DNA from: Tolumonas osonensis
Lineage (GTDB): Bacteria > Pseudomonadota > Gammaproteobacteria > Enterobacterales > Aeromonadaceae
Direction of reading: 5' to 3'
Assembly: GCF_014202415.1 (NCBI RefSeq)
Contig: NZ_JACHGR010000001.1
Location: 62,001-126,000, forward strand
Length of the DNA: 64,000 bases
Of the stretch, positions 1-64,000 are shown in pieces (the stretch's first letter is position 1; the number at the start of each line of letters is the position of its first letter). The notes below the pieces were generated by a model that saw nothing but the letters and a program-made list of their open reading frames with translations, did no database searches and was not told the DNA's origin. A program made the position numbers and the translations under genes.

Positions 1-966
1 CTGGTTGATGAAAAATCGCTGGTGAACGGTCTGGTTGCTCTGCTGGCATCCGGTGGTAGTACCAACCATACCATGCATATGGTGGCGGTTGCCCGGGCAG
101 CCGGTATCATCCTGACCTGGGACGACTTCCGCGATCTGTCTGATGTGGTTCCTCTGTTGGCCAAAGTGTATCCGAACGGTCCGGCCGATATTAATGCCTT
201 CCATCAGGCAGGTGGCGTACCGCTGCTGCTGCGTGGTCTGGCCAGTCGTGGCATGCTGCATATGGATGCCACCCCACTGACCGGCAATATGCAGGATTAC
301 CTGCAGCATCCGTCGCTGGATAACAGCAAGCTGTGCTGGACACCTGTCACCCAGAGTCAGGATCCAGCTGTGTTATCGGATGACGAACAGGTATTCAGCG
401 CCACCGGTGGTCTGAAAGTACTGTCCGGTAATCTGGGGCGCTGTGTTATCAAGGTCAGCGCGGTTGCCAAAGAGCACCACTATATCGAGGCAGAGGCTGT
501 CATCTTTGATTCCCAGCATGATGTGGAAAAAGCCTACAAAGCTGGTGAGCTGAACCGGGACGCCATCATCGTGGTTCGTTTCAACGGGCCGGCCGCCAAC
601 GGGATGCCGGAACTGCACAAACTGATGCCAATACTGGGCAACTTGCAGAAAGCCGGTCACAAAGTGGCACTGGTTACCGATGGCCGTTTGTCGGGGGCTT
701 CCGGCAAAATTCCTGCCGCCATTCACGTGACGCCGGAAGCGGCAAAAGGTGGTCCACTCGCACAACTGCAAACCGGTGATCGCATCCGTCTGGATGCAAC
801 CAGCGGTACCCTGCATGTACTGGACGATATCCGGCAGCGTCCTCTGGCACAAAGCGATCTGAAATCACAGCATTTTGGTCTGGGACGAGAACTGTTTGGC
901 GCTTTCCGCCATATCGTCACCAGCGCAGAACAAGGTGCTTCTATTTTATTCTCTGATAACGATTGA
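1..966 (+). CDS. edd: Phosphogluconate dehydratase, C-terminal part (5' cut by window edge)
   Basis: This is the C-terminal ~320 residues of 6-phosphogluconate dehydratase, the first committed enzyme of the Entner-Doudoroff pathway (6-phosphogluconate to KDPG; [4Fe-4S] cytosolic enzyme of the IlvD/Edd family). The frame is open from base 1, so the true start lies upstream; the GTG at 22 is internal. The family signature near the C terminus is visible (DGRLSGASGKIPAA followed by HVTPEA, about bases 679-738). The TGA is 13 bp before eda, with no terminator between, so the two form the usual edd-eda operon. GntR, encoded just downstream on the other strand, is the expected repressor. Confidence 0.95.
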   Translation: MVDEKSLVNGLVALLASGGSTNHTMHMVAVARAAGIILTWDDFRDLSDVVPLLAKVYPNGPADINAFHQAGGVPLLLRGLASRGMLHMDATPLTGNMQDYLQHPSLDNSKLCWTPVTQSQDPAVLSDDEQVFSATGGLKVLSGNLGRCVIKVSAVAKEHHYIEAEAVIFDSQHDVEKAYKAGELNRDAIIVVRFNGPAANGMPELHKLMPILGNLQKAGHKVALVTDGRLSGASGKIPAAIHVTPEAAKGGPLAQLQTGDRIRLDATSGTLHVLDDIRQRPLAQSDLKSQHFGLGRELFGAFRHIVTSAEQGASILFSDND

Positions 967-979
967 TAAGGATTACAAC

Positions 980-1627
980 ATGAACTGGACTTTGTCTCCT
1001 GCGACTGTTTTTGCAACCTCACCGGTAGTACCTGTGATGGTGATCGATAAAGTGGAAGACGCCGTGCCGATGGCAAAAGCACTGGCGGCTGGCGGTATTA
1101 CCGTGTTTGAAATCACGCTACGTACCCCTGCCGCACTGGATGCGATTCGCGCCATTCGTGACGCGATGCCGGATGCGCTGGTCGGTGCCGGCACCGTGCT
1201 GAATCCGGAACAATATGATCAGGCGGTTGCTGCAGGCGCACAATTCATCATCTCTCCGGGCTTTACCGACAAACTGCTGGCTCACGCCGCCGCGAATGCC
1301 GTGCCATTGATCCCAGGCGTGAGCACGCCATCAGAAATCATGACCGCACTGGACCTGGGTTACACTCATCTGAAATTCTTCCCGGCAGAAGCAAACGGCG
1401 GCGCCCCTGCGTTGGCTGCAATTTCCGCTCCGTTGCCGCAGATCAAATTCTGTCCGACTGGTGGTGTCAGTCCGAAAAACGTTGCAGCCTATCTGGCACT
1501 GAAATGTGTCGCGACGGTAGGTGGTTCGTGGATGATCCCGGCTGACAAAGTCAAAGCCGGCGCATGGGATGAAATTACCAAGCTGTCCGCCGAAGCAGTC
1601 GCGCTGATTGATAGTTTAAAAAAATAG
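980..1627 (+). CDS. eda: KDPG/KHG aldolase
   Basis: 2-keto-3-deoxy-6-phosphogluconate aldolase, 215 aa, splits KDPG into pyruvate and glyceraldehyde-3-phosphate, completing the Entner-Doudoroff pathway. Family features are present: the FEITLRT strand with the catalytic Glu, the GAGTVLNPEQ loop, and KFFPAE with the Schiff-base lysine. The frame stays open to 875, but ATG 980 is chosen because it follows the edd stop, has an AAGG Shine-Dalgarno at 968-971 and gives the usual family length and N terminus. It is co-transcribed with edd. Confidence 0.96.
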   Translation: MNWTLSPATVFATSPVVPVMVIDKVEDAVPMAKALAAGGITVFEITLRTPAALDAIRAIRDAMPDALVGAGTVLNPEQYDQAVAAGAQFIISPGFTDKLLAHAAANAVPLIPGVSTPSEIMTALDLGYTHLKFFPAEANGGAPALAAISAPLPQIKFCPTGGVSPKNVAAYLALKCVATVGGSWMIPADKVKAGAWDEITKLSAEAVALIDSLKK

Positions 1628-1665
1628 GTTACCAGGCAAGGACTGGTAATAAATAAGCAGACCGT

Positions 1666-1685
1666 CGGCGGCAAGGATGCCGCCG
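1666..1685 (+). terminator. Hairpin between convergent eda and gntR
   Basis: A perfect 7-bp GC stem (CGGCGGC / GCCGCCG) with a 6-nt loop lies 39 bp after eda. No T-run follows on either side, so if it terminates transcription it is not a classical intrinsic terminator. Position between convergent genes is the main support. Confidence 0.4.
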
Positions 1686-1752
1686 CTCGAGCGTCCATGG
1701 ATGGATTAACAGCGAGTCTGCGTTTTATTACCAGTTCATGCCCGCTAAGGAA

Positions 1753-2754
1753 TCAGATACTCTGCCCTGCCGACAGATCAAAACCTAAATCAATGATCGG
1801 GTCTGTTAATTCAGCACCATTAATCCGGGCTAATAACTGCTCAGCCGCGATCCGGCCGATCGCTTCACGCGGCGTGATCACACTCGCCAGTTTCGGCACC
1901 ATGGCCTGTCCGATGTCATGACCGTGGAAGCCCGCAATACCTATTTCCTCCGGAATGGCAATGCCCTGACGCTGACACTCGAAAATGGCGCCAACGGCCA
2001 GGTCATCGTTGGTACAGATGATGCCATCCATATCGGGGTAGCGAGCCCGAGCCTCCAGCAACAATTTAGCCCCTAGCGAAAATGATGAAGCAGCATCGGT
2101 CGCCATACTGACCGGTTCCAGTCCGTGTGCCTGCATGGCGGCGGCATAACCTTCCATTTTCAGTTTGGTACGTACGTCCATCCGGGCACCAAAATAGACA
2201 ATGCGTCGATACCCTTTTTGCAGCATCAGCTCTGTCATGGCATAACAGGCTGCCGCATTATCAAAACCCACTGCCTGTTCAATCACCGGAGAACAGGAGT
2301 CCATGATTTCCACCACCGGAATACCGGCGGTATGGATCATGCGCAGCGTCCGCTCGGTATGATAACTTTCAGAGAGGATCAGGCCATCAACATGATATGA
2401 CAGCAATGAGGCAATACGCTCCTGTTCAACCTCGGAACTATAGCCATAGTGCGCCAGCATCGTCTGATATCCGGCTGCTTCAGTTATCGACTCCACCCCC
2501 CTGATCACTTCAGAGAATACCTGGTTGGTCAGCGATGGCAGTAACACCCCTATCGCCTTGCTTTTGGCATTCGACAGCAAATCAGGAGCCCGATTTGGGA
2601 TATACCCCAGCTCATCCAGCGCGACTGCTATTTTTTCCTGAACCAAAGCAGATACCAGCGACGGATCTTTTAAATAACGGCTTACCGTCATTTTGGTGAT
2701 ACCGACACGATCGGCGACATCCTGCAGGGTTGGACGACGAGGCTTGCTGCTCAT
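1753..2754 (-). CDS. gntR: LacI-family gluconate utilization repressor GntR
   Basis: 333-aa LacI/GalR-family repressor. An N-terminal helix-turn-helix (about residues 8-30, LQDVADRVGITKMTVSRYL) is followed by the hinge YIPNRAPDLLSNAKS and a periplasmic-binding-type effector domain. The protein reads very closely like enterobacterial GntR (for example GVLLPSLTNQVFSEV, AGFHGHDIGQ). GntR represses gluconate uptake and the edd-eda operon until gluconate is bound, and edd-eda sits convergently next to it. A 16-bp palindrome matching the GntR operator lies 25 bp upstream of its ATG, implying autoregulation. Confidence 0.95.
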   Translation of the reverse strand: MSSKPRRPTLQDVADRVGITKMTVSRYLKDPSLVSALVQEKIAVALDELGYIPNRAPDLLSNAKSKAIGVLLPSLTNQVFSEVIRGVESITEAAGYQTMLAHYGYSSEVEQERIASLLSYHVDGLILSESYHTERTLRMIHTAGIPVVEIMDSCSPVIEQAVGFDNAAACYAMTELMLQKGYRRIVYFGARMDVRTKLKMEGYAAAMQAHGLEPVSMATDAASSFSLGAKLLLEARARYPDMDGIICTNDDLAVGAIFECQRQGIAIPEEIGIAGFHGHDIGQAMVPKLASVITPREAIGRIAAEQLLARINGAELTDPIIDLGFDLSAGQSI

Positions 2755-2778
2755 TTTCTCTTTTAATCCGGAATCAAA

Positions 2779-2794
2779 ATGTTACTTGTAACAT
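2779..2794. promoter_or_regulatory. GntR operator palindrome
   Basis: ATGTTAC-TT-GTAACAT is a 16-bp inverted repeat with perfect 7-bp arms. It matches the known GntR half-site (ATGTTA/TAACAT). It lies between divergent gntR and psiE, directly upstream of gntR, so negative autoregulation is likely. A partial second copy (TTGTTACAACA, around 2853-2863) may be a weaker site. Confidence 0.75.
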
Positions 2795-2930
2795 AACAAA
2801 CTATTCCATTTGCTACCATGAAATTGCTGCAAATCCGTTTTTTCCATCTCTTTTGTTACAACATATTAACAATATAGGATTATTATGCTTATATTGTGAT
2901 TCAGTGCACAGACAAGAACCGGAACATCAT

Positions 2931-3344
2931 ATGCGACCAATTAACAACCTCATCAGAACTGCGCTGGAATGGATGCAGGATATCGGTCTGGTGATCATCG
3001 CGATTGCCAGTATTTTTGCGATCGGTACAGAGGTCCTGTCCATGATCAGCCTGCAAAAAGTCGCGCTGGCTGATTTACTACTGATGTTTATCTATCTGGA
3101 GGTACTGGCGATGGTCTCCATGTATCTGCAGTCGGGAAAAATGCCGATCCGCATCCCACTCTATATCGCCATTGTGGCACTGGCCCGTTATCTGATTCTG
3201 GATATGAAATCGATGGATGCCTGGCAACTCGTCGGCGTCTCTGCCAGTGCGTTCCTGCTGGCGGTCACCGTACTGGTGATCCGTTATGGCCATCTTAAGT
3301 TTCCTTATGAATCTGACAGTAAAGATAAGCATTCCGAACTTTAA
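2931..3344 (+). CDS. psiE: PsiE-family inner-membrane protein
   Basis: 137-aa membrane protein of the phosphate-starvation-inducible PsiE family; E. coli PsiE is 136 aa. Four hydrophobic segments can be read: about residues 18-38 ([16 protein letters not shown]), 48-68, 79-94 and 102-122, with the family motif [12 protein letters not shown] between the third and fourth. ATG 2931 is chosen because the longer frame would run back across the gntR operator and into gntR. The family's biochemical function is unknown. Divergent from gntR. I see no clear Pho box. Confidence 0.85.
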
Positions 3345-3446
3345 TCTCTGCCGATTCTGGCAATCACCCCGATACATTCCGGTTGATTGCCATTATTCAC
3401 CTGTTGATTGATAGGTTATTCCGATTAAAACATTCTGTTTTTTCAA

Positions 3447-3476
3447 TTGGATATGCCACAGCTTTGCGCCTAATAT
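3447..3476 (+). promoter_or_regulatory. Candidate sigma-70 promoter for dps
   Basis: TTGGAT (3447-3452), an 18-bp spacer, then TAATAT (3471-3476), 66 bp upstream of the dps ATG. Both boxes are imperfect, so this is a pattern match only. Confidence 0.4.
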
Positions 3477-3541
3477 TTATACATGCGCGGGAAATACCCC
3501 ACAAATGTTTCGGAAAATCAAAGGCAACTAAGGAGCACACC

Positions 3542-4018
3542 ATGTCACATCAACCCATTGATATCGGTATTACTGAAAAAGATCGTCTTGAAATCGCAGC
3601 GGGCCTTTCCCGTTTTCTGGCTGACAGTTACACCTTATATCTGAAAACCCATTACTATCACTGGAACGTGACAGGTCCGATGTTCAACACATTGCACCTG
3701 ATGTTTGAAACCCAGTACAACGAACTGGCTCTGGCGGTGGATCTGATTGCTGAACGAATCCGGGCGCTGGGTGTCTATGCACCGGGTACCTACCAGGAAT
3801 TTGCCAAACTGACGGTGATCCCGGAGGATACCAGTGTACCGAAAGCGGAAGAGATGATTAAAAACCTGGTGGCAGGTCAGGAAGCTGTCGTACGTACCGC
3901 ACGTTCCCTGTTCCCGGTTGTAGAAAAAGCCAGTGATGAAGCCACGGCAGATCTGCTGACTCAGCGTATCCAGTTACATGAAAAAACCGCATGGATGCTA
4001 CGCAGCCTGCTGGAGTAA
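3542..4018 (+). CDS. dps: Dps-family DNA-binding ferritin-like protein
   Basis: 158-aa mini-ferritin that stores iron by oxidising Fe2+ with H2O2 and can coat DNA. The inter-subunit ferroxidase ligands are in the right spacing: H40 (in YYHWNVTG), H52, E56, D67 and E71, matching the +12/+16/+27/+31 pattern of E. coli Dps. The N-terminal tail has few lysines, so DNA binding may be weak. The start follows a good AAGGAG at 3531-3536. The long upstream open frame is rejected because it lacks a Shine-Dalgarno and family similarity. The iron-storage role fits an iron-hungry diazotroph. Confidence 0.92.
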
Positions 4019-4070
4019 TCGCAGCTAAAGTTGGCCCGGCCTGAGTAAACAGATTCAAACAGGAGCGTTT

Positions 4071-4850
4071 ATGAATCAAGCTATCTGGGCCGGATTGCTG
4101 GCCAGTTTTATCGCCGGCGGGATCGGCACAGCAGCCGGGGCCGGTGGTGTATTTGTTTTCCGCCAACTCTCCGCCAGACTGGAAGATGCCTTATTGAGTG
4201 TCGCTGCCGGCATTATGCTGGCAGCCACCTTCTTCTCGCTGTTATTACCAGCACTGGAACACGCGGAAGCATTAATCGGCCTAAAATTCCCCGCGGTACT
4301 CCTGGTCAGTAGCGGGATCTTGCTGGGGGCTGTCGGGCTCTGGTACCTGCACCAGCATTTGCCGCATGAGCATTTCATTATCGGCAACGATAATCAGATG
4401 AACACCAAAATACGCAAGATCTGGCTGTTTATCATGGCCATCACACTGCATAACTTTCCGGAAGGTATGGCGGTGGGCGTTGCGTTTGCTGGCAGTGACC
4501 CGGCAAATGCGATCACGCTGGCAACCGGTATCGGATTGCAGAACCTACCCGAAGGACTCGCCGTAGCAGCTTCCTTGCTCGCTATCAATTACAGCCGCAA
4601 ACTGGCGTTTCTGATTGCTGCCCTGACCGGTCTGGTTGAACCGATTGGCGGATTCATTGGTGCATCATTAGGGATCGTTTCAGTTGCCATGCTGCCTTGT
4701 ATGCTGGGACTGGCGGCAGGCGCCATGCTGTTTGTGATCAGCCATGAGATTATTCCGGAAACACACCGACGAGGCTACGAACACCTGGCCACATTTTCTC
4801 TGATCGCCGGTTTCATTGTGATGATGCTGCTGGATGCGACACTGGGCTGA
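4071..4850 (+). CDS. ZIP-family divalent metal transporter
   Basis: 259-aa inner-membrane metal permease of the ZIP family (ZupT/GufA branch), importing Zn2+, Fe2+ or similar ions. About eight hydrophobic segments are present. The two hallmark metal-site helices are visible: HNFPEGMAVGVAF (TM4) and LQNLPEGLAVAASLL (TM5), followed by EPIGGF and the SHEIIPE loop. Start ATG 4071 has AGGAG at 4061-4065. It is 52 bp after dps and may be read with it. The exact substrate cannot be assigned from sequence. Confidence 0.88.
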   Translation: MNQAIWAGLLASFIAGGIGTAAGAGGVFVFRQLSARLEDALLSVAAGIMLAATFFSLLLPALEHAEALIGLKFPAVLLVSSGILLGAVGLWYLHQHLPHEHFIIGNDNQMNTKIRKIWLFIMAITLHNFPEGMAVGVAFAGSDPANAITLATGIGLQNLPEGLAVAASLLAINYSRKLAFLIAALTGLVEPIGGFIGASLGIVSVAMLPCMLGLAAGAMLFVISHEIIPETHRRGYEHLATFSLIAGFIVMMLLDATLG

Positions 4851-4878
4851 TAACCCATCATTAATGGAAACCATGTCA

Positions 4879-4894
4879 TGGCACAGTTTACGCA
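4879..4894 (+). promoter_or_regulatory. Candidate sigma-54 promoter for cowN
   Basis: TGGCAC-N5-ACGCA: the -24 box is perfect, the -12 box keeps the essential GC, and the GG-N10-GC spacing is correct. It lies 28 bp after the ZIP gene and predicts a leader of about 120 nt before cowN. No NifA-type site is found upstream of it within the ZIP gene, which weakens the call. Confidence 0.5.
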
Positions 4895-4941
4895 GGAATG
4901 AGGCGTAATCATGTGCCAGCGTCTGTTTGTTATATTTGTCT

Positions 4942-4957
4942 TGTCGTTTTTGCTACA
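4942..4957 (+). promoter_or_regulatory. NifA-type TGT-N10-ACA site near cowN
   Basis: TGT (4942-4944), ten bases, ACA (4955-4957). It matches the NifA upstream activator pattern but lies downstream of the -24/-12 element, between it and cowN. Enhancers can work from there, but a chance match is possible. Confidence 0.35.
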
Positions 4958-5029
4958 TTTTTACTGTGATGCGACAATGCTCAAGGCCCGGCTGGCAATT
5001 CCTTTTCCCTTTATCAGAGGAATGTCCCT

Positions 5030-5347
5030 ATGCCCTGCAGCTGTAAACAGAAAAAGAACAATCCCCCTATTTCCACAACCGATCGCTATATCACATTTGA
5101 TGGTATCGACTGTGATGGTAATGCCCGCATCCTGATGTCTTACATCCGCAGCCATATCGATGACCCGCAGAAAACCAACAAATTCTGGGAATATTTCAAA
5201 CAAAAGGCAGCAGGCGGTAGTGGTCCGAAACCGGATGATCTGTTCCTTATCCACAGTAATCTTAATCAAATCAGGGAATTATTCGAGCTGTATGAAGACA
5301 ATGAAGCGCTGGCATTGCTGGATGTGGTCGAGATAGAGTGCTGCTGA
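5030..5347 (+). CDS. cowN: N2-fixation sustaining protein CowN
   Basis: 105-aa cytosolic protein of the CowN family, which lets molybdenum nitrogenase keep fixing N2 when carbon monoxide is present by protecting the enzyme from CO. The conserved core is clear: GIDCDGNARILM, HIDDPQKTNKFW, DDLFLIHSNLNQIRELFE, EALALL and the C-terminal EIECC. The N terminus carries an extra CSCKQKK stretch. AGAGGA at 5016-5021 supports the start. It stands alone, about 37 kb from the nearest nif gene and 50 kb from nifH, with a sigma-54-like element upstream, so co-regulation with nif by NifA is plausible. Confidence 0.92.
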   Translation: MPCSCKQKKNNPPISTTDRYITFDGIDCDGNARILMSYIRSHIDDPQKTNKFWEYFKQKAAGGSGPKPDDLFLIHSNLNQIRELFELYEDNEALALLDVVEIECC

Positions 5348-5352
5348 AACAA

Positions 5353-5375
5353 CAGAGCCCCAACAAGGGGCTCTG
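5353..5375. terminator. Bidirectional terminator between cowN and purF
   Basis: A 9-bp perfect stem (CAGAGCCCC / GGGGCTCTG) with an AACAA loop lies between the convergent genes. Read on the minus strand it is followed by TTGTTTC, so it mainly suits purF. Confidence 0.6.
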
Positions 5376-5383
5376 ATGCAAGA

Positions 5384-6907
5384 TTAATTTTCGCCGTTAT
5401 ACAGCTCTAAATCTGCCGTGGATTCGCTCCACTCACGATCCGCTTTCGCATCATCGTTACGCAGGCTATTCAGATAGGCCAGATAACTTTCATTGATATC
5501 ACCGGTGATGTATTTACCGTTGAATACCGAGGTTTCAAACTGCTTGATCTCCGGATTGCATTCGCGCACGGCGGCTTCCAGATCAGGCAGATCCTGATAA
5601 ATCAAACCATCAGCACGGATCAGCTGACAAATCTCATCCACTTCGCGCCCGTAAGCAATCAGCTCGCTGGCTACCGGCATGTCGATACCATAGACGTTCG
5701 GATAACGGATTTCCGGTGCAGCGGAGGCAAAGTAAACTTTTGCGGCTCCGGCTTCACGCGCCATATCGACGATTTGCGCTGAGGTCGTACCACGCACGAT
5801 GGAGTCATCCACCAGCAGCACGCGTTTGCCTTTAAACTCGGAAGAAATCGCATTCAGTTTGTTGCGTACTGATTTTTTACGCTGCGTCTGGCCAGGCATA
5901 ATGAAGGTACGACCGATATAACGATTTTTCACAAAACCCTGACGATAAGGCTTGTTCAGAACCTGGGCAATTTCCAGTGCGATGTCACAGGATGTTTCCG
6001 GGATCGGAATCACCACATCGATATCCAGATCTTTCCACTCGCGGGCAATTTTCTTGCCCAGTTTCTCACCCATATGCACCCGGGCTGCATACACCGAAAC
6101 TTTATCAATGAATGAATCCGGACGGGCAAAATAAACGTATTCGAAGATGCATGGACAATGATTGGCATGCGCGCATTGCTGAGTAAACAGTTCACCGGCA
6201 GCAGAGATATAGACCGCTTCACCCGGTGCCACATCACGCATCACCTCAAAGCCCTGTACATCCAGCGCAACACTTTCAGAAGCCACCATATATTCATAGC
6301 GACCGGCAACTTCTTCGGATTTGCGACGACCTAACACCAGCGGACGAATACCATTCGGATCGCGGAATGCCAGCAAACCATGGCCGATGATCACGGCAAC
6401 CACGGCATAAGCACCACGGATCTGAGCATGAACACGGCTGACTGCCGCAAAAATCTCGTCTGCAGAAAGTTCAGTGCCTTCGGTTTTATCCAGCTCATAC
6501 GCGAAGGTATTCAGCAACACTTCGGAGTCAGAAGTAGTATTGATGTGACGGCGGGTCTGTTGGGTTTGCAGCTCGCGCAGTTCCTTGGCATTGGTCAGAT
6601 TACCATTGTGTGCCAGAGCGATACCAAATGGCGAGTTAACATAAAACGGCTGTGCTTCTGCGGCGCTGGAACTACCGGCTGTCGGATAACGCACATGGCC
6701 GATACCGATATTGCCTTTCAGACGCTGCATATGACGCGTTTCGAACACATCTTTGACCAGACCATTGGCTTTACGCTGCTTGAACGTGTTATCACTGATA
6801 GTCACGATCCCTGCGGCGTCCTGCCCGCGGTGTTGTAACACCGTCAGTGAATCATATAAGGCCTGGTTGACAGGACTGGTGCCAACAATGCCGACAATAC
6901 CACACAT
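5384..6907 (-). CDS. purF: Amidophosphoribosyltransferase PurF
   Basis: 507-aa enzyme for the first committed step of purine synthesis (PRPP + glutamine to 5-phosphoribosylamine); E. coli PurF is 505 aa. After Met removal the N-terminal nucleophile is Cys2 (MCGIVGIVG), starting the glutaminase domain (about 1-235; HNGNLTNA visible). The C-terminal phosphoribosyltransferase domain has the PRPP loop [13 protein letters not shown] (about residue 365). It is 28 bp downstream of cvpA, forming the cvpA-purF operon typical of Gammaproteobacteria. Confidence 0.97.
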
Positions 6908-6935
6908 CTCTTTTTCTTCCTCGAAATGCCAATAA

Positions 6936-7418
6936 TCACTTAATAAAACTTGATGAGTGTTTCATGAACTCAAAAAACCAGTTCACCACCACACCAAATT
7001 CTGGAATAAGTATGGATTGTTTCCACCAGACTGCATCATGTGCACTAGTGAAAGTATCCATAAAAAACAGCAACGCACTTACAATCAATACGCCACGAAT
7101 TGCGCCGAAACAGACACCTAAAACCCGATCGGTTCCGGATAAACCGGTTTTGTTCACCAATACACTGACGACATAGTTAACAATGGCACCCACAACCAGC
7201 GTTGCGACAAACAACACGGCTATCGCCATGCCATTACGAACCATGCTATCGGAAACGGAAGTGAAGAATACGGCCAGATCACCAAAAAAACGACTGGCGA
7301 TAAAGAATGCGGCAAACCAGGTTACCAGAGAAAGGGCTTCTTTAACGAAACCACGGATCAGACTGATCAGGGATGACAGACCAATCACCGCCATGATTGC
7401 ATAATCAATCCAGACCAC
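6936..7418 (-). CDS. cvpA: Colicin V production protein homolog CvpA
   Basis: 160-aa inner-membrane protein with four predicted helices (about residues 5-25, 28-50, 64-84 and 101-121). It begins [22 protein letters not shown], split here only for description, which is the family start. The start is GTG at 7418: an ATG two bases upstream is out of frame, and AGGGAG sits just before. The family is needed for colicin V export in E. coli; its normal role is unresolved. It is first gene of the cvpA-purF operon. No convincing PurR box was found. Confidence 0.92.
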
Positions 7419-7463
7419 ATGAACTCCCTGTATCCACTAAACTGGCGCGCATTTTAACAGAGA

Positions 7464-7498
7464 GGCAGAGGCATTGCTTGCAAAATATGGCCTCTGCC
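7464..7498 (-). terminator. Terminator after ygiQ
   Basis: A perfect 9-bp stem (GGCAGAGGC / GCCTCTGCC) with a 17-nt loop follows the ygiQ stop on the minus strand. Only a weak T-rich stretch (TGTTAAAAT) follows. Confidence 0.5.
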
Positions 7499-7508
7499 CT
7501 CCCGCCAC

Positions 7509-9794
7509 TTAGCGGGTTCGTGCTCCGCTGCCTTGAGGGCGTTTATTTGACGCAGGTTTACTGTTTGCCGACGGCTTACCCCGTGCAGGTTTGGCTGCAT
7601 TTGGTTTGGCCAGTACCGGTTTTTTATTCGAGCCGGGACGAGCATGACCTGCCGGTTTGGCTTTGCCACCCTCCGCAGAGGTGCGTTTCTGCTGTTCCAT
7701 CGGCAAATGGCGGGTTAACGCGATCTGCCCCGATTTCTGCAATGCATCCAGCCGGCGCTGACGGCTCGGCGTTTTGCTCTCTTCCGGAATCAGGCAGCCC
7801 GGACCTTTACCAATCAGATGTCCCCAGCCGCGCGCCAGAAACTCTTCACGCAGTTTCGGCCAGTTCGCCGGGTCGTGATAGCGCAGCACGGCTTTATGGA
7901 AGCGGCGACGGATTTCACCTTTCGCCACAAACATCTTCTCCGACTTGTAATCCACCTTATGCAGCGGATCGAGTTCGGTGTAATACATGGTGGTGGCATT
8001 GGCCAGCGGTGACGGATAGAAGTTCTGCACCTGATCCAGACGGAAGCCATTTTGTTTCAGCCATAACGCCAGATTCACCATGTCCTCATCCGTTGTGCCC
8101 GGATGGGCGGAGATAAAATACGGGATCAGGAATTGCTCTTTACCGGCTTCTTTCGAATACTTGTCGAACAGCTCCTTGAATTTGTAATAGCTGCTCATGC
8201 CCGGCTTCATCATCTTCGATAACGGGCCTTCTTCGGTATGCTCCGGCGCGATCTTCAGATAGCCACCGACATGGTATTTCACCAGTTCTTTGACATAGCG
8301 CGGATCCTGCACGGCCAAATCGTAACGTACGCCTGATGCGATCAGGATTTTCTTGATGCCTTTCAGATCGCGGGCTTTGCGGTACAGCTCAATGGTTGGT
8401 GTGTGGTCGGTGTCCATGTGCGGACAGATACTCGGGAACACACAGGAGGCACGCCGGCAGGTTTCTTCGGCCCGCGGACTCTTGCAACGCAACTTGTACA
8501 TATTGGCGGTCGGCCCGCCCAGATCGGAGATTACACCGGTAAAGCCCGGTACCTTATCGCGGATCTCTTCAATCTCGGTCAGGATTGATTCGTGCGAACG
8601 GCTCTGGATCTGACGTCCTTCATGTTCGGTAATGGAACAGAATGAACAGCCGCCAAAACAGCCGCGCATGATGTTGACCGACGTCTTGATCATGTCATAC
8701 GCCGGGATCTTCGCGCCTTTATACGCCGGATGCGGCACACGCTGGAACGGCAGCGCAAACACCCAGTCCATCTCTTCGGTACTCAGCGGCAGCGCAGGCG
8801 GATTCACCCATACCGTCTTGTCACCATGCTGTTGCAGCAACGCACGGGCACAGCCCGGATTGGTTTCATGGTGCAGGATACGGGAAGTATGTGCATACAG
8901 CACACGATCGGCTTTTACCTTTTCATAGGACGGCAACAGCACATAGGTCTTTTCCCATGGTTTTGGTTTCGCTGGCTGCACAACTACCGCTTTTGGCTTT
9001 TCAGGCTCGGCAGGGGTGTCTGTCGCGCATGGCGCACCTTCCATATACGGATTCGGGATCGGATCAATATGACCAATCTGATCCAGACGGGATGAATCGA
9101 CCCCTTTCCAGCCTGGCAGCGGCCCTTTGCGCATCACGGCGGTGCCGCGGATATCCTGCATATCTGCAATGGTTTCACCACGGGCAAAGCGATGGGCGAT
9201 TTCAGTCAGCGGACGTTCGCCATTGCCGAATACCAGAATATCGGCTTTGGCATCAACCAATACGGAACGACGGATGGTTTCCGACCAGTAATCGTAGTGA
9301 CCGATACGGCGCAGTGAGGCTTCAATACCACCCAGCACTACCGGCACATCCTTATAGGCTTCTTTACAGCGCTGCGAATACACCAGTGTGGCACGATCAG
9401 GGCGCTTGCCACCTTCGTTGTTCGGCGTATAAGCATCGTCGTGACGCAATTTTTTATCAGCAGTGTAGCGGTTGATCATCGAATCCATGTTGCCGGCGCT
9501 GACACCGAAAAACAGGTTCGGTTTACCCAGTTTCATGAAATCCGTTTTGCTGTTCCAGTCAGGCTGGCAAATCAGCCCTACCCGAAAGCCCTGCGCTTCC
9601 AGAAAGCGACCAACAATCGCCATCCCGAAACTTGGATGATCCACATACGCATCACCACAGATGATGATGATGTCACAGCTATCCCAGCCTAATTGATCCA
9701 TCTCGTCGCGGGACATAGGCAGAAAAGGCGCTGGCCCAAAACATTCAGCCCAATATTTCGGATAATCAAACAGTAAGGTTTCTGGTTGGATCAT
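7509..9794 (-). CDS. ygiQ: YgiQ-family radical SAM protein
   Basis: 761-aa radical S-adenosylmethionine protein (E. coli YgiQ is about 739 aa). An N-terminal cobalamin-binding-like region (about 35-150) precedes the radical SAM core, whose CxxxCxxC motif is in [17 protein letters not shown] (about residue 380). YgiQ-typical segments follow: [40 protein letters not shown]. The C-terminal ~80 residues are Lys/Pro/Ala-rich and low complexity. The substrate of the family is unknown. Monocistronic: hairpin downstream, 108-bp spacer upstream. Confidence 0.93.
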
Positions 9795-9902
9795 GGTCTT
9801 TCTACATCACTGATAAAAATGGCGGCGGATTATAGCCCGTGTCACACACTTTGACGATGGTTATTTTTTAACCACTCAAAACACAGGGATTTCAGGTAAA
9901 GG

Positions 9903-10751
9903 TTACTTTACCGCTGTTTTCAAAACGGAAAACTCAGCCCACAGCGGATTATGATCAGAGGTATGAGTGTTCTTACTCTCGGCCCGTTGCAGATCCAGTT
10001 TGCGGTAAAAAATATGATCTACCGGCTCGGAAAGTACCTTCAGCCGTACATCAGGCGCAGGGATCACTTCGTCAAAACCACTTTGTTGTGCCAGCGTTGA
10101 CAAATAATGACTCCGCTTATTGCCCCAGGCCGCAAAATCCCCCGCCAGAACAGCGGGTCCCGGATAACGTTTTGCCAGGTGGAATAAACGCGTCATCTGA
10201 CGACGATAAGCCGCCACACCCAGTTCGAAATTAACGCCGTGGACATTAACCACCAGCAAGGGATAGCTGCTGCCATCCAGTGGATAGAGCGTCAGCAACG
10301 TGGATTTCGGAAGCCGGCTGACGGGTTCAGGTTCCCGTAATGAGCAATTATATAAGGCTGCTGCCGGCGCAGCATTCACCACCCCGGTCGCCTCGCCTTC
10401 CAGCCGGAACGCCTGTAACTGCAGCCAGTTAAAATTTGCTTGTTGCAGCAACTGACTTAGCGCAGGTCGCTCCATTGCTTCCTGCAGCAGCAACAAATCA
10501 CTGCGTTGTGCCCAGCCATTCAGCTCCTGCTGCCAGCCGGCACGCCGGAATTTGTTCATGTTCCATGTGGTAATACGGAAGGTTGATTTTAAATCCCCGC
10601 CCTGCTGCCGGATCGCTGGCACGATCTCGGGGCAATGATCCACCAGCCGGGTTCCTTCATTGGTCGACAGGGTTTCCTGCGGCGGGATCTCCAGACATCC
10701 GCTTAATAACACAGCAGTAATGACGCTAGAAAAAGTAAGGAATCTCATCAT
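9903..10751 (-). CDS. Endonuclease/exonuclease/phosphatase-family lipoprotein (YafD-like)
   Basis: 282 aa. The N terminus has a lipoprotein signal with lipobox LLSGC (Cys19), so it is probably membrane-anchored outside the cytoplasm. The EEP fold is marked by TTWNMNKF (about residue 62), LLQEAM with the catalytic Glu, VNVHGVN and SDHNPLW at the C terminus. The usual GDxN metal motif reads GDFAAW: the Asn is replaced by Ala, so activity may be altered. The start overlaps the stop of the upstream NAD-binding gene by 4 bp (ATGA), so the two are coupled. Substrate unknown. Confidence 0.8.
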   Translation of the reverse strand: MMRFLTFSSVITAVLLSGCLEIPPQETLSTNEGTRLVDHCPEIVPAIRQQGGDLKSTFRITTWNMNKFRRAGWQQELNGWAQRSDLLLLQEAMERPALSQLLQQANFNWLQLQAFRLEGEATGVVNAAPAAALYNCSLREPEPVSRLPKSTLLTLYPLDGSSYPLLVVNVHGVNFELGVAAYRRQMTRLFHLAKRYPGPAVLAGDFAAWGNKRSHYLSTLAQQSGFDEVIPAPDVRLKVLSEPVDHIFYRKLDLQRAESKNTHTSDHNPLWAEFSVLKTAVK

Positions 10752-11554
10752 TCACCTGTTGTTGTTTGTTGCAACCACTGCAGAAGATTACGAACCTGAT
10801 ATTGATAACCCGGTACTGACTCAATCTTGCTGGCATCAATCAGCTTGCCATCATCGTTCATGTGACTGAACAGTGGTAAAGCTAACCCGGCTAACTGACA
10901 GGCCTGGGAGTAAAACACCGCCCGGGCAGGATGATCAGGTGCAGCCAGATTAAAGATGTCACTGCGGGGATACGTCAGTAATGTCATGATGGCGCCAATC
11001 ACATCGCATTGATGCACCAGATTGACCATCCGGCCACCACTATCCAGTGTTTTACCGCTAAGAAAACGACCGGGATACCGGCCCGGACCAAATAATCCGG
11101 AAGGACGCAAAATATGCCAGCAGGGAAAACCCGCGTCCTGCACCAATTGCTCAACCTGTATCAGTGTCGCAGCCTGTGCTGTTTCCGGCATCAATGGTGA
11201 TGACTCATCACAACGTCCCGTTCCACCATAGACAGAGGTCGAGCTGATATAAATCAGATGGCTGACACCACCTTGCCGGGCCTGAGAAATCAGCGTCTGT
11301 AATGCGGCGCAGTAATTCCTGAGTTTGCCCGGCGGAATGGTGATGATCATAACCGGCGCACACAACGAGGACGGTAGTTGTTCTTCTGCCTGCCAGCACA
11401 GAACCTTCACCGCCGGCTCTTCGACCATGAGCTGTTGCTGTTTTGCTGTCGTCGTGACCGTGCCGGTAACCTGATATCCCTCCGCTACCAGCTGTTTTGC
11501 CAGAGGCCATCCCAGCCAGCCGAGGCCAATAATCGATATCTCGTTTGTCGGCAT
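10748..11554 (-). CDS. NAD(P)-binding epimerase/dehydratase-like protein (YeeZ-like)
   Basis: 268-aa short-chain dehydrogenase-like protein of the extended (epimerase) class. The dinucleotide-binding loop is GLGWLG (about residues 10-15), followed by IYISSTSVYGG carrying Ser/Tyr positions of the family and HILRPSGLFGPGR. The closest family I recognise is YeeZ, of unknown function. It sits 15 bp after slt and overlaps the EEP lipoprotein gene by 4 bp, so slt, this gene and the next probably form one transcript. Confidence 0.8.
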   Translation of the reverse strand: MPTNEISIIGLGWLGWPLAKQLVAEGYQVTGTVTTTAKQQQLMVEEPAVKVLCWQAEEQLPSSLCAPVMIITIPPGKLRNYCAALQTLISQARQGGVSHLIYISSTSVYGGTGRCDESSPLMPETAQAATLIQVEQLVQDAGFPCWHILRPSGLFGPGRYPGRFLSGKTLDSGGRMVNLVHQCDVIGAIMTLLTYPRSDIFNLAAPDHPARAVFYSQACQLAGLALPLFSHMNDDGKLIDASKIESVPGYQYQVRNLLQWLQQTTTGE

Positions 11555-11569
11555 GCCGGCTCCGGATGA

Positions 11570-13483
11570 TTAGTAACGTAAACGGCGTTCACTGTCGGTC
11601 AGGAAACGAACCGGCCGGTTCAGACGATCCTGATAGATAGCATTAAATACCAGCACATTTTGGACATAGTTACGGGTTTCTTTATACGGGATATTTTCCA
11701 CCCACAGATCTACCGGCTGGCCACTGCTTTGCTGACGCCATTTGCGTACCCGACCCGGACCGGCGTTGTAGGCTGCGGTAGCCAGTACCCGGTTACCGTC
11801 ATATTGCTCCAGCAATCGCTTGATATAGGCACTACCCAGACGGACGTTGGTATCGGCATTAGTCAGTGCCAGCGGTGATGGCGGTGTTTCACCTAATTTC
11901 TGTGCCGTTTCTGCCGCTGTCGCCGGCATCAGTTGCATCAGACCGGATGCACCGACAGATGACTGAGCCTGTTCATACATCGCACTTTCCTGGCGGGCCA
12001 GTGCATACAACAGACTGATATCCATATTGCGCTCTTTGGCATAACGACTGAATACCGCTTTTTTCGGGGTCGGGAACCGCAGCGCCAGCGCATCTTTGGC
12101 TTTCGCCCGGATACTGGCCTGGATCCCTAAGTGAGCCCATCCACGCTGCTGAGCAACCAGACCCAGCTGTAACTTGCTGTCATAGTTGGACTGATCCAGC
12201 AGGAACAGCCACTCGTTGCGGGCCATACTGGTTTCACTCAGCGCGATCAACTCTTCAATCCGCAGTAACGCCGGCCACTGACGAGCCGCATTTTTCCAGT
12301 TATATTCCGGTTGCAGGACTTCCTCGGTAATACGCAGCGGCATCCCGGACTGCAACGCAGCCATGAACCCATAATAGCTGCGATCATAACTCGCCTGCTG
12401 GAACAGGGCCCTGGCATGTGTTTTATTACCTAACTGCTGTTCCGCCCGGGCCAGCCAGTAAGTCCAGTGAATATCATCCCGACCCGCCCTTGGCATCAGA
12501 TTGATCCACTTTTTAATGCCGCGCCAGTCCATTTCAGCCAGGGCAAGACGCACCCGTAACTCCAGCAGAGAATTATCACGCAGTTGAAGCAAGGTATTAT
12601 CCAGCCAGGCACGGGATGTCTTAATCCGCTCCAGCATCATGTCTCGGGCAATCTGCTTTTTCACCACGATCAGATCAGCTTCGCTCAGCTGATAACGGGC
12701 CTTTAATGCCAGATAACGCGACAGAACCGCTTCGGTGTTTTTATCCGCCCAGCGTTGCAATGCAAGACTGGCAATTTCCCGGGTGCGGGCATCACGGGAA
12801 GCCGATACCAGGGTCTCGATATTTTCGGGTTGTGAGTAAACGGAAATCAGTTTACTCGCATAATAAATATTGTTTGTCGTGCTCATTTGCTGCAGCAAAT
12901 GATTCATCAGACGCGGTTCGTTTGCCTTGAAAGCCAGCACCATCCGTTTCCAGATGTCCTCTTCCGTCATGCCGCCATTTTCTTTCCATAAGGAGAACAG
13001 GCTGTCGCAGGTGGTCGGGCGGGAATGGCCGTAAAACCAGATTTTCCGGGCAAAGCTGATTGCCTGATCTGTTTTCCCGGTCTGATATTGCGCCATCTGC
13101 CAGGCACAACGTAATGTCATGGATTGCGGTTCAGCCGGTTGTAATTGCAGATACTCCTTCCACATATTGTTCTGCATCATCAGGAGGGCGTAACGTTCTG
13201 TCAGCCGGCTGGCCAGATAACTTTGCGGATACCGTGCGACAAACCGTTTAACGTCGTTAAAACGGTTAATATCCGGCTGATATGAAAGAGCGTAATAATC
13301 CAGATAAGGAACCAATGGATAATCATCCAGCTCATCTTTCGCCGGGGCCAGCTCACTAAAATTACCATTTTTCACTTGCTGGGATACCGCAATAAAACGG
13401 GCACGCTGAGAAGTCAGAGATGATGCCACTGCATTGAATGCCATTAATCCACTCAGTAACAGCACAACTATTCGCGTTTTCAT
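11570..13483 (-). CDS. slt: Soluble lytic murein transglycosylase Slt
   Basis: 637-aa periplasmic enzyme that cleaves peptidoglycan to 1,6-anhydromuropeptides; E. coli Slt70 has a similar length. A signal peptide (about 1-20, KTRIVVLLLSGLMAFNAVAS) leads to the helical doughnut-shaped U/L domains, then the C-terminal catalytic domain with the active Glu in ALARQESAMYE and the GASGLMQLMPATA motif, followed by AYNAGPGR. ATG 13483 is preferred over the in-frame ATG at 13498 because it begins a proper signal peptide. It heads the minus-strand unit with the two genes below. Confidence 0.94.
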   Translation of the reverse strand: MKTRIVVLLLSGLMAFNAVASSLTSQRARFIAVSQQVKNGNFSELAPAKDELDDYPLVPYLDYYALSYQPDINRFNDVKRFVARYPQSYLASRLTERYALLMMQNNMWKEYLQLQPAEPQSMTLRCAWQMAQYQTGKTDQAISFARKIWFYGHSRPTTCDSLFSLWKENGGMTEEDIWKRMVLAFKANEPRLMNHLLQQMSTTNNIYYASKLISVYSQPENIETLVSASRDARTREIASLALQRWADKNTEAVLSRYLALKARYQLSEADLIVVKKQIARDMMLERIKTSRAWLDNTLLQLRDNSLLELRVRLALAEMDWRGIKKWINLMPRAGRDDIHWTYWLARAEQQLGNKTHARALFQQASYDRSYYGFMAALQSGMPLRITEEVLQPEYNWKNAARQWPALLRIEELIALSETSMARNEWLFLLDQSNYDSKLQLGLVAQQRGWAHLGIQASIRAKAKDALALRFPTPKKAVFSRYAKERNMDISLLYALARQESAMYEQAQSSVGASGLMQLMPATAAETAQKLGETPPSPLALTNADTNVRLGSAYIKRLLEQYDGNRVLATAAYNAGPGRVRKWRQQSSGQPVDLWVENIPYKETRNYVQNVLVFNAIYQDRLNRPVRFLTDSERRLRY

Positions 13484-13809
13484 GAAAATGCAATCCATTC
13501 TGGGTCTAACAAGACAACAGCACCACTCCGGCTGTCACCTGAGAATTATAAACACAGCCAGAAAGAGCTGACAGTGAATTTACGGTCTGATATCAAAACT
13601 GACACATAACTGTTGTATAAAACAGCAAACTCATAGCCGGCAAAGATATGGATTATGTTCGCATAATAGTCAGCCCGGCATAAGGATCACACATTGAGAA
13701 ATCCCGGGATTCCTATTCTTTATTAAGGTGATCCTGGTCGCAAATTTACTTTATCAAAACGGTATTCTTTAACCGTGGGTTGTAGAAAACAAAGCAGGAG
13801 GATGCGACT
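13484..13809. other. Non-coding spacer between divergent slt and raiA
   Basis: 326 bp with no credible gene. It must hold both promoters. I see AT-rich -10-like words (CATAAT near 13662) but no pair with good spacing. A perfect 12-bp palindrome AATCCCGGGATT lies at 13700-13711; its role is unknown. Confidence 0.5.
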
Positions 13810-14142
13810 ATGCTGATCGAAATTACCAGCAAAATTATTGATGTAACCCCATCCATCCGCGAGTATGTGGCGTCCAGATTCGAGAAGCTGGAGCGCATGC
13901 AGGTACCGATGATTTCTCCACATGTATATGTTGGCAAGGAAGGTGAACATTACGTTATCGAAGCAAAAATTCAGATTCCGTTTGGCAAATTATTCGCCGA
14001 AGCAGAACACGAAGATCTTTTCGCGGCAATCAATGCATTAGAGCAGAAACTGGAACGACAGATTATCAGACATATTCATCGTCCGGATGCTCGCCGCAAC
14101 AGAAATATCCAGCGTCCGCATTCTATGGCGGCAATGTTCTGA
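13810..14142 (+). CDS. raiA: Ribosome-associated inhibitor RaiA/HPF family
   Basis: 110-aa ribosome-stalling factor that binds the 30S subunit in stationary phase or cold and blocks translation (short HPF/YfiA type). The start LIEITSKIIDVTPSIREYV and the core FAEAEHEDLFAAINALEQKLERQIIRHI are typical. The C-terminal basic extension RRNRNIQRPHS resembles RaiA more than short HPF. A strong AGGAGG at 13797-13802 supports the ATG, and a strong terminator follows, so it is monocistronic. Confidence 0.9.
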   Translation: MLIEITSKIIDVTPSIREYVASRFEKLERMQVPMISPHVYVGKEGEHYVIEAKIQIPFGKLFAEAEHEDLFAAINALEQKLERQIIRHIHRPDARRNRNIQRPHSMAAMF

Positions 14143-14164
14143 TATTCTTTCCCTGTGTTCTCAG

Positions 14165-14189
14165 ACGCGCCTTCTCGGCGCGTTTTTTA
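14165..14189 (+). terminator. Rho-independent terminator of raiA
   Basis: A 7-bp stem (ACGCGCC / GGCGCGT) with loop TTCTC, followed by TTTTTT. Well formed. Confidence 0.9.
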
Positions 14190-14196
14190 TTTCTGA

Positions 14197-15015
14197 TTAC
14201 AATACGGAACGCTGCAGCACTACCCCATACAATTGTTGCCGTAACACATCATAACGGGCATCAGATCGCAGCAGCCGCATCTTTTCACACCACAGCAGAC
14301 TGATCATATCCACAACCGGTAACATCTTGACTACCCGCTCAGCAGCACAACCTCCACCCGCCGTCTGATAAACCGACACCAACTGGCGTAACTGTTCATC
14401 ACTCAATTGTCCGGCGCGGCAGATCCCGGCCAGTTCAAAAGCCGGATCCCCCATCGCGGCATACTCCCAGTCAATCAGCCAGGGTTTCTTCCCCAGCAAG
14501 TTGGCCGGATTGATATCGTTGTGGCAAAACACGGCACGAGTCGGTGGTAATGCCTGCAGCATCGCCTGCAAATGGTCAATCCGGGACAACAACTCTGCCG
14601 GCAGTGAAGGTAAACTAGCGGTAAAACGCTGCAGGTAATCGGAAAGCGTTAGCTGTTTTAGGCTGGCGGGAAGTGCGTGAACCCGGGCAGCCAGTGCTCC
14701 CAGCCGGGTAATGCCCTCATCAGAGGAAAATGCAGCCATACTCCAGGCGGGCTCATCACACCATGCGAGTACCAGTTGCTGGCCATCTGCGGAATGATAA
14801 TGAATCCGGGGCAATAACCCTGCGTCTGCGGCTATTCGCAGCGCCTGACGTTCCTGCTGACGATCGATGAAAAGGGTTTCCGGCTGGGCGATCCCCTGCC
14901 GGTAAAAATAGCGTGTACCACGAAGTTGCAAACGGTAGGCGCTGTTGGTTAATCCTTGCACCAACAGCGTGGCTTCGGCCTGATCATACGGTGCCGGTAA
15001 TGCAGAGATGATCAT
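14197..15015 (-). CDS. thiK: Thiamine kinase ThiK (aminoglycoside phosphotransferase fold)
   Basis: 272-aa kinase of the APH/choline kinase fold. The catalytic loop is FCHNDINPANLL (about residues 167-178) and the metal-binding motif is LIDWEYAAMGDPAFEL. Gene order hinT-lpoB-thiK matches enterobacteria (ycfM-ycfN), which supports thiamine kinase for salvage of thiamine to TMP rather than choline kinase. Its ATG overlaps the lpoB stop by 4 bp. Thiamine uptake genes thiBPQ are also in this window, at 36.4-39.7 kb. Confidence 0.85.
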   Translation of the reverse strand: MIISALPAPYDQAEATLLVQGLTNSAYRLQLRGTRYFYRQGIAQPETLFIDRQQERQALRIAADAGLLPRIHYHSADGQQLVLAWCDEPAWSMAAFSSDEGITRLGALAARVHALPASLKQLTLSDYLQRFTASLPSLPAELLSRIDHLQAMLQALPPTRAVFCHNDINPANLLGKKPWLIDWEYAAMGDPAFELAGICRAGQLSDEQLRQLVSVYQTAGGGCAAERVVKMLPVVDMISLLWCEKMRLLRSDARYDVLRQQLYGVVLQRSVL

Positions 15016-15608
15016 TTACGCAGAGATTGTTTATCACTGAATAGCAGCTCGCCTGATTTCAGTTCCATCAGATGCGTCGTCAGTTGATAAGTATTGCTCT
15101 TTTGGACCCGGCTGACTGTCCCGTACAGAATCAGGTCAGCACCGGTCTGCCGCCCTAACTGCACCGCCGTGGACGGATTCATGGCGCCTTCACTCTGCTG
15201 ATAGTCCAGTGATTGCTGATACGCCGCATTCTTTTCCAGCGGAATCAGCTTGAAGCGACCGGAACGAGCCAGCTCCTTGTGCAGGGTAGCGGTTATTTTC
15301 GCGGTATCCTGCTGTCTGCCGGTGCCGTTACGAAGCATATCGACATACAACGTCGGCTTTACTGCCAGCCCGAGCCCTGCACTGCGTTTTACAATCGACG
15401 CGGCCGCGCGTTTCGCCAGCGGCTGCAGATCCACCTGACGAGGCTTGGCTTGTGTGGCTGGTCGCGCCGTACCGGTCGTCACGGTCTGGCCGGACGGGCG
15501 TGAACCGGAAGATTGATACTGCGTGGTAGTACAGCCGGCCAGCGTAAATGCCGCCAGCCAGAACAACCAGCGGCGCTGAGTGACACGAGGTAACGTTAAC
15601 GCCGTCAT
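15012..15608 (-). CDS. lpoB: Outer-membrane lipoprotein activator of PBP1b, LpoB
   Basis: 198 aa. Signal sequence with lipobox TLAGC (Cys26), then a Pro/Ser/Thr-rich linker (about 30-60) and a folded domain of about 130 residues with the LpoB signature LYVDMLRNGTGR and GADLILYGTVSR. LpoB spans the periplasm to stimulate the bifunctional synthase PBP1b. It is translationally linked on both sides: its start codon overlaps the hinT stop by one base, and its stop overlaps thiK. Confidence 0.92.
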   Translation of the reverse strand: MTALTLPRVTQRRWLFWLAAFTLAGCTTTQYQSSGSRPSGQTVTTGTARPATQAKPRQVDLQPLAKRAAASIVKRSAGLGLAVKPTLYVDMLRNGTGRQQDTAKITATLHKELARSGRFKLIPLEKNAAYQQSLDYQQSEGAMNPSTAVQLGRQTGADLILYGTVSRVQKSNTYQLTTHLMELKSGELLFSDKQSLRK

Positions 15609-15964
15609 TATGCGTCCGCCTGAACCAGACGACCGATACGTTTTCCGCCCAGCAGATGCATGTGCAGATGGAATACTTCCTGTCCACCATCACGGTTGCA
15701 GTTCACCACCAGACGATAACCGGATTCATCGATCCCCTCTTCTGTGGCCAGCTTGCGGGCTACCGTGAACAGACGTCCCAGCGCCACTTCATCTTCTGTC
15801 GTCACATCATTCACTGTCGGGATCACTTTGTTGGGCACGATTAGGATATGTGTTGGCGCTTGCGGATGAATATCGCGGAACGCGCTGACCAGCTCATCCT
15901 GATACAGCAATTTTGCGGGAATTTCCTGACGGATGATTTTACTGAAAATGGTTTCTTCGGCCAT
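15608..15964 (-). CDS. hinT: HIT-family purine nucleoside phosphoramidase HinT
   Basis: 118-aa histidine-triad nucleotide hydrolase. The triad is HLHMHLLGG near the C terminus (about residues 99-107), preceded by [15 protein letters not shown]. HinT hydrolyses AMP-lysine and other nucleoside phosphoramidates. First gene of a hinT-lpoB-thiK operon with overlapping junctions. Confidence 0.95.
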
Positions 15965-16060
15965 GATGCTTCCTTAAATTCGACAGGGATAAAAAGAAAA
16001 AGCTGCGCCTATTCTGGCACAGCCTGTTGTTCAGTACAGCCTGAAAATCGCTTAACGGAC

Positions 16061-16939
16061 TCAAAGCACTTCTATCGCGCCTTTACCCACGCCTTCATAG
16101 GCCACCACTTTCAGCTCTTTATCCTTTAACTGCGGTTTCAGCTGATGCGCGATGTAGGTTGCCAGCAGTTCAACCGTGGTATCGGTATCGATGATTTCAC
16201 AGCTTTCTTTCGGAATGGCCAGCTGGAAATCGCCCTGCGCCGAGGTATAACGGAAACAATAATGCTGCTGGTCACTGACCAGTTCCTGTCCGGTTTCGCT
16301 CAGTGTCAGTTCAGCCACCGAGACCAGATCTGCCTCTGTGCCCAGATAGATATCCTGCCAGCGGGTCGCCCAGTATTGTTCCAGGGCATGATCGCGCACA
16401 CCATCGACCCACAGTTCAATCATCGAACGATGACCATGCGCGATACGCTGACAGTTGCCGTCGTGCTTTTTCAGACCATGCGTATAGTGATAGCTCGGGG
16501 TCGGAATATGTTCATGCCGCAGCGTAATTTTCAGACCATCAATGTTGCCAGGCAACTGATCACGGATCAGCGTCAGCAGGTAATCGGTGACTGTTTCGGC
16601 CGTGATTTCAGTTGCTGGAATAACGGCAAACGCCTGCTCCGGACAATGCAGATGAATGGTATGTTCTTCGGAAAGGAAATCGACAAACAGATAACCCGCT
16701 TCTGCTGGTTCAATCATGGTTTCCGATGCTTTTTGTGGCACCAGCAGACGGTGATCGACTTCAGCATCAATAATGGCTTTCAGCTGTTTTTTTACCCGGG
16801 AGAAATCGAGCAGCATACTCATTTCATTGAGTTCACCGGTGAGCTCGACATCAACCAGCCAGCTTTCTCCCACCACACCACGGTGAGGACATAAATAAGC
16901 GGCATCAATTACAGTGAGATCGCGAACAAATAATATCAT
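16061..16939 (-). CDS. Tandem 6-pyruvoyl-tetrahydropterin synthase/QueD-like protein
   Basis: 292 aa, about twice the size of QueD (about 120 aa), and readable as two PTPS-like halves. The N-terminal half keeps MLLDFSRVKKQLKAIID and DHRLL but has RGVVGESW where the zinc-binding HGH should be. The C-terminal half retains NCQRIAHGHRS, the catalytic-Cys/HGH zinc motif of QueD (CGRLHGHSF in E. coli). So one half looks catalytic and one degenerate. ATG 16939 is chosen because AGGG precedes it and the family begins there. It is divergent from the dihydroorotase. A role in queuosine or another pterin pathway is inference. Confidence 0.75.
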   Translation of the reverse strand: MILFVRDLTVIDAAYLCPHRGVVGESWLVDVELTGELNEMSMLLDFSRVKKQLKAIIDAEVDHRLLVPQKASETMIEPAEAGYLFVDFLSEEHTIHLHCPEQAFAVIPATEITAETVTDYLLTLIRDQLPGNIDGLKITLRHEHIPTPSYHYTHGLKKHDGNCQRIAHGHRSMIELWVDGVRDHALEQYWATRWQDIYLGTEADLVSVAELTLSETGQELVSDQQHYCFRYTSAQGDFQLAIPKESCEIIDTDTTVELLATYIAHQLKPQLKDKELKVVAYEGVGKGAIEVL

Positions 16940-17028
16940 ATGAAAAACCCTATAAATCCCGTGTATCTGACAGACATATTTGCGTTTATTATTACTACAA
17001 CATCCCTGCAAATAAGTGTGTGACTACC

Positions 17029-18378
17029 ATGGAAAGACTGTTAATCAAAAATGCCACCCTGGTCAATGAAGATCGTCAACAACAGGCCGATGTATTGATC
17101 GTTGGGCAGCGCATCGAAAAAATTGCGGCTGCTATTCCTCATGATGGTCAGTCTAAGTTACTGGATGCGACCGGACTACATTTATTACCCGGCATGATTG
17201 ATGACCAGGTGCATTTTCGTGAGCCGGGTCTGACACATAAAGGCACTTTAGCCAGCGAATCACGCGCGGCGGTTGCGGGTGGTACCACCAGTTTTATGGA
17301 AATGCCGAACACTACGCCGCAAACCGTAACAGTAGAAGCGCTGGAAGCCAAATATGAATTGGCCAGCCAGAACGCGATTGCCAACCACAGCTTCTATTTT
17401 GGTGCTACGAACGACAACCTGGAACAGATCAAACGGCTGGAAGCTAACCAGACCTGCGGCATCAAGGTTTTCATGGGCGCTTCTACCGGCAACATGCTGG
17501 TCGATAATACCGACACACTCGCCGCTATTTTCCGTGAAGCCCCCATGCTGATTGCAACGCATTGTGAAAACACGCCGATGATCAAGGTACTGGAAGATGC
17601 GGCCCGCGAGAAATACGGTGAAGATGTGCCGGCATGGGAACATGCCAACATTCGTTCCGCCGATGCCTGTTATGCCTCATCCAGCATGGCCGTTGAACTG
17701 GCGAAAAAATACAATACCAAGCTGCATGTATTGCACATTACTACCGCCAAAGAGCTGGCATTGTTTACCGCCAGCAAGGATCTCAGCGAACTCGCCAGCA
17801 AAAACATTACGGCTGAAGTCTGCGCACACCACCTGTTCTTTAATCAGGCCGACTATGAACGTCTGGGCCATCTGATCAAATGTAATCCATCGATCAAGAC
17901 AGCGGCGGATCAGCAGGCGTTAATGGCTGCCGTCAACAGCGGTGTCATTGACATTATTGCGACTGACCATGCGCCACACACCTGGCAGGAAAAACAGAAT
18001 ACCTATTTCAAGGCGCCGTCTGGTCTGCCACTGTGTCAGCATGCATTAGTGTCATTACTGGAGCATTATCACAACGGGATCTTCTCGCTGGAAACGATAG
18101 TGAAACGCACGTCTCACGCGGTGGCTGAACGCTATCAGATCCGTGAGCGCGGTTATATCCGCGAAGGCTATTTTGCCGATCTGGTGCTGGTGGATCTGAA
18201 CAGCCCGTATCTGGTGACACCGGAAAACACACTGTATCTGTGTGGCTGGTCACCGTTCGAGGGATATCAGTTCCGCAGCCGGATCCATACCACGCTGGTG
18301 AACGGTACGATTGCTTACCAGAACGGTCTGATCCAGACCGCGCAGTTTGGTCAGCGTTTGCAATTTAACCGCCGGTAA
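17029..18378 (+). CDS. Dihydroorotase (type I-like, DDQVH variant)
   Basis: 449-aa amidohydrolase. It is far longer than the ~348-aa type II PyrC usual in Gammaproteobacteria, and its segments (GMIDDQVHFREPGLTHKG, FMEMPNTTP, TDHAPHTWQEK) match the type I-like form common in Bacteroidetes. The first metal His of the HxH motif is Gln here (DDQVH), as in that lineage. The carboxylated-lysine segment GIKVFMGAS is present. The likely reaction is carbamoyl-aspartate to dihydroorotate in pyrimidine synthesis; an allantoinase-like or other amidohydrolase role cannot be excluded. ATG 17029 is preferred to the in-frame GTG at 17020. Confidence 0.82.
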   Translation: MERLLIKNATLVNEDRQQQADVLIVGQRIEKIAAAIPHDGQSKLLDATGLHLLPGMIDDQVHFREPGLTHKGTLASESRAAVAGGTTSFMEMPNTTPQTVTVEALEAKYELASQNAIANHSFYFGATNDNLEQIKRLEANQTCGIKVFMGASTGNMLVDNTDTLAAIFREAPMLIATHCENTPMIKVLEDAAREKYGEDVPAWEHANIRSADACYASSSMAVELAKKYNTKLHVLHITTAKELALFTASKDLSELASKNITAEVCAHHLFFNQADYERLGHLIKCNPSIKTAADQQALMAAVNSGVIDIIATDHAPHTWQEKQNTYFKAPSGLPLCQHALVSLLEHYHNGIFSLETIVKRTSHAVAERYQIRERGYIREGYFADLVLVDLNSPYLVTPENTLYLCGWSPFEGYQFRSRIHTTLVNGTIAYQNGLIQTAQFGQRLQFNRR

Positions 18379-18423
18379 TTGTGCAGAACTTCAGCAATTG
18401 ATGACACAGGAAACAGCGCACGG

Positions 18424-18453
18424 TTGACAAGGGTTCGCACCGGAACATAGACT
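18424..18453 (+). promoter_or_regulatory. Promoter of tRNA-Pro
   Basis: Perfect -35 TTGACA (18424-18429), 18-bp spacer, then TAGACT (18448-18453), ending 36 bp before the tRNA. Confidence 0.6.
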
Positions 18454-18489
18454 CTTGGTAACCGTTAAACAATGATTTTGTTTAATATC

Positions 18490-18566
18490 CGGCGCGTAGC
18501 GCAGCCTGGTAGCGCACTGTCATGGGGTGTCAGGGGTCGGAGGTTCAAATCCTCTCGCGCCGACCA
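18490..18566 (+). tRNA. tRNA-Pro(GGG)
   Basis: 77-nt tRNA with encoded CCA, nearly identical to E. coli proL. The acceptor stem is CGGCGCG paired with CGCGCCG, the D-arm contains GCGCAGCCTGGTAGCGC, the anticodon loop carries GGG in CATGGGGTG, and the T-arm is GGAGGTTCAAATCCTC. A strong terminator follows 10 bp later. No duplicated 3' end is seen nearby, so there is no sign of an integrated element. Confidence 0.97.
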
Positions 18567-18576
18567 AATCATCCTC

Positions 18577-18609
18577 AAAAGCCACCTGAATTCTCAGGTG
18601 GCTTTTTTT
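18577..18609 (+). terminator. Terminator of tRNA-Pro
   Basis: A 9-bp stem (GCCACCTGA / TCAGGTGGC) with loop ATTC, flanked by AAAA and followed by a run of seven T. Confidence 0.93.
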
Positions 18610-18747
18610 ATATCTGCGAAAATGGATATGGATAAAAATTGAATGGGGCAAGATCAATAAAGACCCAGACTAACCTCGGCAGGTCGCTTTTCTGCGGCTT
18701 TGCGTTCCGAACTATTCGTGTTTCGTCACGTTTCGTTGTGAAATATA

Positions 18748-18778
18748 TTGTTACATTCAATATCAATCGGCGTATAAT
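18748..18778 (+). promoter_or_regulatory. Candidate promoter of the DUF3606 gene
   Basis: Perfect -10 TATAAT (18773-18778). The -35 is either TTGTTA (18748-18753, 19-bp spacer) or TTACAT (18751-18756, 16-bp spacer). It ends 46 bp before the start codon. Confidence 0.55.
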
Positions 18779-18824
18779 GAATACATTCCCTTATTTATTA
18801 AACTAATAAAATCAAGAGGCTATA

Positions 18825-18998
18825 ATGATTGATACTAAAAACATCACGGTGAAACGAATTGATATCCATAACCAGTCTGAAGTCATGAACTGGTGTGAAG
18901 ACTTTGGTTGCACTGAAAAACAGCTGACAGAAGCCATTAATAGTGTGGGTTCTATTGCTGCGGCAGTCAGAAAGCATCTGGATTTTTTAGCTTACTAA
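18825..18998 (+). CDS. Small DUF3606-family protein
   Basis: 57-aa protein. The pattern INxxxxxEVxxWCxxFGCTExQLxxAINxVGxxAAAVRKHL matches the DUF3606 family, small proteins of unknown function. A Shine-Dalgarno AAGAGG at 18813-18818, a promoter-like TATAAT upstream and a strong terminator 98 bp downstream support a real single-gene unit. No function can be assigned. Confidence 0.8.
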   Translation: MIDTKNITVKRIDIHNQSEVMNWCEDFGCTEKQLTEAINSVGSIAAAVRKHLDFLAY

Positions 18999-19095
18999 TC
19001 ACCCCGGTTCATATTTTACCGGTCTGATGTGCTGTCTTCGTTTTTTATTGAAAGAGAGCCATTTGTTTTGTGTAATAAGCGTCAGCTATACAGAT

Positions 19096-19126
19096 AAAAG
19101 CCTTACTAAATGTAAGGCTTTTTTTT
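19096..19126 (+). terminator. Terminator downstream of the DUF3606 gene
   Basis: A 7-bp stem (GCCTTAC / GTAAGGC), loop TAAAT, extended by AAAA/TTTT and followed by eight T. It lies just ahead of the EamA gene. Confidence 0.88.
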
Positions 19127-19167
19127 ATTTTCTACTGCATTTCCTTCTCTGTGATGAGGTTTCGCCA

Positions 19168-20025
19168 ATGGGTTATTTAGTGGCTGTGACGCTGCTCTGG
19201 GCATTTTCTTTCAGTCTGATTGGCGAATATCTGGCAGGTCAGGTCGATTCCTATTTTGCCGTTCTTACCCGAACTTTGCTGGCAACGCTGGTGTTTGTTC
19301 CGTTTCTGCGCCGCCGCTGGCTGAATCTGAAACTGGCAGTACAATTAATGCTGATCGGCGCGGTTCAGCTGGGCGTGATGTATATCTTTTACTATCAGTC
19401 ATTCCTGTTACTGACCGTGCCTGAAGTTCTGATTTTCACCATTTTTACACCGATTTATATCACCTTGTATTACGACTGGCTCGCCCGTCGCTTTTCCCCC
19501 TATTATCTGCTGACGGCGGTGCTTTCCGTTATCGGTGCAGCCCTGATCCGGTATGACAACCTCACCAGTGACTATCTGGTTGGATTCCTGGTGGTACAAG
19601 GTGCCAATATCTGTTTTGCTACCGGACAGGTCGCTTATAAACAGTTACTGGCAAAGCAGACGACCCCGCCGCCACATCTGGCCATTTTCGGCTGTTTTCA
19701 TATCGGAGCATTACTGGTTTCCATCATTAGCTGGCTGTTCTTTGGCAAGGCCCATTACCCGACCCAAACCATGCAATGGGTTATCCTGATCTGGCTGGGT
19801 GCCGGCGCTTCGGGGCTCGGCTATTTTCTGTGGAACAAGGGGGCGACTTTGGTCAACGCAGGCGCGTTAGCCATCATGAATAATGCATTGATTCCGGCCG
19901 GATTACTGGTGAATCTGCTGATCTGGAACCGGGATACCAACCTGCTGAAACTGTTCACCGGTGGCAGCGTAATTCTGTTATCGCTCTACTTAAATGAACG
20001 TTACACCCGGCGCAGAAAACCTTAA
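19168..20025 (+). CDS. EamA-family (DMT superfamily) transporter
   Basis: 285-aa inner-membrane protein with about ten hydrophobic helices in two EamA repeats (about 1-135 and 145-280). Recognisable repeat ends include GAVQLGVMYIFYYQSF and GLGYFLWNKGATLVNAG. It most resembles the carboxylate/amino acid/amine transporter group that includes YigM. ATG 19168 has GATGAGG at 19153-19159; upstream in-frame ATG 19027 would put the terminator of the previous gene inside the coding region. Substrate unknown; biotin has been proposed for YigM, but nothing here tests that. Confidence 0.8.
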   Translation: MGYLVAVTLLWAFSFSLIGEYLAGQVDSYFAVLTRTLLATLVFVPFLRRRWLNLKLAVQLMLIGAVQLGVMYIFYYQSFLLLTVPEVLIFTIFTPIYITLYYDWLARRFSPYYLLTAVLSVIGAALIRYDNLTSDYLVGFLVVQGANICFATGQVAYKQLLAKQTTPPPHLAIFGCFHIGALLVSIISWLFFGKAHYPTQTMQWVILIWLGAGASGLGYFLWNKGATLVNAGALAIMNNALIPAGLLVNLLIWNRDTNLLKLFTGGSVILLSLYLNERYTRRRKP

Positions 20026-20113
20026 CGTGATATCCCTTTATTCAAACCTTTGATACAGATCATCGGATTTTATTCAGTTCCATTTGCCAATAATATCCCT
20101 CATCCCGTAACCT

Positions 20114-20129
20114 GTACCCAACAGGGTAC
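20114..20129 (+). promoter_or_regulatory. Leader hairpin before the 133-aa hypothetical gene
   Basis: GTACCC-AACA-GGGTAC is a perfect 6-bp stem with a 4-nt loop, ending 7 nt before the Shine-Dalgarno. No T-run follows. It could influence translation or be the remnant of an upstream terminator. Confidence 0.3.
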
Positions 20130-20147
20130 GGATTGAAGGGGATTGGT

Positions 20148-20549
20148 GTGTCAGAAAAATATTCAGTAAAGCTCTATGATGTTGTCATTGGCTATACCCG
20201 GTTCGAAAAGGCTGACCCGCCTCTTGGCATGGTGGCCGGCAAAATAGAATTGCTGAATATCGATTCAGGCTACGATTTCTTCTCTGTTTACTGCAAAGAA
20301 ACGGAGGCTCAAATCAATGTCGATTACCCCGATTTTAAATTCCTCGATGCTGAATCGATTCGGGGGCTCGGTGTCTTCCATCCGCAGGAGGCCGCTGTCA
20401 ATGGAACGGCCGTGACTATTCGCGGTTTCGACAGTGACGGTTTTGAAATTGAAGTCGCGGGAATTCCTAAAATCGAATACGAAACCTTCTTCCCGGAACA
20501 TACCGCCGCGTATGAAGATATGTTCAATGTTCAGTTGCGCACAGAATAA
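20148..20549 (+). CDS. Hypothetical protein, 133 aa
   Basis: I do not recognise the family. The protein is soluble, acidic and without signal peptide, and looks mostly beta-stranded (SVKLYDVVIGYTRFE, GKIELLNID, VTIRGFDSDGFEIEVAG). It ends EDMFNVQLRTE. GTG 20148 is chosen because AAGGGG at 20136-20141 is ideally spaced; a TTG at 20133 is also in frame. A terminator 13 bp after the stop shows it is its own unit. Confidence 0.65.
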   Translation: MSEKYSVKLYDVVIGYTRFEKADPPLGMVAGKIELLNIDSGYDFFSVYCKETEAQINVDYPDFKFLDAESIRGLGVFHPQEAAVNGTAVTIRGFDSDGFEIEVAGIPKIEYETFFPEHTAAYEDMFNVQLRTE

Positions 20550-20561
20550 TTCTTTTCGTTA

Positions 20562-20587
20562 AAAGCACCGTTTCTGCGGTGCTTTCT
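20562..20587 (+). terminator. Terminator of the 133-aa hypothetical gene
   Basis: A 6-bp stem (GCACCG / CGGTGC), loop TTTCTG, extended by AAA/TTT pairs. The T-rich tail is short and broken (TTTCTCTC). Confidence 0.75.
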
Positions 20588-20757
20588 CTCTGTAACCATC
20601 CCAGACAAATAACATCGAAGTCAGGCTGATGCCAGACGGGTATTATTTTTTCGCCGGCCAAAACATGTTAATATCATGCACATCTAAAGCAGACAGATTG
20701 ACCGGCGGTGGCTATTCCGTCCGGGATTTCACCCCGTTAATCAGAAATAGGTGCAAA

Positions 20758-21096
20758 ATGAGCGGTTTACCTCAATGTCCGAAATGTAATTCAGAATACA
20801 CATACGAAGATGGCAACATGTATGTTTGCCCTGAATGTGCGCACGAATGGCCGCAACACGCTGAAGAAACTGCTGAAGAAGTGAAAGTTATTCGCGATGC
20901 CGTCGGTAATGAACTGAAAGACGGTGATACCGTGACTGTGATTAAAGACCTGAAGGTGAAAGGCTCTTCACTGGTGGTCAAAATCGGCACCAAAGTGAAA
21001 AACATCCGTCTGGTTGATGGCGACCACGATATCGATTGCAAAATCGACGGCATCGGTGCCATGGGCCTGAAATCTGAATTCGTGAAAAAAGTATAA
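20758..21096 (+). CDS. yjdM: Zinc-ribbon protein YjdM (PhnA family)
   Basis: 112-aa protein; E. coli YjdM is 111 aa. An N-terminal zinc ribbon (CPKC ... CPEC, residues 7-31) is joined to a small C-terminal beta domain ([28 protein letters not shown]). It was historically called PhnA, but there is no firm link to phosphonate use. ATG 20758 is chosen over an earlier in-frame start because the zinc ribbon begins there and an AGG lies 6 nt upstream. Confidence 0.88.
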
Positions 21097-21101
21097 TTTC
21101 A

Positions 21102-21130
21102 TCAGGCCGGATATCTGTTGTCCGGCCTGA
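21102..21130 (+). terminator. Hairpin after yjdM
   Basis: A perfect 10-bp stem (TCAGGCCGGA / TCCGGCCTGA) with a 9-nt loop. What follows is T-rich but interrupted (TTCCCATCTTCTTGTT). The next gene begins 33 bp later, so it may only partly stop transcription. Confidence 0.55.
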
Positions 21131-21162
21131 TTCCCATCTTCTTGTTCCCACCGGAAATTACT

Positions 21163-21708
21163 GTGACTAATAATGATGTTCTGCGTCGCCTTCGCTACGT
21201 GTTCAGTTTCAACGATACACAAATGATTCAGATTTTTGCACTGGCAAACTGGGAAGTGACCGCTTCTGATGTGCAAGGCTGGTTGAAACATGAAGAAGAA
21301 CCAGGATATGTCCGTTGTGATGATATGAGCTTCAACTGTTTTCTGAATGGGTTGATCATTCATCGTCGCGGCGCCAAAGATGGTGAAGCGCCGAAACCAG
21401 AAAAAACAGCAATTAATAACAATCAGATTTTCAGAAAACTGAAAATTGCGCTCGATTTCCGCGATGAGGATATCTTAGAAGCGATGGCATTGGCTGATTT
21501 CCGTATGAGTAAACATGAACTCAGCGCTTTCTTCCGCAAGCCTGACCATAAAAACTACCGGGAATGTAAAGATCAGGTGCTGCGCTATTTTCTCAAAGGT
21601 ATTCAACTGAAATACCGACCAGGAATTTCAGAAACCGCCGCGAGCAAAGCCAGCAAACAAACTCTCATCGCCAAGAAAAGTTCGCCTTGGGATTCAGCCA
21701 AAAAATAA
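21163..21708 (+). CDS. DUF1456 family protein (YehS-like)
   Basis: 181 aa with two copies of a ~70-residue DUF1456 helical module: residues about 1-68 (NNDVLRRLRYVFSFND ... SFNCFLNGLI) and about 84-150 (NNQIFRKLKIALDFRD ... VLRYFLKGIQ). The DHKNYREC segment matches E. coli YehS. A Lys/Ser-rich tail follows. GTG 21163 aligns with the YehS start and has GGA 8 nt upstream. Function unknown. Confidence 0.85.
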   Translation: MTNNDVLRRLRYVFSFNDTQMIQIFALANWEVTASDVQGWLKHEEEPGYVRCDDMSFNCFLNGLIIHRRGAKDGEAPKPEKTAINNNQIFRKLKIALDFRDEDILEAMALADFRMSKHELSAFFRKPDHKNYRECKDQVLRYFLKGIQLKYRPGISETAASKASKQTLIAKKSSPWDSAKK

Positions 21709-21798
21709 TCCGGACCCAGAGCCTTTATCCCATAATGAAAGCGCTCTGGTCTCACACCTTAAACGCTCACTGAACGTTGGATTGTCTATACTGACAAC

Positions 21799-23019
21799 AT
21801 GAGCGCCTATCCCGTTCCTATGTATCCCACCATCCTGTTTGGTGCCTTTGATCGCCATAACTTTGGTGATCTGCTGTTTCCCCATATAGCAGCAACCTTG
21901 CTGCAGGATACCCCTGTGCTGTTTGCCGGCCTGACTGCGGTTGATTTGCGCCAATATGGCGGTCATCAGGTTCAGGCTATTGCCCGGTTAGCGTCTGAAT
22001 GGAAGAAATCGCCGGTGAACCTGATGCACGTGGGCGGAGAGATTCTGACCTGCGATGCCTGGCTGGCCGCGGTCATGCTGTTACCGCCGGAGCAGGTGCA
22101 GTCCGTGATTGCCCGGTTTGATAACAAACCGGCGGAAAGGTTAGGCTGGGCCCGGGAACAACTGGGGCTGGCCGGATTAGCCCCCTACTGTGCGCCGCGG
22201 ACGTTATTCCCACAGATGAACCACATGATTTACACCGCCGTGGGCGGTGTGGATTTCAGTGATTACCCAGCTGAGTTCCGGGCGGAAGTGATCAGCAAAC
22301 TCAAGGAGGCTGAGGTCGTCAGTGTCAGGGATCAGCAGACCTTATCACAGTTGCAACCTAACGGCATCGACGCCCGGCTCATCCCCGATCCGGCGGTGAT
22401 GGTGGCAGAACTCTTCGCCCCGCAAATCCGGCACCATGCCCAATCGGCTGACATGCTTCAGATAAAAAACGCCTGCCCTCAAGGCTATATCGCCATGCAG
22501 TTCAGTGCTGATTTCGGCGATGATAAAACGCTTTCCACCATCGCCGCGCAACTGGATAACGTCGTTACCGCTACGGGTTATGCTGTCGTGTTCTTTCGCG
22601 CCGGCGCCGCTCCCTGGCACGATGATCTGAGCTGTTATCAGCGCGTCGCATCCCGCATGTCGGCACCGGCAGCCATTCTGTTTGAATCGCTGAATATCTG
22701 GGATATCTGCGCGCTGATCGCCGACAGCCGGCTCTATTGCGGCAGTAGCCTGCACGGCCGGATCATCGCGATGAGTTTTGCCCGGCCCCGCGTGAATTTG
22801 TGCCATTCTGTACAAAGAGACGGTATGACGAAACAGGCGGCTTTCGCTGCGACGTGGGAGCTCGCAAGTCTGCCTGCGACGGTGGTGCCGGAAACGATGA
22901 CACAAGGGATCCTTGCCGCGCTGGCTATTGACCGGAGTGCGTTACAGCGAAAAGCCCATGACCTGGTGCAACGTTATCGTCAGGGATTCACCGCGCTCTG
23001 TGCTGGCCTGAAACCATAA
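21799..23019 (+). CDS. Polysaccharide pyruvyl transferase family protein
   Basis: 406 aa. The N-terminal FGAFDRHNFGDLLFPHIA and the C-terminal CGSSLHGRIIAMSFARPRV are hallmarks of the polysaccharide pyruvyl transferase (CsaB/WcaK) fold, a GT-B-like family that adds ketal-linked pyruvate to surface sugars. No other surface-polysaccharide gene is adjacent. The next gene starts 21 bp downstream and the one after it only 1 bp further, so a three-gene operon is likely. The acceptor is unknown, and a non-canonical role is possible. Confidence 0.78.
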   Translation: MSAYPVPMYPTILFGAFDRHNFGDLLFPHIAATLLQDTPVLFAGLTAVDLRQYGGHQVQAIARLASEWKKSPVNLMHVGGEILTCDAWLAAVMLLPPEQVQSVIARFDNKPAERLGWAREQLGLAGLAPYCAPRTLFPQMNHMIYTAVGGVDFSDYPAEFRAEVISKLKEAEVVSVRDQQTLSQLQPNGIDARLIPDPAVMVAELFAPQIRHHAQSADMLQIKNACPQGYIAMQFSADFGDDKTLSTIAAQLDNVVTATGYAVVFFRAGAAPWHDDLSCYQRVASRMSAPAAILFESLNIWDICALIADSRLYCGSSLHGRIIAMSFARPRVNLCHSVQRDGMTKQAAFAATWELASLPATVVPETMTQGILAALAIDRSALQRKAHDLVQRYRQGFTALCAGLKP

Positions 23020-23040
23020 CCGCAGGGGAGACGTAGCATT

Positions 23041-23697
23041 ATGATGTTCGTGTCGTCACCCACAGAACTGACCACCAGCGTCACCGATCTCCTGCTTGCC
23101 ATCGAGAGTCTCGGTATCTTCTTTCTGTTACCGGATCGACACTGGCAGCAGCGGCTCTGGCGCCGGATTTTCGCCTTACTGGCCTTTTCATCCCTGCTGG
23201 GTGCGATCGCTCATGGTCTGGATTTGTCTGAAGAGACCAAAAGTCTGCTCTGGAAACCGCTGTATCTGAGCCTCGGCATCATGATGGCGCTGTTTTTTAC
23301 GGTCGCTATTGCCGCTCGGGCAGGAGACGGGTTCGCCCGCCACCTGTTGCCGTTTTGCGTTGCCACCGGCCTTGTTTTTTACGGCCTGACCGAGTGGTTT
23401 GGCGGCAACTTTCTTATCTTCACTGTTTATGAAGCGATCATGATGCTCGGCGCCTTGTGGATTTACGGTGTCATTGCCGTGACCCGAAAACGGATGGCAG
23501 CTGGCATCATGTCTGTCGCCATTGGTATTAATCTGCTGGCGGCTGGCGTACAAGGCAGCAGTCTGTCGTTCCCGGTGGGGCCGATAATCTTTGATCATAA
23601 CGGGTTGTTTCATCTGATTCAGATGATCGGTCTTGCTTTATTGGGGCTGGGTGCAAGCCGGATATCGGCTCCCGATGATGCCAAAGCGGAGGCATGA
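23041..23697 (+). CDS. Uncharacterised multi-spanning membrane protein
   Basis: 218 aa, mostly hydrophobic, with six to seven predicted transmembrane helices (for example residues 45-65, 78-98, 105-122, 130-150, 155-172 and 190-210). Conserved-looking polar residues within or beside helices include HGL (about 60), HN and FH (about 190-195), and WFGGNF. The layout is reminiscent of seven-helix hydrolase-like membrane proteins, but I cannot assign a family. GGGGAG at 23025-23030 precedes ATG 23041. It lies between the pyruvyl-transferase-like gene and the metallo-beta-lactamase-fold gene. Confidence 0.7.
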   Translation: MMFVSSPTELTTSVTDLLLAIESLGIFFLLPDRHWQQRLWRRIFALLAFSSLLGAIAHGLDLSEETKSLLWKPLYLSLGIMMALFFTVAIAARAGDGFARHLLPFCVATGLVFYGLTEWFGGNFLIFTVYEAIMMLGALWIYGVIAVTRKRMAAGIMSVAIGINLLAAGVQGSSLSFPVGPIIFDHNGLFHLIQMIGLALLGLGASRISAPDDAKAEA

Positions 23698-23698
23698 G

Positions 23699-24727
23699 AT
23701 GTCATTTCGCCGGAGAACCCGCATTCTGATGATCATGGCCGTTGTTTGTCTGGCAGGAATTGCGCTGCTCCGCAGCTTGCTGCAACCGGGAGGGGACATC
23801 CGCCACTATCAGCACTATTACCTTCATGACCCCGCCGCGCCTCAGCCCGGTGAAGTAAAGATCACCTTTTTAGGTGCCACATCCTTTTTAATCGAGGATG
23901 ACGAGACCCGCTTCATGCTGGACGGTTTTATCTCCCGCCCGCCTCTGTGGCGGGTGGCGTTCACCAAACTGGCAACCGATGAACAAGCCGCAGAAGTCAT
24001 GCTGCAGCAATTAAAAATAACCCGGCTGGACGCTATGCTGGTCAGTCATTCGCATTATGACCATGCCCTTGATGTTGCCTATATTGCCAAACGTACCGGC
24101 GCGAAGATCCATGGCTCCGCATCCACCCTGAATATCGCCCGGGGAGGCGGTTTAGCCGAAGCTCAGTTGCAGGAGTACGACACGCAGAAAACTATTCGGG
24201 CCGGCAGGTTTGATATCTCGATTCGACCCTCGTTGCACACGCCGTCTCTTGCGTATATCAACGATGATCTCGGTGAACCGATCACCAGCCCTCTCCGGCA
24301 ACCCGCCAGATACCGCGATTACAAGGAAGGCGGTTCTTATGATTTTCTGATCCGGCACGACCACATCCGAATTTATATCAAACCCGATACCAACTTCATC
24401 CCGGGCGCACTGGATCACATCCGGGCCGACGTATTATTTCTCGGTACCGCGACACTGGGTAAACAGCCGGCGGCTTTTCAGCAAACCTTCTACACCGAAA
24501 CCGTGGGTAAACTGAAACCCCGCCTCCTGATCCCCATTCACTGGGATAATTTCTTTCAGCCGTTAACATCCGAGCTGACTGCATTGCCATGGCTGGTCGA
24601 TGACCTGCAGCAAAGTTTCGATTTTCTGCTCGGGCGGACACAGGCAGATCAGATCCAATTCCGTATTCTGCAGGGATACCAAAGCCTGATCATCCGTCCT
24701 TCCGGATTACCCGCGACCGAGCTATGA
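23699..24727 (+). CDS. Membrane-anchored metallo-beta-lactamase-fold hydrolase
   Basis: 342 aa. One N-terminal hydrophobic segment (about 9-28) probably anchors or exports it. The MBL fold is shown by LVSHSHYDHALD (HxHxDH at residues 117-122), then SLHTPS and PIHWDNF, which can supply further metal-binding His. It most resembles UlaG/NAPE-PLD-like hydrolases. Start ATG 23699 is one base after the upstream stop, with GCGGAGG at 23686-23692. Its last 6 bp overlap the selO end on the opposite strand. Confidence 0.8.
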   Translation: MSFRRRTRILMIMAVVCLAGIALLRSLLQPGGDIRHYQHYYLHDPAAPQPGEVKITFLGATSFLIEDDETRFMLDGFISRPPLWRVAFTKLATDEQAAEVMLQQLKITRLDAMLVSHSHYDHALDVAYIAKRTGAKIHGSASTLNIARGGGLAEAQLQEYDTQKTIRAGRFDISIRPSLHTPSLAYINDDLGEPITSPLRQPARYRDYKEGGSYDFLIRHDHIRIYIKPDTNFIPGALDHIRADVLFLGTATLGKQPAAFQQTFYTETVGKLKPRLLIPIHWDNFFQPLTSELTALPWLVDDLQQSFDFLLGRTQADQIQFRILQGYQSLIIRPSGLPATEL

Positions 24728-26281
24728 ACTGCAGGACAGCATCGAGCAGCCGGGTTTGTGCCGGGCCCAGTCCGGTCGTTTCTGTGCATATGCTTCTTTA
24801 CCGGCTTGTTCGGTATAAGGTTGTCGCAGCACATCCAGCAGTTCGGAGATCGGCTGATAATCGCCCTGCTCTGCCGCATCAATCACCTGCTGCGCCAGAT
24901 AGTTGCGCAACACATAAACGGGATTAACCTGATTCATCCGGGCTGCGCGATCTTCCGGCAACCGCTCTTCACTTAAGACCCGCTGCGCGTAATCACTCAG
25001 CCATTGCTGAAATTCGGGCTGATGCTGATGGTACAGATCGTCGCGGTAAAACGAACTGCGCAGTGACGCCGGATCCGGCGCATTGAGATCAAGCTCAGCC
25101 AGCTGACGGAAGAACAGAGTCATATCCACTTCGGCCTGTTCCAGCAGGGTAAACAGGCGTTCGGTCAGCGCAACGTCCGACTCCTGCCATTGCTGCCAGC
25201 CCAGCTTGGCCGCCAGCATCGTGTTCATGCCCTGTGTAAACACCTGTTCAAACTGCGCCAGACCCTCGGCCAGAATTGCATGATCGGTCATCACAGTGCC
25301 CAGCGCCTCGGCCAGCCGCTGCAGATTCCATCGCGCAATCGCCGGTTGCCGGCCAAAGCAGTAACGCAGCCCTTCGGCATCGGTGGTGTTCGGTGTCCAG
25401 TTCAGATCGAAATTATCTACCCAGCCATACGGGCCATAATCGATGGTCAGGCCCAGCACCGACATATTGTCGGTATTCATCACGCCATGCACGAAACCCA
25501 CCCGCGTCCATTCCACCATCAGCTTTGCCGTAGTTATGCAGATTTCACTGAACCACAGCGCCCGGCGCTGTTCCGCCGGTTCGGCTGCCAGATGCGGAAA
25601 ATCGCGATCAATGGTGAAATCGATGAGTTTGTTCAGTAAATCCAGCTCACCTCGCATCGCCGGCAGTTGGAAATGACCAAAGCGGATAAAGGAAGGCGCC
25701 ACCCGGCAGACAATCGCACCCGGTTCCTGCTGCGGATTACCGTCATAAAACATATCCCGCCAGATCTGCTCGCCGGTCAGCACCAGACTCAGTGCCCGCG
25801 TGGTCGGCACCCCGAGATGGAACATCGCTTCGCTGCACAGAAACTCGCGAATTGACGAACGCAGCACCGCTTTGCCATCACCACGACGCGAATACGGGGT
25901 GACACCCGCGCCTTTGAGCTGCAGTTCCCAGCGCTGATCGTTATGGATCAGTTCACCGAGACTGATCGCCCGCCCGTCACCGAGTTGCCCGGCCCAGTTG
26001 CCAAACTGATGACCACCGTAACAAGTAGCAAAAGGTGACATTCCGGTCAGCAACCGATTACCGGACAATGCGGCAACCCACTCTGGTTTCTGCAAATCGT
26101 CCAATGAAATACCCAGTAAAGCGGCAACTTCCGCTGAACTGGCGATCAGTTGCGGATGCGGAACCGGCGCCGGTGTCACCGCAGACCACAACGCTGCGGT
26201 TACCTGACGAGGCTGGTTCAGTGTCAATGGATCACCCGGTAGTTCCCGGATAAAGCGGTTATCAAAATGCAGAAATGCCAT
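24722..26281 (-). CDS. selO: Protein adenylyltransferase SelO (YdiU)
   Basis: 519-aa pseudokinase-fold enzyme that AMPylates protein hydroxyl groups, linked to redox homeostasis. Visible motifs are FATCYGGHQFGNWAGQLGDG, the ATP-site stretch LQLKGAGVTPYSRRGDG, MNTDNMSVLG, DYGPYGWVDNFD and the C-terminal GCSMLSCSS. In eukaryotic SelO the equivalent of the last Cys is selenocysteine; here it is ordinary Cys. Convergent with the MBL gene, overlapping by 6 bp. Confidence 0.95.
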   Translation of the reverse strand: MAFLHFDNRFIRELPGDPLTLNQPRQVTAALWSAVTPAPVPHPQLIASSAEVAALLGISLDDLQKPEWVAALSGNRLLTGMSPFATCYGGHQFGNWAGQLGDGRAISLGELIHNDQRWELQLKGAGVTPYSRRGDGKAVLRSSIREFLCSEAMFHLGVPTTRALSLVLTGEQIWRDMFYDGNPQQEPGAIVCRVAPSFIRFGHFQLPAMRGELDLLNKLIDFTIDRDFPHLAAEPAEQRRALWFSEICITTAKLMVEWTRVGFVHGVMNTDNMSVLGLTIDYGPYGWVDNFDLNWTPNTTDAEGLRYCFGRQPAIARWNLQRLAEALGTVMTDHAILAEGLAQFEQVFTQGMNTMLAAKLGWQQWQESDVALTERLFTLLEQAEVDMTLFFRQLAELDLNAPDPASLRSSFYRDDLYHQHQPEFQQWLSDYAQRVLSEERLPEDRAARMNQVNPVYVLRNYLAQQVIDAAEQGDYQPISELLDVLRQPYTEQAGKEAYAQKRPDWARHKPGCSMLSCSS

Positions 26282-26505
26282 GCGGCGGGCTCTTATTGCT
26301 GATTGTTGACTATAATCAGCAGTACGCAGTTCCCGGCTGAGCGATCAATTTATCGTACCATTCAGCTCATTTTCAGATCGGGCCACAGCACCAGGCGCCA
26401 TCCTAGTTGTTGCGATTAAAGAGCAAAATTGCGCAATAAAATATCAATCTTTAACGCAAAAACGAGATTTTTCATCAAAAACGCGAGAAGTCATGCACGT
26501 AACGT

Positions 26506-26534
26506 TTGACAAGCATCAATAAAAAGCGTACACA
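26506..26534 (+). promoter_or_regulatory. Candidate promoter of leuLABCD
   Basis: Perfect -35 TTGACA (26506-26511). At 17 bp the -10 is a weak TACACA (26529-26534); a better word, CATAAT (26533-26538), would need a 21-bp spacer. It ends about 25-30 bp before leuL. Confidence 0.5.
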
Positions 26535-26562
26535 TAATCCAACAGTTCAAAAGGACACGTTT

Positions 26563-26622
26563 ATGCGCTTGATTTCTCTGCTCCTACTTCTTCTTATCGC
26601 GGACTTTCGCGCGGGAATGTAG
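26563..26622 (+). CDS. leuL: leu operon leader peptide
   Basis: A 19-residue peptide, MRLISLLLLLLIADFRAGM, with seven leucines, six of them consecutive and encoded by mixed codons including the rare CTA and CTT. AAGGA at 26550-26554 precedes the ATG. A terminator hairpin lies 29 bp after its stop. This is the standard leucine attenuation arrangement: ribosome stalling when Leu-tRNA is scarce prevents the terminator and lets leuABCD be transcribed. Confidence 0.9.
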   Translation: MRLISLLLLLLIADFRAGM

Positions 26623-26650
26623 CAGCCGGAATTAAGGCCTGAACATAAGA

Positions 26651-26677
26651 ACCCGTGCACACAGCGCGGGTTTTTTT
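26651..26677 (+). terminator. leu attenuator terminator
   Basis: An 8-bp stem (ACCCGTGC / GCGCGGGT, one G-T pair), loop ACACA, followed by seven T. It lies between leuL and leuA and acts as the attenuator. Confidence 0.9.
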
Positions 26678-26717
26678 ATACCGCTAGCGCACGAAACCAG
26701 TTACCGAGGATAAAGAT

Positions 26718-29377
<2,660 letters not shown>

Positions 29378-29379
29378 GC

Positions 29380-30777
29380 ATGGCTAAGACGCTGTATCAG
29401 AAAGTATTTGAAGCGCATGTGGTGTATGAAGCCGCAGGCGAAACCCCGATCATCTATATTGATCGTCACCTGGTGCATGAAGTGACCAGCCCGCAGGCCT
29501 TTGATGGTCTGCGTGAAAAAGGTCGTCAGGTACGTCGCACCGACCGAACCTGGGCCACCATGGATCACAACGTCTCCACTACCACCAACGACATCAACGC
29601 TTCCGGCGAGATGGCGCGTGTGCAGATGCAGACGCTGATGAAAAACGCCGAAGATTTCGGTGTGCCGTTGTATGGTCTGAACCACAAATGGCAGGGTATC
29701 GTGCACGTGATGGGTCCGGAAATCGGCCTGACCCTGCCGGGCACCACCATCGTTTGTGGTGACTCCCACACCGCAACCCACGGCGCGTTTGGCGCACTGG
29801 CGTTCGGTATCGGTACTTCCGAAGTGGAACACGTGCTGGCCACCCAGACGCTGAAACAGAACCGGGCGAAAACGATGAAAATCGAAGTCACCGGCAAAGT
29901 GGGTCCGGGTGTGACGGCGAAAGATATCGTGCTGGCGATCATCGGTAAAACCGGCACTGCGGGTGGTACCGGTTATGTCGTCGAATTCTGTGGTACTGCC
30001 ATTCAGGCACTGACCATGGAAGAGCGTATGACCGTCTGTAACATGGCGATCGAACTGGGTGCCAAAGCCGGTATGGTTGCGCCGGATCAGACCACCTTCG
30101 ATTACCTGCAAGGTCGTCCGTTTGCACCGAAAGGCGCCGACTGGGATGCAGCGGTTGAATACTGGTCCACCCTGAAAACCGACGTCGGTGCCCAATTCGA
30201 TGCTGAACTGGTATTGGATGGCGCAGCGATCGAACCACAAGTGACTTGGGGTACCAACCCGGGCCAGGTGATCAGCATCAATACTCCGATCCCGGCACCG
30301 GAAGATTTCGCAGATCCAGTTGCCCGCAGTTCTGCACAGAAAGCGCTGGAGTACATGGATCTGACTGCTGGTCAGAAACTGTCTGATGTGAAGATCGATA
30401 AAGCCTTTATCGGTTCTTGCACCAACGGCCGTATCGAAGATATCCGGGCTGCGGCTGCGGTAGCGAAAGGCCGTAAAGTAGCGCCGGGTGTTCAGGCGCT
30501 GGTAGTGCCTGGTTCACAACAAGTGAAAGCGCAGGCGGAAGCGGAAGGTCTGGACAAGATCCTGACCGAAGCCGGTTTTGAATGGCGTCTGCCGGGTTGT
30601 TCCATGTGTCTGGCGATGAACAACGACCGTCTGGAACCGGGCGAACGTTGTGCAGCGACCAGCAACCGTAACTTCGAAGGCCGTCAGGGCCGTGGTGGTC
30701 GTACCCACCTGGTCAGCCCTGCAATGGCTGCCGCTGCGGCGATTGCCGGTCATTTCGTTGACGTTCGTGAACTGTAA
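29380..30777 (+). CDS. leuC: 3-isopropylmalate dehydratase large subunit
   Basis: 465-aa aconitase-family subunit that binds the [4Fe-4S] cluster; with LeuD it isomerises 2- to 3-isopropylmalate. Cluster cysteines are visible in IGSCTNGR (about residue 348) and [11 protein letters not shown] (about residues 407-412); [14 protein letters not shown] is the family signature. It begins 2 bp after leuB. Confidence 0.97.
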
Positions 30778-30788
30778 GGAGCACTGCC

Positions 30789-31388
30789 ATGCAAGAGTTT
30801 AAACAACACACTGGTCTGGCCGTGCCATTAGACAGCGCCAACGTGGACACCGACCAGATCATTCCGAAGCAGTTTTTACAACGCGTTTCCAAACTGGGTT
30901 TTGGTCAGAATCTGTTTCACGACTGGCGTTTCCTGGATGATGCCGGCACTCAGCCAAATCCGGAATTCGTACTGAACTTCCCGCGCTACAAGGGTGCATC
31001 CATCCTGCTGGCGCGTGAAAACTTCGGTAACGGTTCCAGCCGTGAACACGCACCGTGGGCACTGGCAGACTACGGCCTGAAAGCTGTGATCGCACCGAGT
31101 TTTGCCGACATTTTCTACGGCAACTCGCTGAACAACGGCCTGCTGGTCGTGCGTCTGAAAGATGACGAAGTGGATGCGCTGTTCAAGCTGGTGGAAGCGA
31201 ACGAAGGCCAGACCATTACTGTGGATCTGGAAGCGAAAGAAGTACGCGCCGCGGATTACTGCTTCAAGTTTGAAATCGATGACTTCCGTCGTTACTGCAT
31301 CATGAACGGTCTGGACAACATCGGCCTGACACTGCAGCACGCGGATGCGATTGATGCGTATGAAGCAAAACAGCCTGCCTGGTTGTAA
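30789..31388 (+). CDS. leuD: 3-isopropylmalate dehydratase small subunit
   Basis: 199-aa swivel-domain partner of LeuC. Typical segments: [31 protein letters not shown] and [15 protein letters not shown]. Last gene of the leu operon, 11 bp after leuC, followed by a terminator. Confidence 0.97.
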
Positions 31389-31416
31389 TTGATCATTGCA
31401 TAACTAGTGATGCCTG

Positions 31417-31446
31417 AAGGGAAGCCATTGTGCTTCCCTTTTCTTT
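31417..31446 (+). terminator. Terminator of leuABCD
   Basis: A 9-bp stem (AAGGGAAGC / GCTTCCCTT), loop CATTGT, followed by a pyrimidine-rich tract (TTCTTTTCTCTTTC). Confidence 0.85.
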
Positions 31447-31566
31447 TCTCTTTCTTTTTCCTGTCTTTTTTCCTCTCTTTTTTCGCTGCAACAATTCTCC
31501 TGCTGACATCGTCTTGCATATCTTCTCAATTCCCACTTGAGAAGAAGAAGCATTCTCTTTATATTT

Positions 31567-31585
31567 ATTGAGAATAATTATCAAT
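31567..31585. promoter_or_regulatory. Fur box upstream of the TonB receptor
   Basis: The 19-bp ATTGAGAAT-A-ATTATCAAT is a near-perfect inverted repeat (one mismatched pair) resembling the Fur consensus. It lies 34 bp before the receptor ATG. A further Fur-like half (GAGAAGAAGAAGCATTCTC) is at about 31540-31557. Iron repression is the likely control. Confidence 0.78.
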
Positions 31586-31618
31586 ACTAAACAAACTCTC
31601 AATCGGAAGAGACTCATC

Positions 31619-33541
31619 ATGCAGCAGCAATCAAAACAGATCCTGACCCGTACTCTCCTCGCTTCCTCATTATCTTTAGCGCTCTTTGGCCAAACTGTAC
31701 TGGCTGGAGAAACCGTAAATGAACTGGGTCAGGTTGAAGTCACAGCAGATAAAGAAAAAGCGGTAACCGCCAAGCAGCTGGAACAAAAACAGGCGGCCTC
31801 ATTGCAGGAAGTCTTCAAAGACCAGACCGATTTTAATGTCGGTGGCGGTTCGCTGCCTGCAGCGCAGAAACTGTATGCCCGTGGTCTGGAAGATACCCTG
31901 ATGAATGTTTCTATCGATGGCGCACAACAGACCGGCTATCTGTTCCACCATCAGGGGCGCGTAGGGATTGATCCCGATATCATCAAAGCCGTTGAAGCGG
32001 ATGCCGGCACTGGCGCGGCAACAGCTGGCCCGGGCGCACTGGCAGGTTCCGTCAACTTTGAAACCAAAGATGCGACTGACATCCTCCGTAAAGATGAAAA
32101 AGCCGGCGCGATAGTAAAAAGTACCTATCACAGCAACGGCCAAGGATTTAAAAACACCGGTACGGCGTTCGGCCGGATCGGTGAGCAGAGCGGCATTCTG
32201 GTCAGTGCCTCGCAGTTGGATACTGACAGTTACAAAGACGGCAATGGCGATACCGTCAAAAACACCGACATCAAACAGGAAGATTTTTTCACCAAGCTGA
32301 GCGGTGATCTCAATGAAAAACACTACGCCAGCCTGAGCCATGAAAACCGGGTGGATGAAGGTAACCGCAACCTGCGCGCGCACATGATCGCCTCCGACTG
32401 GAATCCGGAAACCGAGCAGAAAAACGCCCGGGCGACCACCACGTTCAACCATAAATACCAGTCCGGTAATCCGCTGTTTAATACCAAAACCACGATTTAT
32501 CACACCGATGCCAGCCTGGACATTACCAATGATGGTTCCCAGAGTGGTGCCGGTGTCGAGACGTGGGGCAGCGATCTGCGCAACACCATGAACCTGGACA
32601 AAGCCGATATCACCATCGGTACCGACTACCATCATGACCGCGCTTACCAGACCGGTAGCGGCACGGCCGGCGATGAAGATCTGACCGTGTTGGGGCTCTA
32701 TCTGCAGAGCGATTACCATTTTGCGCCTGACTGGCTGTTGTCTGCCGGAGCCCGCTTTGATCGCTATGACTACAACGACAACATCGGCCAGAACTTCAGC
32801 AGTGAAGGCCTCAGTCCGAATGTGGGTCTGACCTGGTTTGTCACCGATGAGGTGAATCTGTTTGCCCGTCACTCCCGTGCCTTGCGGGGCGTTGGCACGA
32901 AAGAAGCCTATGTCATGTCCCGCACCACCAATGACAGCGATATTGATCCGGAACGCGCCCATACCACAGAATTTGGTACGGAATACGAACACGGCAATCT
33001 GCACGCCAAGGTACAGGGCTTCACCCAGCGGATCGAAAATTTCATTCCTAACTCGACCGGCACCCGTGACAATGCAGGCACGGTTGCGGTCTGGGGCTAT
33101 TCGGCCGATGCCGGCTATCGCTGGGGACAACTGGATAGCCGGGTCGGAGTGACGTTAAGCCGTCCGACCCTGAATGGCGAGCCGCTGAGTGACAGTAACA
33201 TGTCACTGGGTACCTCGACCGGCCGCACCTGGACAACCGGGCTCGATTATCACTTTACCGAACAACGCGTGGATATCGGCTGGACTGGCCGGGCCACAGA
33301 ACGCCTGACCGAGGTGCCGGCCGGTTCAAAAGAAAAACCGGGTTATGCCGTACATGACGTCTATGTCAGCTGGACACCCGTCGCCAATACCGATTTTGAC
33401 CTGAAATTCGCGGTCATTAACCTGTTTGATAAACAGTATCTGGATCAGGCCAGCTACGGCTACACCGCCCGCTACAACATGTGGGCCGGTGTGCCGGAAG
33501 CAGGCCGCGACTTCCGCCTGACAGCCGCCATGCGTTTCTAA
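31619..33541 (+). CDS. TonB-dependent outer-membrane receptor (iron-regulated)
   Basis: 640 aa with a signal peptide (about 1-27, cleaved near VLAGET). A TonB-box-like LGQVEVTA (about residues 34-41) precedes a plug domain (about 50-160: AGTGAATAGPGALAGSVNF) and a 22-strand barrel ending in aromatic Phe (AAMRF). No cognate periplasmic or ABC import genes follow, so the ligand is unclear: a siderophore is likeliest given the Fur box. ATG 31619 has GGAAGAG at 31604-31610. Another in-frame start at 31568 would lie inside the Fur box and is rejected. Confidence 0.88.
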   Translation: MQQQSKQILTRTLLASSLSLALFGQTVLAGETVNELGQVEVTADKEKAVTAKQLEQKQAASLQEVFKDQTDFNVGGGSLPAAQKLYARGLEDTLMNVSIDGAQQTGYLFHHQGRVGIDPDIIKAVEADAGTGAATAGPGALAGSVNFETKDATDILRKDEKAGAIVKSTYHSNGQGFKNTGTAFGRIGEQSGILVSASQLDTDSYKDGNGDTVKNTDIKQEDFFTKLSGDLNEKHYASLSHENRVDEGNRNLRAHMIASDWNPETEQKNARATTTFNHKYQSGNPLFNTKTTIYHTDASLDITNDGSQSGAGVETWGSDLRNTMNLDKADITIGTDYHHDRAYQTGSGTAGDEDLTVLGLYLQSDYHFAPDWLLSAGARFDRYDYNDNIGQNFSSEGLSPNVGLTWFVTDEVNLFARHSRALRGVGTKEAYVMSRTTNDSDIDPERAHTTEFGTEYEHGNLHAKVQGFTQRIENFIPNSTGTRDNAGTVAVWGYSADAGYRWGQLDSRVGVTLSRPTLNGEPLSDSNMSLGTSTGRTWTTGLDYHFTEQRVDIGWTGRATERLTEVPAGSKEKPGYAVHDVYVSWTPVANTDFDLKFAVINLFDKQYLDQASYGYTARYNMWAGVPEAGRDFRLTAAMRF

Positions 33542-33548
33542 ACAATAC

Positions 33549-33566
33549 CCCCGGAGCAATCCGGGG
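33549..33566 (+). terminator. Hairpin after the TonB receptor
   Basis: A 7-bp stem (CCCCGGA / TCCGGGG) with a GCAA tetraloop, 8 bp after the receptor stop. No T-run follows, so termination may be partial and the downstream ABC gene could be read through. Confidence 0.5.
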
Positions 33567-33664
33567 ATTATCGCCATGGCATCCGGAACCATGACATCTG
33601 ATTGATTTCCCTGCTCACTCTGGCAACATGAGCCACAACATGATGTCGTAACGGGAGTGAAATC

Positions 33665-35374
33665 ATGACACCAACCCCACCGGTTAAGCACCTGTGGCGC
33701 AACTTCTGGATGCTGCTAAAGCCATTCTGGGCTTCCAAAGAAGGAAAAACGAAAGGTCTGATGCTGCTGGTTGTAGTGCTGGCACTGACAGCCGGTTCAG
33801 TCTATCTGCAGAAAGTGCTGAACAGCTGGCATAACCAGTTCTATAACTCCATTCAGGGTTATGACTTCCCCGAATTCAAAAGTCTGCTGCTGACGTTCTG
33901 CTGGCTGGCAGCCATCTGGGTGCTGGTCGGAGTCCACCGGACTTACTTCAACCAGATGCTGCAGATTGTCTGGCGCCGCTGGCTGACGCAGAACCGCATC
34001 GTCCACTGGCTGGCGGATAACAACTTTTACCGGTTGCAACTGACCGACCGGCAAACCGATAACCCCGATCAGCGTATTGCGGAAGACATCAACGAGTTTG
34101 TCGGATCGACACTGTCACTTTCCATTGGTTATCTGCGTGAACTCGCCACCCTGTTCACCTTTCTCGGTGTGTTATGGACCCTCTCCAAACCCTCCGAGCT
34201 GACCATCGGTAACACCACCTTTCAGCTGGCGCAGGGCTATATGGTCTGGGCGGCACTGGCATATGCCATTTTCGGTACGGTGCTGACCTTCTGGATTGGT
34301 CGTCCGCTTGTGCGGCTTAACTTTAACCAGCAACGCTATGAAGCGGATTTTCGTTTCTCGCTGGTGCGGATGCGGGAAAACGCGGAATCCATCGCGCTGT
34401 ATCAGGGCGCGCAGGAGGAAGGCGGTTATCTGCGTGGCCGCTTCCTGCAGGTAGTCGACAACTTCTATGCGCTGATGAAGCGACAGAAGATACTGGGTTT
34501 CTTTACCCTCGGTTTTAACCAGACCGCCGTGATCTTCCCGGTGGTACTGGGCGCCCCGCTCTATTTCGCCAAACAGATCACGCTGGGCGATCTGATGCAG
34601 ACCCTGTCTGCCTTCGGCATTGTTCAGGGATCGATGTCGGTGCTGGTTGACAGCTATACCGATCTGGCCCGCTGGAAATCCGTGGTGGATCGTCTTGCCA
34701 CCTTTGAACAGGGTTTACAGCATGCAGAACAACTGCCACGGCTGGAACCGGAGCGAGCCGGTGAAGCCCTGCGACTGCAGCAGGTCAGCATTGAACATCC
34801 GGACGGTTTTGCCCTGATGAATGACGCCAACTGGCAACTGAAACAAGGCGACTCGTTGCTGATCCAGGGGCCATCCGGTTGCGGCAAATCGACCCTGCTG
34901 CGCACGCTGGCCGGCTTATGGCCGTTTGCCAGCGGCAAGGTGACTTATCCGGCTGGCAGCCAGACCCTGTTCCTGTCGCAAAAACCTTATCTGCCACTGG
35001 GCAGTCTGCGTCAGGCGCTGAGCTATCCGTTGCCGGAAGTCAGTAATACCGAAGCGATTAAAGCGCTGCAGATGGTCGGGCTGGAAAAACTGGCACAGCG
35101 GCTGGATGATGTGGAATTGTGGGGACAGATGCTGAGCCTCGGTGAGCAACAACGCGTCGCGTTCGCCCGTATTCTGCTGGTGAAACCGGATGTGCTGTTC
35201 CTGGATGAAGCCACATCGGCACTGGATGAACAGAGTGAAGCCCAGCTTTACCGTTTACTGCGCGACGAACTGCCGCAGACCATTATGGTCAGTGTCGGTC
35301 ACCGCAGCACCCTGCATCCGTTCCACGAGAAGAAACTGTTATGGCAGGAAAACGGACAATGGCAGTTCGCCTGA
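33665..35374 (+). CDS. SbmA/YddA-type ABC transporter (fused membrane and ATPase domains)
   Basis: 569 aa. The N-terminal half has about six helices and the family-specific motif region NPDQRIAEDINEF; the C-terminal half is an ABC ATPase with Walker A QGPSGCGKST, signature LSLGEQQR and Walker B VLFLDEATSALD. This is the ABC-D/SbmA-BacA-like group (E. coli YddA) with its own ATPase; some members handle cobalamin or peptides. It overlaps the next gene by 16 bp. Substrate unknown. Confidence 0.85.
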   Translation: MTPTPPVKHLWRNFWMLLKPFWASKEGKTKGLMLLVVVLALTAGSVYLQKVLNSWHNQFYNSIQGYDFPEFKSLLLTFCWLAAIWVLVGVHRTYFNQMLQIVWRRWLTQNRIVHWLADNNFYRLQLTDRQTDNPDQRIAEDINEFVGSTLSLSIGYLRELATLFTFLGVLWTLSKPSELTIGNTTFQLAQGYMVWAALAYAIFGTVLTFWIGRPLVRLNFNQQRYEADFRFSLVRMRENAESIALYQGAQEEGGYLRGRFLQVVDNFYALMKRQKILGFFTLGFNQTAVIFPVVLGAPLYFAKQITLGDLMQTLSAFGIVQGSMSVLVDSYTDLARWKSVVDRLATFEQGLQHAEQLPRLEPERAGEALRLQQVSIEHPDGFALMNDANWQLKQGDSLLIQGPSGCGKSTLLRTLAGLWPFASGKVTYPAGSQTLFLSQKPYLPLGSLRQALSYPLPEVSNTEAIKALQMVGLEKLAQRLDDVELWGQMLSLGEQQRVAFARILLVKPDVLFLDEATSALDEQSEAQLYRLLRDELPQTIMVSVGHRSTLHPFHEKKLLWQENGQWQFA

Positions 35375-36348
35375 GCCTGCTGCTTGGTTTCACGCTGGCA
35401 GTACTGCACGGTGCTGCCAGCGCGCAGCAACAGGCATTTTCCCGTGAAACCCGGCAGTTGCATTACGTGTGGCAATACGAGGATGCCGCGACGCAGGCCT
35501 TCACGCTGAGGCTGCCGGACAGCCAGATACTGCCGGTCTGGACGACATGGCACGCCGGACGGGCGCAGGAATTTGTGCTGTCACAATTAATCCGAAATGC
35601 CCGGCAACGGTATCCCGGTGTTACCTTTAATCTTCGCAGAACCGCTGATGGTGATATCGTTGATTATCAAAGCTTCGATGAGCGGCAAATCGAGCAGATA
35701 AAAACCTGGCTGCCGCAGCAGCAGGAGATATTGTTTAACGCCTGGCTGGCACAGCATTATTACAAACGGCACGGCGATGACAGCAGTCATCTGATCCGCC
35801 CGGATCACACCCGCATTGCCGCAGACAGCAGCACCGGTCTACGGGAGCTCGCTCGGACCCTGCAACGCGTTATCATTGCCTCCGCTCCGCCAACGCTGAA
35901 ACAGCGTTACCAGCAGGATGAACGGGCGCTGGTCGTGGCCGGTCTGCTGAATTTTGTTCAGTCCATCCCCTATGACCCGCTGCAGTCGGCCGATGGACTA
36001 CGCGGTGTGGCCTTTCTGATGCCGGAACAGGTGCTGACCCAGAACCGGGGCGATTGTGACAGCAAAAGCGTGCTGATGATGGCCTTGCTGAAGGCGCTTT
36101 ATCCCGAGCTGACGCAGGCCATCGTGTACATTCCGGAACACGCGTTTCTGGCGGTCGCATTACCACCACCGACCGGGAATGAACAAACGCTGCAAATCGG
36201 TGACACCCTTTTCCTGCCGCTGGAAGTAGCCGGACCGGCAGAGATCCCGCCCGGTGTCACCGGGGAAAAAAGCCGGCTGGCAATCCTGAATCAGCAGTAT
36301 CAGTACGATCTGCTGCCGGGTGCCGCCCGGCGTGACAATGAACCTTAA
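35359..36348 (+). CDS. Periplasmic transglutaminase-like cysteine protein
   Basis: 329 aa. An N-terminal signal peptide (AVRLSLLLGFTLAVLHGAASA) indicates export. The C-terminal half has a transglutaminase/cysteine-protease-like signature: NRGDCDSKSVLMMALL with the putative nucleophile Cys233, followed by PEHAFLAV with His261. ATG 35359 is preferred (GGA upstream and a compact signal peptide); in-frame ATG 35341 is possible. It sits between the ABC gene and thiB with overlaps or a short gap (21 bp to thiB), so one transcript is likely. Target unknown. Confidence 0.7.
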   Translation: MAVRLSLLLGFTLAVLHGAASAQQQAFSRETRQLHYVWQYEDAATQAFTLRLPDSQILPVWTTWHAGRAQEFVLSQLIRNARQRYPGVTFNLRRTADGDIVDYQSFDERQIEQIKTWLPQQQEILFNAWLAQHYYKRHGDDSSHLIRPDHTRIAADSSTGLRELARTLQRVIIASAPPTLKQRYQQDERALVVAGLLNFVQSIPYDPLQSADGLRGVAFLMPEQVLTQNRGDCDSKSVLMMALLKALYPELTQAIVYIPEHAFLAVALPPPTGNEQTLQIGDTLFLPLEVAGPAEIPPGVTGEKSRLAILNQQYQYDLLPGAARRDNEP

Positions 36349-36369
36349 CCACATTTTATGGAGTACCGC

Positions 36370-37371
36370 ATGCGTCCTTTATGGTCATGTTTTCTGGCGG
36401 CCGCGTTACTGAGCGCATCCGCATTTTCTCAGGCGGCAGAACAGAAGCCGGTCTTAACCGTCTATACCTATGATTCGTTTGCCGGTGAGTGGGGCCCCGG
36501 CGCCAAAATCAAGCTCGCCTTTGAAGCGGAATGCAACTGCACCCTGAAATGGGTTGCGCTGGAAGATGGGGTGGCCATCCTGAACCGGCTGAAACTGGAA
36601 GGGGCACACAGCAAGGCCGACGTGGCGCTGGGCATGGACGAAACCATGTTGGCGGATGCACGCAACAGCAACCTGTTTGTTCCGCATAACACCGACCTGA
36701 ACAGCCTGACCTTGCCGGGTGGCTGGCAGGATACGACGTTCCTGCCGTTCGATTATGGCTATTTCGCGTTTGTGTACGACAGCAGCAAACTGAAACAGCC
36801 GCCGCAAAGCCTGAAAGAACTGGTGGCACGGGATGATCTGAAAATCATTTATGAAGATCCGCGGACCAGCACACCGGGACAAGGTTTGCTGATGTGGGTC
36901 AAACAGGTGTATGGCGACACCGCACCGGCGGCCTGGGAACAGCTGGCCAGGAAAACCGTCACCGTCACCAAAGGCTGGAGCGAAGCCTATGGCATGTTCC
37001 TGAAAGGACAGGCGGATCTGGTGCTGTCGTATACCACTTCACCCGCTTATCACCGTCTGGCCGAGGACAAGCAGCAATACCGTGCCGCCCTGTTCAGTGA
37101 AGGTCATCTGCGGCAGGTGGAAGTAGCCGCGCAACTGAAAACTGCGCCGCAGCCTGAGCTGGCGCAGCGCTTTATGCAGTTCATCTTACATGAGCATTTT
37201 CAGAATCAGATCCCGGAAGGCAACTGGATGTATCCGGTCACCAACGTGAAACTGCCGGATGGGTTTAACCAGAATGAGACCCCGGCACAGACGCTGCAGC
37301 CGGATCCCGCACAGATCGCCGCTCAGCGTAAAGCCTGGGTGAAAGAGTGGCTGCAGGCCGTCAGCCGCTGA
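36370..37371 (+). CDS. thiB: Thiamine ABC transporter, periplasmic binding protein
   Basis: 333 aa with signal peptide (cleaved near SQAAEQ). It captures thiamine and its phosphates in the periplasm. Family segments: LTVYTYDSFAGEWGPG, ALGMDETMLADAR, PFDYGYFAFVYDS, EDPRTSTPGQGLL and NWMYPVT. ATG 36370 has GGAG at 36360-36363; an ATG at 36358 is in frame but lacks a Shine-Dalgarno. Its TGA overlaps the thiP ATG by one base. No TPP riboswitch can be recognised upstream. Confidence 0.93.
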   Translation: MRPLWSCFLAAALLSASAFSQAAEQKPVLTVYTYDSFAGEWGPGAKIKLAFEAECNCTLKWVALEDGVAILNRLKLEGAHSKADVALGMDETMLADARNSNLFVPHNTDLNSLTLPGGWQDTTFLPFDYGYFAFVYDSSKLKQPPQSLKELVARDDLKIIYEDPRTSTPGQGLLMWVKQVYGDTAPAAWEQLARKTVTVTKGWSEAYGMFLKGQADLVLSYTTSPAYHRLAEDKQQYRAALFSEGHLRQVEVAAQLKTAPQPELAQRFMQFILHEHFQNQIPEGNWMYPVTNVKLPDGFNQNETPAQTLQPDPAQIAAQRKAWVKEWLQAVSR

Positions 37372-38978
37372 TGCCACGTCGTTTCTGGTGGTGGCCGGGC
37401 GGTCTGGTGGCCGCCCTGATTTTATCGGCCACGCTTGGTCCGCTGGCGGCCTTATTAAGCCAGCCCGGTACCGCGACTATTCTGCTCTGGCAGGACAGCT
37501 ATCTGACGCATGTGGCCTGGTTCAGTCTCAAACAGGCGGCCCTGTCCACCCTGTTCAGTCTGTTGCTGGCCGTTCCGCTGGCGCGGGCGCTGTTCCATCG
37601 TCAGTTTCCCGGCAAAACGCTGTTGCTGCATCTGTTCGGGCTGTCACAGGTGCTGCCGGTCATCATTGCGCTGTTCGGCCTGGTGGCCGTACACGGTGCG
37701 CAGGGATGGCTGACCGCTCTCGCGCAAGCCGCCGGTCTTCCTCTGCCGGATTATCTGTTTGGCTTATCCGGCATTCTGCTGGCGCATGTGTTTTTTAACA
37801 TGCCGCTCGCCACCCGCTGGCTGGTGCAGTCACTGGAACAGATCCCGCACGATTACTGGCGACAAGCCGCCCAGCTGGGTTTACCGGAGTGGCAGCGTTT
37901 CCGCTTACTGGAATGGTCGGCGATGCGCCGGTTGCTGCCGGGGTTGGCAAGCCTGATCTTCATGCTCTGTTTTACCAGCTTCACCATCGTGATGGCGTTG
38001 GGTGGCGGCCCGCAGGCCACCACGCTGGAAGTGGCCATCTATCAGGCGCTGCGTTTTGATTTTGATCTGGCTTCGGCCGGACAACTCGCCTGCTGGCAAT
38101 TACTGCTGGGCGGCCTGGTGGTTGCCGGCTATGGCTGGCTGAAGCCGGCTGCCGCCTCACTGGCATCCGCGACCGGGCAAAGCTGTCCGCATTATCAACC
38201 ACGTCACTGGCTCCCCGATCTGCTCGCTTTAATCGCCGGACTGTCCCTGTTTCTGCCGCCACTGGCGGCCATTGTCTGGTATGGCCTGCAGGCCCTGTTC
38301 AGTCTGGTCTGGCAACAGTCCCTGCTGCTACAGACCACGCTGCAGTCGTTGCGGATCGCCGTCAGCGCCGGGCTTTTATCCCTCCTGCTAAGCACCGGAT
38401 TGCTGCTGAGCAGCCGGCACCTGAGCATTCGCTGCCATGCTCCGCGTCTGGGCGGATTGCTTGCCGGCACCGGTTCACTGATCCTGCTGATCCCGACCTC
38501 GGTGCTCAGTACCGGCCTGTTTATCCTGCTGCAGGGAGAAATGAACCTGTTTGCGCACGGATTCTGGCTGGTCATGCTGCTGAACGCGCTGGCGGCCCTG
38601 CCCTATACCTTGCGTGCACTGCAGCAGCCGATGCAGGATCTGCTGCTCCGTTATGACCGGCTGGCTGACAGTCTGGGGCTGCAAGGGGTGTCCCGTCTGC
38701 GCTGGCTGGAGTGGCCGCTGCTCTGCCGTCCGGCTGGCCGCGCGCTGGCGCTGGGCATGATCTTCTCGCTGGGCGATCTGGCCGCAATCGCAATGTTTGG
38801 TAGCGATGAATTACAAACCCTGCCCTGGCTGCTGTATCAGCAACTGGGGCATTATCAGATGGATGCGGCCTCGGCGACCGCGCTGGTGTTACTGGTACTC
38901 TGTCTCACCCTGCTCTGGCTGACCGAGTGGCTGGCCAGCCGGAATGAACACCGGGAACCCCCGTCTTTACTGGAGTAA
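37371..38978 (+). CDS. thiP: Thiamine ABC transporter permease
   Basis: 535-aa inner-membrane permease with two fused BPD-type modules, about 12 helices (E. coli ThiP is 536 aa). The cytoplasmic EAA-like loops coupling to the ATPase are DYWRQAAQLGLPEWQRFRLLE and DSLGLQGVSRLRWLEWP, given here as landmarks. Translation is coupled to thiB (TGATG) and thiQ begins 2 bp after its stop. Confidence 0.93.
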   Translation: MPRRFWWWPGGLVAALILSATLGPLAALLSQPGTATILLWQDSYLTHVAWFSLKQAALSTLFSLLLAVPLARALFHRQFPGKTLLLHLFGLSQVLPVIIALFGLVAVHGAQGWLTALAQAAGLPLPDYLFGLSGILLAHVFFNMPLATRWLVQSLEQIPHDYWRQAAQLGLPEWQRFRLLEWSAMRRLLPGLASLIFMLCFTSFTIVMALGGGPQATTLEVAIYQALRFDFDLASAGQLACWQLLLGGLVVAGYGWLKPAAASLASATGQSCPHYQPRHWLPDLLALIAGLSLFLPPLAAIVWYGLQALFSLVWQQSLLLQTTLQSLRIAVSAGLLSLLLSTGLLLSSRHLSIRCHAPRLGGLLAGTGSLILLIPTSVLSTGLFILLQGEMNLFAHGFWLVMLLNALAALPYTLRALQQPMQDLLLRYDRLADSLGLQGVSRLRWLEWPLLCRPAGRALALGMIFSLGDLAAIAMFGSDELQTLPWLLYQQLGHYQMDAASATALVLLVLCLTLLWLTEWLASRNEHREPPSLLE

Positions 38979-38980
38979 GC

Positions 38981-39688
38981 ATGTTATTGGTTGAAAAGTT
39001 GCAGACCCGTCGTCAGGGGCGCACGTTCGAGTTCTCTCTGCAGTTGCAACCCGGCGAAATCGGCCTGTTACTGGGACGTTCCGGCAGCGGCAAATCGACG
39101 CTGTTGGAGTTACTGGCCGGTTTTCTGCCAGCCAGCAGCGGTGTACTGTCCGCAGATGGCCAGAACATTGCGCACCTGCCGCCGGCACAGCGTCCGTTTA
39201 CCATGCTGTTTCAGCAAAATAATCTGTTTGAACACCTGACCGTCTACCAGAATATCGCGCTTGGTCTGCGTCCGGATCTGAAACTGTCCTTGCAGGAACA
39301 GCAGACGCTGCAGCTGGCGGCGGAACGGTTACAGATCGCCGATCTGCTCACGCGCCGCCCCGGTTCACTGTCCGGCGGACAGCAGCAGCGCGTCGCCCTG
39401 GCCCGTTGTCTGGTACGCCGCAAACCCTATCTGCTGCTGGATGAACCTTTTTCGGCGCTGGATCCGGCGCTGCGTCAGGAGATGATGCAGGAAGTCCGGC
39501 AACTGGCGACCGAACAGCACATTGGCGTGCTGCTGGTATCACATCAGCCACAGGAAGCGAAGGATCAGGCCGACTGGCTCGGCTTTATTGATGATGGCCA
39601 GCTGAAATTCACGGCGCCGGTGAGCACATTGCAGCAGCCACCGACAGCCGAATTTGCTGCCTATCTGGGGATGTCGTCACTCGGCTAA
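38981..39688 (+). CDS. thiQ: Thiamine ABC transporter ATP-binding protein
   Basis: 235-aa ATPase (E. coli ThiQ 232 aa). Walker A LGRSGSGKST (about residues 30-39), Q-loop MLFQQNNLFEHL, signature LSGGQQQR, Walker B LLLDEPFSALD and the His switch VSHQP are all intact. Powers ThiP-mediated thiamine import. Last gene before a strong GC hairpin. Confidence 0.94.
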   Translation: MLLVEKLQTRRQGRTFEFSLQLQPGEIGLLLGRSGSGKSTLLELLAGFLPASSGVLSADGQNIAHLPPAQRPFTMLFQQNNLFEHLTVYQNIALGLRPDLKLSLQEQQTLQLAAERLQIADLLTRRPGSLSGGQQQRVALARCLVRRKPYLLLDEPFSALDPALRQEMMQEVRQLATEQHIGVLLVSHQPQEAKDQADWLGFIDDGQLKFTAPVSTLQQPPTAEFAAYLGMSSLG

Positions 39689-39692
39689 AAAT

Positions 39693-39714
39693 GCCCCCGG
39701 ACAAGACCGGGGGC
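39693..39714. terminator. Bidirectional terminator between thiQ and phoH
   Basis: An 8-bp GC stem (GCCCCCGG / CCGGGGGC) with loop ACAAGA. On the minus strand it is followed by TTTTT, serving the phoH gene; on the plus strand it ends thiQ without a T-run. Confidence 0.78.
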
Positions 39715-39728
39715 TGAGAGGCCAGCGT

Positions 39729-41114
39729 TTACAGATTCTCTTCGGCAAACGAAGCCAGGCGGCTGCGCACGACGCCATTCAGGAAGATATTGGCGCTGCC
39801 TTCAAAATCCTTGAAACGTTCCACGATGTAGGTCAGACCGGACGTGACCGGTGTCAGATAGTTGGAATCAATCTGTGCCAGGTTACCGGAACAGACAATC
39901 TTGGTGCCCTCCCCGCAGCGGGTGATGATGGTTTTCAGCTGGGAGGCGGTCAGGTTCTGGCATTCATCCAGCAGGACGAGGGTATTCTGGAAACTGCGGC
40001 CACGCATGAAGTTGACCGATTTAAACTGAATATTGGCCTGCTCCATGATGTATTGCAGCGAACTTTCCCGGCTTTCATCATGCTTGTGCAGTACTTCCAG
40101 CGTATCGGTTATCGCCGCCAGCCAGGGCAGCATTTTCTCTTCCTCGGTACCCGGCAGGAAGCCGATACTTTCCGCGATTTCCGGGGTATTGCGGGTGACA
40201 ATGATGCGCTCGTAAATTCCCCGCTCGATGACCAGTTCCAGCGCGGCAGCCATGGCCAGCAAGGTCTTGCCGCAACCGGCCGGGCCGGTCAGGATCACCA
40301 GATCCAGCGTCGGGTCCAGCAGGGCGTCCAGCGCCATCCCCTGATAAATGTTCTTCGGATGCACGCCCCAGGCATGCCGGTTCATCAGCCGCTCATAGCC
40401 AATGTCCTTGATCAGCAGCGCCCCTTCTTCCCGCTTATGCACCCGGCCGGCAAAGGTTTCCGCCTCATCAATCAGATACTGGTTGATGTGGGTACCCTGT
40501 AACACCTTCTCATCAAGACGATGGAACACATCCCGGCCATGCGATTCGGTTTCGCACTGCCCGACTTTGTCCCAGAACGCGCCTTCTATTTTCTGAAAAC
40601 CTTTCGCCAGCAAGCGGATATCATCGATCAGCTGGTCGGTGCGGTAATCCTCCACCTTCGCCAGCCCGGCCCCTTTGGCCTTCAGCCGCATATTGATATC
40701 TTTGGTCACCAGCACGACGAGGCGATCTTTACGGACATTCTGCAGATAAAGCGCCAGATTGATGATGCGGTTGTCAGCCTCCTTGTTGGTGAAGACCTCT
40801 TCCCCTCCGGGTAAATGATGATCGGCGACAATGGAAATCAGCCCGCTGCACCCGGAACTGCCGGTTTTTTCTTTTAAACAAATGCCGCTGCTGATCTGCT
40901 CGGGGGTAGCATCACGGAACAGATCTTCCAGCGTACGAATCGCCACCCGCGCTTCGCGGCTGACATCTTTCTGACGATCTTTAATGTTGTCGAGCTCTTC
41001 GAGTACTGTCATCGGGATGACAATATCGTGTTCCTGAAAGGAGTAGACGGAGAGGGGTTCGTGTAGCAGCACGTTGGTGTCAAGGATGAATAACTTACGT
41101 TCATCGCTATCCAT
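39729..41114 (-). CDS. PIN-PhoH fusion protein (PhoH2-like)
   Basis: 461 aa. An N-terminal PIN ribonuclease domain (about 1-150) begins LFILDTNVLLHEP and keeps acidic residues (LEELDN, REARVAIR, VTKDINMR). It is fused to a C-terminal PhoH ATPase/helicase-like domain (about 215-461) with Walker A LTGPAGCGKT and Walker B LVLLDECQNLT. PhoH2 proteins of this layout have RNA helicase/RNase activity. It starts at ATG 41114 with AGGAGG a few bases upstream. It is monocistronic. Confidence 0.9.
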   Translation of the reverse strand: MDSDERKLFILDTNVLLHEPLSVYSFQEHDIVIPMTVLEELDNIKDRQKDVSREARVAIRTLEDLFRDATPEQISSGICLKEKTGSSGCSGLISIVADHHLPGGEEVFTNKEADNRIINLALYLQNVRKDRLVVLVTKDINMRLKAKGAGLAKVEDYRTDQLIDDIRLLAKGFQKIEGAFWDKVGQCETESHGRDVFHRLDEKVLQGTHINQYLIDEAETFAGRVHKREEGALLIKDIGYERLMNRHAWGVHPKNIYQGMALDALLDPTLDLVILTGPAGCGKTLLAMAAALELVIERGIYERIIVTRNTPEIAESIGFLPGTEEEKMLPWLAAITDTLEVLHKHDESRESSLQYIMEQANIQFKSVNFMRGRSFQNTLVLLDECQNLTASQLKTIITRCGEGTKIVCSGNLAQIDSNYLTPVTSGLTYIVERFKDFEGSANIFLNGVVRSRLASFAEENL

Positions 41115-41458
41115 AGGCAGCCTCCTTTGGCCTGATGCGCCGATGACAAATACATGTCAATGACAACACACTTCAATGAATCAACCTATATAACTATATG
41201 ATAAACATTATATTTTTATTAAACAAAATTATTCTTTTTTGTGGGGTGTGATACACCGTTTGATCTAACTATTACTTAGATTACTCAAGCAATCAAATGA
41301 AGAGCGACAAATGAAGCTTGAAATATCTTGCACCACATCAACGTGTCGCTAAACCACTATCGCACAACCGATAATCCATGCCAATTTGAAGGTGATGCCA
41401 CTGGCGGATGTCTGATACAAGGCTGTTCAATTTTTGACTAATCAGCAAATTTATCGAA
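41115..41458. other. AT-rich non-coding stretch between phoH and the antitoxin gene
   Basis: 344 bp, clearly more AT-rich than its surroundings, with many stops in all frames. It contains the phoH promoter (leftmost part) and a candidate -35 TTGACT (41434-41439) for the antitoxin. No RNA gene or repeat was recognised. Confidence 0.5.
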
Positions 41459-41474
41459 TACTATTCTTATAGTA
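41459..41474. promoter_or_regulatory. Inverted-repeat operator of the YafN-like antitoxin
   Basis: TACTAT-TCTT-ATAGTA has perfect 6-bp arms. The left arm doubles as a -10 word 19 bp after TTGACT. Phd/YefM-type antitoxins repress themselves at such palindromes. Confidence 0.55.
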
Positions 41475-41501
41475 ATTTTGTATAAAAAAGTGAGCCTGAA
41501 A

Positions 41502-41789
41502 ATGCACAGAATTTTAGCAGAACATACCGTCAGTATGACTGAGCTGCGCAAAAATCCGGCGCAGTATTTTACTGATGAACCCATCGCCGTTTTATCAAAC
41601 AATAAACCAGCAGGGTATATGCTCAGTGCCAGCCTGTTCGAAGCCATGGTTGATCTGTTAGAAAAACAGCAGGCAAACCGGCAATTCGTTGCAAAATTCC
41701 GTCCGACCGCAGAGCAACTGAAAGCCATTGCATTACATGGACAAGAGCTCATCGGACAGGTAACAGACGAAACCGAACCATCTAATTAA
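41502..41789 (+). CDS. YafN-like (Phd/YefM family) antitoxin without partner toxin
   Basis: 95 aa, similar along its length to E. coli YafN (97 aa): both start MHRILAE, then TELRKNPAQYF, LSNNKPAGYMLSASLFEAM and KFRPTAEQLK. The N-terminal half is the DNA-binding Phd fold, the C-terminal half normally neutralises the YafO mRNA interferase. No toxin follows: a hairpin overlaps the stop codon and the next gene is on the other strand. ATG 41502 is chosen by homology; GTG 41490 is an alternative. It may be a solitary regulator or anti-addiction module. Confidence 0.85.
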   Translation: MHRILAEHTVSMTELRKNPAQYFTDEPIAVLSNNKPAGYMLSASLFEAMVDLLEKQQANRQFVAKFRPTAEQLKAIALHGQELIGQVTDETEPSN

Positions 41790-41823
41790 GCCACTGCCGC
41801 TCAAACCCAACGACAGTGGCTTA
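41787..41823. terminator. Hairpin overlapping the antitoxin stop
   Basis: A 10-bp perfect stem (TAAGCCACTG / CAGTGGCTTA) with a 17-nt loop. It includes the antitoxin stop codon and lies between convergent genes. T-runs are poor on both sides. Confidence 0.55.
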
Positions 41824-41851
41824 TGGTCAACGCTGCCAGGAGACATCCGGC

Positions 41852-42229
41852 TTATTTCACGGAGTGAAGCCCGATCATGTTGCCTTCGGTATCCACGATC
41901 AGCGAGATAAAACCATACTCGCCAATCGACATTTTATTGCGGTGGATCTGTCCGCCCAGTGCGACCACCCGGCTTTCCTCCACGCCACAATCTTCACAGC
42001 TGAAATAGACCATGGTACCGCCACAACCGGATGGCACACCTTCCATTTTTGTCAGCGCACCGCCAGCCCCCCAGCGATCCATCTCCGCCGGAAAACTTAA
42101 CATCTCACTCGGTGAATCCGGTGCCGTTAATGCCTCCAGCTGAATCTGAAAGACAGACTCGTAAAACATTCTGGCGCGTTCAAGATCCTGAACATAGATT
42201 TCAAACCAACAGACAGGATTGTTCTTCAT
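41852..42229 (-). CDS. VOC-superfamily (glyoxalase-like) protein
   Basis: 125-aa protein with the paired beta-alpha-beta-beta-beta modules of the vicinal oxygen chelate fold: CWFEIYVQDLERARMFYESVF at the start and GFISLIVDTEGNMIGLHS at the end. The C-terminal Glu/His-type metal residues are partly present. ATG 42229 is supported by GGGGGAG just upstream. Function not assignable; members include glyoxalases and antibiotic-resistance proteins. Confidence 0.82.
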   Translation of the reverse strand: MKNNPVCWFEIYVQDLERARMFYESVFQIQLEALTAPDSPSEMLSFPAEMDRWGAGGALTKMEGVPSGCGGTMVYFSCEDCGVEESRVVALGGQIHRNKMSIGEYGFISLIVDTEGNMIGLHSVK

Positions 42230-42454
42230 CACTCCCCCTTCAACAAGGCTGATAACCGAATAAACATAGTCAGGAATGCGTGCTGGTGCCATTGCCTGCC
42301 CTGCCGTACCAAATTATTTTTTCACCAGATTTTACTGATGCTTCCCCACACACATTCAGACAATCCCACAATTATCTTTAGTCATTCCGCCGATAACACG
42401 CATGCCGGCTGTTTTTAAGATAAGCAGACGGAAATGGGTAAAAAGGTGGGAAAC

Positions 42455-42838
42455 ATGGAACAGCAACGACTGGTGATTCAGATAAAAAATGCGGAATTTG
42501 AGGTTGCCCTGTATGACAATCCTTCGACGGAAAAGCTGGTTTCGGCCTTGCCGCTGTCGATCTCGATGAGCAAATGGGGTGGTGAATATTACGGTACCCT
42601 GCCAGTGCCGATCCCGGCGCATGGCAAAAAAACCGAGCTGTTTGAGGAAGGTGAAGTGGCCTTATGGCCCGATGGTAACGGTTTTTGTATCTTCTTCGGC
42701 CCGACGCCGGTGAGTACGGATGCGCGTCCGAAAATGGCGTCACCCGGTATCGCGTTTGGCAAAATCACCTCGGATTTCTCCGCGCTGCATCAGCTCGGTG
42801 ATTCGCTGCGTGAGGTGAAGCTGTTCCTGCGTCAGTAG
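42455..42838 (+). CDS. Cyclophilin-like fold protein
   Basis: 127-aa protein resembling the small cyclophilin-like (TM1367-type) family. Visible signatures are SMSKWGGEYYGTLPVPIP, GEVALWPDGNGFCIFFGPTP and FGKITSDFSALHQLG. Actual peptidyl-prolyl isomerase activity is not established for this group. ATG 42455 is chosen (AAGGTGGG at 42443-42450) over in-frame ATG 42434. It faces nifS across a shared terminator. Confidence 0.78.
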   Translation: MEQQRLVIQIKNAEFEVALYDNPSTEKLVSALPLSISMSKWGGEYYGTLPVPIPAHGKKTELFEEGEVALWPDGNGFCIFFGPTPVSTDARPKMASPGIAFGKITSDFSALHQLGDSLREVKLFLRQ

Positions 42839-42850
42839 TCCTGGCGCATA

Positions 42851-42881
42851 AAAAAGCCTGCGGTACGGCTGCAGGCTTTTT
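42851..42881. terminator. Bidirectional terminator between the cyclophilin-like gene and nifS
   Basis: GCCTGC / GCAGGC stem extended by AAAAA/TTTTT, 9-nt loop. T-runs occur on both strands, so it ends both the plus-strand gene and the iscA-nifU-nifS transcript. Confidence 0.88.
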
Positions 42882-42898
42882 ATTACAGAGACAACGGC

Positions 42899-44104
42899 TC
42901 AGGCATAAGCCGGGGCAAATTCACCCATCTTCTCCAGATCTGGTTTGTTCTGTACCCAGTATGGCGACAATGAACGCAGACGCTCGATCACCGGTGGCAG
43001 TTTTTCCAGCACATAGTCGATCTCTTTCTGGCGGGTATAACGCGACAGTGAGAAGCGGACACTACCATGTGCCGCGGTATACGGAATATTCATTGCCCGC
43101 ATCACATGCGAAGGTTCCAGTGAACCGGAGGTACAGGCGCTACCGCTGGAGGCGGCAATGCCCAGCTGATTCAGCATCAGCAGGATCGCTTCCCCTTCGA
43201 TATATTCAAACGCGATATTCAGTGTATTCGGCGTGCGGCTATCAACATCACCGGTGACGATAGAGCACGGTACTTTTTCCAGCAATCCGGCCTGCAGTTC
43301 ATCGCGCAGTTCTGCCAGATGCGACATCATCGGCATATGTACTTCCGCCAGTTCACACGCCATACCGAGGCCGACAATCCCGGCCGCATTTTCGGTACCG
43401 GCACGACGACCGCGCTCCTGATGACCACCGCGCAACAGCGGACGGAAACGGGTGCCACGTTTGACATACAGCGCGCCCACGCCTTTCGGGGCATGCAGTT
43501 TGTGACCGGAAAATGACAACAGATCGATGTCGCTGCTGGCCAGATGGATCGGGAATTTGCCGACCGCCTGCACCCCGTCGGTATGAAACAGAATGCCCTT
43601 CTCTTTCGCCATGGTGGCCATGGTTTGTACCGGGAAGACGGTGCCGGTTTCATTATTCGCCCACATCACCGTCACCAGCGCGACATTGTCGCTGAGCAGT
43701 GACTGGTAATGCGCCAGATCCAGACGCCCCTGCCCGTCGACCGGCAGACGATGAATGGTGTAACCACGCCGTTCCAGATGTTCGCACACTTCCAGAATCG
43801 CCGGATGTTCCACCACGGAGGTGATGATCTCTTTGCGCTCTGGCAGCGCTTCCACGGCTGACAGAATCGCGGTGCTGTTGGCTTCGGTCGCACAGGAGGT
43901 AAAAATGATTTCGCTGTCGTGTGCGGCGCCCAGTAAGGCAGCTACCTGTTCACGGGCACGTTCAATGCCCTTGCGCACCGGTTCACCGAAGCCATGAATC
44001 GAGGACGGGTTGCCATAATTCTCCGTCATAAACGGCATCATCGCTTCCAGCACCATAGGGTCGAGACGGGTAGTCGCGTTGTTATCCAGATAGATCGCTT
44101 TCAT
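42899..44104 (-). CDS. nifS: Cysteine desulfurase NifS
   Basis: 401-aa PLP enzyme that takes sulfur from cysteine for nitrogenase Fe-S clusters. PLP lysine K202 is in SFSGHKLHAPKG; the persulfide-forming Cys324 is in SSGSACTSGSLEPSHV. It is immediately downstream of nifU (11 bp), its scaffold partner, and is the last gene of the unit. NifV, which follows NifS in Azotobacter, is absent here. Confidence 0.96.
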   Translation of the reverse strand: MKAIYLDNNATTRLDPMVLEAMMPFMTENYGNPSSIHGFGEPVRKGIERAREQVAALLGAAHDSEIIFTSCATEANSTAILSAVEALPERKEIITSVVEHPAILEVCEHLERRGYTIHRLPVDGQGRLDLAHYQSLLSDNVALVTVMWANNETGTVFPVQTMATMAKEKGILFHTDGVQAVGKFPIHLASSDIDLLSFSGHKLHAPKGVGALYVKRGTRFRPLLRGGHQERGRRAGTENAAGIVGLGMACELAEVHMPMMSHLAELRDELQAGLLEKVPCSIVTGDVDSRTPNTLNIAFEYIEGEAILLMLNQLGIAASSGSACTSGSLEPSHVMRAMNIPYTAAHGSVRFSLSRYTRQKEIDYVLEKLPPVIERLRSLSPYWVQNKPDLEKMGEFAPAYA

Positions 44105-44115
44105 GTTCCGTCTCC

Positions 44116-45009
44116 TTAAACCAGCGCGGTTTCAGCCTGAGTGATACTGACCACCTGAATGTAGCGGCCCATTTTTTCCATCAGGGTCTGCTGGATCCAG
44201 GCAATCGTCATGTCGGTCATCATGCAGCCTAAACAGCTGCCTGACAGCGCCACTTCCACTTTGCTTTCCGTCACACTGATCAGGGTGACATCACCGCCAT
44301 CGGCCTGCAGACGCGGACGCATATCTTCCAGTACCGCAGCCACGGTACGCCAGTTTTCATCTTTCTTCGCCAGATCGACATGCGGTGCGACCTTGCTACG
44401 CTCCATGCTGGTGGTGGCAATACGCGCTTCGTTACAAGGCTGACTGGCCAGCACTTTCTGCAATGCCTGTTCAATCTTTTCATGACAGGCGCCGCAACCG
44501 CCGCCCGCTTTGGTGTAGTTGATCACATCGGCAATGGAGGTCAGACCGTTCTCTTTGACTGCTTTGATGATTTTGACTTCATCCACGGCAAAGCATTTAC
44601 AGATCAGCGCGCCTTCTTCATGGTCGTCATGCCATTCTTCACCACGGAAATTGGCAATGGCGGCTTGCAGGGCTTCCTGCCCCATCACCGAACAGTGCAT
44701 TTTTTCCGGTGGCAAACCATCCAGATAATCGGCGATGTCCTGGTTGCTGATCTTCAGCGCATCATCCAGTGATTTACCGATCACCATCTCGGTCAGGGCA
44801 GAAGAGGACGCAATAGCGCTGCCGCAGCCGAAGGTCTGGAAACCGGCATCTTCGATAATTTCGCTCTCTGCGTTGACCTGCAACATCAGACGTAACGCAT
44901 CACCGCAGCTGATAGAGCCCACATCACCGACGGCGTTGGCATCGGCAATGACTTTGGCATTGCGCGGATTAAAGAAGTGATCCTTAACCTTTTCTGAATA
45001 GTTCCACAT
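44116..45009 (-). CDS. nifU: Nitrogenase Fe-S scaffold protein NifU
   Basis: 297-aa modular scaffold. The N-terminal IscU-like domain has Cys35, Cys62 and Cys106; the central domain binds a permanent [2Fe-2S] cluster through Cys137, Cys139, Cys172 and Cys175 (CKCF ... CGACHEK); the C-terminal Nfu domain has Cys259 and Cys262 (CLGC). All expected ligands are present. ATG 45009 begins the family's [16 protein letters not shown] lies 8 nt upstream. Works with NifS to supply clusters to NifH and NifDK. Confidence 0.97.
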
Positions 45010-45034
45010 GACTCGTCTCCTTTGCACGTATTTT

Positions 45035-45394
45035 TTAATTTACACTGGCGGTTGAAGGGCAGTTCGTTGATTGCGCCGGACTGCAACTACCGTGACTACA
45101 GTGACAATCGGCAGGCTGCGGCTGAATGTTGAAGCCGGGTTGCCCCTGTCGTTCTGCCAGTGAGATCTGACAATCTTTTAATAGCGGCCACTGACGGCGA
45201 TCCGCCAGAAACACCAGACCGCTCTGACGATACAAGACGTCGTCAGGCTGTTGCGTGGCAGTCCAGCCCATATCGACCTTGATCCCCGAGCAGGGATCAC
45301 CTTTGGCAATCAGACGCAAACCGATACATTCCTGCGCCAGTTGTTGTTGCAGACGTTGTAACTGCGTCAGTGCATTCTCTTCGATTTGAATCAT
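45035..45394 (-). CDS. Nif-associated A-type Fe-S carrier (IscA/HesB family)
   Basis: 119 aa. The three cluster cysteines of IscA-type carriers are present: Cys35 in KGDPCSG and the C-terminal pair Cys97/Cys99 (CHC), followed by extra cysteines (Cys104, Cys112) and a Ser/Pro-rich tail. Position directly before nifU-nifS matches the nif-specific IscA of other diazotrophs. ATG 45394 has GGGAG 8 nt upstream. It is the first gene after a perfect sigma-54 promoter. Confidence 0.88.
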
Positions 45395-45426
45395 GGCATT
45401 TCTCCCTGTGACCGTGATCACAAAGC

Positions 45427-45442
45427 TGCAAGTGAAGTGCCA
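45427..45442 (-). promoter_or_regulatory. Sigma-54 promoter of iscA-nifUS
   Basis: On the minus strand TGGCAC-N5-TTGCA is a perfect -24/-12 consensus, ending 33 nt upstream of the iscA start. Confidence 0.92.
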
Positions 45443-45524
45443 CATATAAAATCTTTATTTTTCAAATGGATGATGAGAGAAAGAAGCTGTTTTGTCTGAC
45501 AACGCAGCAGGCTTTGTCGGCTTT

Positions 45525-45540
45525 TGTCGCAGTTAAGACA
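45525..45540 (-). promoter_or_regulatory. NifA upstream activator site for iscA-nifUS
   Basis: TGT-N10-ACA (TGT 45525-45527, ACA 45538-45540) lies about 83 bp upstream of the -24 box, the normal enhancer distance. Confidence 0.8.
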
Positions 45541-45582
45541 GGATGTCTGATCCGGACATAACAGACGACATTGCCTCCTGGA

Positions 45583-45591
45583 TGGTACAAT
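45583..45591 (+). promoter_or_regulatory. Candidate extended -10 promoter of the flavoprotein gene
   Basis: TGGTACAAT fits a TGN extended -10. There is no good -35. It lies 40 bp before the GTG start. Confidence 0.4.
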
Positions 45592-45631
45592 CCGCTTTCT
45601 TGTCCGGCGGGACTGATCAACGGAGAACAGG

Positions 45632-46870
45632 GTGGCAACAGCAGCAACAAAACAGGTCGCGATCATCGGGGGTGGTCCAGCAGGGCTCATCGCGGCAGAA
45701 ATACTCAGTCAGCACAACATCCGGGTTGATCTGTTTGATGCCATGCCTTCCGTGGGGCGCAAGTTTCTGCAGGCCGGCAAAGGCGGCATGAACCTGACCC
45801 ATTCCGAAGCGTTTGAGCCGTTTGTGAACCGTTACCGGCAGCGCCAGCAGGAAATGCGGCCCCTGCTGCAGGCTTTCGGCGCCAGTGAATTACGCCAATG
45901 GGCACATGAGCTCGGTTTTGAAACCTTTGTCGGCAGTTCCGGCCGGGTGTTTCCGACCGATATGCGTGCCGCGCCCCTGCTGCGGACGTGGTTACAACGT
46001 TTACGCGAAGCGGGTGTGAAGTTTCATGTGCGTCATCGCTGGACCGGTTGGGATGAGCAGCAACGCCTGGTTTTCTCTGCCCCGGAAGGTGACATCAGCG
46101 TACAGGCGGATGCCGTCCTGCTGGCGTTAGGCGGCGGCAGCTGGTCGCGACTCGGTTCGGATGGTGCCTGGGTACCGTTGCTGCAGCAAAAAGGCATCGC
46201 GGTGGCCCCGCTGAAAGCGGCGAATTGTGGGTTTGAGTGCGACTGGTCGGCCGATTTTCGCAGTCGTTTTGCCGGTACGCCGATGAAAACCGTGGTTGCC
46301 AGCCTGACCGACCGTGACGGTAACCGGACCGAGCGACAGGGCGAGTTTGTCATCACCGAACGTGGTATTGAAGGCAGTCTGATCTACGTGTTTGCCGCCG
46401 AATTGCGCGATCAGCTGGCACAGAATGGCAAAAGCACGCTGACGCTGGATCTGCTGCCGCATAAAACCGCGGAGCGCATCGAGCAGGAACTGCGTTCCCG
46501 TGGCTCAAAATCCCTCTCCACACAGCTGAAAAGCAAGGTCGGCATTGATGGGGTCAAAGCCAGTCTGCTGCGTGAGTGTCTCACCAAAGAAACCTTCACC
46601 AATGACCGTCTGCTGGCACAGGCTATCAAACAGTTTCCGCTGCGGGTCTTGCGTACCACGCCCATGGATGAAGCCATCAGCACGGCCGGTGGCGTCTGTT
46701 TTTCTGAGCTGAATGCACAGCTGATGCTGAAAGATCTACCGGGTGTGTTCTGTGCCGGTGAAATGCTGGACTGGGAAGCACCGACCGGCGGTTATCTGCT
46801 GACCGGCTGTTTTTCCAGTGGTGTTGCCGCAGGTCACGGCATCCTGCAGTGGCTGCATACGCCAGCATAG
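45632..46870 (+). CDS. FAD-binding flavoprotein (HI0933/YhiN-like, TIGR03862 type)
   Basis: 412-aa flavoprotein with N-terminal FAD-binding motif IIGGGPAGLIAAE (about residues 11-23), GRKFLQAGKGGMNLTHSE, and C-terminal GGVCFSELNAQLM and GYLLTGCFSSGVAAG. The reaction is unknown. GTG 45632 has CGGAG 7 nt upstream. It is on the plus strand between fdxB and iscA, splitting the nif region. It has no -12-compatible sigma-54 site, so it is probably not NifA-controlled. Confidence 0.85.
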   Translation: MATAATKQVAIIGGGPAGLIAAEILSQHNIRVDLFDAMPSVGRKFLQAGKGGMNLTHSEAFEPFVNRYRQRQQEMRPLLQAFGASELRQWAHELGFETFVGSSGRVFPTDMRAAPLLRTWLQRLREAGVKFHVRHRWTGWDEQQRLVFSAPEGDISVQADAVLLALGGGSWSRLGSDGAWVPLLQQKGIAVAPLKAANCGFECDWSADFRSRFAGTPMKTVVASLTDRDGNRTERQGEFVITERGIEGSLIYVFAAELRDQLAQNGKSTLTLDLLPHKTAERIEQELRSRGSKSLSTQLKSKVGIDGVKASLLRECLTKETFTNDRLLAQAIKQFPLRVLRTTPMDEAISTAGGVCFSELNAQLMLKDLPGVFCAGEMLDWEAPTGGYLLTGCFSSGVAAGHGILQWLHTPA

Positions 46871-46883
46871 ACAAGATAAAAAA

Positions 46884-46901
46884 GCCCGGATCACTCCGGG
46901 C
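46884..46901 (-). terminator. Terminator of the nifENX-fdxB transcript
   Basis: A 7-bp stem (GCCCGGA / TCCGGGC) with loop TCAC. On the minus strand TTTTTTATC follows immediately, so it chiefly ends the nif transcript; it also lies just after the plus-strand flavoprotein gene. Confidence 0.85.
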
Positions 46902-46950
46902 GAAAACGCAGTCGGGTGTTGCCACCCAAGATTGCAAAGGACTCTTTTAA

Positions 46951-47244
46951 TTACGCCGGCATGGCAGCGTGTGAATGACAGTTTTTCGGGCAGACACGGG
47001 AACAGGCGCCGCAGCCGATACAGTCGTCCGCATTCGCGACTGTCATCACCATCATGGCATCGTCTTCCTCATCATCCAGATCGTCATCCAGCACATCAGC
47101 ACGATCAACCAGATTAAACACATCGCGGGAACAGACTTTGTAGCAACGGCCACAACCGATACAGGTATGGGCATCAACCGCCGTCACAAACTCCGGTGTC
47201 CATGCCGCGCCGCCACGAGTAAGACCGGTAATGAATCCACTCAT
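46951..47244 (-). CDS. fdxB: Nif-specific ferredoxin III, FdxB
   Basis: 97-aa ferredoxin with two 4Fe-4S motifs, CIGCGRCYKVC (about residues 27-37) and CIGCGACSRVCPKNC (about 78-92), separated by an acidic insert (DDDLDDEEDD). The start SGFITGLTRGGAAWTPEFV is typical of the nif-associated FdxB group. Likely an electron donor for nitrogenase or its cofactor assembly. ATG 47244 has AGGAGAGG just upstream. It ends the nifENX transcript. Confidence 0.92.
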   Translation of the reverse strand: MSGFITGLTRGGAAWTPEFVTAVDAHTCIGCGRCYKVCSRDVFNLVDRADVLDDDLDDEEDDAMMVMTVANADDCIGCGACSRVCPKNCHSHAAMPA

Positions 47245-47287
47245 ATTTCCTCTCCTCTGAGCTAGGTTTTTGTATTGATATTGATAG

Positions 47288-47740
47288 TTATTCGTCCCAG
47301 CCCGCGTCTTCCAGCGCATCCGCCAGACAGTCTGCAGAGACTGTCTTCTGCGGTTTATGCGGGACCCGTTGTGGCCATTGCTCCTGCAACGCCTGGATAA
47401 GGCTGCCGATGGTGACACCGGGTTCGACCCGGATGGCACGGATACCATGAGCCATTAACTGCCGGAATACCGCTTCGCCGACCGCGTTGCAGTACACGGC
47501 AAAACAGCCATCTATCACTTCGATCCGGGTCGATACTTTGGCCGGAACATGCCCTTCAATGACCTGGAATTCAGCGGCCTGCAGCAATTCATAACCATCC
47601 GGTTCCACCCCATAAACCAGCAGACTCTCGCAGGAGCCGAAATGCTGATTCACTGTTTTCATATCCGAACTGGCAAAAGCGACTTTAAGATGTGGCACAT
47701 GGGCTTCACTGACGCGCAAATGTCTTTGCAGATGACTCAT
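47288..47740 (-). CDS. nifX: FeMo-cofactor carrier NifX
   Basis: 150-aa NifX/NifB/NafY-superfamily protein that binds NifB-co and VK-cluster during FeMo-co assembly. Core segments: KVAFASSDMKTVNQHFGSCESLLVYGV and RIEVIDGCFAVYCNAVGEA, cited as landmarks around residues 18-45 and 90-110. The start overlaps the nifN stop (ATGA), indicating coupling. Confidence 0.92.
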   Translation of the reverse strand: MSHLQRHLRVSEAHVPHLKVAFASSDMKTVNQHFGSCESLLVYGVEPDGYELLQAAEFQVIEGHVPAKVSTRIEVIDGCFAVYCNAVGEAVFRQLMAHGIRAIRVEPGVTIGSLIQALQEQWPQRVPHKPQKTVSADCLADALEDAGWDE

Positions 47741-49119
47741 GCCAATACCTCCTCTGTACGGAATGCATCCTGAGCAAAAGCTTGTTTCAGCGGTGAGTGA
47801 TACACCGGACGCCCATGGCAGGCCTGTTGCTGATAGTTGGCGATTTCAAACAGATTATCGCGGATACCGGCATAACCCTGACGGACACGACGAAACTCAC
47901 CAAAACGATCGAAAATCGGGAAACCAATGCGCATCAGTGGCAGTTTCAGCTCGTCGGCCATCACCGCGCCATGCGAGTTGGCCAGCAGCAGATCACAGCC
48001 TTTTTCTTCCACCTGTTGCTGCAGATCTTCCAGATCCCCAATCAGTACCTTATCGACGGACAAACCAGCCAGACAGGGCTGGTTCACCGGTGCCACTACC
48101 GATACCGGCGTCATGCCCACCGCGTCGGCAAACGCCATCCACGCCACCAGCAGATCGGCTTCCGCCCCGATCGCAAACCGGGTGTCATTGACCCAGGTAT
48201 GGGTATCGATCATGGTGTCGGTCACCTGCCCGCGCTGACGCTCAATCCATTCCGGGACCTGACGATCAGCGACCTGCTGCAGGGTATGAATAAAACGATC
48301 CACCTCGGCCAGGGTCATCAGATGCGGGAAATAGACGCTCTCCACGCCACTGCGGGAGTTGAGCAGTTGTCCGGCGCGTTGCATCGACGCCCCCACCACC
48401 AGCGTCAGGCTGCTTTGCCCCAGCTGGCGCAGCAGATTGACATCTGCCCCGCCCTGGCTGACGGAAAGATAATCCTGCTTCACCAGATGACCATCCATCG
48501 AGCGGGAAAGATCCGGCACCAGGATCGGCTGTAAGCCGAATGCCTCGACATACTGACGGATCAGCTCAATATCGCCCGGTGTCAGCATGTGACTGAGCAA
48601 TAAATTGATGCGTTTCTTGCGGATGCTGCGCAGCTTCTGCTCCGGCACCAGTTGCGAGATCAGATTTTCCACCAGCGCGCTGTAGCCATTCTCCAGCGAG
48701 CCATAGAAATCGGGCGTGTTTACCGTGACGATCTCGTTGCGTTCATATTTCGGATATTGCTTGCGGAACTCTTTCAGCGCACGGTTCATGTCCGAGCCCT
48801 GCGCTTCCGATAAGCCGGAGCTCATCAACACTACCAGCCGCGGATTACTTTTCTCGCACAGATGCGCCAGCGCCTGAATGATGTTGTCGTCAGATCCCAT
48901 CACCGTGGTGATCGGATCCATCGCCGTCGATTGCAGCGGGATCGGTTCGTTGAAATGCTGAATAAAGAAAATCTTGGCGAAGGCACTGCAACCCTGCGCG
49001 CCGTGGATCAACGGAATACAGCGTTCGATACCCAGACTGGCCAGAATCGCACCCAGCGGTTGTCCACTTTTGATCGGTTGGGTCGCCAGTGGTTTATGTG
49101 TTTTGATGACTTGAGCCAT
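47737..49119 (-). CDS. nifN: FeMo-cofactor scaffold subunit NifN
   Basis: 460-aa paralogue of NifK. With NifE it forms the NifEN scaffold on which NifB-co is matured with Mo and homocitrate. Recognisable: QPLGAILASLGIERCIPLIHGAQGC and LMSSGLSEAQGSD; the first P-cluster-type Cys of NifK is lacking, as expected. ATG 49119 is chosen because nifE ends 16 bp upstream and GGAG precedes. The nifX start is coupled to its stop. Confidence 0.95.
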   Translation of the reverse strand: MAQVIKTHKPLATQPIKSGQPLGAILASLGIERCIPLIHGAQGCSAFAKIFFIQHFNEPIPLQSTAMDPITTVMGSDDNIIQALAHLCEKSNPRLVVLMSSGLSEAQGSDMNRALKEFRKQYPKYERNEIVTVNTPDFYGSLENGYSALVENLISQLVPEQKLRSIRKKRINLLLSHMLTPGDIELIRQYVEAFGLQPILVPDLSRSMDGHLVKQDYLSVSQGGADVNLLRQLGQSSLTLVVGASMQRAGQLLNSRSGVESVYFPHLMTLAEVDRFIHTLQQVADRQVPEWIERQRGQVTDTMIDTHTWVNDTRFAIGAEADLLVAWMAFADAVGMTPVSVVAPVNQPCLAGLSVDKVLIGDLEDLQQQVEEKGCDLLLANSHGAVMADELKLPLMRIGFPIFDRFGEFRRVRQGYAGIRDNLFEIANYQQQACHGRPVYHSPLKQAFAQDAFRTEEVLA

Positions 49120-49135
49120 AGGGGGGTCTCCTGCG

Positions 49136-50509
49136 TTATTGCCACGGCGCGCGTTGTTTGACCTGCGTCCAGATCGGACTTTCCAGTGAGCGGCAGATCT
49201 GACGTGCCAGCTCGACCATGCCGTCATAACCGGCATAGGCATGTTCACGTTCCTGATTGATATCGAGGAATGGCAGCCGTGCCTTGTACGCGGTGAACAT
49301 GTTGCGGCCACCGGCGATCATCAGATCAGCCCGGTACTGGTACGCGACATCCAGCAGATTGCGGGCGTTGCCGTCTTCCAGCATCAGCGCGTTATCCCCC
49401 ATCAGTTCACGGATACGGGCTTTGTCTTCTTCGGTCGATTTACGGGTGCCGCTGGCCACTACTTCCATGCCCAGATCCTGCAGGGCAGCGACCACCGACC
49501 ACGACTTCACGCCACCGGTATACAGCAGCACCCGCTTGCCTTTGAGACGGGCACGGAACGGCGCCAACTGTGCTTCGGTCTCGGCCTCTTTACAGGCAAT
49601 CAGCGCTTTAGTACGGGCGATCAAATCAGGATCGCCCAGCATTTCGGCGACGGTCAGCAGGGATTTGGAGGTATCGGTGACACCGTAAAAACTGCCTTCA
49701 AACCACGGCGTGCCGTATTTGGTTTCCAGTTTGCGCGCCACGTTGATCAGCGCGCGGGAGCAGACCAACATGTTCAGTTCCGCCCGGTGCATGGTCTGCA
49801 CCTCATGGAAACGGGCATCGCCGGCCAGCGTGCAGAGAATGCGTACCCCCAGCTCATCAAACAGCGGCTGCACATTCCAGAACTCGCCGGCAATGTTGAA
49901 TTCGCCAATCAGGGCAATGTCGTGTCCCTGCTCAGCCGGAATGGCGCAGTCAGCCGGCCATGGAGCAGGCTCTGCCGTACCGACCACCCGATCCACCATA
50001 ACCTCACCGGCGATGCGGTTACCCAGATTCTTGCTGCCGTAAAAGCCGGCGGCGTCCACTGGGATCACCGGCACCCCGACCTTGCTTTCCGCGGCTTTGC
50101 AGATGGCAATAATGTCGTCACCTTCCATCGCCGGCACGCAGGTGTTGTAGACAAACACCGCCGCGGGCTGGTAACGATCGACAATATGTTTCACCGAGTG
50201 ATAGAGGCGGCGTTCACCGCGCCCCATGATCACGTCCTGTTCATTTAAATCGGTGGTAAACCCCAACCGGTACAGCGCCGGACCGGAACTGCGGGCTCCC
50301 CGGTTATCCCATGAACTGCCGGTACAACCAATCGGACCATGCACCAGATGCGCCACATCGGCGATCGGTAACAGCGTGATTTGCGCACCATCAAACGCAC
50401 AGCCACCGGCGGTTGCCCCCGGTTTCGGCGCACTGCAGCCGGATTTGGCTTTACTGTTATGGCCACAGGCGGGCTCATCCATCAATGCCGCTATTTCGTT
50501 GCCTTTCAT
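49136..50509 (-). CDS. nifE: FeMo-cofactor scaffold subunit NifE
   Basis: 457-aa paralogue of NifD. Cluster-type cysteines occur in [16 protein letters not shown] and [13 protein letters not shown]. It starts with a second cysteine group, [17 protein letters not shown], common in NifE N termini. AGGAGG before ATG 50509. It heads nifENX-fdxB and has its own sigma-54 promoter and NifA site in the 207-bp gap after nifY. Confidence 0.96.
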
Positions 50510-50551
50510 CGCTCCCTCCTGAAATGTGCGCGGGCTCTCATTTTTGAGTGG

Positions 50552-50567
50552 TGCAAGGAGCAGTCCA
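50552..50567 (-). promoter_or_regulatory. Sigma-54 promoter of nifENX-fdxB
   Basis: Minus-strand TGGACT-N5-TTGCA: -12 box perfect, -24 box keeps TGG and correct GG-N10-GC spacing. 43 nt upstream of the nifE start. Confidence 0.8.
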
Positions 50568-50600
50568 TGTTTAACTTATTGATTTAAATGATTTTGTTAT

Positions 50601-50616
50601 TGTCGCTTTCACAACA
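50601..50616 (-). promoter_or_regulatory. NifA-type site upstream of nifE
   Basis: TGT-N10-ACA (50601-50603 and 50614-50616), only about 34 bp from the -24 box, closer than the usual enhancer distance. Confidence 0.6.
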
Positions 50617-50716
50617 AACACGACAGGACGCTATCACCCCTGCGGATTTCACCCCCCAGCCAAATCCGCAAGGGTAATAGCTTTTGATATCGCGGTGGTT
50701 CGTGACGCCTGAGCAT

Positions 50717-51403
50717 TCACTCCAGCTCGGATAACTCATCGTTAAAACGCTTGCCCAGATCGTCCTTGCGTCCCAGCGCTTTCGCCAGCCAGGGCGGCAG
50801 TTGCCCCTGCATCAGCTCCTGCAAGGCATCCAGTTGGGTACTGATTCGGTTGTCTTTCTTGATTTTGACCGGATGAATACCATGACGAATGATGCGCGCC
50901 GCCGCCGGGCCGCCAATCGCTTCACAGAACAGCAGATGACAGCTGTGCAGCAGGCGGGCGCGGGTTTCGTTATCTTCCAGCGATTCATCCGCCACAAAAT
51001 GTCGGATGTCGATCAGCTGTGAGCCGTTGCCGGTGACCTGATAGATAAAGAACAGATGGCAATTGCCGAAGTGACCATTCACATGCAGACCATCATTCGA
51101 GGAAAACGCGACCCGCAGGGCATCCGCTTCCGCCACGGCTGGTTTCGGATCCAGATGTACCGGCAGTTCACCCTGCAGACATTCCAGCAGTACCTGCCAG
51201 CGTGCGTTGCTGAATCCGGCCAATTCGGCCGGCGCCTGAGACTGCAGGGTCTCGACCGTGAGTTTTTCCAGTTGCGCCGTGCTCAGCGGGCCATTCAGCG
51301 CGCCGCTGATCCAGTCAAACAGGATCCCTTGCTCCACTTCCGGTACGGCCTGTGCCAACGCGATAAGACGCCAGTAAACCTGACTTTCCAACAGTGCTTT
51401 CAT
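50717..51403 (-). CDS. nifY: NifY/NafY-type FeMo-cofactor-binding protein
   Basis: 228 aa. The C-terminal ~110 residues are the dinitrogenase iron-molybdenum cofactor-binding fold (LRVAFSSNDGLHVNGHFG, then HLLFCEAIGGPAAARIIRHGIHPVK); the N-terminal ~90 residues are helical, like the SAM-like domain of NafY. It holds apo-NifDK or FeMo-co during enzyme maturation. Position after nifT matches nifHDKTY. ATG 51403 is chosen because AGGAGG is 5 nt upstream; an adjacent GTG 51406 is too close. Confidence 0.9.
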   Translation of the reverse strand: MKALLESQVYWRLIALAQAVPEVEQGILFDWISGALNGPLSTAQLEKLTVETLQSQAPAELAGFSNARWQVLLECLQGELPVHLDPKPAVAEADALRVAFSSNDGLHVNGHFGNCHLFFIYQVTGNGSQLIDIRHFVADESLEDNETRARLLHSCHLLFCEAIGGPAAARIIRHGIHPVKIKKDNRISTQLDALQELMQGQLPPWLAKALGRKDDLGKRFNDELSELE

Positions 51404-51424
51404 CACCGCCTCCTGTGATCAGAA

Positions 51425-51643
51425 TTAATCGTCTTCGCCGGCGCGTTTCAGACGCAGCGTGACCGGCAGTGAGGGTTTTCCCTGCGGCGCCAGGAAATAG
51501 GCTTCACCGTTATCCAGTTCAACGCGGCCGCCCCAGTTGTCATCGGCTTCAAATTCAAGCTGTGCAACTTTTGCTTCCAGATCGCGCTTGGCGATGTAGC
51601 AGTACAAACCATCGTCGTGCTGACGGAACATGATGTTAGGCAT
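51425..51643 (-). CDS. nifT: NifT/FixU family protein
   Basis: 72-aa protein found after nifK in many diazotrophs. Family segments: PNIMFRQHDDGLYCYIAKRDLEA and WGGRVELDNGEAYFLAP, cited as landmarks near residues 2-24 and 37-53. Function not established. ATG 51643 has AAGGAAGGAA 7-10 nt upstream. A strong hairpin separates it from nifK, so its level may be lower than that of nifHDK. Confidence 0.93.
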   Translation of the reverse strand: MPNIMFRQHDDGLYCYIAKRDLEAKVAQLEFEADDNWGGRVELDNGEAYFLAPQGKPSLPVTLRLKRAGEDD

Positions 51644-51704
51644 ATGACAATTCCTTCCTTTGCAACCACTTGAATTTCTTATGATCGATATGATTGAGAT
51701 AAAT

Positions 51705-51738
51705 AAGCCCGGAACGTTGCAAGAACGGCTCCGGGCTT
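51705..51738 (-). terminator. Hairpin in the nifK-nifT spacer
   Basis: A 9-bp stem (AAGCCCGGA / TCCGGGCTT) with an inner CGTT/AACG stem, followed on the minus strand by ATTTATC. It may act as a partial terminator or protect the nifHDK 3' end. Confidence 0.7.
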
Positions 51739-51781
51739 CGGGTGGAGCAGGCTTCCGGCCCGCTCCCGATAACAACGACGA

Positions 51782-53347
51782 TTAACGAACCAGATCGAAG
51801 TTGTAATCTGTTTTGCCCAGTTCCATGGTTTCGCTGTCCAGTTTTTCCATCACAGCGTTCACCAGTGTGGTCAGCATGTACATGGCGCCTTCGTAACCGA
51901 GGGTGGTCATGCGATGCAGGTGATGACGGTCGAAAATCGGGAAGCCCAGACGGATCAGTGGGACTTCAAACGCTTTGCCCTTCGCCAGGGTGTCGCGCTG
52001 AATGAACTTGCCGTAGGAGTTACCAATCATGAAGTCCGGTTTGTTGGTGAACATCAGTGAACGGAAGTGCCACAAATCGTTACCGACATAGACTTCGCTG
52101 CCCTGGCCGTAAGGTGAATCCGCCAGCATTTTCTCAATGGCTTTTTTCCATTTTTTGCTGCCGTTGTTGCATAGGATCACGGTTGGTTCACAGCCCAGTT
52201 CGAGCAGGAATTTAACCAGACCTTCGACGAAATCAGGGTCACCGTAGACACCGAATTTCTTGCCGTGCAGCCAGGTGTGAGAGTCGGTGATCATGTCGAC
52301 CAGACGACCGCGTTCCAGCTCCAGTGACGCCGGGATCGCTTTGCCAGTCAGTGCCGAGACTTTCATCAGGAAGTCGTCAGTCCATTCCAGACCCATCGGG
52401 ATGTTCAGCTCGGTGCCAGGCTGGCCCCAGGATTCTTTCACCACTTTCTTGGTTTTCACCAGGTGCCATGGTTGCAGCATCAGCGTATCAATGGCGTTTG
52501 GCGCATCTTTCATTTCGGCCTGAGTGGTACCACCGGCATACATGCGGTACTGACCATCCGATGGAGTGTCCAGCACTTCTGACGGATCAGACAGCATGGA
52601 GAATGGCACACCCATTTCGGTCAGCATGCGCTTGATCACGCGGTAGTTACCCAGATAGGTTTCAAAACCGGTCACGATGTTCAGTTTACCGTTGCTGCCT
52701 ACGGTGTAGTCGCCGCCGGCAGTGAAGGTATTGGCAAAGCCTTCGAACATGTTGTCCCAACCGGTGATGTGGCTACCGACGAAACTAGGAGTATGGGCAT
52801 ACGGCACCGGGAAATCTTGCGGAATAAAGCCGTCTTTTTTCGCGTTGTTGGTGAATGCCTGCAGGTCGTCACCGATAACTTCCGCCATACAGGTGGTCGA
52901 TACCGCAATCATTTCCGGTTTGTAGAGCGCCAGCGCGTTCTGCAGACCATCGTTCATGTTGGCGTGACCGCCGAATACGGCTGCATCTTCGGTCATGGAG
53001 TCAGACACACAAGCCACAGGCTCACGGAAATGACGGTTGAAGTAAGTACGGAAGTAAGCCACACAACCCTGTGAACCATGCACATACGGCAGGGTTTTCT
53101 CAAAACCCAGGGAGCACAGCACCGCACCCAGTGGCTGACAGGCTTTCGCCGGATCAATGGTCAGCGCTTCACGTTTGAAGTTCAGATCTTTGTATTCTTC
53201 GGTGGTGGTCCACTCGAACACTTCACGTACTTTTTCCGCATCGTGCGCTTCTTCGAAGTTGGCACGTTTACCTGCAAACAGGTTTTGATATTCGTCCTGT
53301 TCGAACAGCGGATAACAGGATTTGATGTTCTCTACATTCTGACTCAT
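51782..53347 (-). CDS. nifK: Nitrogenase MoFe protein beta subunit
   Basis: 521 aa. P-cluster ligands Cys70, Cys95 and Cys153 are at the same numbers as in Azotobacter vinelandii NifK (CQPLGAVLCSLG, HGSQGCVAYF, VSTTCMAEVIGDD). With NifD it forms the catalytic heterotetramer. GGAGAATG sits just before the start. It follows nifD by 66 bp. Confidence 0.98.
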   Translation of the reverse strand: MSQNVENIKSCYPLFEQDEYQNLFAGKRANFEEAHDAEKVREVFEWTTTEEYKDLNFKREALTIDPAKACQPLGAVLCSLGFEKTLPYVHGSQGCVAYFRTYFNRHFREPVACVSDSMTEDAAVFGGHANMNDGLQNALALYKPEMIAVSTTCMAEVIGDDLQAFTNNAKKDGFIPQDFPVPYAHTPSFVGSHITGWDNMFEGFANTFTAGGDYTVGSNGKLNIVTGFETYLGNYRVIKRMLTEMGVPFSMLSDPSEVLDTPSDGQYRMYAGGTTQAEMKDAPNAIDTLMLQPWHLVKTKKVVKESWGQPGTELNIPMGLEWTDDFLMKVSALTGKAIPASLELERGRLVDMITDSHTWLHGKKFGVYGDPDFVEGLVKFLLELGCEPTVILCNNGSKKWKKAIEKMLADSPYGQGSEVYVGNDLWHFRSLMFTNKPDFMIGNSYGKFIQRDTLAKGKAFEVPLIRLGFPIFDRHHLHRMTTLGYEGAMYMLTTLVNAVMEKLDSETMELGKTDYNFDLVR

Positions 53348-53388
53348 AACATTCTCCTTCCCGCGCCACTCATCTGTGAACTAACGGG

Positions 53389-53417
53389 GTAATGGAATCA
53401 ACTACCGGGGCCATTAC
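53389..53417 (-). other. Hairpin overlapping the nifD stop codon
   Basis: GTAATGG / CCATTAC form a 7-bp stem with a 15-nt loop in the nifD-nifK spacer; the stem includes the nifD TAA. Possibly an mRNA stabiliser. Confidence 0.5.
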
Positions 53418-54862
53418 GCGCTTTTCTTCCATGGCGCAGTCTGTTTCGACCAGCACGGGTTGTTCAGTGTCATATCCATGTCACGGGCGAAGATCGCGAA
53501 ACCGTCATAACCGTGGTAAGGGCCTGAATAATCCCAGGAGTGCATCTGACGGAACGGAATACCCATTTTCTGGAAAATGAATTTTTCTTTGATACCGGAA
53601 CCGATCAGGTCAGGTTTCACCGCCTTCACGAATTCTTCGAATTCATAACCAGTCACGTCGTCAAACAGCAGCGTGGCTTCTGGCAACTCTTTCAGCGTAC
53701 GGTCGTAGTCATCGTTGTGCGCGAATTCATAACCGGCACCAACAATTTCCATACCCAGATCTTCATAAGCACCAATCACGTGACGTGGACGCAGACCACC
53801 GACGTACAGCATGACTTTCTTGCCTTCCAGACGCGGTTTGTATTTCGCGATAACAGCTGCAGTCTGCGCTTCGTATTTGGCGATCACTTCTTCCGCTTTT
53901 TTCTGGATGGTTTCGTCAAACTGGGCCGCGATTTTACGCAGTGATTCGGCAATTTTGGTCGGGCCGAAGAAGTTGTATTCCATCCACGGGATGTCGTACT
54001 TCTCTTCCATATGACGCGAGATGTAGTTCATGGAACGGTAGCAGTGCACCAGGTTCAGTTTTACCTTCGGTGTGTTTTCCATTTCCGCCAGGGTACCGTC
54101 ACCAGACCACTGAGCTACTACGCGCAGACCGATCTCTTCCAGCAGAATACGGGAAGACCAGGCGTCACCACCGATGTTATAGTCACCGATGATCGCGACG
54201 TCGTAAGGTGTACCTTCGAATTCGGTTTCATCACGGTTACCAAGGATCCAGTCACGAACTACGTCGTTCGCAATATGGTGACCAAGAGACTGAGACACAC
54301 CGCGGAAACCTTCACAGCGTACAGGCACGACGGTTTTACCGGTTTTCGCTTTCGCCTGTTTGGCCACGGATTCGATATCGTCACCGATCAGACCAACCGG
54401 ACATTCTGACTGTACGGTGATGCCTTTAGACAGCGGGAACAGCGTTTCCATTTCTTCGAGAATTTTCGCCAGCTTTTTATCGCCACCGAATACGATGTCT
54501 TTTTCCTGGAAGTCAGAGGTGAAGTTCATGGTGCCGAAGCTGTTTACACCAGTCAGACCAGTGTAGTAGTTACGACGACCAGCACGAGAGTACTGACCAC
54601 AACCGACAGGACCATGCGACAGATGGATCATGTCTTTGATTGGGCCGAACACTACCCCTTTGGAACCGGCGTAAGCACAACCACGGATGGTCATAACGCC
54701 CGGCAGAGACTTACGGTTAGAAGTAATACATTTGCTGGCTTTTTCCAGCGACGGGTCGTTAACAGTCAGATGTTTTTTACGATCCTTACGCGCTTTTTCC
54801 GGATAGGCTTCGAGCACTTCCTGAATTAACGCCAGATTCTCTTCGCGAGTTCTGTTAGTCAT
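53414..54862 (-). CDS. nifD: Nitrogenase MoFe protein alpha subunit
   Basis: 482 aa. P-cluster ligands Cys62, Cys88 and Cys154 and FeMo-co ligands Cys274 and His441 are in place, as are Gln191 and His195, which act in substrate reduction. The protein is therefore a standard Mo nitrogenase, not VnfD or AnfD. ATG 54862 is chosen by homology ([16 protein letters not shown]) with AAGGAA upstream. It is 67 bp after nifH, with a hairpin between. Confidence 0.98.
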
Positions 54863-54894
54863 AGCAGTAATTCCTTGAATGGGCGGACAATCCG

Positions 54895-54917
54895 GGCTGG
54901 CAGCATCCCTGCCAGCC
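54895..54917 (-). other. Hairpin in the nifH-nifD spacer
   Basis: A perfect 9-bp GC-rich stem (GGCTGGCAG / CTGCCAGCC) with loop CATCC, no T-run. A structure here would stabilise the nifH message relative to nifDK, since much more Fe protein than MoFe protein is needed. Confidence 0.65.
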
Positions 54918-54929
54918 GCCGGGTAAGAC

Positions 54930-55844
<915 letters not shown>

Positions 55845-55852
55845 TTACTATG

Positions 55853-55868
55853 TGCACGGTACGTACCA
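55853..55868 (-). promoter_or_regulatory. Sigma-54 promoter of nifHDKTY
   Basis: Minus-strand TGGTAC-N5-GTGCA: -24 box good, -12 GC conserved, GG-N10-GC spacing exact. Predicted leader about 28 nt. Confidence 0.82.
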
Positions 55869-55962
55869 ATCCGGATAAATATCGCAAGGTATTGAAAATA
55901 AAGGATTATCTTTAAAATCGTGATTTGTGTCGCAGAAACGATCGATACAAACTCGGACTTTT

Positions 55963-55978
55963 TGTATGGAAATAGACA
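55963..55978 (-). promoter_or_regulatory. NifA upstream activator site for nifH
   Basis: TGT-N10-ACA (55963-55965 and 55976-55978), about 95 bp upstream of the -24 box, the classical distance. Confidence 0.82.
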
Positions 55979-56061
55979 AGGGAATGTCAGCTTTGTGAAG
56001 TGGTTCAAACTTATGGGCCAGGCTGAATGCCATAACGCGATCCAGCTCAACATTGTCTTTT

Positions 56062-56108
56062 TCTCCTCCCTGTAACTCCTCCCCTGCGCCGAAATCATAA
56101 GGATGAGG
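56062..56108. promoter_or_regulatory. MalT-like boxes upstream of malS
   Basis: Three words close to the MalT box GGGGAKGAGG: AGGGAGGAGA at 56062-56071 (minus), GGGGAGGAGT at 56075-56084 (minus) and AAGGATGAGG at 56099-56108 (plus). The two minus-strand copies are 13 bp apart. They lie 65-111 bp before malS in the 358-bp spacer shared with nifH. Confidence 0.55.
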
Positions 56109-56172
56109 CTGAATTCGCCATCAGAGGCAGACTAGTACGACACCCAATCTGCTTATTATTCAAGGATGGAAC

Positions 56173-58269
56173 ATGAAACGTCTCGCCTTGCCGTTGTTCT
56201 TACTGTTACCGCCTGCCGCATCGGCGCAGTGGCAGCTCGCCGGCGTCCCAGCCTTTACAGAAAATCCCGCCGGGATCTTCACCAGCGTCGCGACACTGAA
56301 AAAAGGGGCTTATCCGCTGCGTTTTAAAACGGACAATCAGTGCTGGCAACCCACCACCGCCCCGAAACTGAACCAGATGCTGTCGCTGCAACCCTGTGGC
56401 GCACAACCTGCCACCGATTGGCGTTTATATCGCGACGGCGACTATCAGATAAAAATCGACACCCGCAGTGGTACGCCGACGGTCATGCTCAGCGTCAAAG
56501 CCCCGGTTGTCAGTAACCCGACACCCCTGACGCAGACCTGCCCGCGCTCGGATGGCAAGCCGCTGAGTATTGATGTCAGTAAAACATTCAGGGATGGCGA
56601 AACCCTCCGGGATTATTACAGCGGCCAGACGGCTGTTGTCCGACAGGGTAAAGTGACTTTGCAACCCACTAAGGAAAGTGGTGGACTGCTGTTACTGGAA
56701 TCGGTAGCGACCACCACCAAAGCCCCTTTCAGCTGGCATAACGCCACCGTCTATTTTGTGCTGACCGATCGCTTCGCCAATGGCAATCCGGCCAATGATC
56801 ATAGCTATGGCCGGCAAAAGGACGGTCAGCAGGAAATTGCCACCTTCCACGGCGGCGATCTGGCCGGACTCACTGGTAAACTGGACTACCTGCAACAGCT
56901 CGGCGTCAATGCGCTCTGGATCAGCTCCCCGCTGGAGCAGATCCACGGCTGGATTGGCGGTGGCACTGCCGGTGATTTCCCGCATTATGCCTATCACGGT
57001 TACTACGCAGCTGACTGGACCAGACTCGACGCCAACATGGGCACAGAGCAGGAGCTGAAAACGCTGGTCAGCGAGGCACACAAGCGCGGTATCCGTATCC
57101 TGTTTGATGTGGTGATGAACCATGTCGGCTATGCGACACTGGCCGACATGCAGGAATTCCAGTTCGGCGCCTTACACCTGAATCAAGCGGAACAACAAAA
57201 AATACTCGGGAAACACTGGACTGACTGGAAACCCGGCAAAGGCGAAAACTGGCACAGCTTCAACAATTTCGTCAATTTCAGTGATGGTGCTGCCTGGGAA
57301 AAGTGGTGGGGTAAAAAATGGATCCGCAGTGGTATCGGTGATTACGATGCCCCCGGCTATGACGATATCACCATGACACTCGCCTTCCTGCCAGATATCA
57401 AAACCGAGTCCACCCAGGCCAGCGGATTACCGAACTTCTACCGGTATAAAAAAGACACCCGCGCCCGGGAAATCGCCGGATTTACCCCGCGCGATTACAT
57501 CACGCACTGGCTGAGTCAGTGGGTACGCGACTATGGCATCGATGGTTTCCGTGTTGATACCGCCAAACACGTCGAAAAACCGGCCTGGGATCAGCTGAAA
57601 AAACAGGCTGCTGAAGCCTTGGCCGACTGGAAAAAAGCCCATTCGCAGGAAGCGCTGGATAATGCGCCGTTCTGGATGACCGGTGAAGCCTGGGGGCATG
57701 GCGTCATGAAAAGCGATTATTACCAGCACGGCTTCGACAGCATGATCAACTTCGATTTTCAGGATCAGGCGAAACAGGCGCTCGGTTGTTATGCCAGCAT
57801 TGATAGCACCTATCAGCAGATGGCAGCAAAGCTCCGGGACATGAATGTGCTGAGTTATCTCTCGTCACATGACACCCGCCTGTTCTTCCATGACGATGCG
57901 AAAAACGACACCGCCAGACAGAAGCTGGCCGGCAGTCTGTTACTGCTGGCGCCCGGTGCCGTACAGATTTACTACGGTGATGAAAGTGGCCGTCCTTTTG
58001 GCGCCACCGGCTCAGATCCGCTCCAGGGCACCCGCTCGGATATGAACTGGTCAGAACTGAAAGGTGACAAGGCAGCCCTCCTCGCTCATTGGCAGAAACT
58101 CAGCCAGTTCCGCGCCCGTCATCCGGCGGTAGGCAACGGTCAGCAGACCACGCTGCCAGCCAGCGGCTATTACGCCTTCAGCCGTCAGTATCAGCAAGAT
58201 AAGGTGATGGTGGTGTGGGCGGGAAATCCGAATACGCTTGTTAAACACATGTTAAATCGGTTACATTGA
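56173..58269 (+). CDS. malS: Periplasmic alpha-amylase MalS
   Basis: 698 aa with signal peptide (cleaved near ASAQW). An N-terminal domain with paired cysteines (about 20-185) precedes the GH13 barrel. Catalytic residues are in [11 protein letters not shown] (nucleophile Asp), MTGEAWGHG (acid/base Glu) and SSHDTRLFF (Asp). E. coli MalS is 676 aa and cleaves maltodextrins in the periplasm. MalT-like boxes lie upstream, so maltose-type induction is plausible. It is divergent from nifH. Confidence 0.92.
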
Positions 58270-58325
58270 GTTGCCAGCAATTATATTGCGCACAATTAAT
58301 GATTCATCTGCAAGGAGACAATGAC

Positions 58326-58826
58326 ATGGCAACTGTAACTCTGGCCGGTAATCCGGTAACTGTAACCAGCGACTTTCCGCAAGCTGGCTCTATCGCCAAA
58401 CCTTTTTCTCTGGTGAGCAAAGAACTGGCTGATGTCACCCTGGCTTCTTTCGCCGGTAAACGCAAAGTACTGAACATTTTCCCAAGTGTGGACACTTCTG
58501 TGTGTGCCGCATCTGTGCGCCGCTTTAATGAAGTCGCCGCCGGTCTGGATAACACCGTTGTATTGTGTATTTCCGCCGATCTGCCATTTGCACAGGCACG
58601 TTTCTGTGGCGCGGAAGGTCTGGACAACGTGGTCACCTTGTCCACCCTGCGCGGCAGCGAGTTCAAACAGAATTACGGCGTAGAAGTGGCCGATGGCGTA
58701 TTGGCAGGTCTGACTGCCCGCGCCGTGGTGGTACTGGATGAAGCAGATACCGTGCTGCATGCCGAACTGGTGGGTGAAATCACCAACGAACCCGACTACG
58801 ACGCAGCACTGAAGGCACTGATTTAA
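58326..58826 (+). CDS. tpx: Thiol peroxidase Tpx
   Basis: 166-aa atypical 2-Cys peroxiredoxin that removes hydroperoxides. Peroxidatic Cys60 is in [17 protein letters not shown] and resolving Cys94 in [11 protein letters not shown], matching E. coli Cys61/Cys95. AAGGAGA at 58311-58317 sets ATG 58326. It is 56 bp after malS. Peroxide defence would help protect O2-sensitive nitrogenase, though it is a general housekeeping enzyme. Confidence 0.96.
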
Positions 58827-58834
58827 AACAGATA

Positions 58835-58867
58835 ACCTACTGGCACCATGATGCCGTGTCAGTAGGT
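58835..58867. terminator. Hairpin shared by tpx and the GH16 gene ends
   Basis: A 12-bp stem (ACCTACTGGCAC with GTGTCAGTAGGT, one G-T) and a 9-nt loop between convergent genes. It contains the GH16 stop codon and last codons. No T-run on either strand. Confidence 0.55.
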
Positions 58868-59604
58868 ATATTCTGGCTTGGTGTAAAACTAAAGTTCTTA
58901 ATGATCACTTCCACTTCCTGACCATCGGTTGGTGCCAGCCCCTGCCGTAACCACAGATTGATATGAAGTGGCATCGTCACCTGCGGGATCGCTTTCCGGT
59001 AGTTTTTGGGCGCGAATTGCCAGCTAGCGATTTTGTCGCTGAGTGGCGGTTCGTCACTGCCATTGTCATTGAACATCTGAAAACATACCGTAGTACTATT
59101 CCAGCTATAACGCTGCACCGTATCCGTTCCGGTTGGCGCAACGGCAAACCGCTGAGTGCTCAGAGGTAGCGTGGATACGGCCGGATAGACCGTAAAATTC
59201 CCGAGTGGTGCCGCTGCATCTCCCCATCTGGCCATTTCAATGTCGATTTCATTCTGTCCATCCGGGCCTTGGTAATGAAATAAACCGAGAACGACATTTT
59301 CATTTAATTGATCTAACTGACCACTGACATGCCATTCATAATTACCAAAGCCTTTATTGGTCAGTTGATAAACTTCCGCGGCATACCAGGCCCCGTTCAG
59401 ATAACTTATCTTTAAATGCAATTGTCCGAGTTCATCCACCCAGGCGTTATCCTCACTCCAGTTATTCGGTCCCGGCCCTGCCACCCCGCTTTTCACTTCC
59501 CATTGCTCACCGGCAAACGAGAGGGTTTTCGCCACTACGTTACCCGCCGAACAACACAACCCGGCAAGCAGCCCTAGCCATCCGTATTTCTTTGTTATCC
59601 GCAT
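58837..59604 (-). CDS. Secreted GH16-family beta-glucanase
   Basis: 255 aa with a signal peptide (about 1-25; cleaved near VVAKT). The GH16 catalytic signature is GQNEIDIEMAR, giving nucleophile Glu119, Asp121 and acid/base Glu123. The family includes lichenases and laminarinases that cut beta-1,3- and beta-1,3/1,4-glucans. GGAGG precedes ATG 59604. It is the last gene of a four-gene polysaccharide operon, 52 bp after the HlyD-type gene, suggesting it trims or releases the polymer made by the GT2 synthase. Confidence 0.88.
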   Translation of the reverse strand: MRITKKYGWLGLLAGLCCSAGNVVAKTLSFAGEQWEVKSGVAGPGPNNWSEDNAWVDELGQLHLKISYLNGAWYAAEVYQLTNKGFGNYEWHVSGQLDQLNENVVLGLFHYQGPDGQNEIDIEMARWGDAAAPLGNFTVYPAVSTLPLSTQRFAVAPTGTDTVQRYSWNSTTVCFQMFNDNGSDEPPLSDKIASWQFAPKNYRKAIPQVTMPLHINLWLRQGLAPTDGQEVEVIIKNFSFTPSQNIPTDTASWCQ

Positions 59605-59656
59605 TATTATTGCCTCCGTGCATTGTTATGAAACATGAAATGACCCTGCCATTTCG

Positions 59657-60730
59657 TCAGAATATCGTGCTGATATGCGACCAGACATTATTCCGGGTGT
59701 AATGAAAACGCACCGATACCGACAGGCCCTCAATCACTTGTGCCGGCATGTGCTCCAGTGTTAACACCACTTTCAGTGCGGCCTTGTTATTCTCGAACGG
59801 GCCGGCCAGTTGCGCCGGCACCTTCTCGGTGATTTTAGTCGGTTCACTCACCGTGGCGGCGATGGTTTCACCATCCGGTAATGACACGGTTGCCTGTTGT
59901 CCGATAGCGGAGAATTGCACGTCAGAAGGCGTCAGATAAGCTACCACCACCGGTTGTGAACGAATGGCATACAACATTAACGCGTCGCCGCTACGCACCG
60001 TCATCCCCGGCTGTACCAGCACATCTTTGACTTCCCCATCCATCGGGGCCACAACCTGCAGCTCCGCTTGTCTGGCTTTCAGCAGTTGTAAACGTAGTTT
60101 GAGTTCGTTCAGATACTGCGCCGCGCTGCCGCTGATTTTATCCTGGTTCAGCGCGTACAGATTGCGGTTGCTTTCCAGCAGCAACAATTCGGCATTCATT
60201 TTCAGCTGACTGACATTGGCCCATTGTTCTAACTGCAACAATCCGTCCTGATTGAAATTCATGTATTTCTGATACAACGCGCTTTTTTCCTTCAGATCCG
60301 CATCGGCAATATCAATTTTCTGTTTCAGTAGTGTTTCCTGTTTTACCCAGTCATCGGTTAATGTTTTTTCCAATGACGAAATGTTATTTTCCAGTTGCTT
60401 TATTTCTGCCTGTAAAACCGGTTTATCCAGACTAATCAGCACATGACCCTGTTTCGCCGACTGTCCCTGTCTGATATTGACGGCAGAAATAACGGCATCC
60501 TGGCTGGCCTGAATATGTAATGGCTCCGTTGTCAAAATACCCGGCGATGCCACAACCACTTTATCTTTCGTGATATACCAGACGAAAATCAGCACCGGGC
60601 TGATAATTAAAAACAGAATCAGATACCAGCGGAAACGAAATGCAACCCGTTTTCCTGCGCCATAATTGATATTCACACCGCCGTGCTGTGCGGGATTTCT
60701 TTGTTTGTCGAGATGAAATTTGATTTTCAT
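59657..60730 (-). CDS. HlyD-family membrane-fusion protein (BgsB/Alg44-like role)
   Basis: 357 aa. One transmembrane segment (about 34-53) anchors a periplasmic part with a biotinyl-lipoyl-like half (ASQDAVISAVNIRQGQSAKQGHVLISLD), a long coiled coil (about 105-215, many Leu/Gln/Lys) and a second lipoyl half plus beta-barrel (APMDGEVKDVLVQPGMTVRSGD), each quoted only in part. No PilZ domain is seen, unlike Alg44. It is 1 bp after the GT2 gene. Probably carries polymer across the periplasm. Confidence 0.85.
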   Translation of the reverse strand: MKIKFHLDKQRNPAQHGGVNINYGAGKRVAFRFRWYLILFLIISPVLIFVWYITKDKVVVASPGILTTEPLHIQASQDAVISAVNIRQGQSAKQGHVLISLDKPVLQAEIKQLENNISSLEKTLTDDWVKQETLLKQKIDIADADLKEKSALYQKYMNFNQDGLLQLEQWANVSQLKMNAELLLLESNRNLYALNQDKISGSAAQYLNELKLRLQLLKARQAELQVVAPMDGEVKDVLVQPGMTVRSGDALMLYAIRSQPVVVAYLTPSDVQFSAIGQQATVSLPDGETIAATVSEPTKITEKVPAQLAGPFENNKAALKVVLTLEHMPAQVIEGLSVSVRFHYTRNNVWSHISTIF

Positions 60731-60731
60731 A

Positions 60732-62063
60732 TCAGAAACGCTTTCCTCTTTTTAATACCCACCACGGCGCCATATTGCTTTCCTCATGACTACGCCGGAT
60801 CTGTTCATTGAACACGGCAACGGCATTGATTATCCGCATGACAAAGCCATACAGCGGATAAAAAGGCAGCCATTTCAGATAATGAATATCCTTGTCGGGC
60901 CGCTCGGAAACGGCAAGCAGAAACACCAGAAAATGCAGCACGGTTAAAAACAGATAACACAAATACTGAATGGCAAATCCGGCAACGACCACCGGTGCCG
61001 GATAATTAATGAAAACCCACACGGTGTATAAAACAACCAGATAAGGCAGCAGGATATTCTGGACTACGCCATAGAGCACCGTGGAGATATAATTTTTCCA
61101 GCCCAGCAACCGGGGGGACAATCCCTGTTTATGTTTTCGCAGATAAAGAAAATAGAGGTCCCCATCCCACCTTATTCTTTGCATGAACAAAGATTTAAAC
61201 GTAACCGGAACATCGGTGTATCCCATGGCATGCGTTGCAAAGGGGATTCTTAAACCGGGATGTCTGGCCATATATTGTTTAATACGCAGCGTCATATCCA
61301 GATCTTCACCCGAGTGCGTATCCCATCCGCCAATCTGGCGGACAAACCGGGTGCGAAAGGCACCAAAGGCACCGGAAATGCTGTTGATAATGTTCCATTC
61401 CGCCAGCCCGGTTTTAGCCCCATGCAACGAGATCATGTATTCCATGGCCTGCATACGGGAAACCAGACTCGCTTTGTCATTTCTAACCCGCAACGCGCCA
61501 CCCACCGCCGGCACATCAGGGTCGGTAAACTCCTTTACCACCTGGCCGACCATATCATTATCAAATGACGTATCGGCATCCAAAGCAAAAAACAGCTCGC
61601 CTCTGGCAATACGTAACGCGGCATTGGAGGATGACACCCGCCCTCCGCGCTGCCATTTCGGCAGAATAATCAGATTCCGGCGCGGATAACGCGCCACAAT
61701 ATCCCGGCACTCCAGCGCAGCCTGATAAGTGTGCGTGTTCACACTGGCACCATCAACCACCGCAATAATCTCGATATGGCCGCTATAGAGCTGTTCACAC
61801 AGTGTCAGGATCGTCTTTTTGATATCCTCACCTTCGCTGTAACAGGTAATGCCGCAGGTCACGACCGGCCGGTAATACGGTTTTTCCCGCTCATGGTGTT
61901 TACGCCAGAACCAGCGGCCGATACCCAGCAGTACCATCAGACTCAGCGGCACATCAAATATCAGAAACATTGGCAGAAATAAGGCGACCGCCGACAGATC
62001 CGACAATAAGGTATGTTTAAACTGCAGAAAAAAATGACCGATTATCAGCAGCTGATCACTCAC
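60732..62063 (-). CDS. GT2-family processive polysaccharide synthase
   Basis: 443-aa inner-membrane glycosyltransferase family 2. An N-terminal helix pair (about 10-50) leads to the cytosolic catalytic domain with VDGASVN, FALDADTSFDND (DxD), SGEDLDM (catalytic GED) and MQRIRW, the QxxRW motif of processive synthases; four C-terminal helices follow. It resembles the cellulose/curdlan/BgsA/Alg8 group. Start is GTG 62063, overlapping the upstream stop (GTGA). It lacks a long C-terminal regulatory tail. Product probably a beta-glucan, given the GH16 neighbour. Confidence 0.88.
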   Translation of the reverse strand: MSDQLLIIGHFFLQFKHTLLSDLSAVALFLPMFLIFDVPLSLMVLLGIGRWFWRKHHEREKPYYRPVVTCGITCYSEGEDIKKTILTLCEQLYSGHIEIIAVVDGASVNTHTYQAALECRDIVARYPRRNLIILPKWQRGGRVSSSNAALRIARGELFFALDADTSFDNDMVGQVVKEFTDPDVPAVGGALRVRNDKASLVSRMQAMEYMISLHGAKTGLAEWNIINSISGAFGAFRTRFVRQIGGWDTHSGEDLDMTLRIKQYMARHPGLRIPFATHAMGYTDVPVTFKSLFMQRIRWDGDLYFLYLRKHKQGLSPRLLGWKNYISTVLYGVVQNILLPYLVVLYTVWVFINYPAPVVVAGFAIQYLCYLFLTVLHFLVFLLAVSERPDKDIHYLKWLPFYPLYGFVMRIINAVAVFNEQIRRSHEESNMAPWWVLKRGKRF

Positions 62064-63406
62064 GAAGTAAATTCCCCGAGCAACTGCTGTACCCAGATGG
62101 TCGCATTATCATCTAATGTCGGGTCCGGCAACGCGCGCAGTCTGAAATCAAGCCGCAGATGCTGTGTCGTCTGTTCTTCACTTAAGGCGATGAGTTTGCC
62201 GGTGATCACACTGACATGATTGGCCGGTGTATTCGGCAGGAAAAACAGCAGCATATCATCCCGGTAATGACAACAGACATCCGTCACCCGCAATACCGAT
62301 TGCAGACGCTGCGTCAGGGCATCAATCCGGGTGATCGCTTCCGCCTCGCCCAATTGATAAATCACGGTGGCCAACTCGGTATACCGCAGCGCCACGACCA
62401 AGTGCGAATTCTGATGACGCAACGCCAGTTTGTTTTGCCACAGTAACAGCCAGTAAAAATGCTCTTCCGTAACGTGCGCGCCGATCCATTCCGGGATCAG
62501 ATTTCGCTGGGCGCCATTGCGCATATACATCACACCGCTATCAGTCAGTTTGTAGTGCCGGATAGACCGCACGATCAACTGCTCCGGTGTCTGTTCATGC
62601 CCGGACTCCAGACAACGCACCTTGACCGCACCATCCACAAACAAGGCATGACAGCTGTGACAGCGGTAATTTTCCAGCGGGCGATCGTAATCCACCCCGA
62701 TATGCCGTAACTGGCTGAGACAATTCGGGCAGGAAAGATGACCGCTATGTAAGAAGTCGGTCTGTGTGGCCACATGACCACAGGCGAAACAATGCAGGGC
62801 TGATTCCGCCGCCACATCAATGCTGCCGCATTCCGGACAGGCTTCGACATAATTCAGATGGCCGCTGTGACAAACAGAACAATAACGCACCCGATCCACC
62901 AGCGTGGCGCCTTCGATCAGGCCTTCCCGTTCCAGCGAGTGAAGCCAGGGAAACAATTCATTGTCCTGATCCACCCAGAGCGCCGCCAGCGGATAATCAT
63001 ACAGACGGGGGCTTTCCGGATGCGGTTTCGCCATCAGGGTTCGTCCCGGCCATAACCAGAGATACGTCAGTAAGCGTTCCGTCAGCCCTTTTTCCGGATC
63101 CACCTTTAATATCTGATAGCGCTGCTCAAACTGTTCTATCCTGATCAGGAGATCATCCGGCGGCAGACCATCCGATAAATACGGGGATAACGGACTTGGC
63201 TGCACAGTAAAAACCGGAAACGCAAACCAGTGGGGATGCTGTCTGATATGGATTAATAACGCATCCTGTTGTTGCGGATCTGCCGGATCAAGAATGAAGC
63301 AGGCCGTTCCATGGATGACATCAGGTAATGAAGTGTACTGAAGTACCGGCAGTGGATGACGCAGAATATTATTTGACGCCTGTGACCCTATCAGTAATAA
63401 CTTCAT
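62060..63406 (-). CDS. TackOD1-type zinc-ribbon protein with degenerate GGDEF-like end
   Basis: 448-aa soluble protein. The N-terminal ~100 residues resemble a receiver-like alpha/beta fold (LLLIGSQAS, FILDPADP). The centre (about 170-260) has four Cys pairs, CSVC/CPEC, CFAC/CPNC and CHSCH, read as zinc ribbons of the TackOD1 family. The C-terminal ~150 residues look like a nucleotide-cyclase fold without a GGDEF motif (TRIDALTQRLQSVLR, CCHYRDDMLLFFLPNT). First gene of the operon, coupled to the synthase; probably a regulator of it. Confidence 0.72.
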   Translation of the reverse strand: MKLLLIGSQASNNILRHPLPVLQYTSLPDVIHGTACFILDPADPQQQDALLIHIRQHPHWFAFPVFTVQPSPLSPYLSDGLPPDDLLIRIEQFEQRYQILKVDPEKGLTERLLTYLWLWPGRTLMAKPHPESPRLYDYPLAALWVDQDNELFPWLHSLEREGLIEGATLVDRVRYCSVCHSGHLNYVEACPECGSIDVAAESALHCFACGHVATQTDFLHSGHLSCPNCLSQLRHIGVDYDRPLENYRCHSCHALFVDGAVKVRCLESGHEQTPEQLIVRSIRHYKLTDSGVMYMRNGAQRNLIPEWIGAHVTEEHFYWLLLWQNKLALRHQNSHLVVALRYTELATVIYQLGEAEAITRIDALTQRLQSVLRVTDVCCHYRDDMLLFFLPNTPANHVSVITGKLIALSEEQTTQHLRLDFRLRALPDPTLDDNATIWVQQLLGEFTS

Positions 63407-63563
63407 CTATATCCAATACCAAGACAATAAGTTGAATGATCCGGCGAATATACCAATAAAAATCATTTGATATACATAAAATATGTAATCAAATGTAATA
63501 AGGTGCGCCACGCCAAATTTTATTATCATTGAACAAGTTATCCGTCATAAGAAGGATCAGGTC

Positions 63564-64000
63564 ATGCTCTATCTCTACTCTCCCGAGCAACAGGATCATT
63601 ATCACCGCCTGCTGCAGGAAGCCCTGCCTGACTGGTCAGTAGCCAGCTGGCCGCAGGAGGTTAATACCGAAGCCGTCACCCATGTTGTAACCTGGAAACC
63701 GCCGGTCAATTTCTTCAGCCGTTTCCCCAATCTGCAGGTCATTTTCACACTGGGCGCCGGGGTAGATAAGTTTCTGCAGCGGGACGATATACCGGACCAC
63801 GTGACGATCATCCGGCTGACCGATGCCGGGATGGCACAGCAGATGACGGAATACGCCCTGTATGGTCTGCTGCATTATCAGCGGCAGATGGATATTTATC
63901 GCCGGCAGCAACAGGCGGGAATCTGGCAACCACAACCAACCCGGCTGGCCAGAAACACCCGCGTGACCGTGCTCGGATTAGGTCAGCTGGGTATGCAGGT
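63564..64000 (+). CDS. ghrA: Glyoxylate/hydroxypyruvate reductase A-like protein, N-terminal part
   Basis: The first 145 residues of a D-2-hydroxyacid dehydrogenase; the frame is open at the window edge. HVVTWKPPVNFF, FTLGAGVDKFL and ALYGLLHYQRQMD match GhrA, and the last visible residues VTVLGLGQLG begin the NAD(P)-binding Rossmann loop. GhrA reduces glyoxylate and hydroxypyruvate. AGAAGGA at 63550-63556 supports ATG 63564. Divergent from the polysaccharide operon. Confidence 0.88.
   Translation, partial: MLYLYSPEQQDHYHRLLQEALPDWSVASWPQEVNTEAVTHVVTWKPPVNFFSRFPNLQVIFTLGAGVDKFLQRDDIPDHVTIIRLTDAGMAQQMTEYALYGLLHYQRQMDIYRRQQQAGIWQPQPTRLARNTRVTVLGLGQLGMQ

Follow-up and report, generated by a model that had tools for sequence, protein, structure and literature searches.

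A probable Mxd-type exopolysaccharide operon with a TackOD1/degenerate-GGDEF protein and a divergent GH16 enzyme in Tolumonas osonensis

The mxd genes of Shewanella are reported to be needed for biofilm structure and represent one of several described systems with which the locus considered here can be compared. Another is found in Sinorhizobium, where the GT2 synthase BgsA and its membrane-fusion partner BgsB make a mixed-linkage glucan under c-di-GMP control, while PelD, a degenerate-GGDEF receptor comprising an RxxD motif as well as GAF and membrane parts, serves a further exopolysaccharide system. Regarding Mxd, MxdA features a degenerate GGDEF domain (PMC3409153) and is reported to be a c-di-GMP binder and effector (PMC7666153, PMC11395469), although according to a review c-di-GMP acts through interaction with MxdB instead (PMC8683041). 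TackOD1, in turn, is described as an output domain of archaeal receivers (PMC5847659).

The window, a stretch of 64,000 nucleotides from T. osonensis, encodes four ORFs on the minus strand, termed A to D, whose placement was confirmed (Table 1). A shares 4 bases with B, a single base separates B from C, and 52 bases lie between C and D, in agreement with the tight junctions claimed in an earlier note on this DNA. With a probability of roughly 0.83, these genes constitute an Mxd-type synthase-dependent exopolysaccharide system, in which A is the c-di-GMP receptor that switches the GT2 synthase B, acting together with C and D. The outline drawn in the earlier note is supported: a synthase-dependent exopolysaccharide operon that encodes its own hydrolase and, as a separate protein, a non-canonical regulator.

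Table 1. Genes, domains, motifs and a candidate operator of the locus (window positions)
Feature	Position	Strand	Basis or remark
Gene A, MxdA-type protein, 448 aa	62060..63406	-	N-terminal alpha/beta part, TackOD1, degenerate GGDEF
TackOD1 domain, A residues 107-287	62546..63088	-	PF18551; 11 conserved Cys
I-site motif R373-V-T-D376 of A	62279..62290	-	five residues ahead of RDDML; RxxD in 22/24 homologues
Gene B, MxdB-type GT2 synthase, 443 aa, GTG start, without regulatory tail	60732..62063	-	Pfam/NCBIfam matches, conserved motifs
DAD motif, D162 and D164 of B	61572..61580	-	both Asp invariant in 23/23 rows
GED motif, G252-E253-D254 of B	61302..61310	-	D254 invariant in 23 rows
QRIRW motif, B residues 295-299	61167..61181	-	Q295, R296, R298, W299 invariant in 23 rows
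Gene C, MxdC-type HlyD-family membrane-fusion protein, 357 aa	59657..60730	-	Pfam
Gene D, divergent GH16 enzyme, 255 aa	58837..59604	-	profile kinship; signal-peptide-like N terminus by eye
GH16-type catalytic motif E119-I-D121-I-E123 of D	59236..59250	-	3/3 congeneric copies, 7/9 rows of alignment A5
Inverted repeat TACATA-AAA-TATGTA, candidate operator upstream of A	63473..63487		one match in window

The S. oneidensis-type mxd locus (L057) was pinned via primer Pmxd-fw-300 (PMC3691769), for which the Shewanella sample of 97 genomes contains a single matching genome; as read by eye, the native portion of the reverse primer directly precedes the A gene of L057. The products of this locus are encoded in the same order, mxdA-mxdB-mxdC, and are 40% (A), 52% (B) and 31% (C) identical to those of the window; moreover, both A proteins combine TackOD1 (238.7 bits in the Shewanella protein) with a degenerate GGDEF domain and the tetrapeptide RVTD. 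On the contrary, the place of mxdD is occupied there by an ORF of 129 codons that is unrelated to D, which finds no match in the L057 locus and was thus rejected as an MxdD. Mxd membership is claimed here for the A-B-C core and not for a complete mxdABCD operon.

Assignment of A to the TackOD1 family relies on the curated Pfam score (215.6 bits, cut-off 32, E 5.5e-64) and on the 11 conserved cysteines, ten of which are invariant in the 24 rows of alignment A1 while the remaining one is kept in 22. The GGDEF domain barely exceeds its Pfam cut-off (23.9 versus 23.8 bits) but is supported by profile matches together with the fold of the structure model. At the signature position A reads RDDML, GG(D/E)EF being absent from all 24 aligned homologues, and judged by this signature A is not an active diguanylate cyclase. 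The RxxD receptor motif of A obeys the placement rule of five residues ahead of the signature (PMC5567048), and in residues 300-448 the sole columns conserved to at least 90% in the 24-row alignment are W323, R373 and D376; c-di-GMP binding by A is predicted accordingly. Hence, the earlier description of a non-canonical sensor with a GGDEF-less, cyclase-like domain holds with respect to the lost signature, but not as a sensor of unknown kind, given that the orthologue MxdA is a reported c-di-GMP binder (PMC7666153). A receiver-like fold of the N-terminal part is only suggested by the model, because its alignments with PleD, DgcR and WspR, which cover residues 1-448, have rmsd values of 13-21 Å. 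PelD-type receptors resemble A in their inactive GGDEF with RxxD, and homologue L119 attains a weak PelD_GGDEF score (18.2 bits, cut-off 27); however, A carries TackOD1, the GAF and membrane parts of PelD were not seen, and the partner is a GT2 rather than the Pel enzymes.

Conservation of RxxD has its limits. Alignment A1, which omits L028 (same isolate as L023), L073, L075 (A gene split into two ORFs) and L076, predates the plasmid and phylum-sample loci; these and the omitted rows, except L076, were scored for RxxD afterwards. The motif is absent in L025 and L029, both in A1, as well as in L073, L132 and six alphaproteobacterial loci (L078, L086, L097-L100), and thus c-di-GMP control via RxxD is not universal. 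Two of these six loci encode a true receiver domain followed by TackOD1, and REC-TackOD1 proteins of Roseibium and Palleronia resemble the archaeal ones as known from published description.

A search for GT2-HlyD-TackOD1 neighbourhoods, which the earlier note had proposed as a check, revealed a tight association. In the phylum sample, GT2 and HlyD genes lie within about 2 kb of TackOD1 at all 16 loci over the cut-off (15 of 398 genomes). In the class sample, an MxdB-like GT2 at E <= 1e-30 occurs in 10 of 274 genomes, every one of which belongs to the 14 whose TackOD1 match passes the cut-off, and 483-594 bases lie between the GT2 and TackOD1 matches (Fisher 1.8e-15, uncorrected for phylogeny); altogether, 11 of the 14 have the GT2. 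The four genomes without such a match at this threshold comprise G247, where the GT2 resides in two ORFs adjoining TackOD1, G221 (no GT2 in a 13-kb locus), G174 (none in 8 kb; short TackOD1 match) and G151, where the TackOD1 match spans 70 residues and none of the four proteins was matched in the fetched piece. Plasmids yielded 305 records matching the GT2, and from the 40 of these that were listed 11 loci were examined: the six alphaproteobacterial ones named above, three gammaproteobacterial ones of the 52-54% type (L079, L080, L081) and two for ica/pga contrast (L087, L101), leaving aside rows H8, H12, H15, H17, H19, H25 and H35-H38, the other listed rows and 265 unlisted ones. Since TackOD1 stands beside GT2 and HlyD across samples with differing inputs, it looks like the constant partner of the MxdB-type synthase, with exchangeable inputs. 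There is about an even chance that TackOD1 is a dedicated partner of processive GT2-HlyD synthases, which docks on and gates the GT2, while the input is swapped between a dead GGDEF with I-site in Gammaproteobacteria and a phosphoreceiver in some Alphaproteobacteria, and is split or lost elsewhere; the window would then represent a GH16-containing variant.

The features noted earlier for the synthase and the fusion protein were recovered. B exceeds the Pfam cut-offs of GT2 models, its DxD, GED and QxxRW motifs were located as DAD, GED and QRIRW, and residues conserved family-wide run to P433 and V436, in keeping with a short synthase devoid of a regulatory tail. C matches HlyD_3 and Biotin_lipoyl_2 over cut-off, while PilZ finds no Pfam match in it. 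At L065, L068 and L079, a TolC-type protein lies between B and C, and its C-terminal part, for which PDB profile comparison gave nothing at E <= 0.1, was left unnamed.

D itself has no direct match in Pfam at E <= 1, PF00722 included, or in NCBIfam at E <= 0.1, though a profile built from nine sequences, D among them, matches beta-glucanases of the PDB (best E 3.2e-11), the others being relatives of D. The best 11 of the 13 PDB rows comprise nine named (1,3-1,4-)beta-glucanase and two labelled "circularly permuted" only, the weakest two being a lectin and an Rv0315 orthologue, and three of the nine members of A5 match PF00722 at E <= 1 (best 7e-5). Together with the E-x-D-x-E motif, this profile kinship places D within GH16 as the earlier note had it, albeit as a divergent member whose activity is predicted. 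The N terminus of D, read by eye, contains a putative secretion signal. All four genes recur in a congener (G379), where the operon is present in two copies, and conservation of the full set was seen in this genome and that congener only; at the other A-B-C loci searched, the core recurs without a D relative.

What polymer the system makes is weighed differently by D and by B. D alone among the genes points to glucan, and the earlier note favoured a BgsA/BgsB-like system producing a beta-1,3 or mixed beta-1,3/1,4-glucan with D as matched hydrolase. The GT2-HlyD layout and the profile match of D to 1,3-1,4-beta-glucanases, with the catalytic motif intact in all three copies, agree with this view; yet B has no meaningful similarity to S. 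meliloti BgsA (E 0.058) or BcsA (0.13) in a small set of 33 GT2s that gave 7e-27 for IcaA and 2e-21 for PgaC. In addition, BgsA groups with BcsA in the GT2 tree (100/100), B is devoid of the C-terminal tail by which BgsA senses c-di-GMP (PMC5567048), and the nearest relative of D outside the genus, in Eleftheria, is surrounded by unrelated genes, which together with the absence of D from other A-B-C loci means that D is no marker of the family's polymer. Kinship of B with BgsA is rejected by score and tree, and the glucan reading as a whole appears unlikely. By score, B is closer to PgaC/IcaA and hyaluronan synthase than to BcsA/BgsA: its best curated NCBIfam model is PgaC_IcaA, and the best PDB profile match is hyaluronan synthase (1.8e-22; cellulose synthase about 4e-12). 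An amino-sugar or galactose-type chain (PNAG-, chitin-, hyaluronan- or GalNAc-like), with a shifted GH16 specificity of D if D acts on it, is accordingly a tentative option of somewhat greater weight, which also gains from an Alisedimentitalea plasmid on which galE comes after a locus with a 59%-identical GT2, although this neighbour is a single case and Pfam finds no deacetylase among the four genes. Moreover, B reaches just 136 bits against the PgaC_IcaA cut-off of 422.3, its partners are HlyD and TackOD1 instead of PgaB, PgaD or IcaD, and G385 encodes both a PgaC (50% identical to that of E. coli) and a separate MxdB-type GT2, so that the two are separate lines and B is not a PgaC. The firm grouping with non-glucan synthases that the earlier note named as counting against glucan is thus approached by the scores but not reached: B falls with MxdB into a 25-row clade of its own (98/99), outside PgaC, in a tree whose long reference branches were flagged and in which the order of the PgaC, BcsA and MxdB lines is unsettled.

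A different objection concerns the switch, as TackOD1 and GT2 might be merely co-transcribed while A regulates another target, such as a chemotaxis or diguanylate cyclase hub, and leaves synthesis ungated. Published work on MxdA indeed describes interactions with CheY3 and the cyclase PdgA (PMC7666153) as well as an indirect influence on c-di-GMP levels (PMC3409153); but the A-B pairing is kept in Gamma- and Alphaproteobacteria despite changed input domains, and delta-mxdA and delta-mxdB mutants have an aggregation defect in common (PMC3691769), which makes this explanation rather improbable.

Regarding regulatory DNA, the inverted repeat upstream of A occurred in none of 100 shuffles of the window, with the caveat that the pattern was picked after being seen. 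A one-base variant precedes both G379 copies, while the 350 bases preceding each of 22 other A genes contain no repeat of this type. No c-di-GMP riboswitch reached the gathering score in the window, the single Rfam match being a tRNA. Promoter-like sites number one against a shuffle mean of 6.6, and terminator-like sites 11 against 4.4; one of the latter, at 59655-59637, is located between C and D, and transcription may therefore partly terminate ahead of D.

In the favoured Mxd-type system, the dead GGDEF of A would bind c-di-GMP via its RxxD I-site, and this binding would activate synthesis, the presumably zinc-rich TackOD1 domain relaying the c-di-GMP state to the inner-membrane GT2 by putative physical contact. 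B would then polymerise a nucleotide sugar and extrude the chain, which C may guide through the periplasm to an outer-membrane channel supplied from elsewhere in the genome, while secreted D might trim, release or clear chains. The cysteine-rich TackOD1 domain, whose function was called obscure (PMC5847659), would thereby be tied to one likely job, that of controlling an exopolysaccharide synthase of the GT2 type, and the residues by which MxdA may read c-di-GMP are predicted. Furthermore, the make-up of the Mxd polymer was not found stated in the passages of the literature consulted, and the operon-borne GH16 enzyme of this genome and its congener may provide a direct handle on it.

The positions, junctions and motifs that the earlier note had described for the four genes are all borne out by ORF calls, Pfam and alignments, and among these genes D alone lacks a direct family match. 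The first three genes resemble the mxd genes of Shewanella. Primer Pmxd-fw-300, whose sequence is printed in PMC3691769, has an exact match in one of 97 genomes, a set searched around a Shewanella locus, and is followed downstream by three genes that match A at 40%, B at 52% and C at 31% identity over the aligned parts. Read by eye, the native part of the reverse mxd primer lies directly before the A gene of the same locus, and the encoded A protein features TackOD1 at 238.7 bits. One BD1-7 isolate carries A-B-C sets with the same scores on two contigs (L023 and L028), reflecting either duplication or assembly overlap. Upstream of A in the window lies a perfect inverted repeat, a candidate binding site for some regulator, which differs by one base in both copies of the congener.

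Coordinates of the operon genes and of further features
Feature	Sequence	Position	Strand	Assignment
D	window	58837-59604	minus	divergent GH16 enzyme
C	window	59657-60730	minus	HlyD-type membrane-fusion protein
B	window	60732-62063	minus	GT2 synthase
A	window	62060-63406	minus	MxdA-type TackOD1 and degenerate GGDEF
Inverted repeat	window	63473-63487		
Nitrogenase-type genes, whole span	window	49136-55814		
Nitrogenase component 1	window	49136-50509		protein assigned by Pfam
NifD- and NifH-like ORFs	window	53414-55814		read by eye
galE	Alisedimentitalea plasmid locus (L078)	8306-9316		downstream of GT2 and HlyD

The synthase had been likened to BgsA of Sinorhizobium, a kinship that was not borne out: in a tree of 33 GT2 proteins BgsA groups with BcsA (100/100), and B and MxdB fall within one clade of 25 rows (98/99). 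S. meliloti pSymB supplied the BgsA sequence, whose identity was verified at seven residues for which PMC5567048 gives numbers. Since the tree tool warns of long reference branches, the kinship claim for B rests on scores as well.

TackOD1 and this type of synthase occur together. In the class sample TackOD1 exceeds the cut-off in 14 of 274 genomes. Ten of these also encode a GT2 of MxdB type (E <= 1e-30), whereas no class-sample genome devoid of TackOD1 encodes one at that threshold. G247 adds an eleventh case, its GT2 being split over two ORFs adjoining TackOD1; no GT2 lies near the full-length TackOD1 protein of G221 or the short matches in G151 and G174. The phylum sample, which is not independent of the class sample because some genomes are common to both, has TackOD1 over the cut-off in 15 of 398 genomes, at 16 loci (14 fetched, the window and G162). 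The neighbourhood search that the earlier note had proposed shows all 16 TackOD1 loci to have both GT2 and HlyD nearby, in gene orders of two kinds; GT2 and HlyD are spaced by about 2 kb in three (G162, L119 and L121), and in L127 the HlyD match covers a fragment of 94 residues where the contig ends. TackOD1 also precedes GT2 in six of six alphaproteobacterial plasmid loci. Separate genes encode TackOD1 and the GGDEF-like part in Alisedimentitalea, and in Roseibium and Palleronia a receiver domain (over cut-off) precedes TackOD1. Hpt genes lie near the REC-TackOD1 genes upstream of GT2 and HlyD in L098 and L100, the latter also with a histidine kinase gene nearby. In Methylocystis the gene after GT2 stays under the Pfam HlyD-type cut-offs, yet is matched by the profile of C. 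A pga locus taken for contrast features PgaB upstream of GT2, without TackOD1.

A protein alignment of 24 A proteins reveals loss of the GGDEF signature in every row and retention of the I-site motif RxxD (R373-D376) in 22. Within residues 300-448, at least 90% identity is reached at W323, R373 and D376 only. This part adopts a GGDEF fold in the AlphaFold2 model of A (pLDDT 85.1), and a profile search with it matched diguanylate cyclases. Mean pairwise identity amounts to 37.5% in TackOD1 versus 17.5% and 20.9% in the flanking parts (20 rows, four near-duplicates having been removed). Outside the alignment, RxxD is kept in L079, L080, L081, L028 and L075 and missing from L073, L078, L086 and L097-L100. 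Among the phylum-sample rows it occurs in 13 of 14, two of which are genomes already in the alignment. In all these sets, single cases far from the window are weak because such rows align loosely. The primary paper cited for c-di-GMP binding is Gambari 2019. In the literature, MxdA is described as a c-di-GMP effector (PMC11395469), one review assigns the interaction to MxdB instead (PMC8683041), and mxdA and mxdB mutants lose aggregation (PMC3691769). No paper naming TackOD1 in MxdA was found in the open-access literature searched, where the word turned up in one paper, on archaeal signalling (PMC5847659). The best reading is that c-di-GMP would gate B through A, with TackOD1 as the likely contact between both proteins.

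D, which the earlier note had regarded as a matched hydrolase, is more restricted than the other three genes. It is present in two of 61 relatives, with three copies in total, and in one of 398 phylum-sample genomes, the window's own; its profile matched none of the 27 loci searched with it. Hence, either the operon gained D in this genus or other lineages lost it. The congener (G379) carries two copies of the complete four-gene block. The first has the window's flanks; the second spans 4.9 kb and shares 91% identity with it. Near the second copy, 50 bases match the region where the window's neighbouring dehydrogenase-like gene starts, so that this copy probably derived from the window-type site. 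The short distance of 52 bases between C and D suggests that D may be co-transcribed with A-B-C; the gap also holds a terminator-like hairpin. By tblastn, relatives of D were found in six plasmid records, the best being a protein of Eleftheria terrae annotated as GH16 (47.6% identical) and surrounded by unrelated genes. When three congeneric and six plasmid-borne sequences are combined in a nine-row profile, it matches beta-glucanases in the PDB; the full catalytic motif is missing in two rows, both from Acidobacteriota.

With respect to the polymer, D argues for a glucan and the nearest scored families of B argue for an amino-sugar polymer. The single galE neighbour in the Alisedimentitalea plasmid locus hints at galactose in the product of that locus.

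Three loci (L065, L068 and L079) encode, between GT2 and HlyD, a protein whose outer-membrane efflux domain scores above the cut-off. L079 resides on a 29-kb Aeromonas caviae plasmid typed as mobilizable, as a TackOD1-GT2-TolC-type-HlyD set. In L075 the counterpart consists of two overlapping ORFs, the second of which was scanned and gave a weak efflux-domain score. In the former three, neither a family nor a PDB entry convincingly matches an extra C-terminal part with conserved W, E and D residues, which perhaps constitutes a new type of hydrolase. Such TolC-type proteins would be in keeping with an export apparatus, to which certain lineages may contribute a channel or a chain-processing component of their own.
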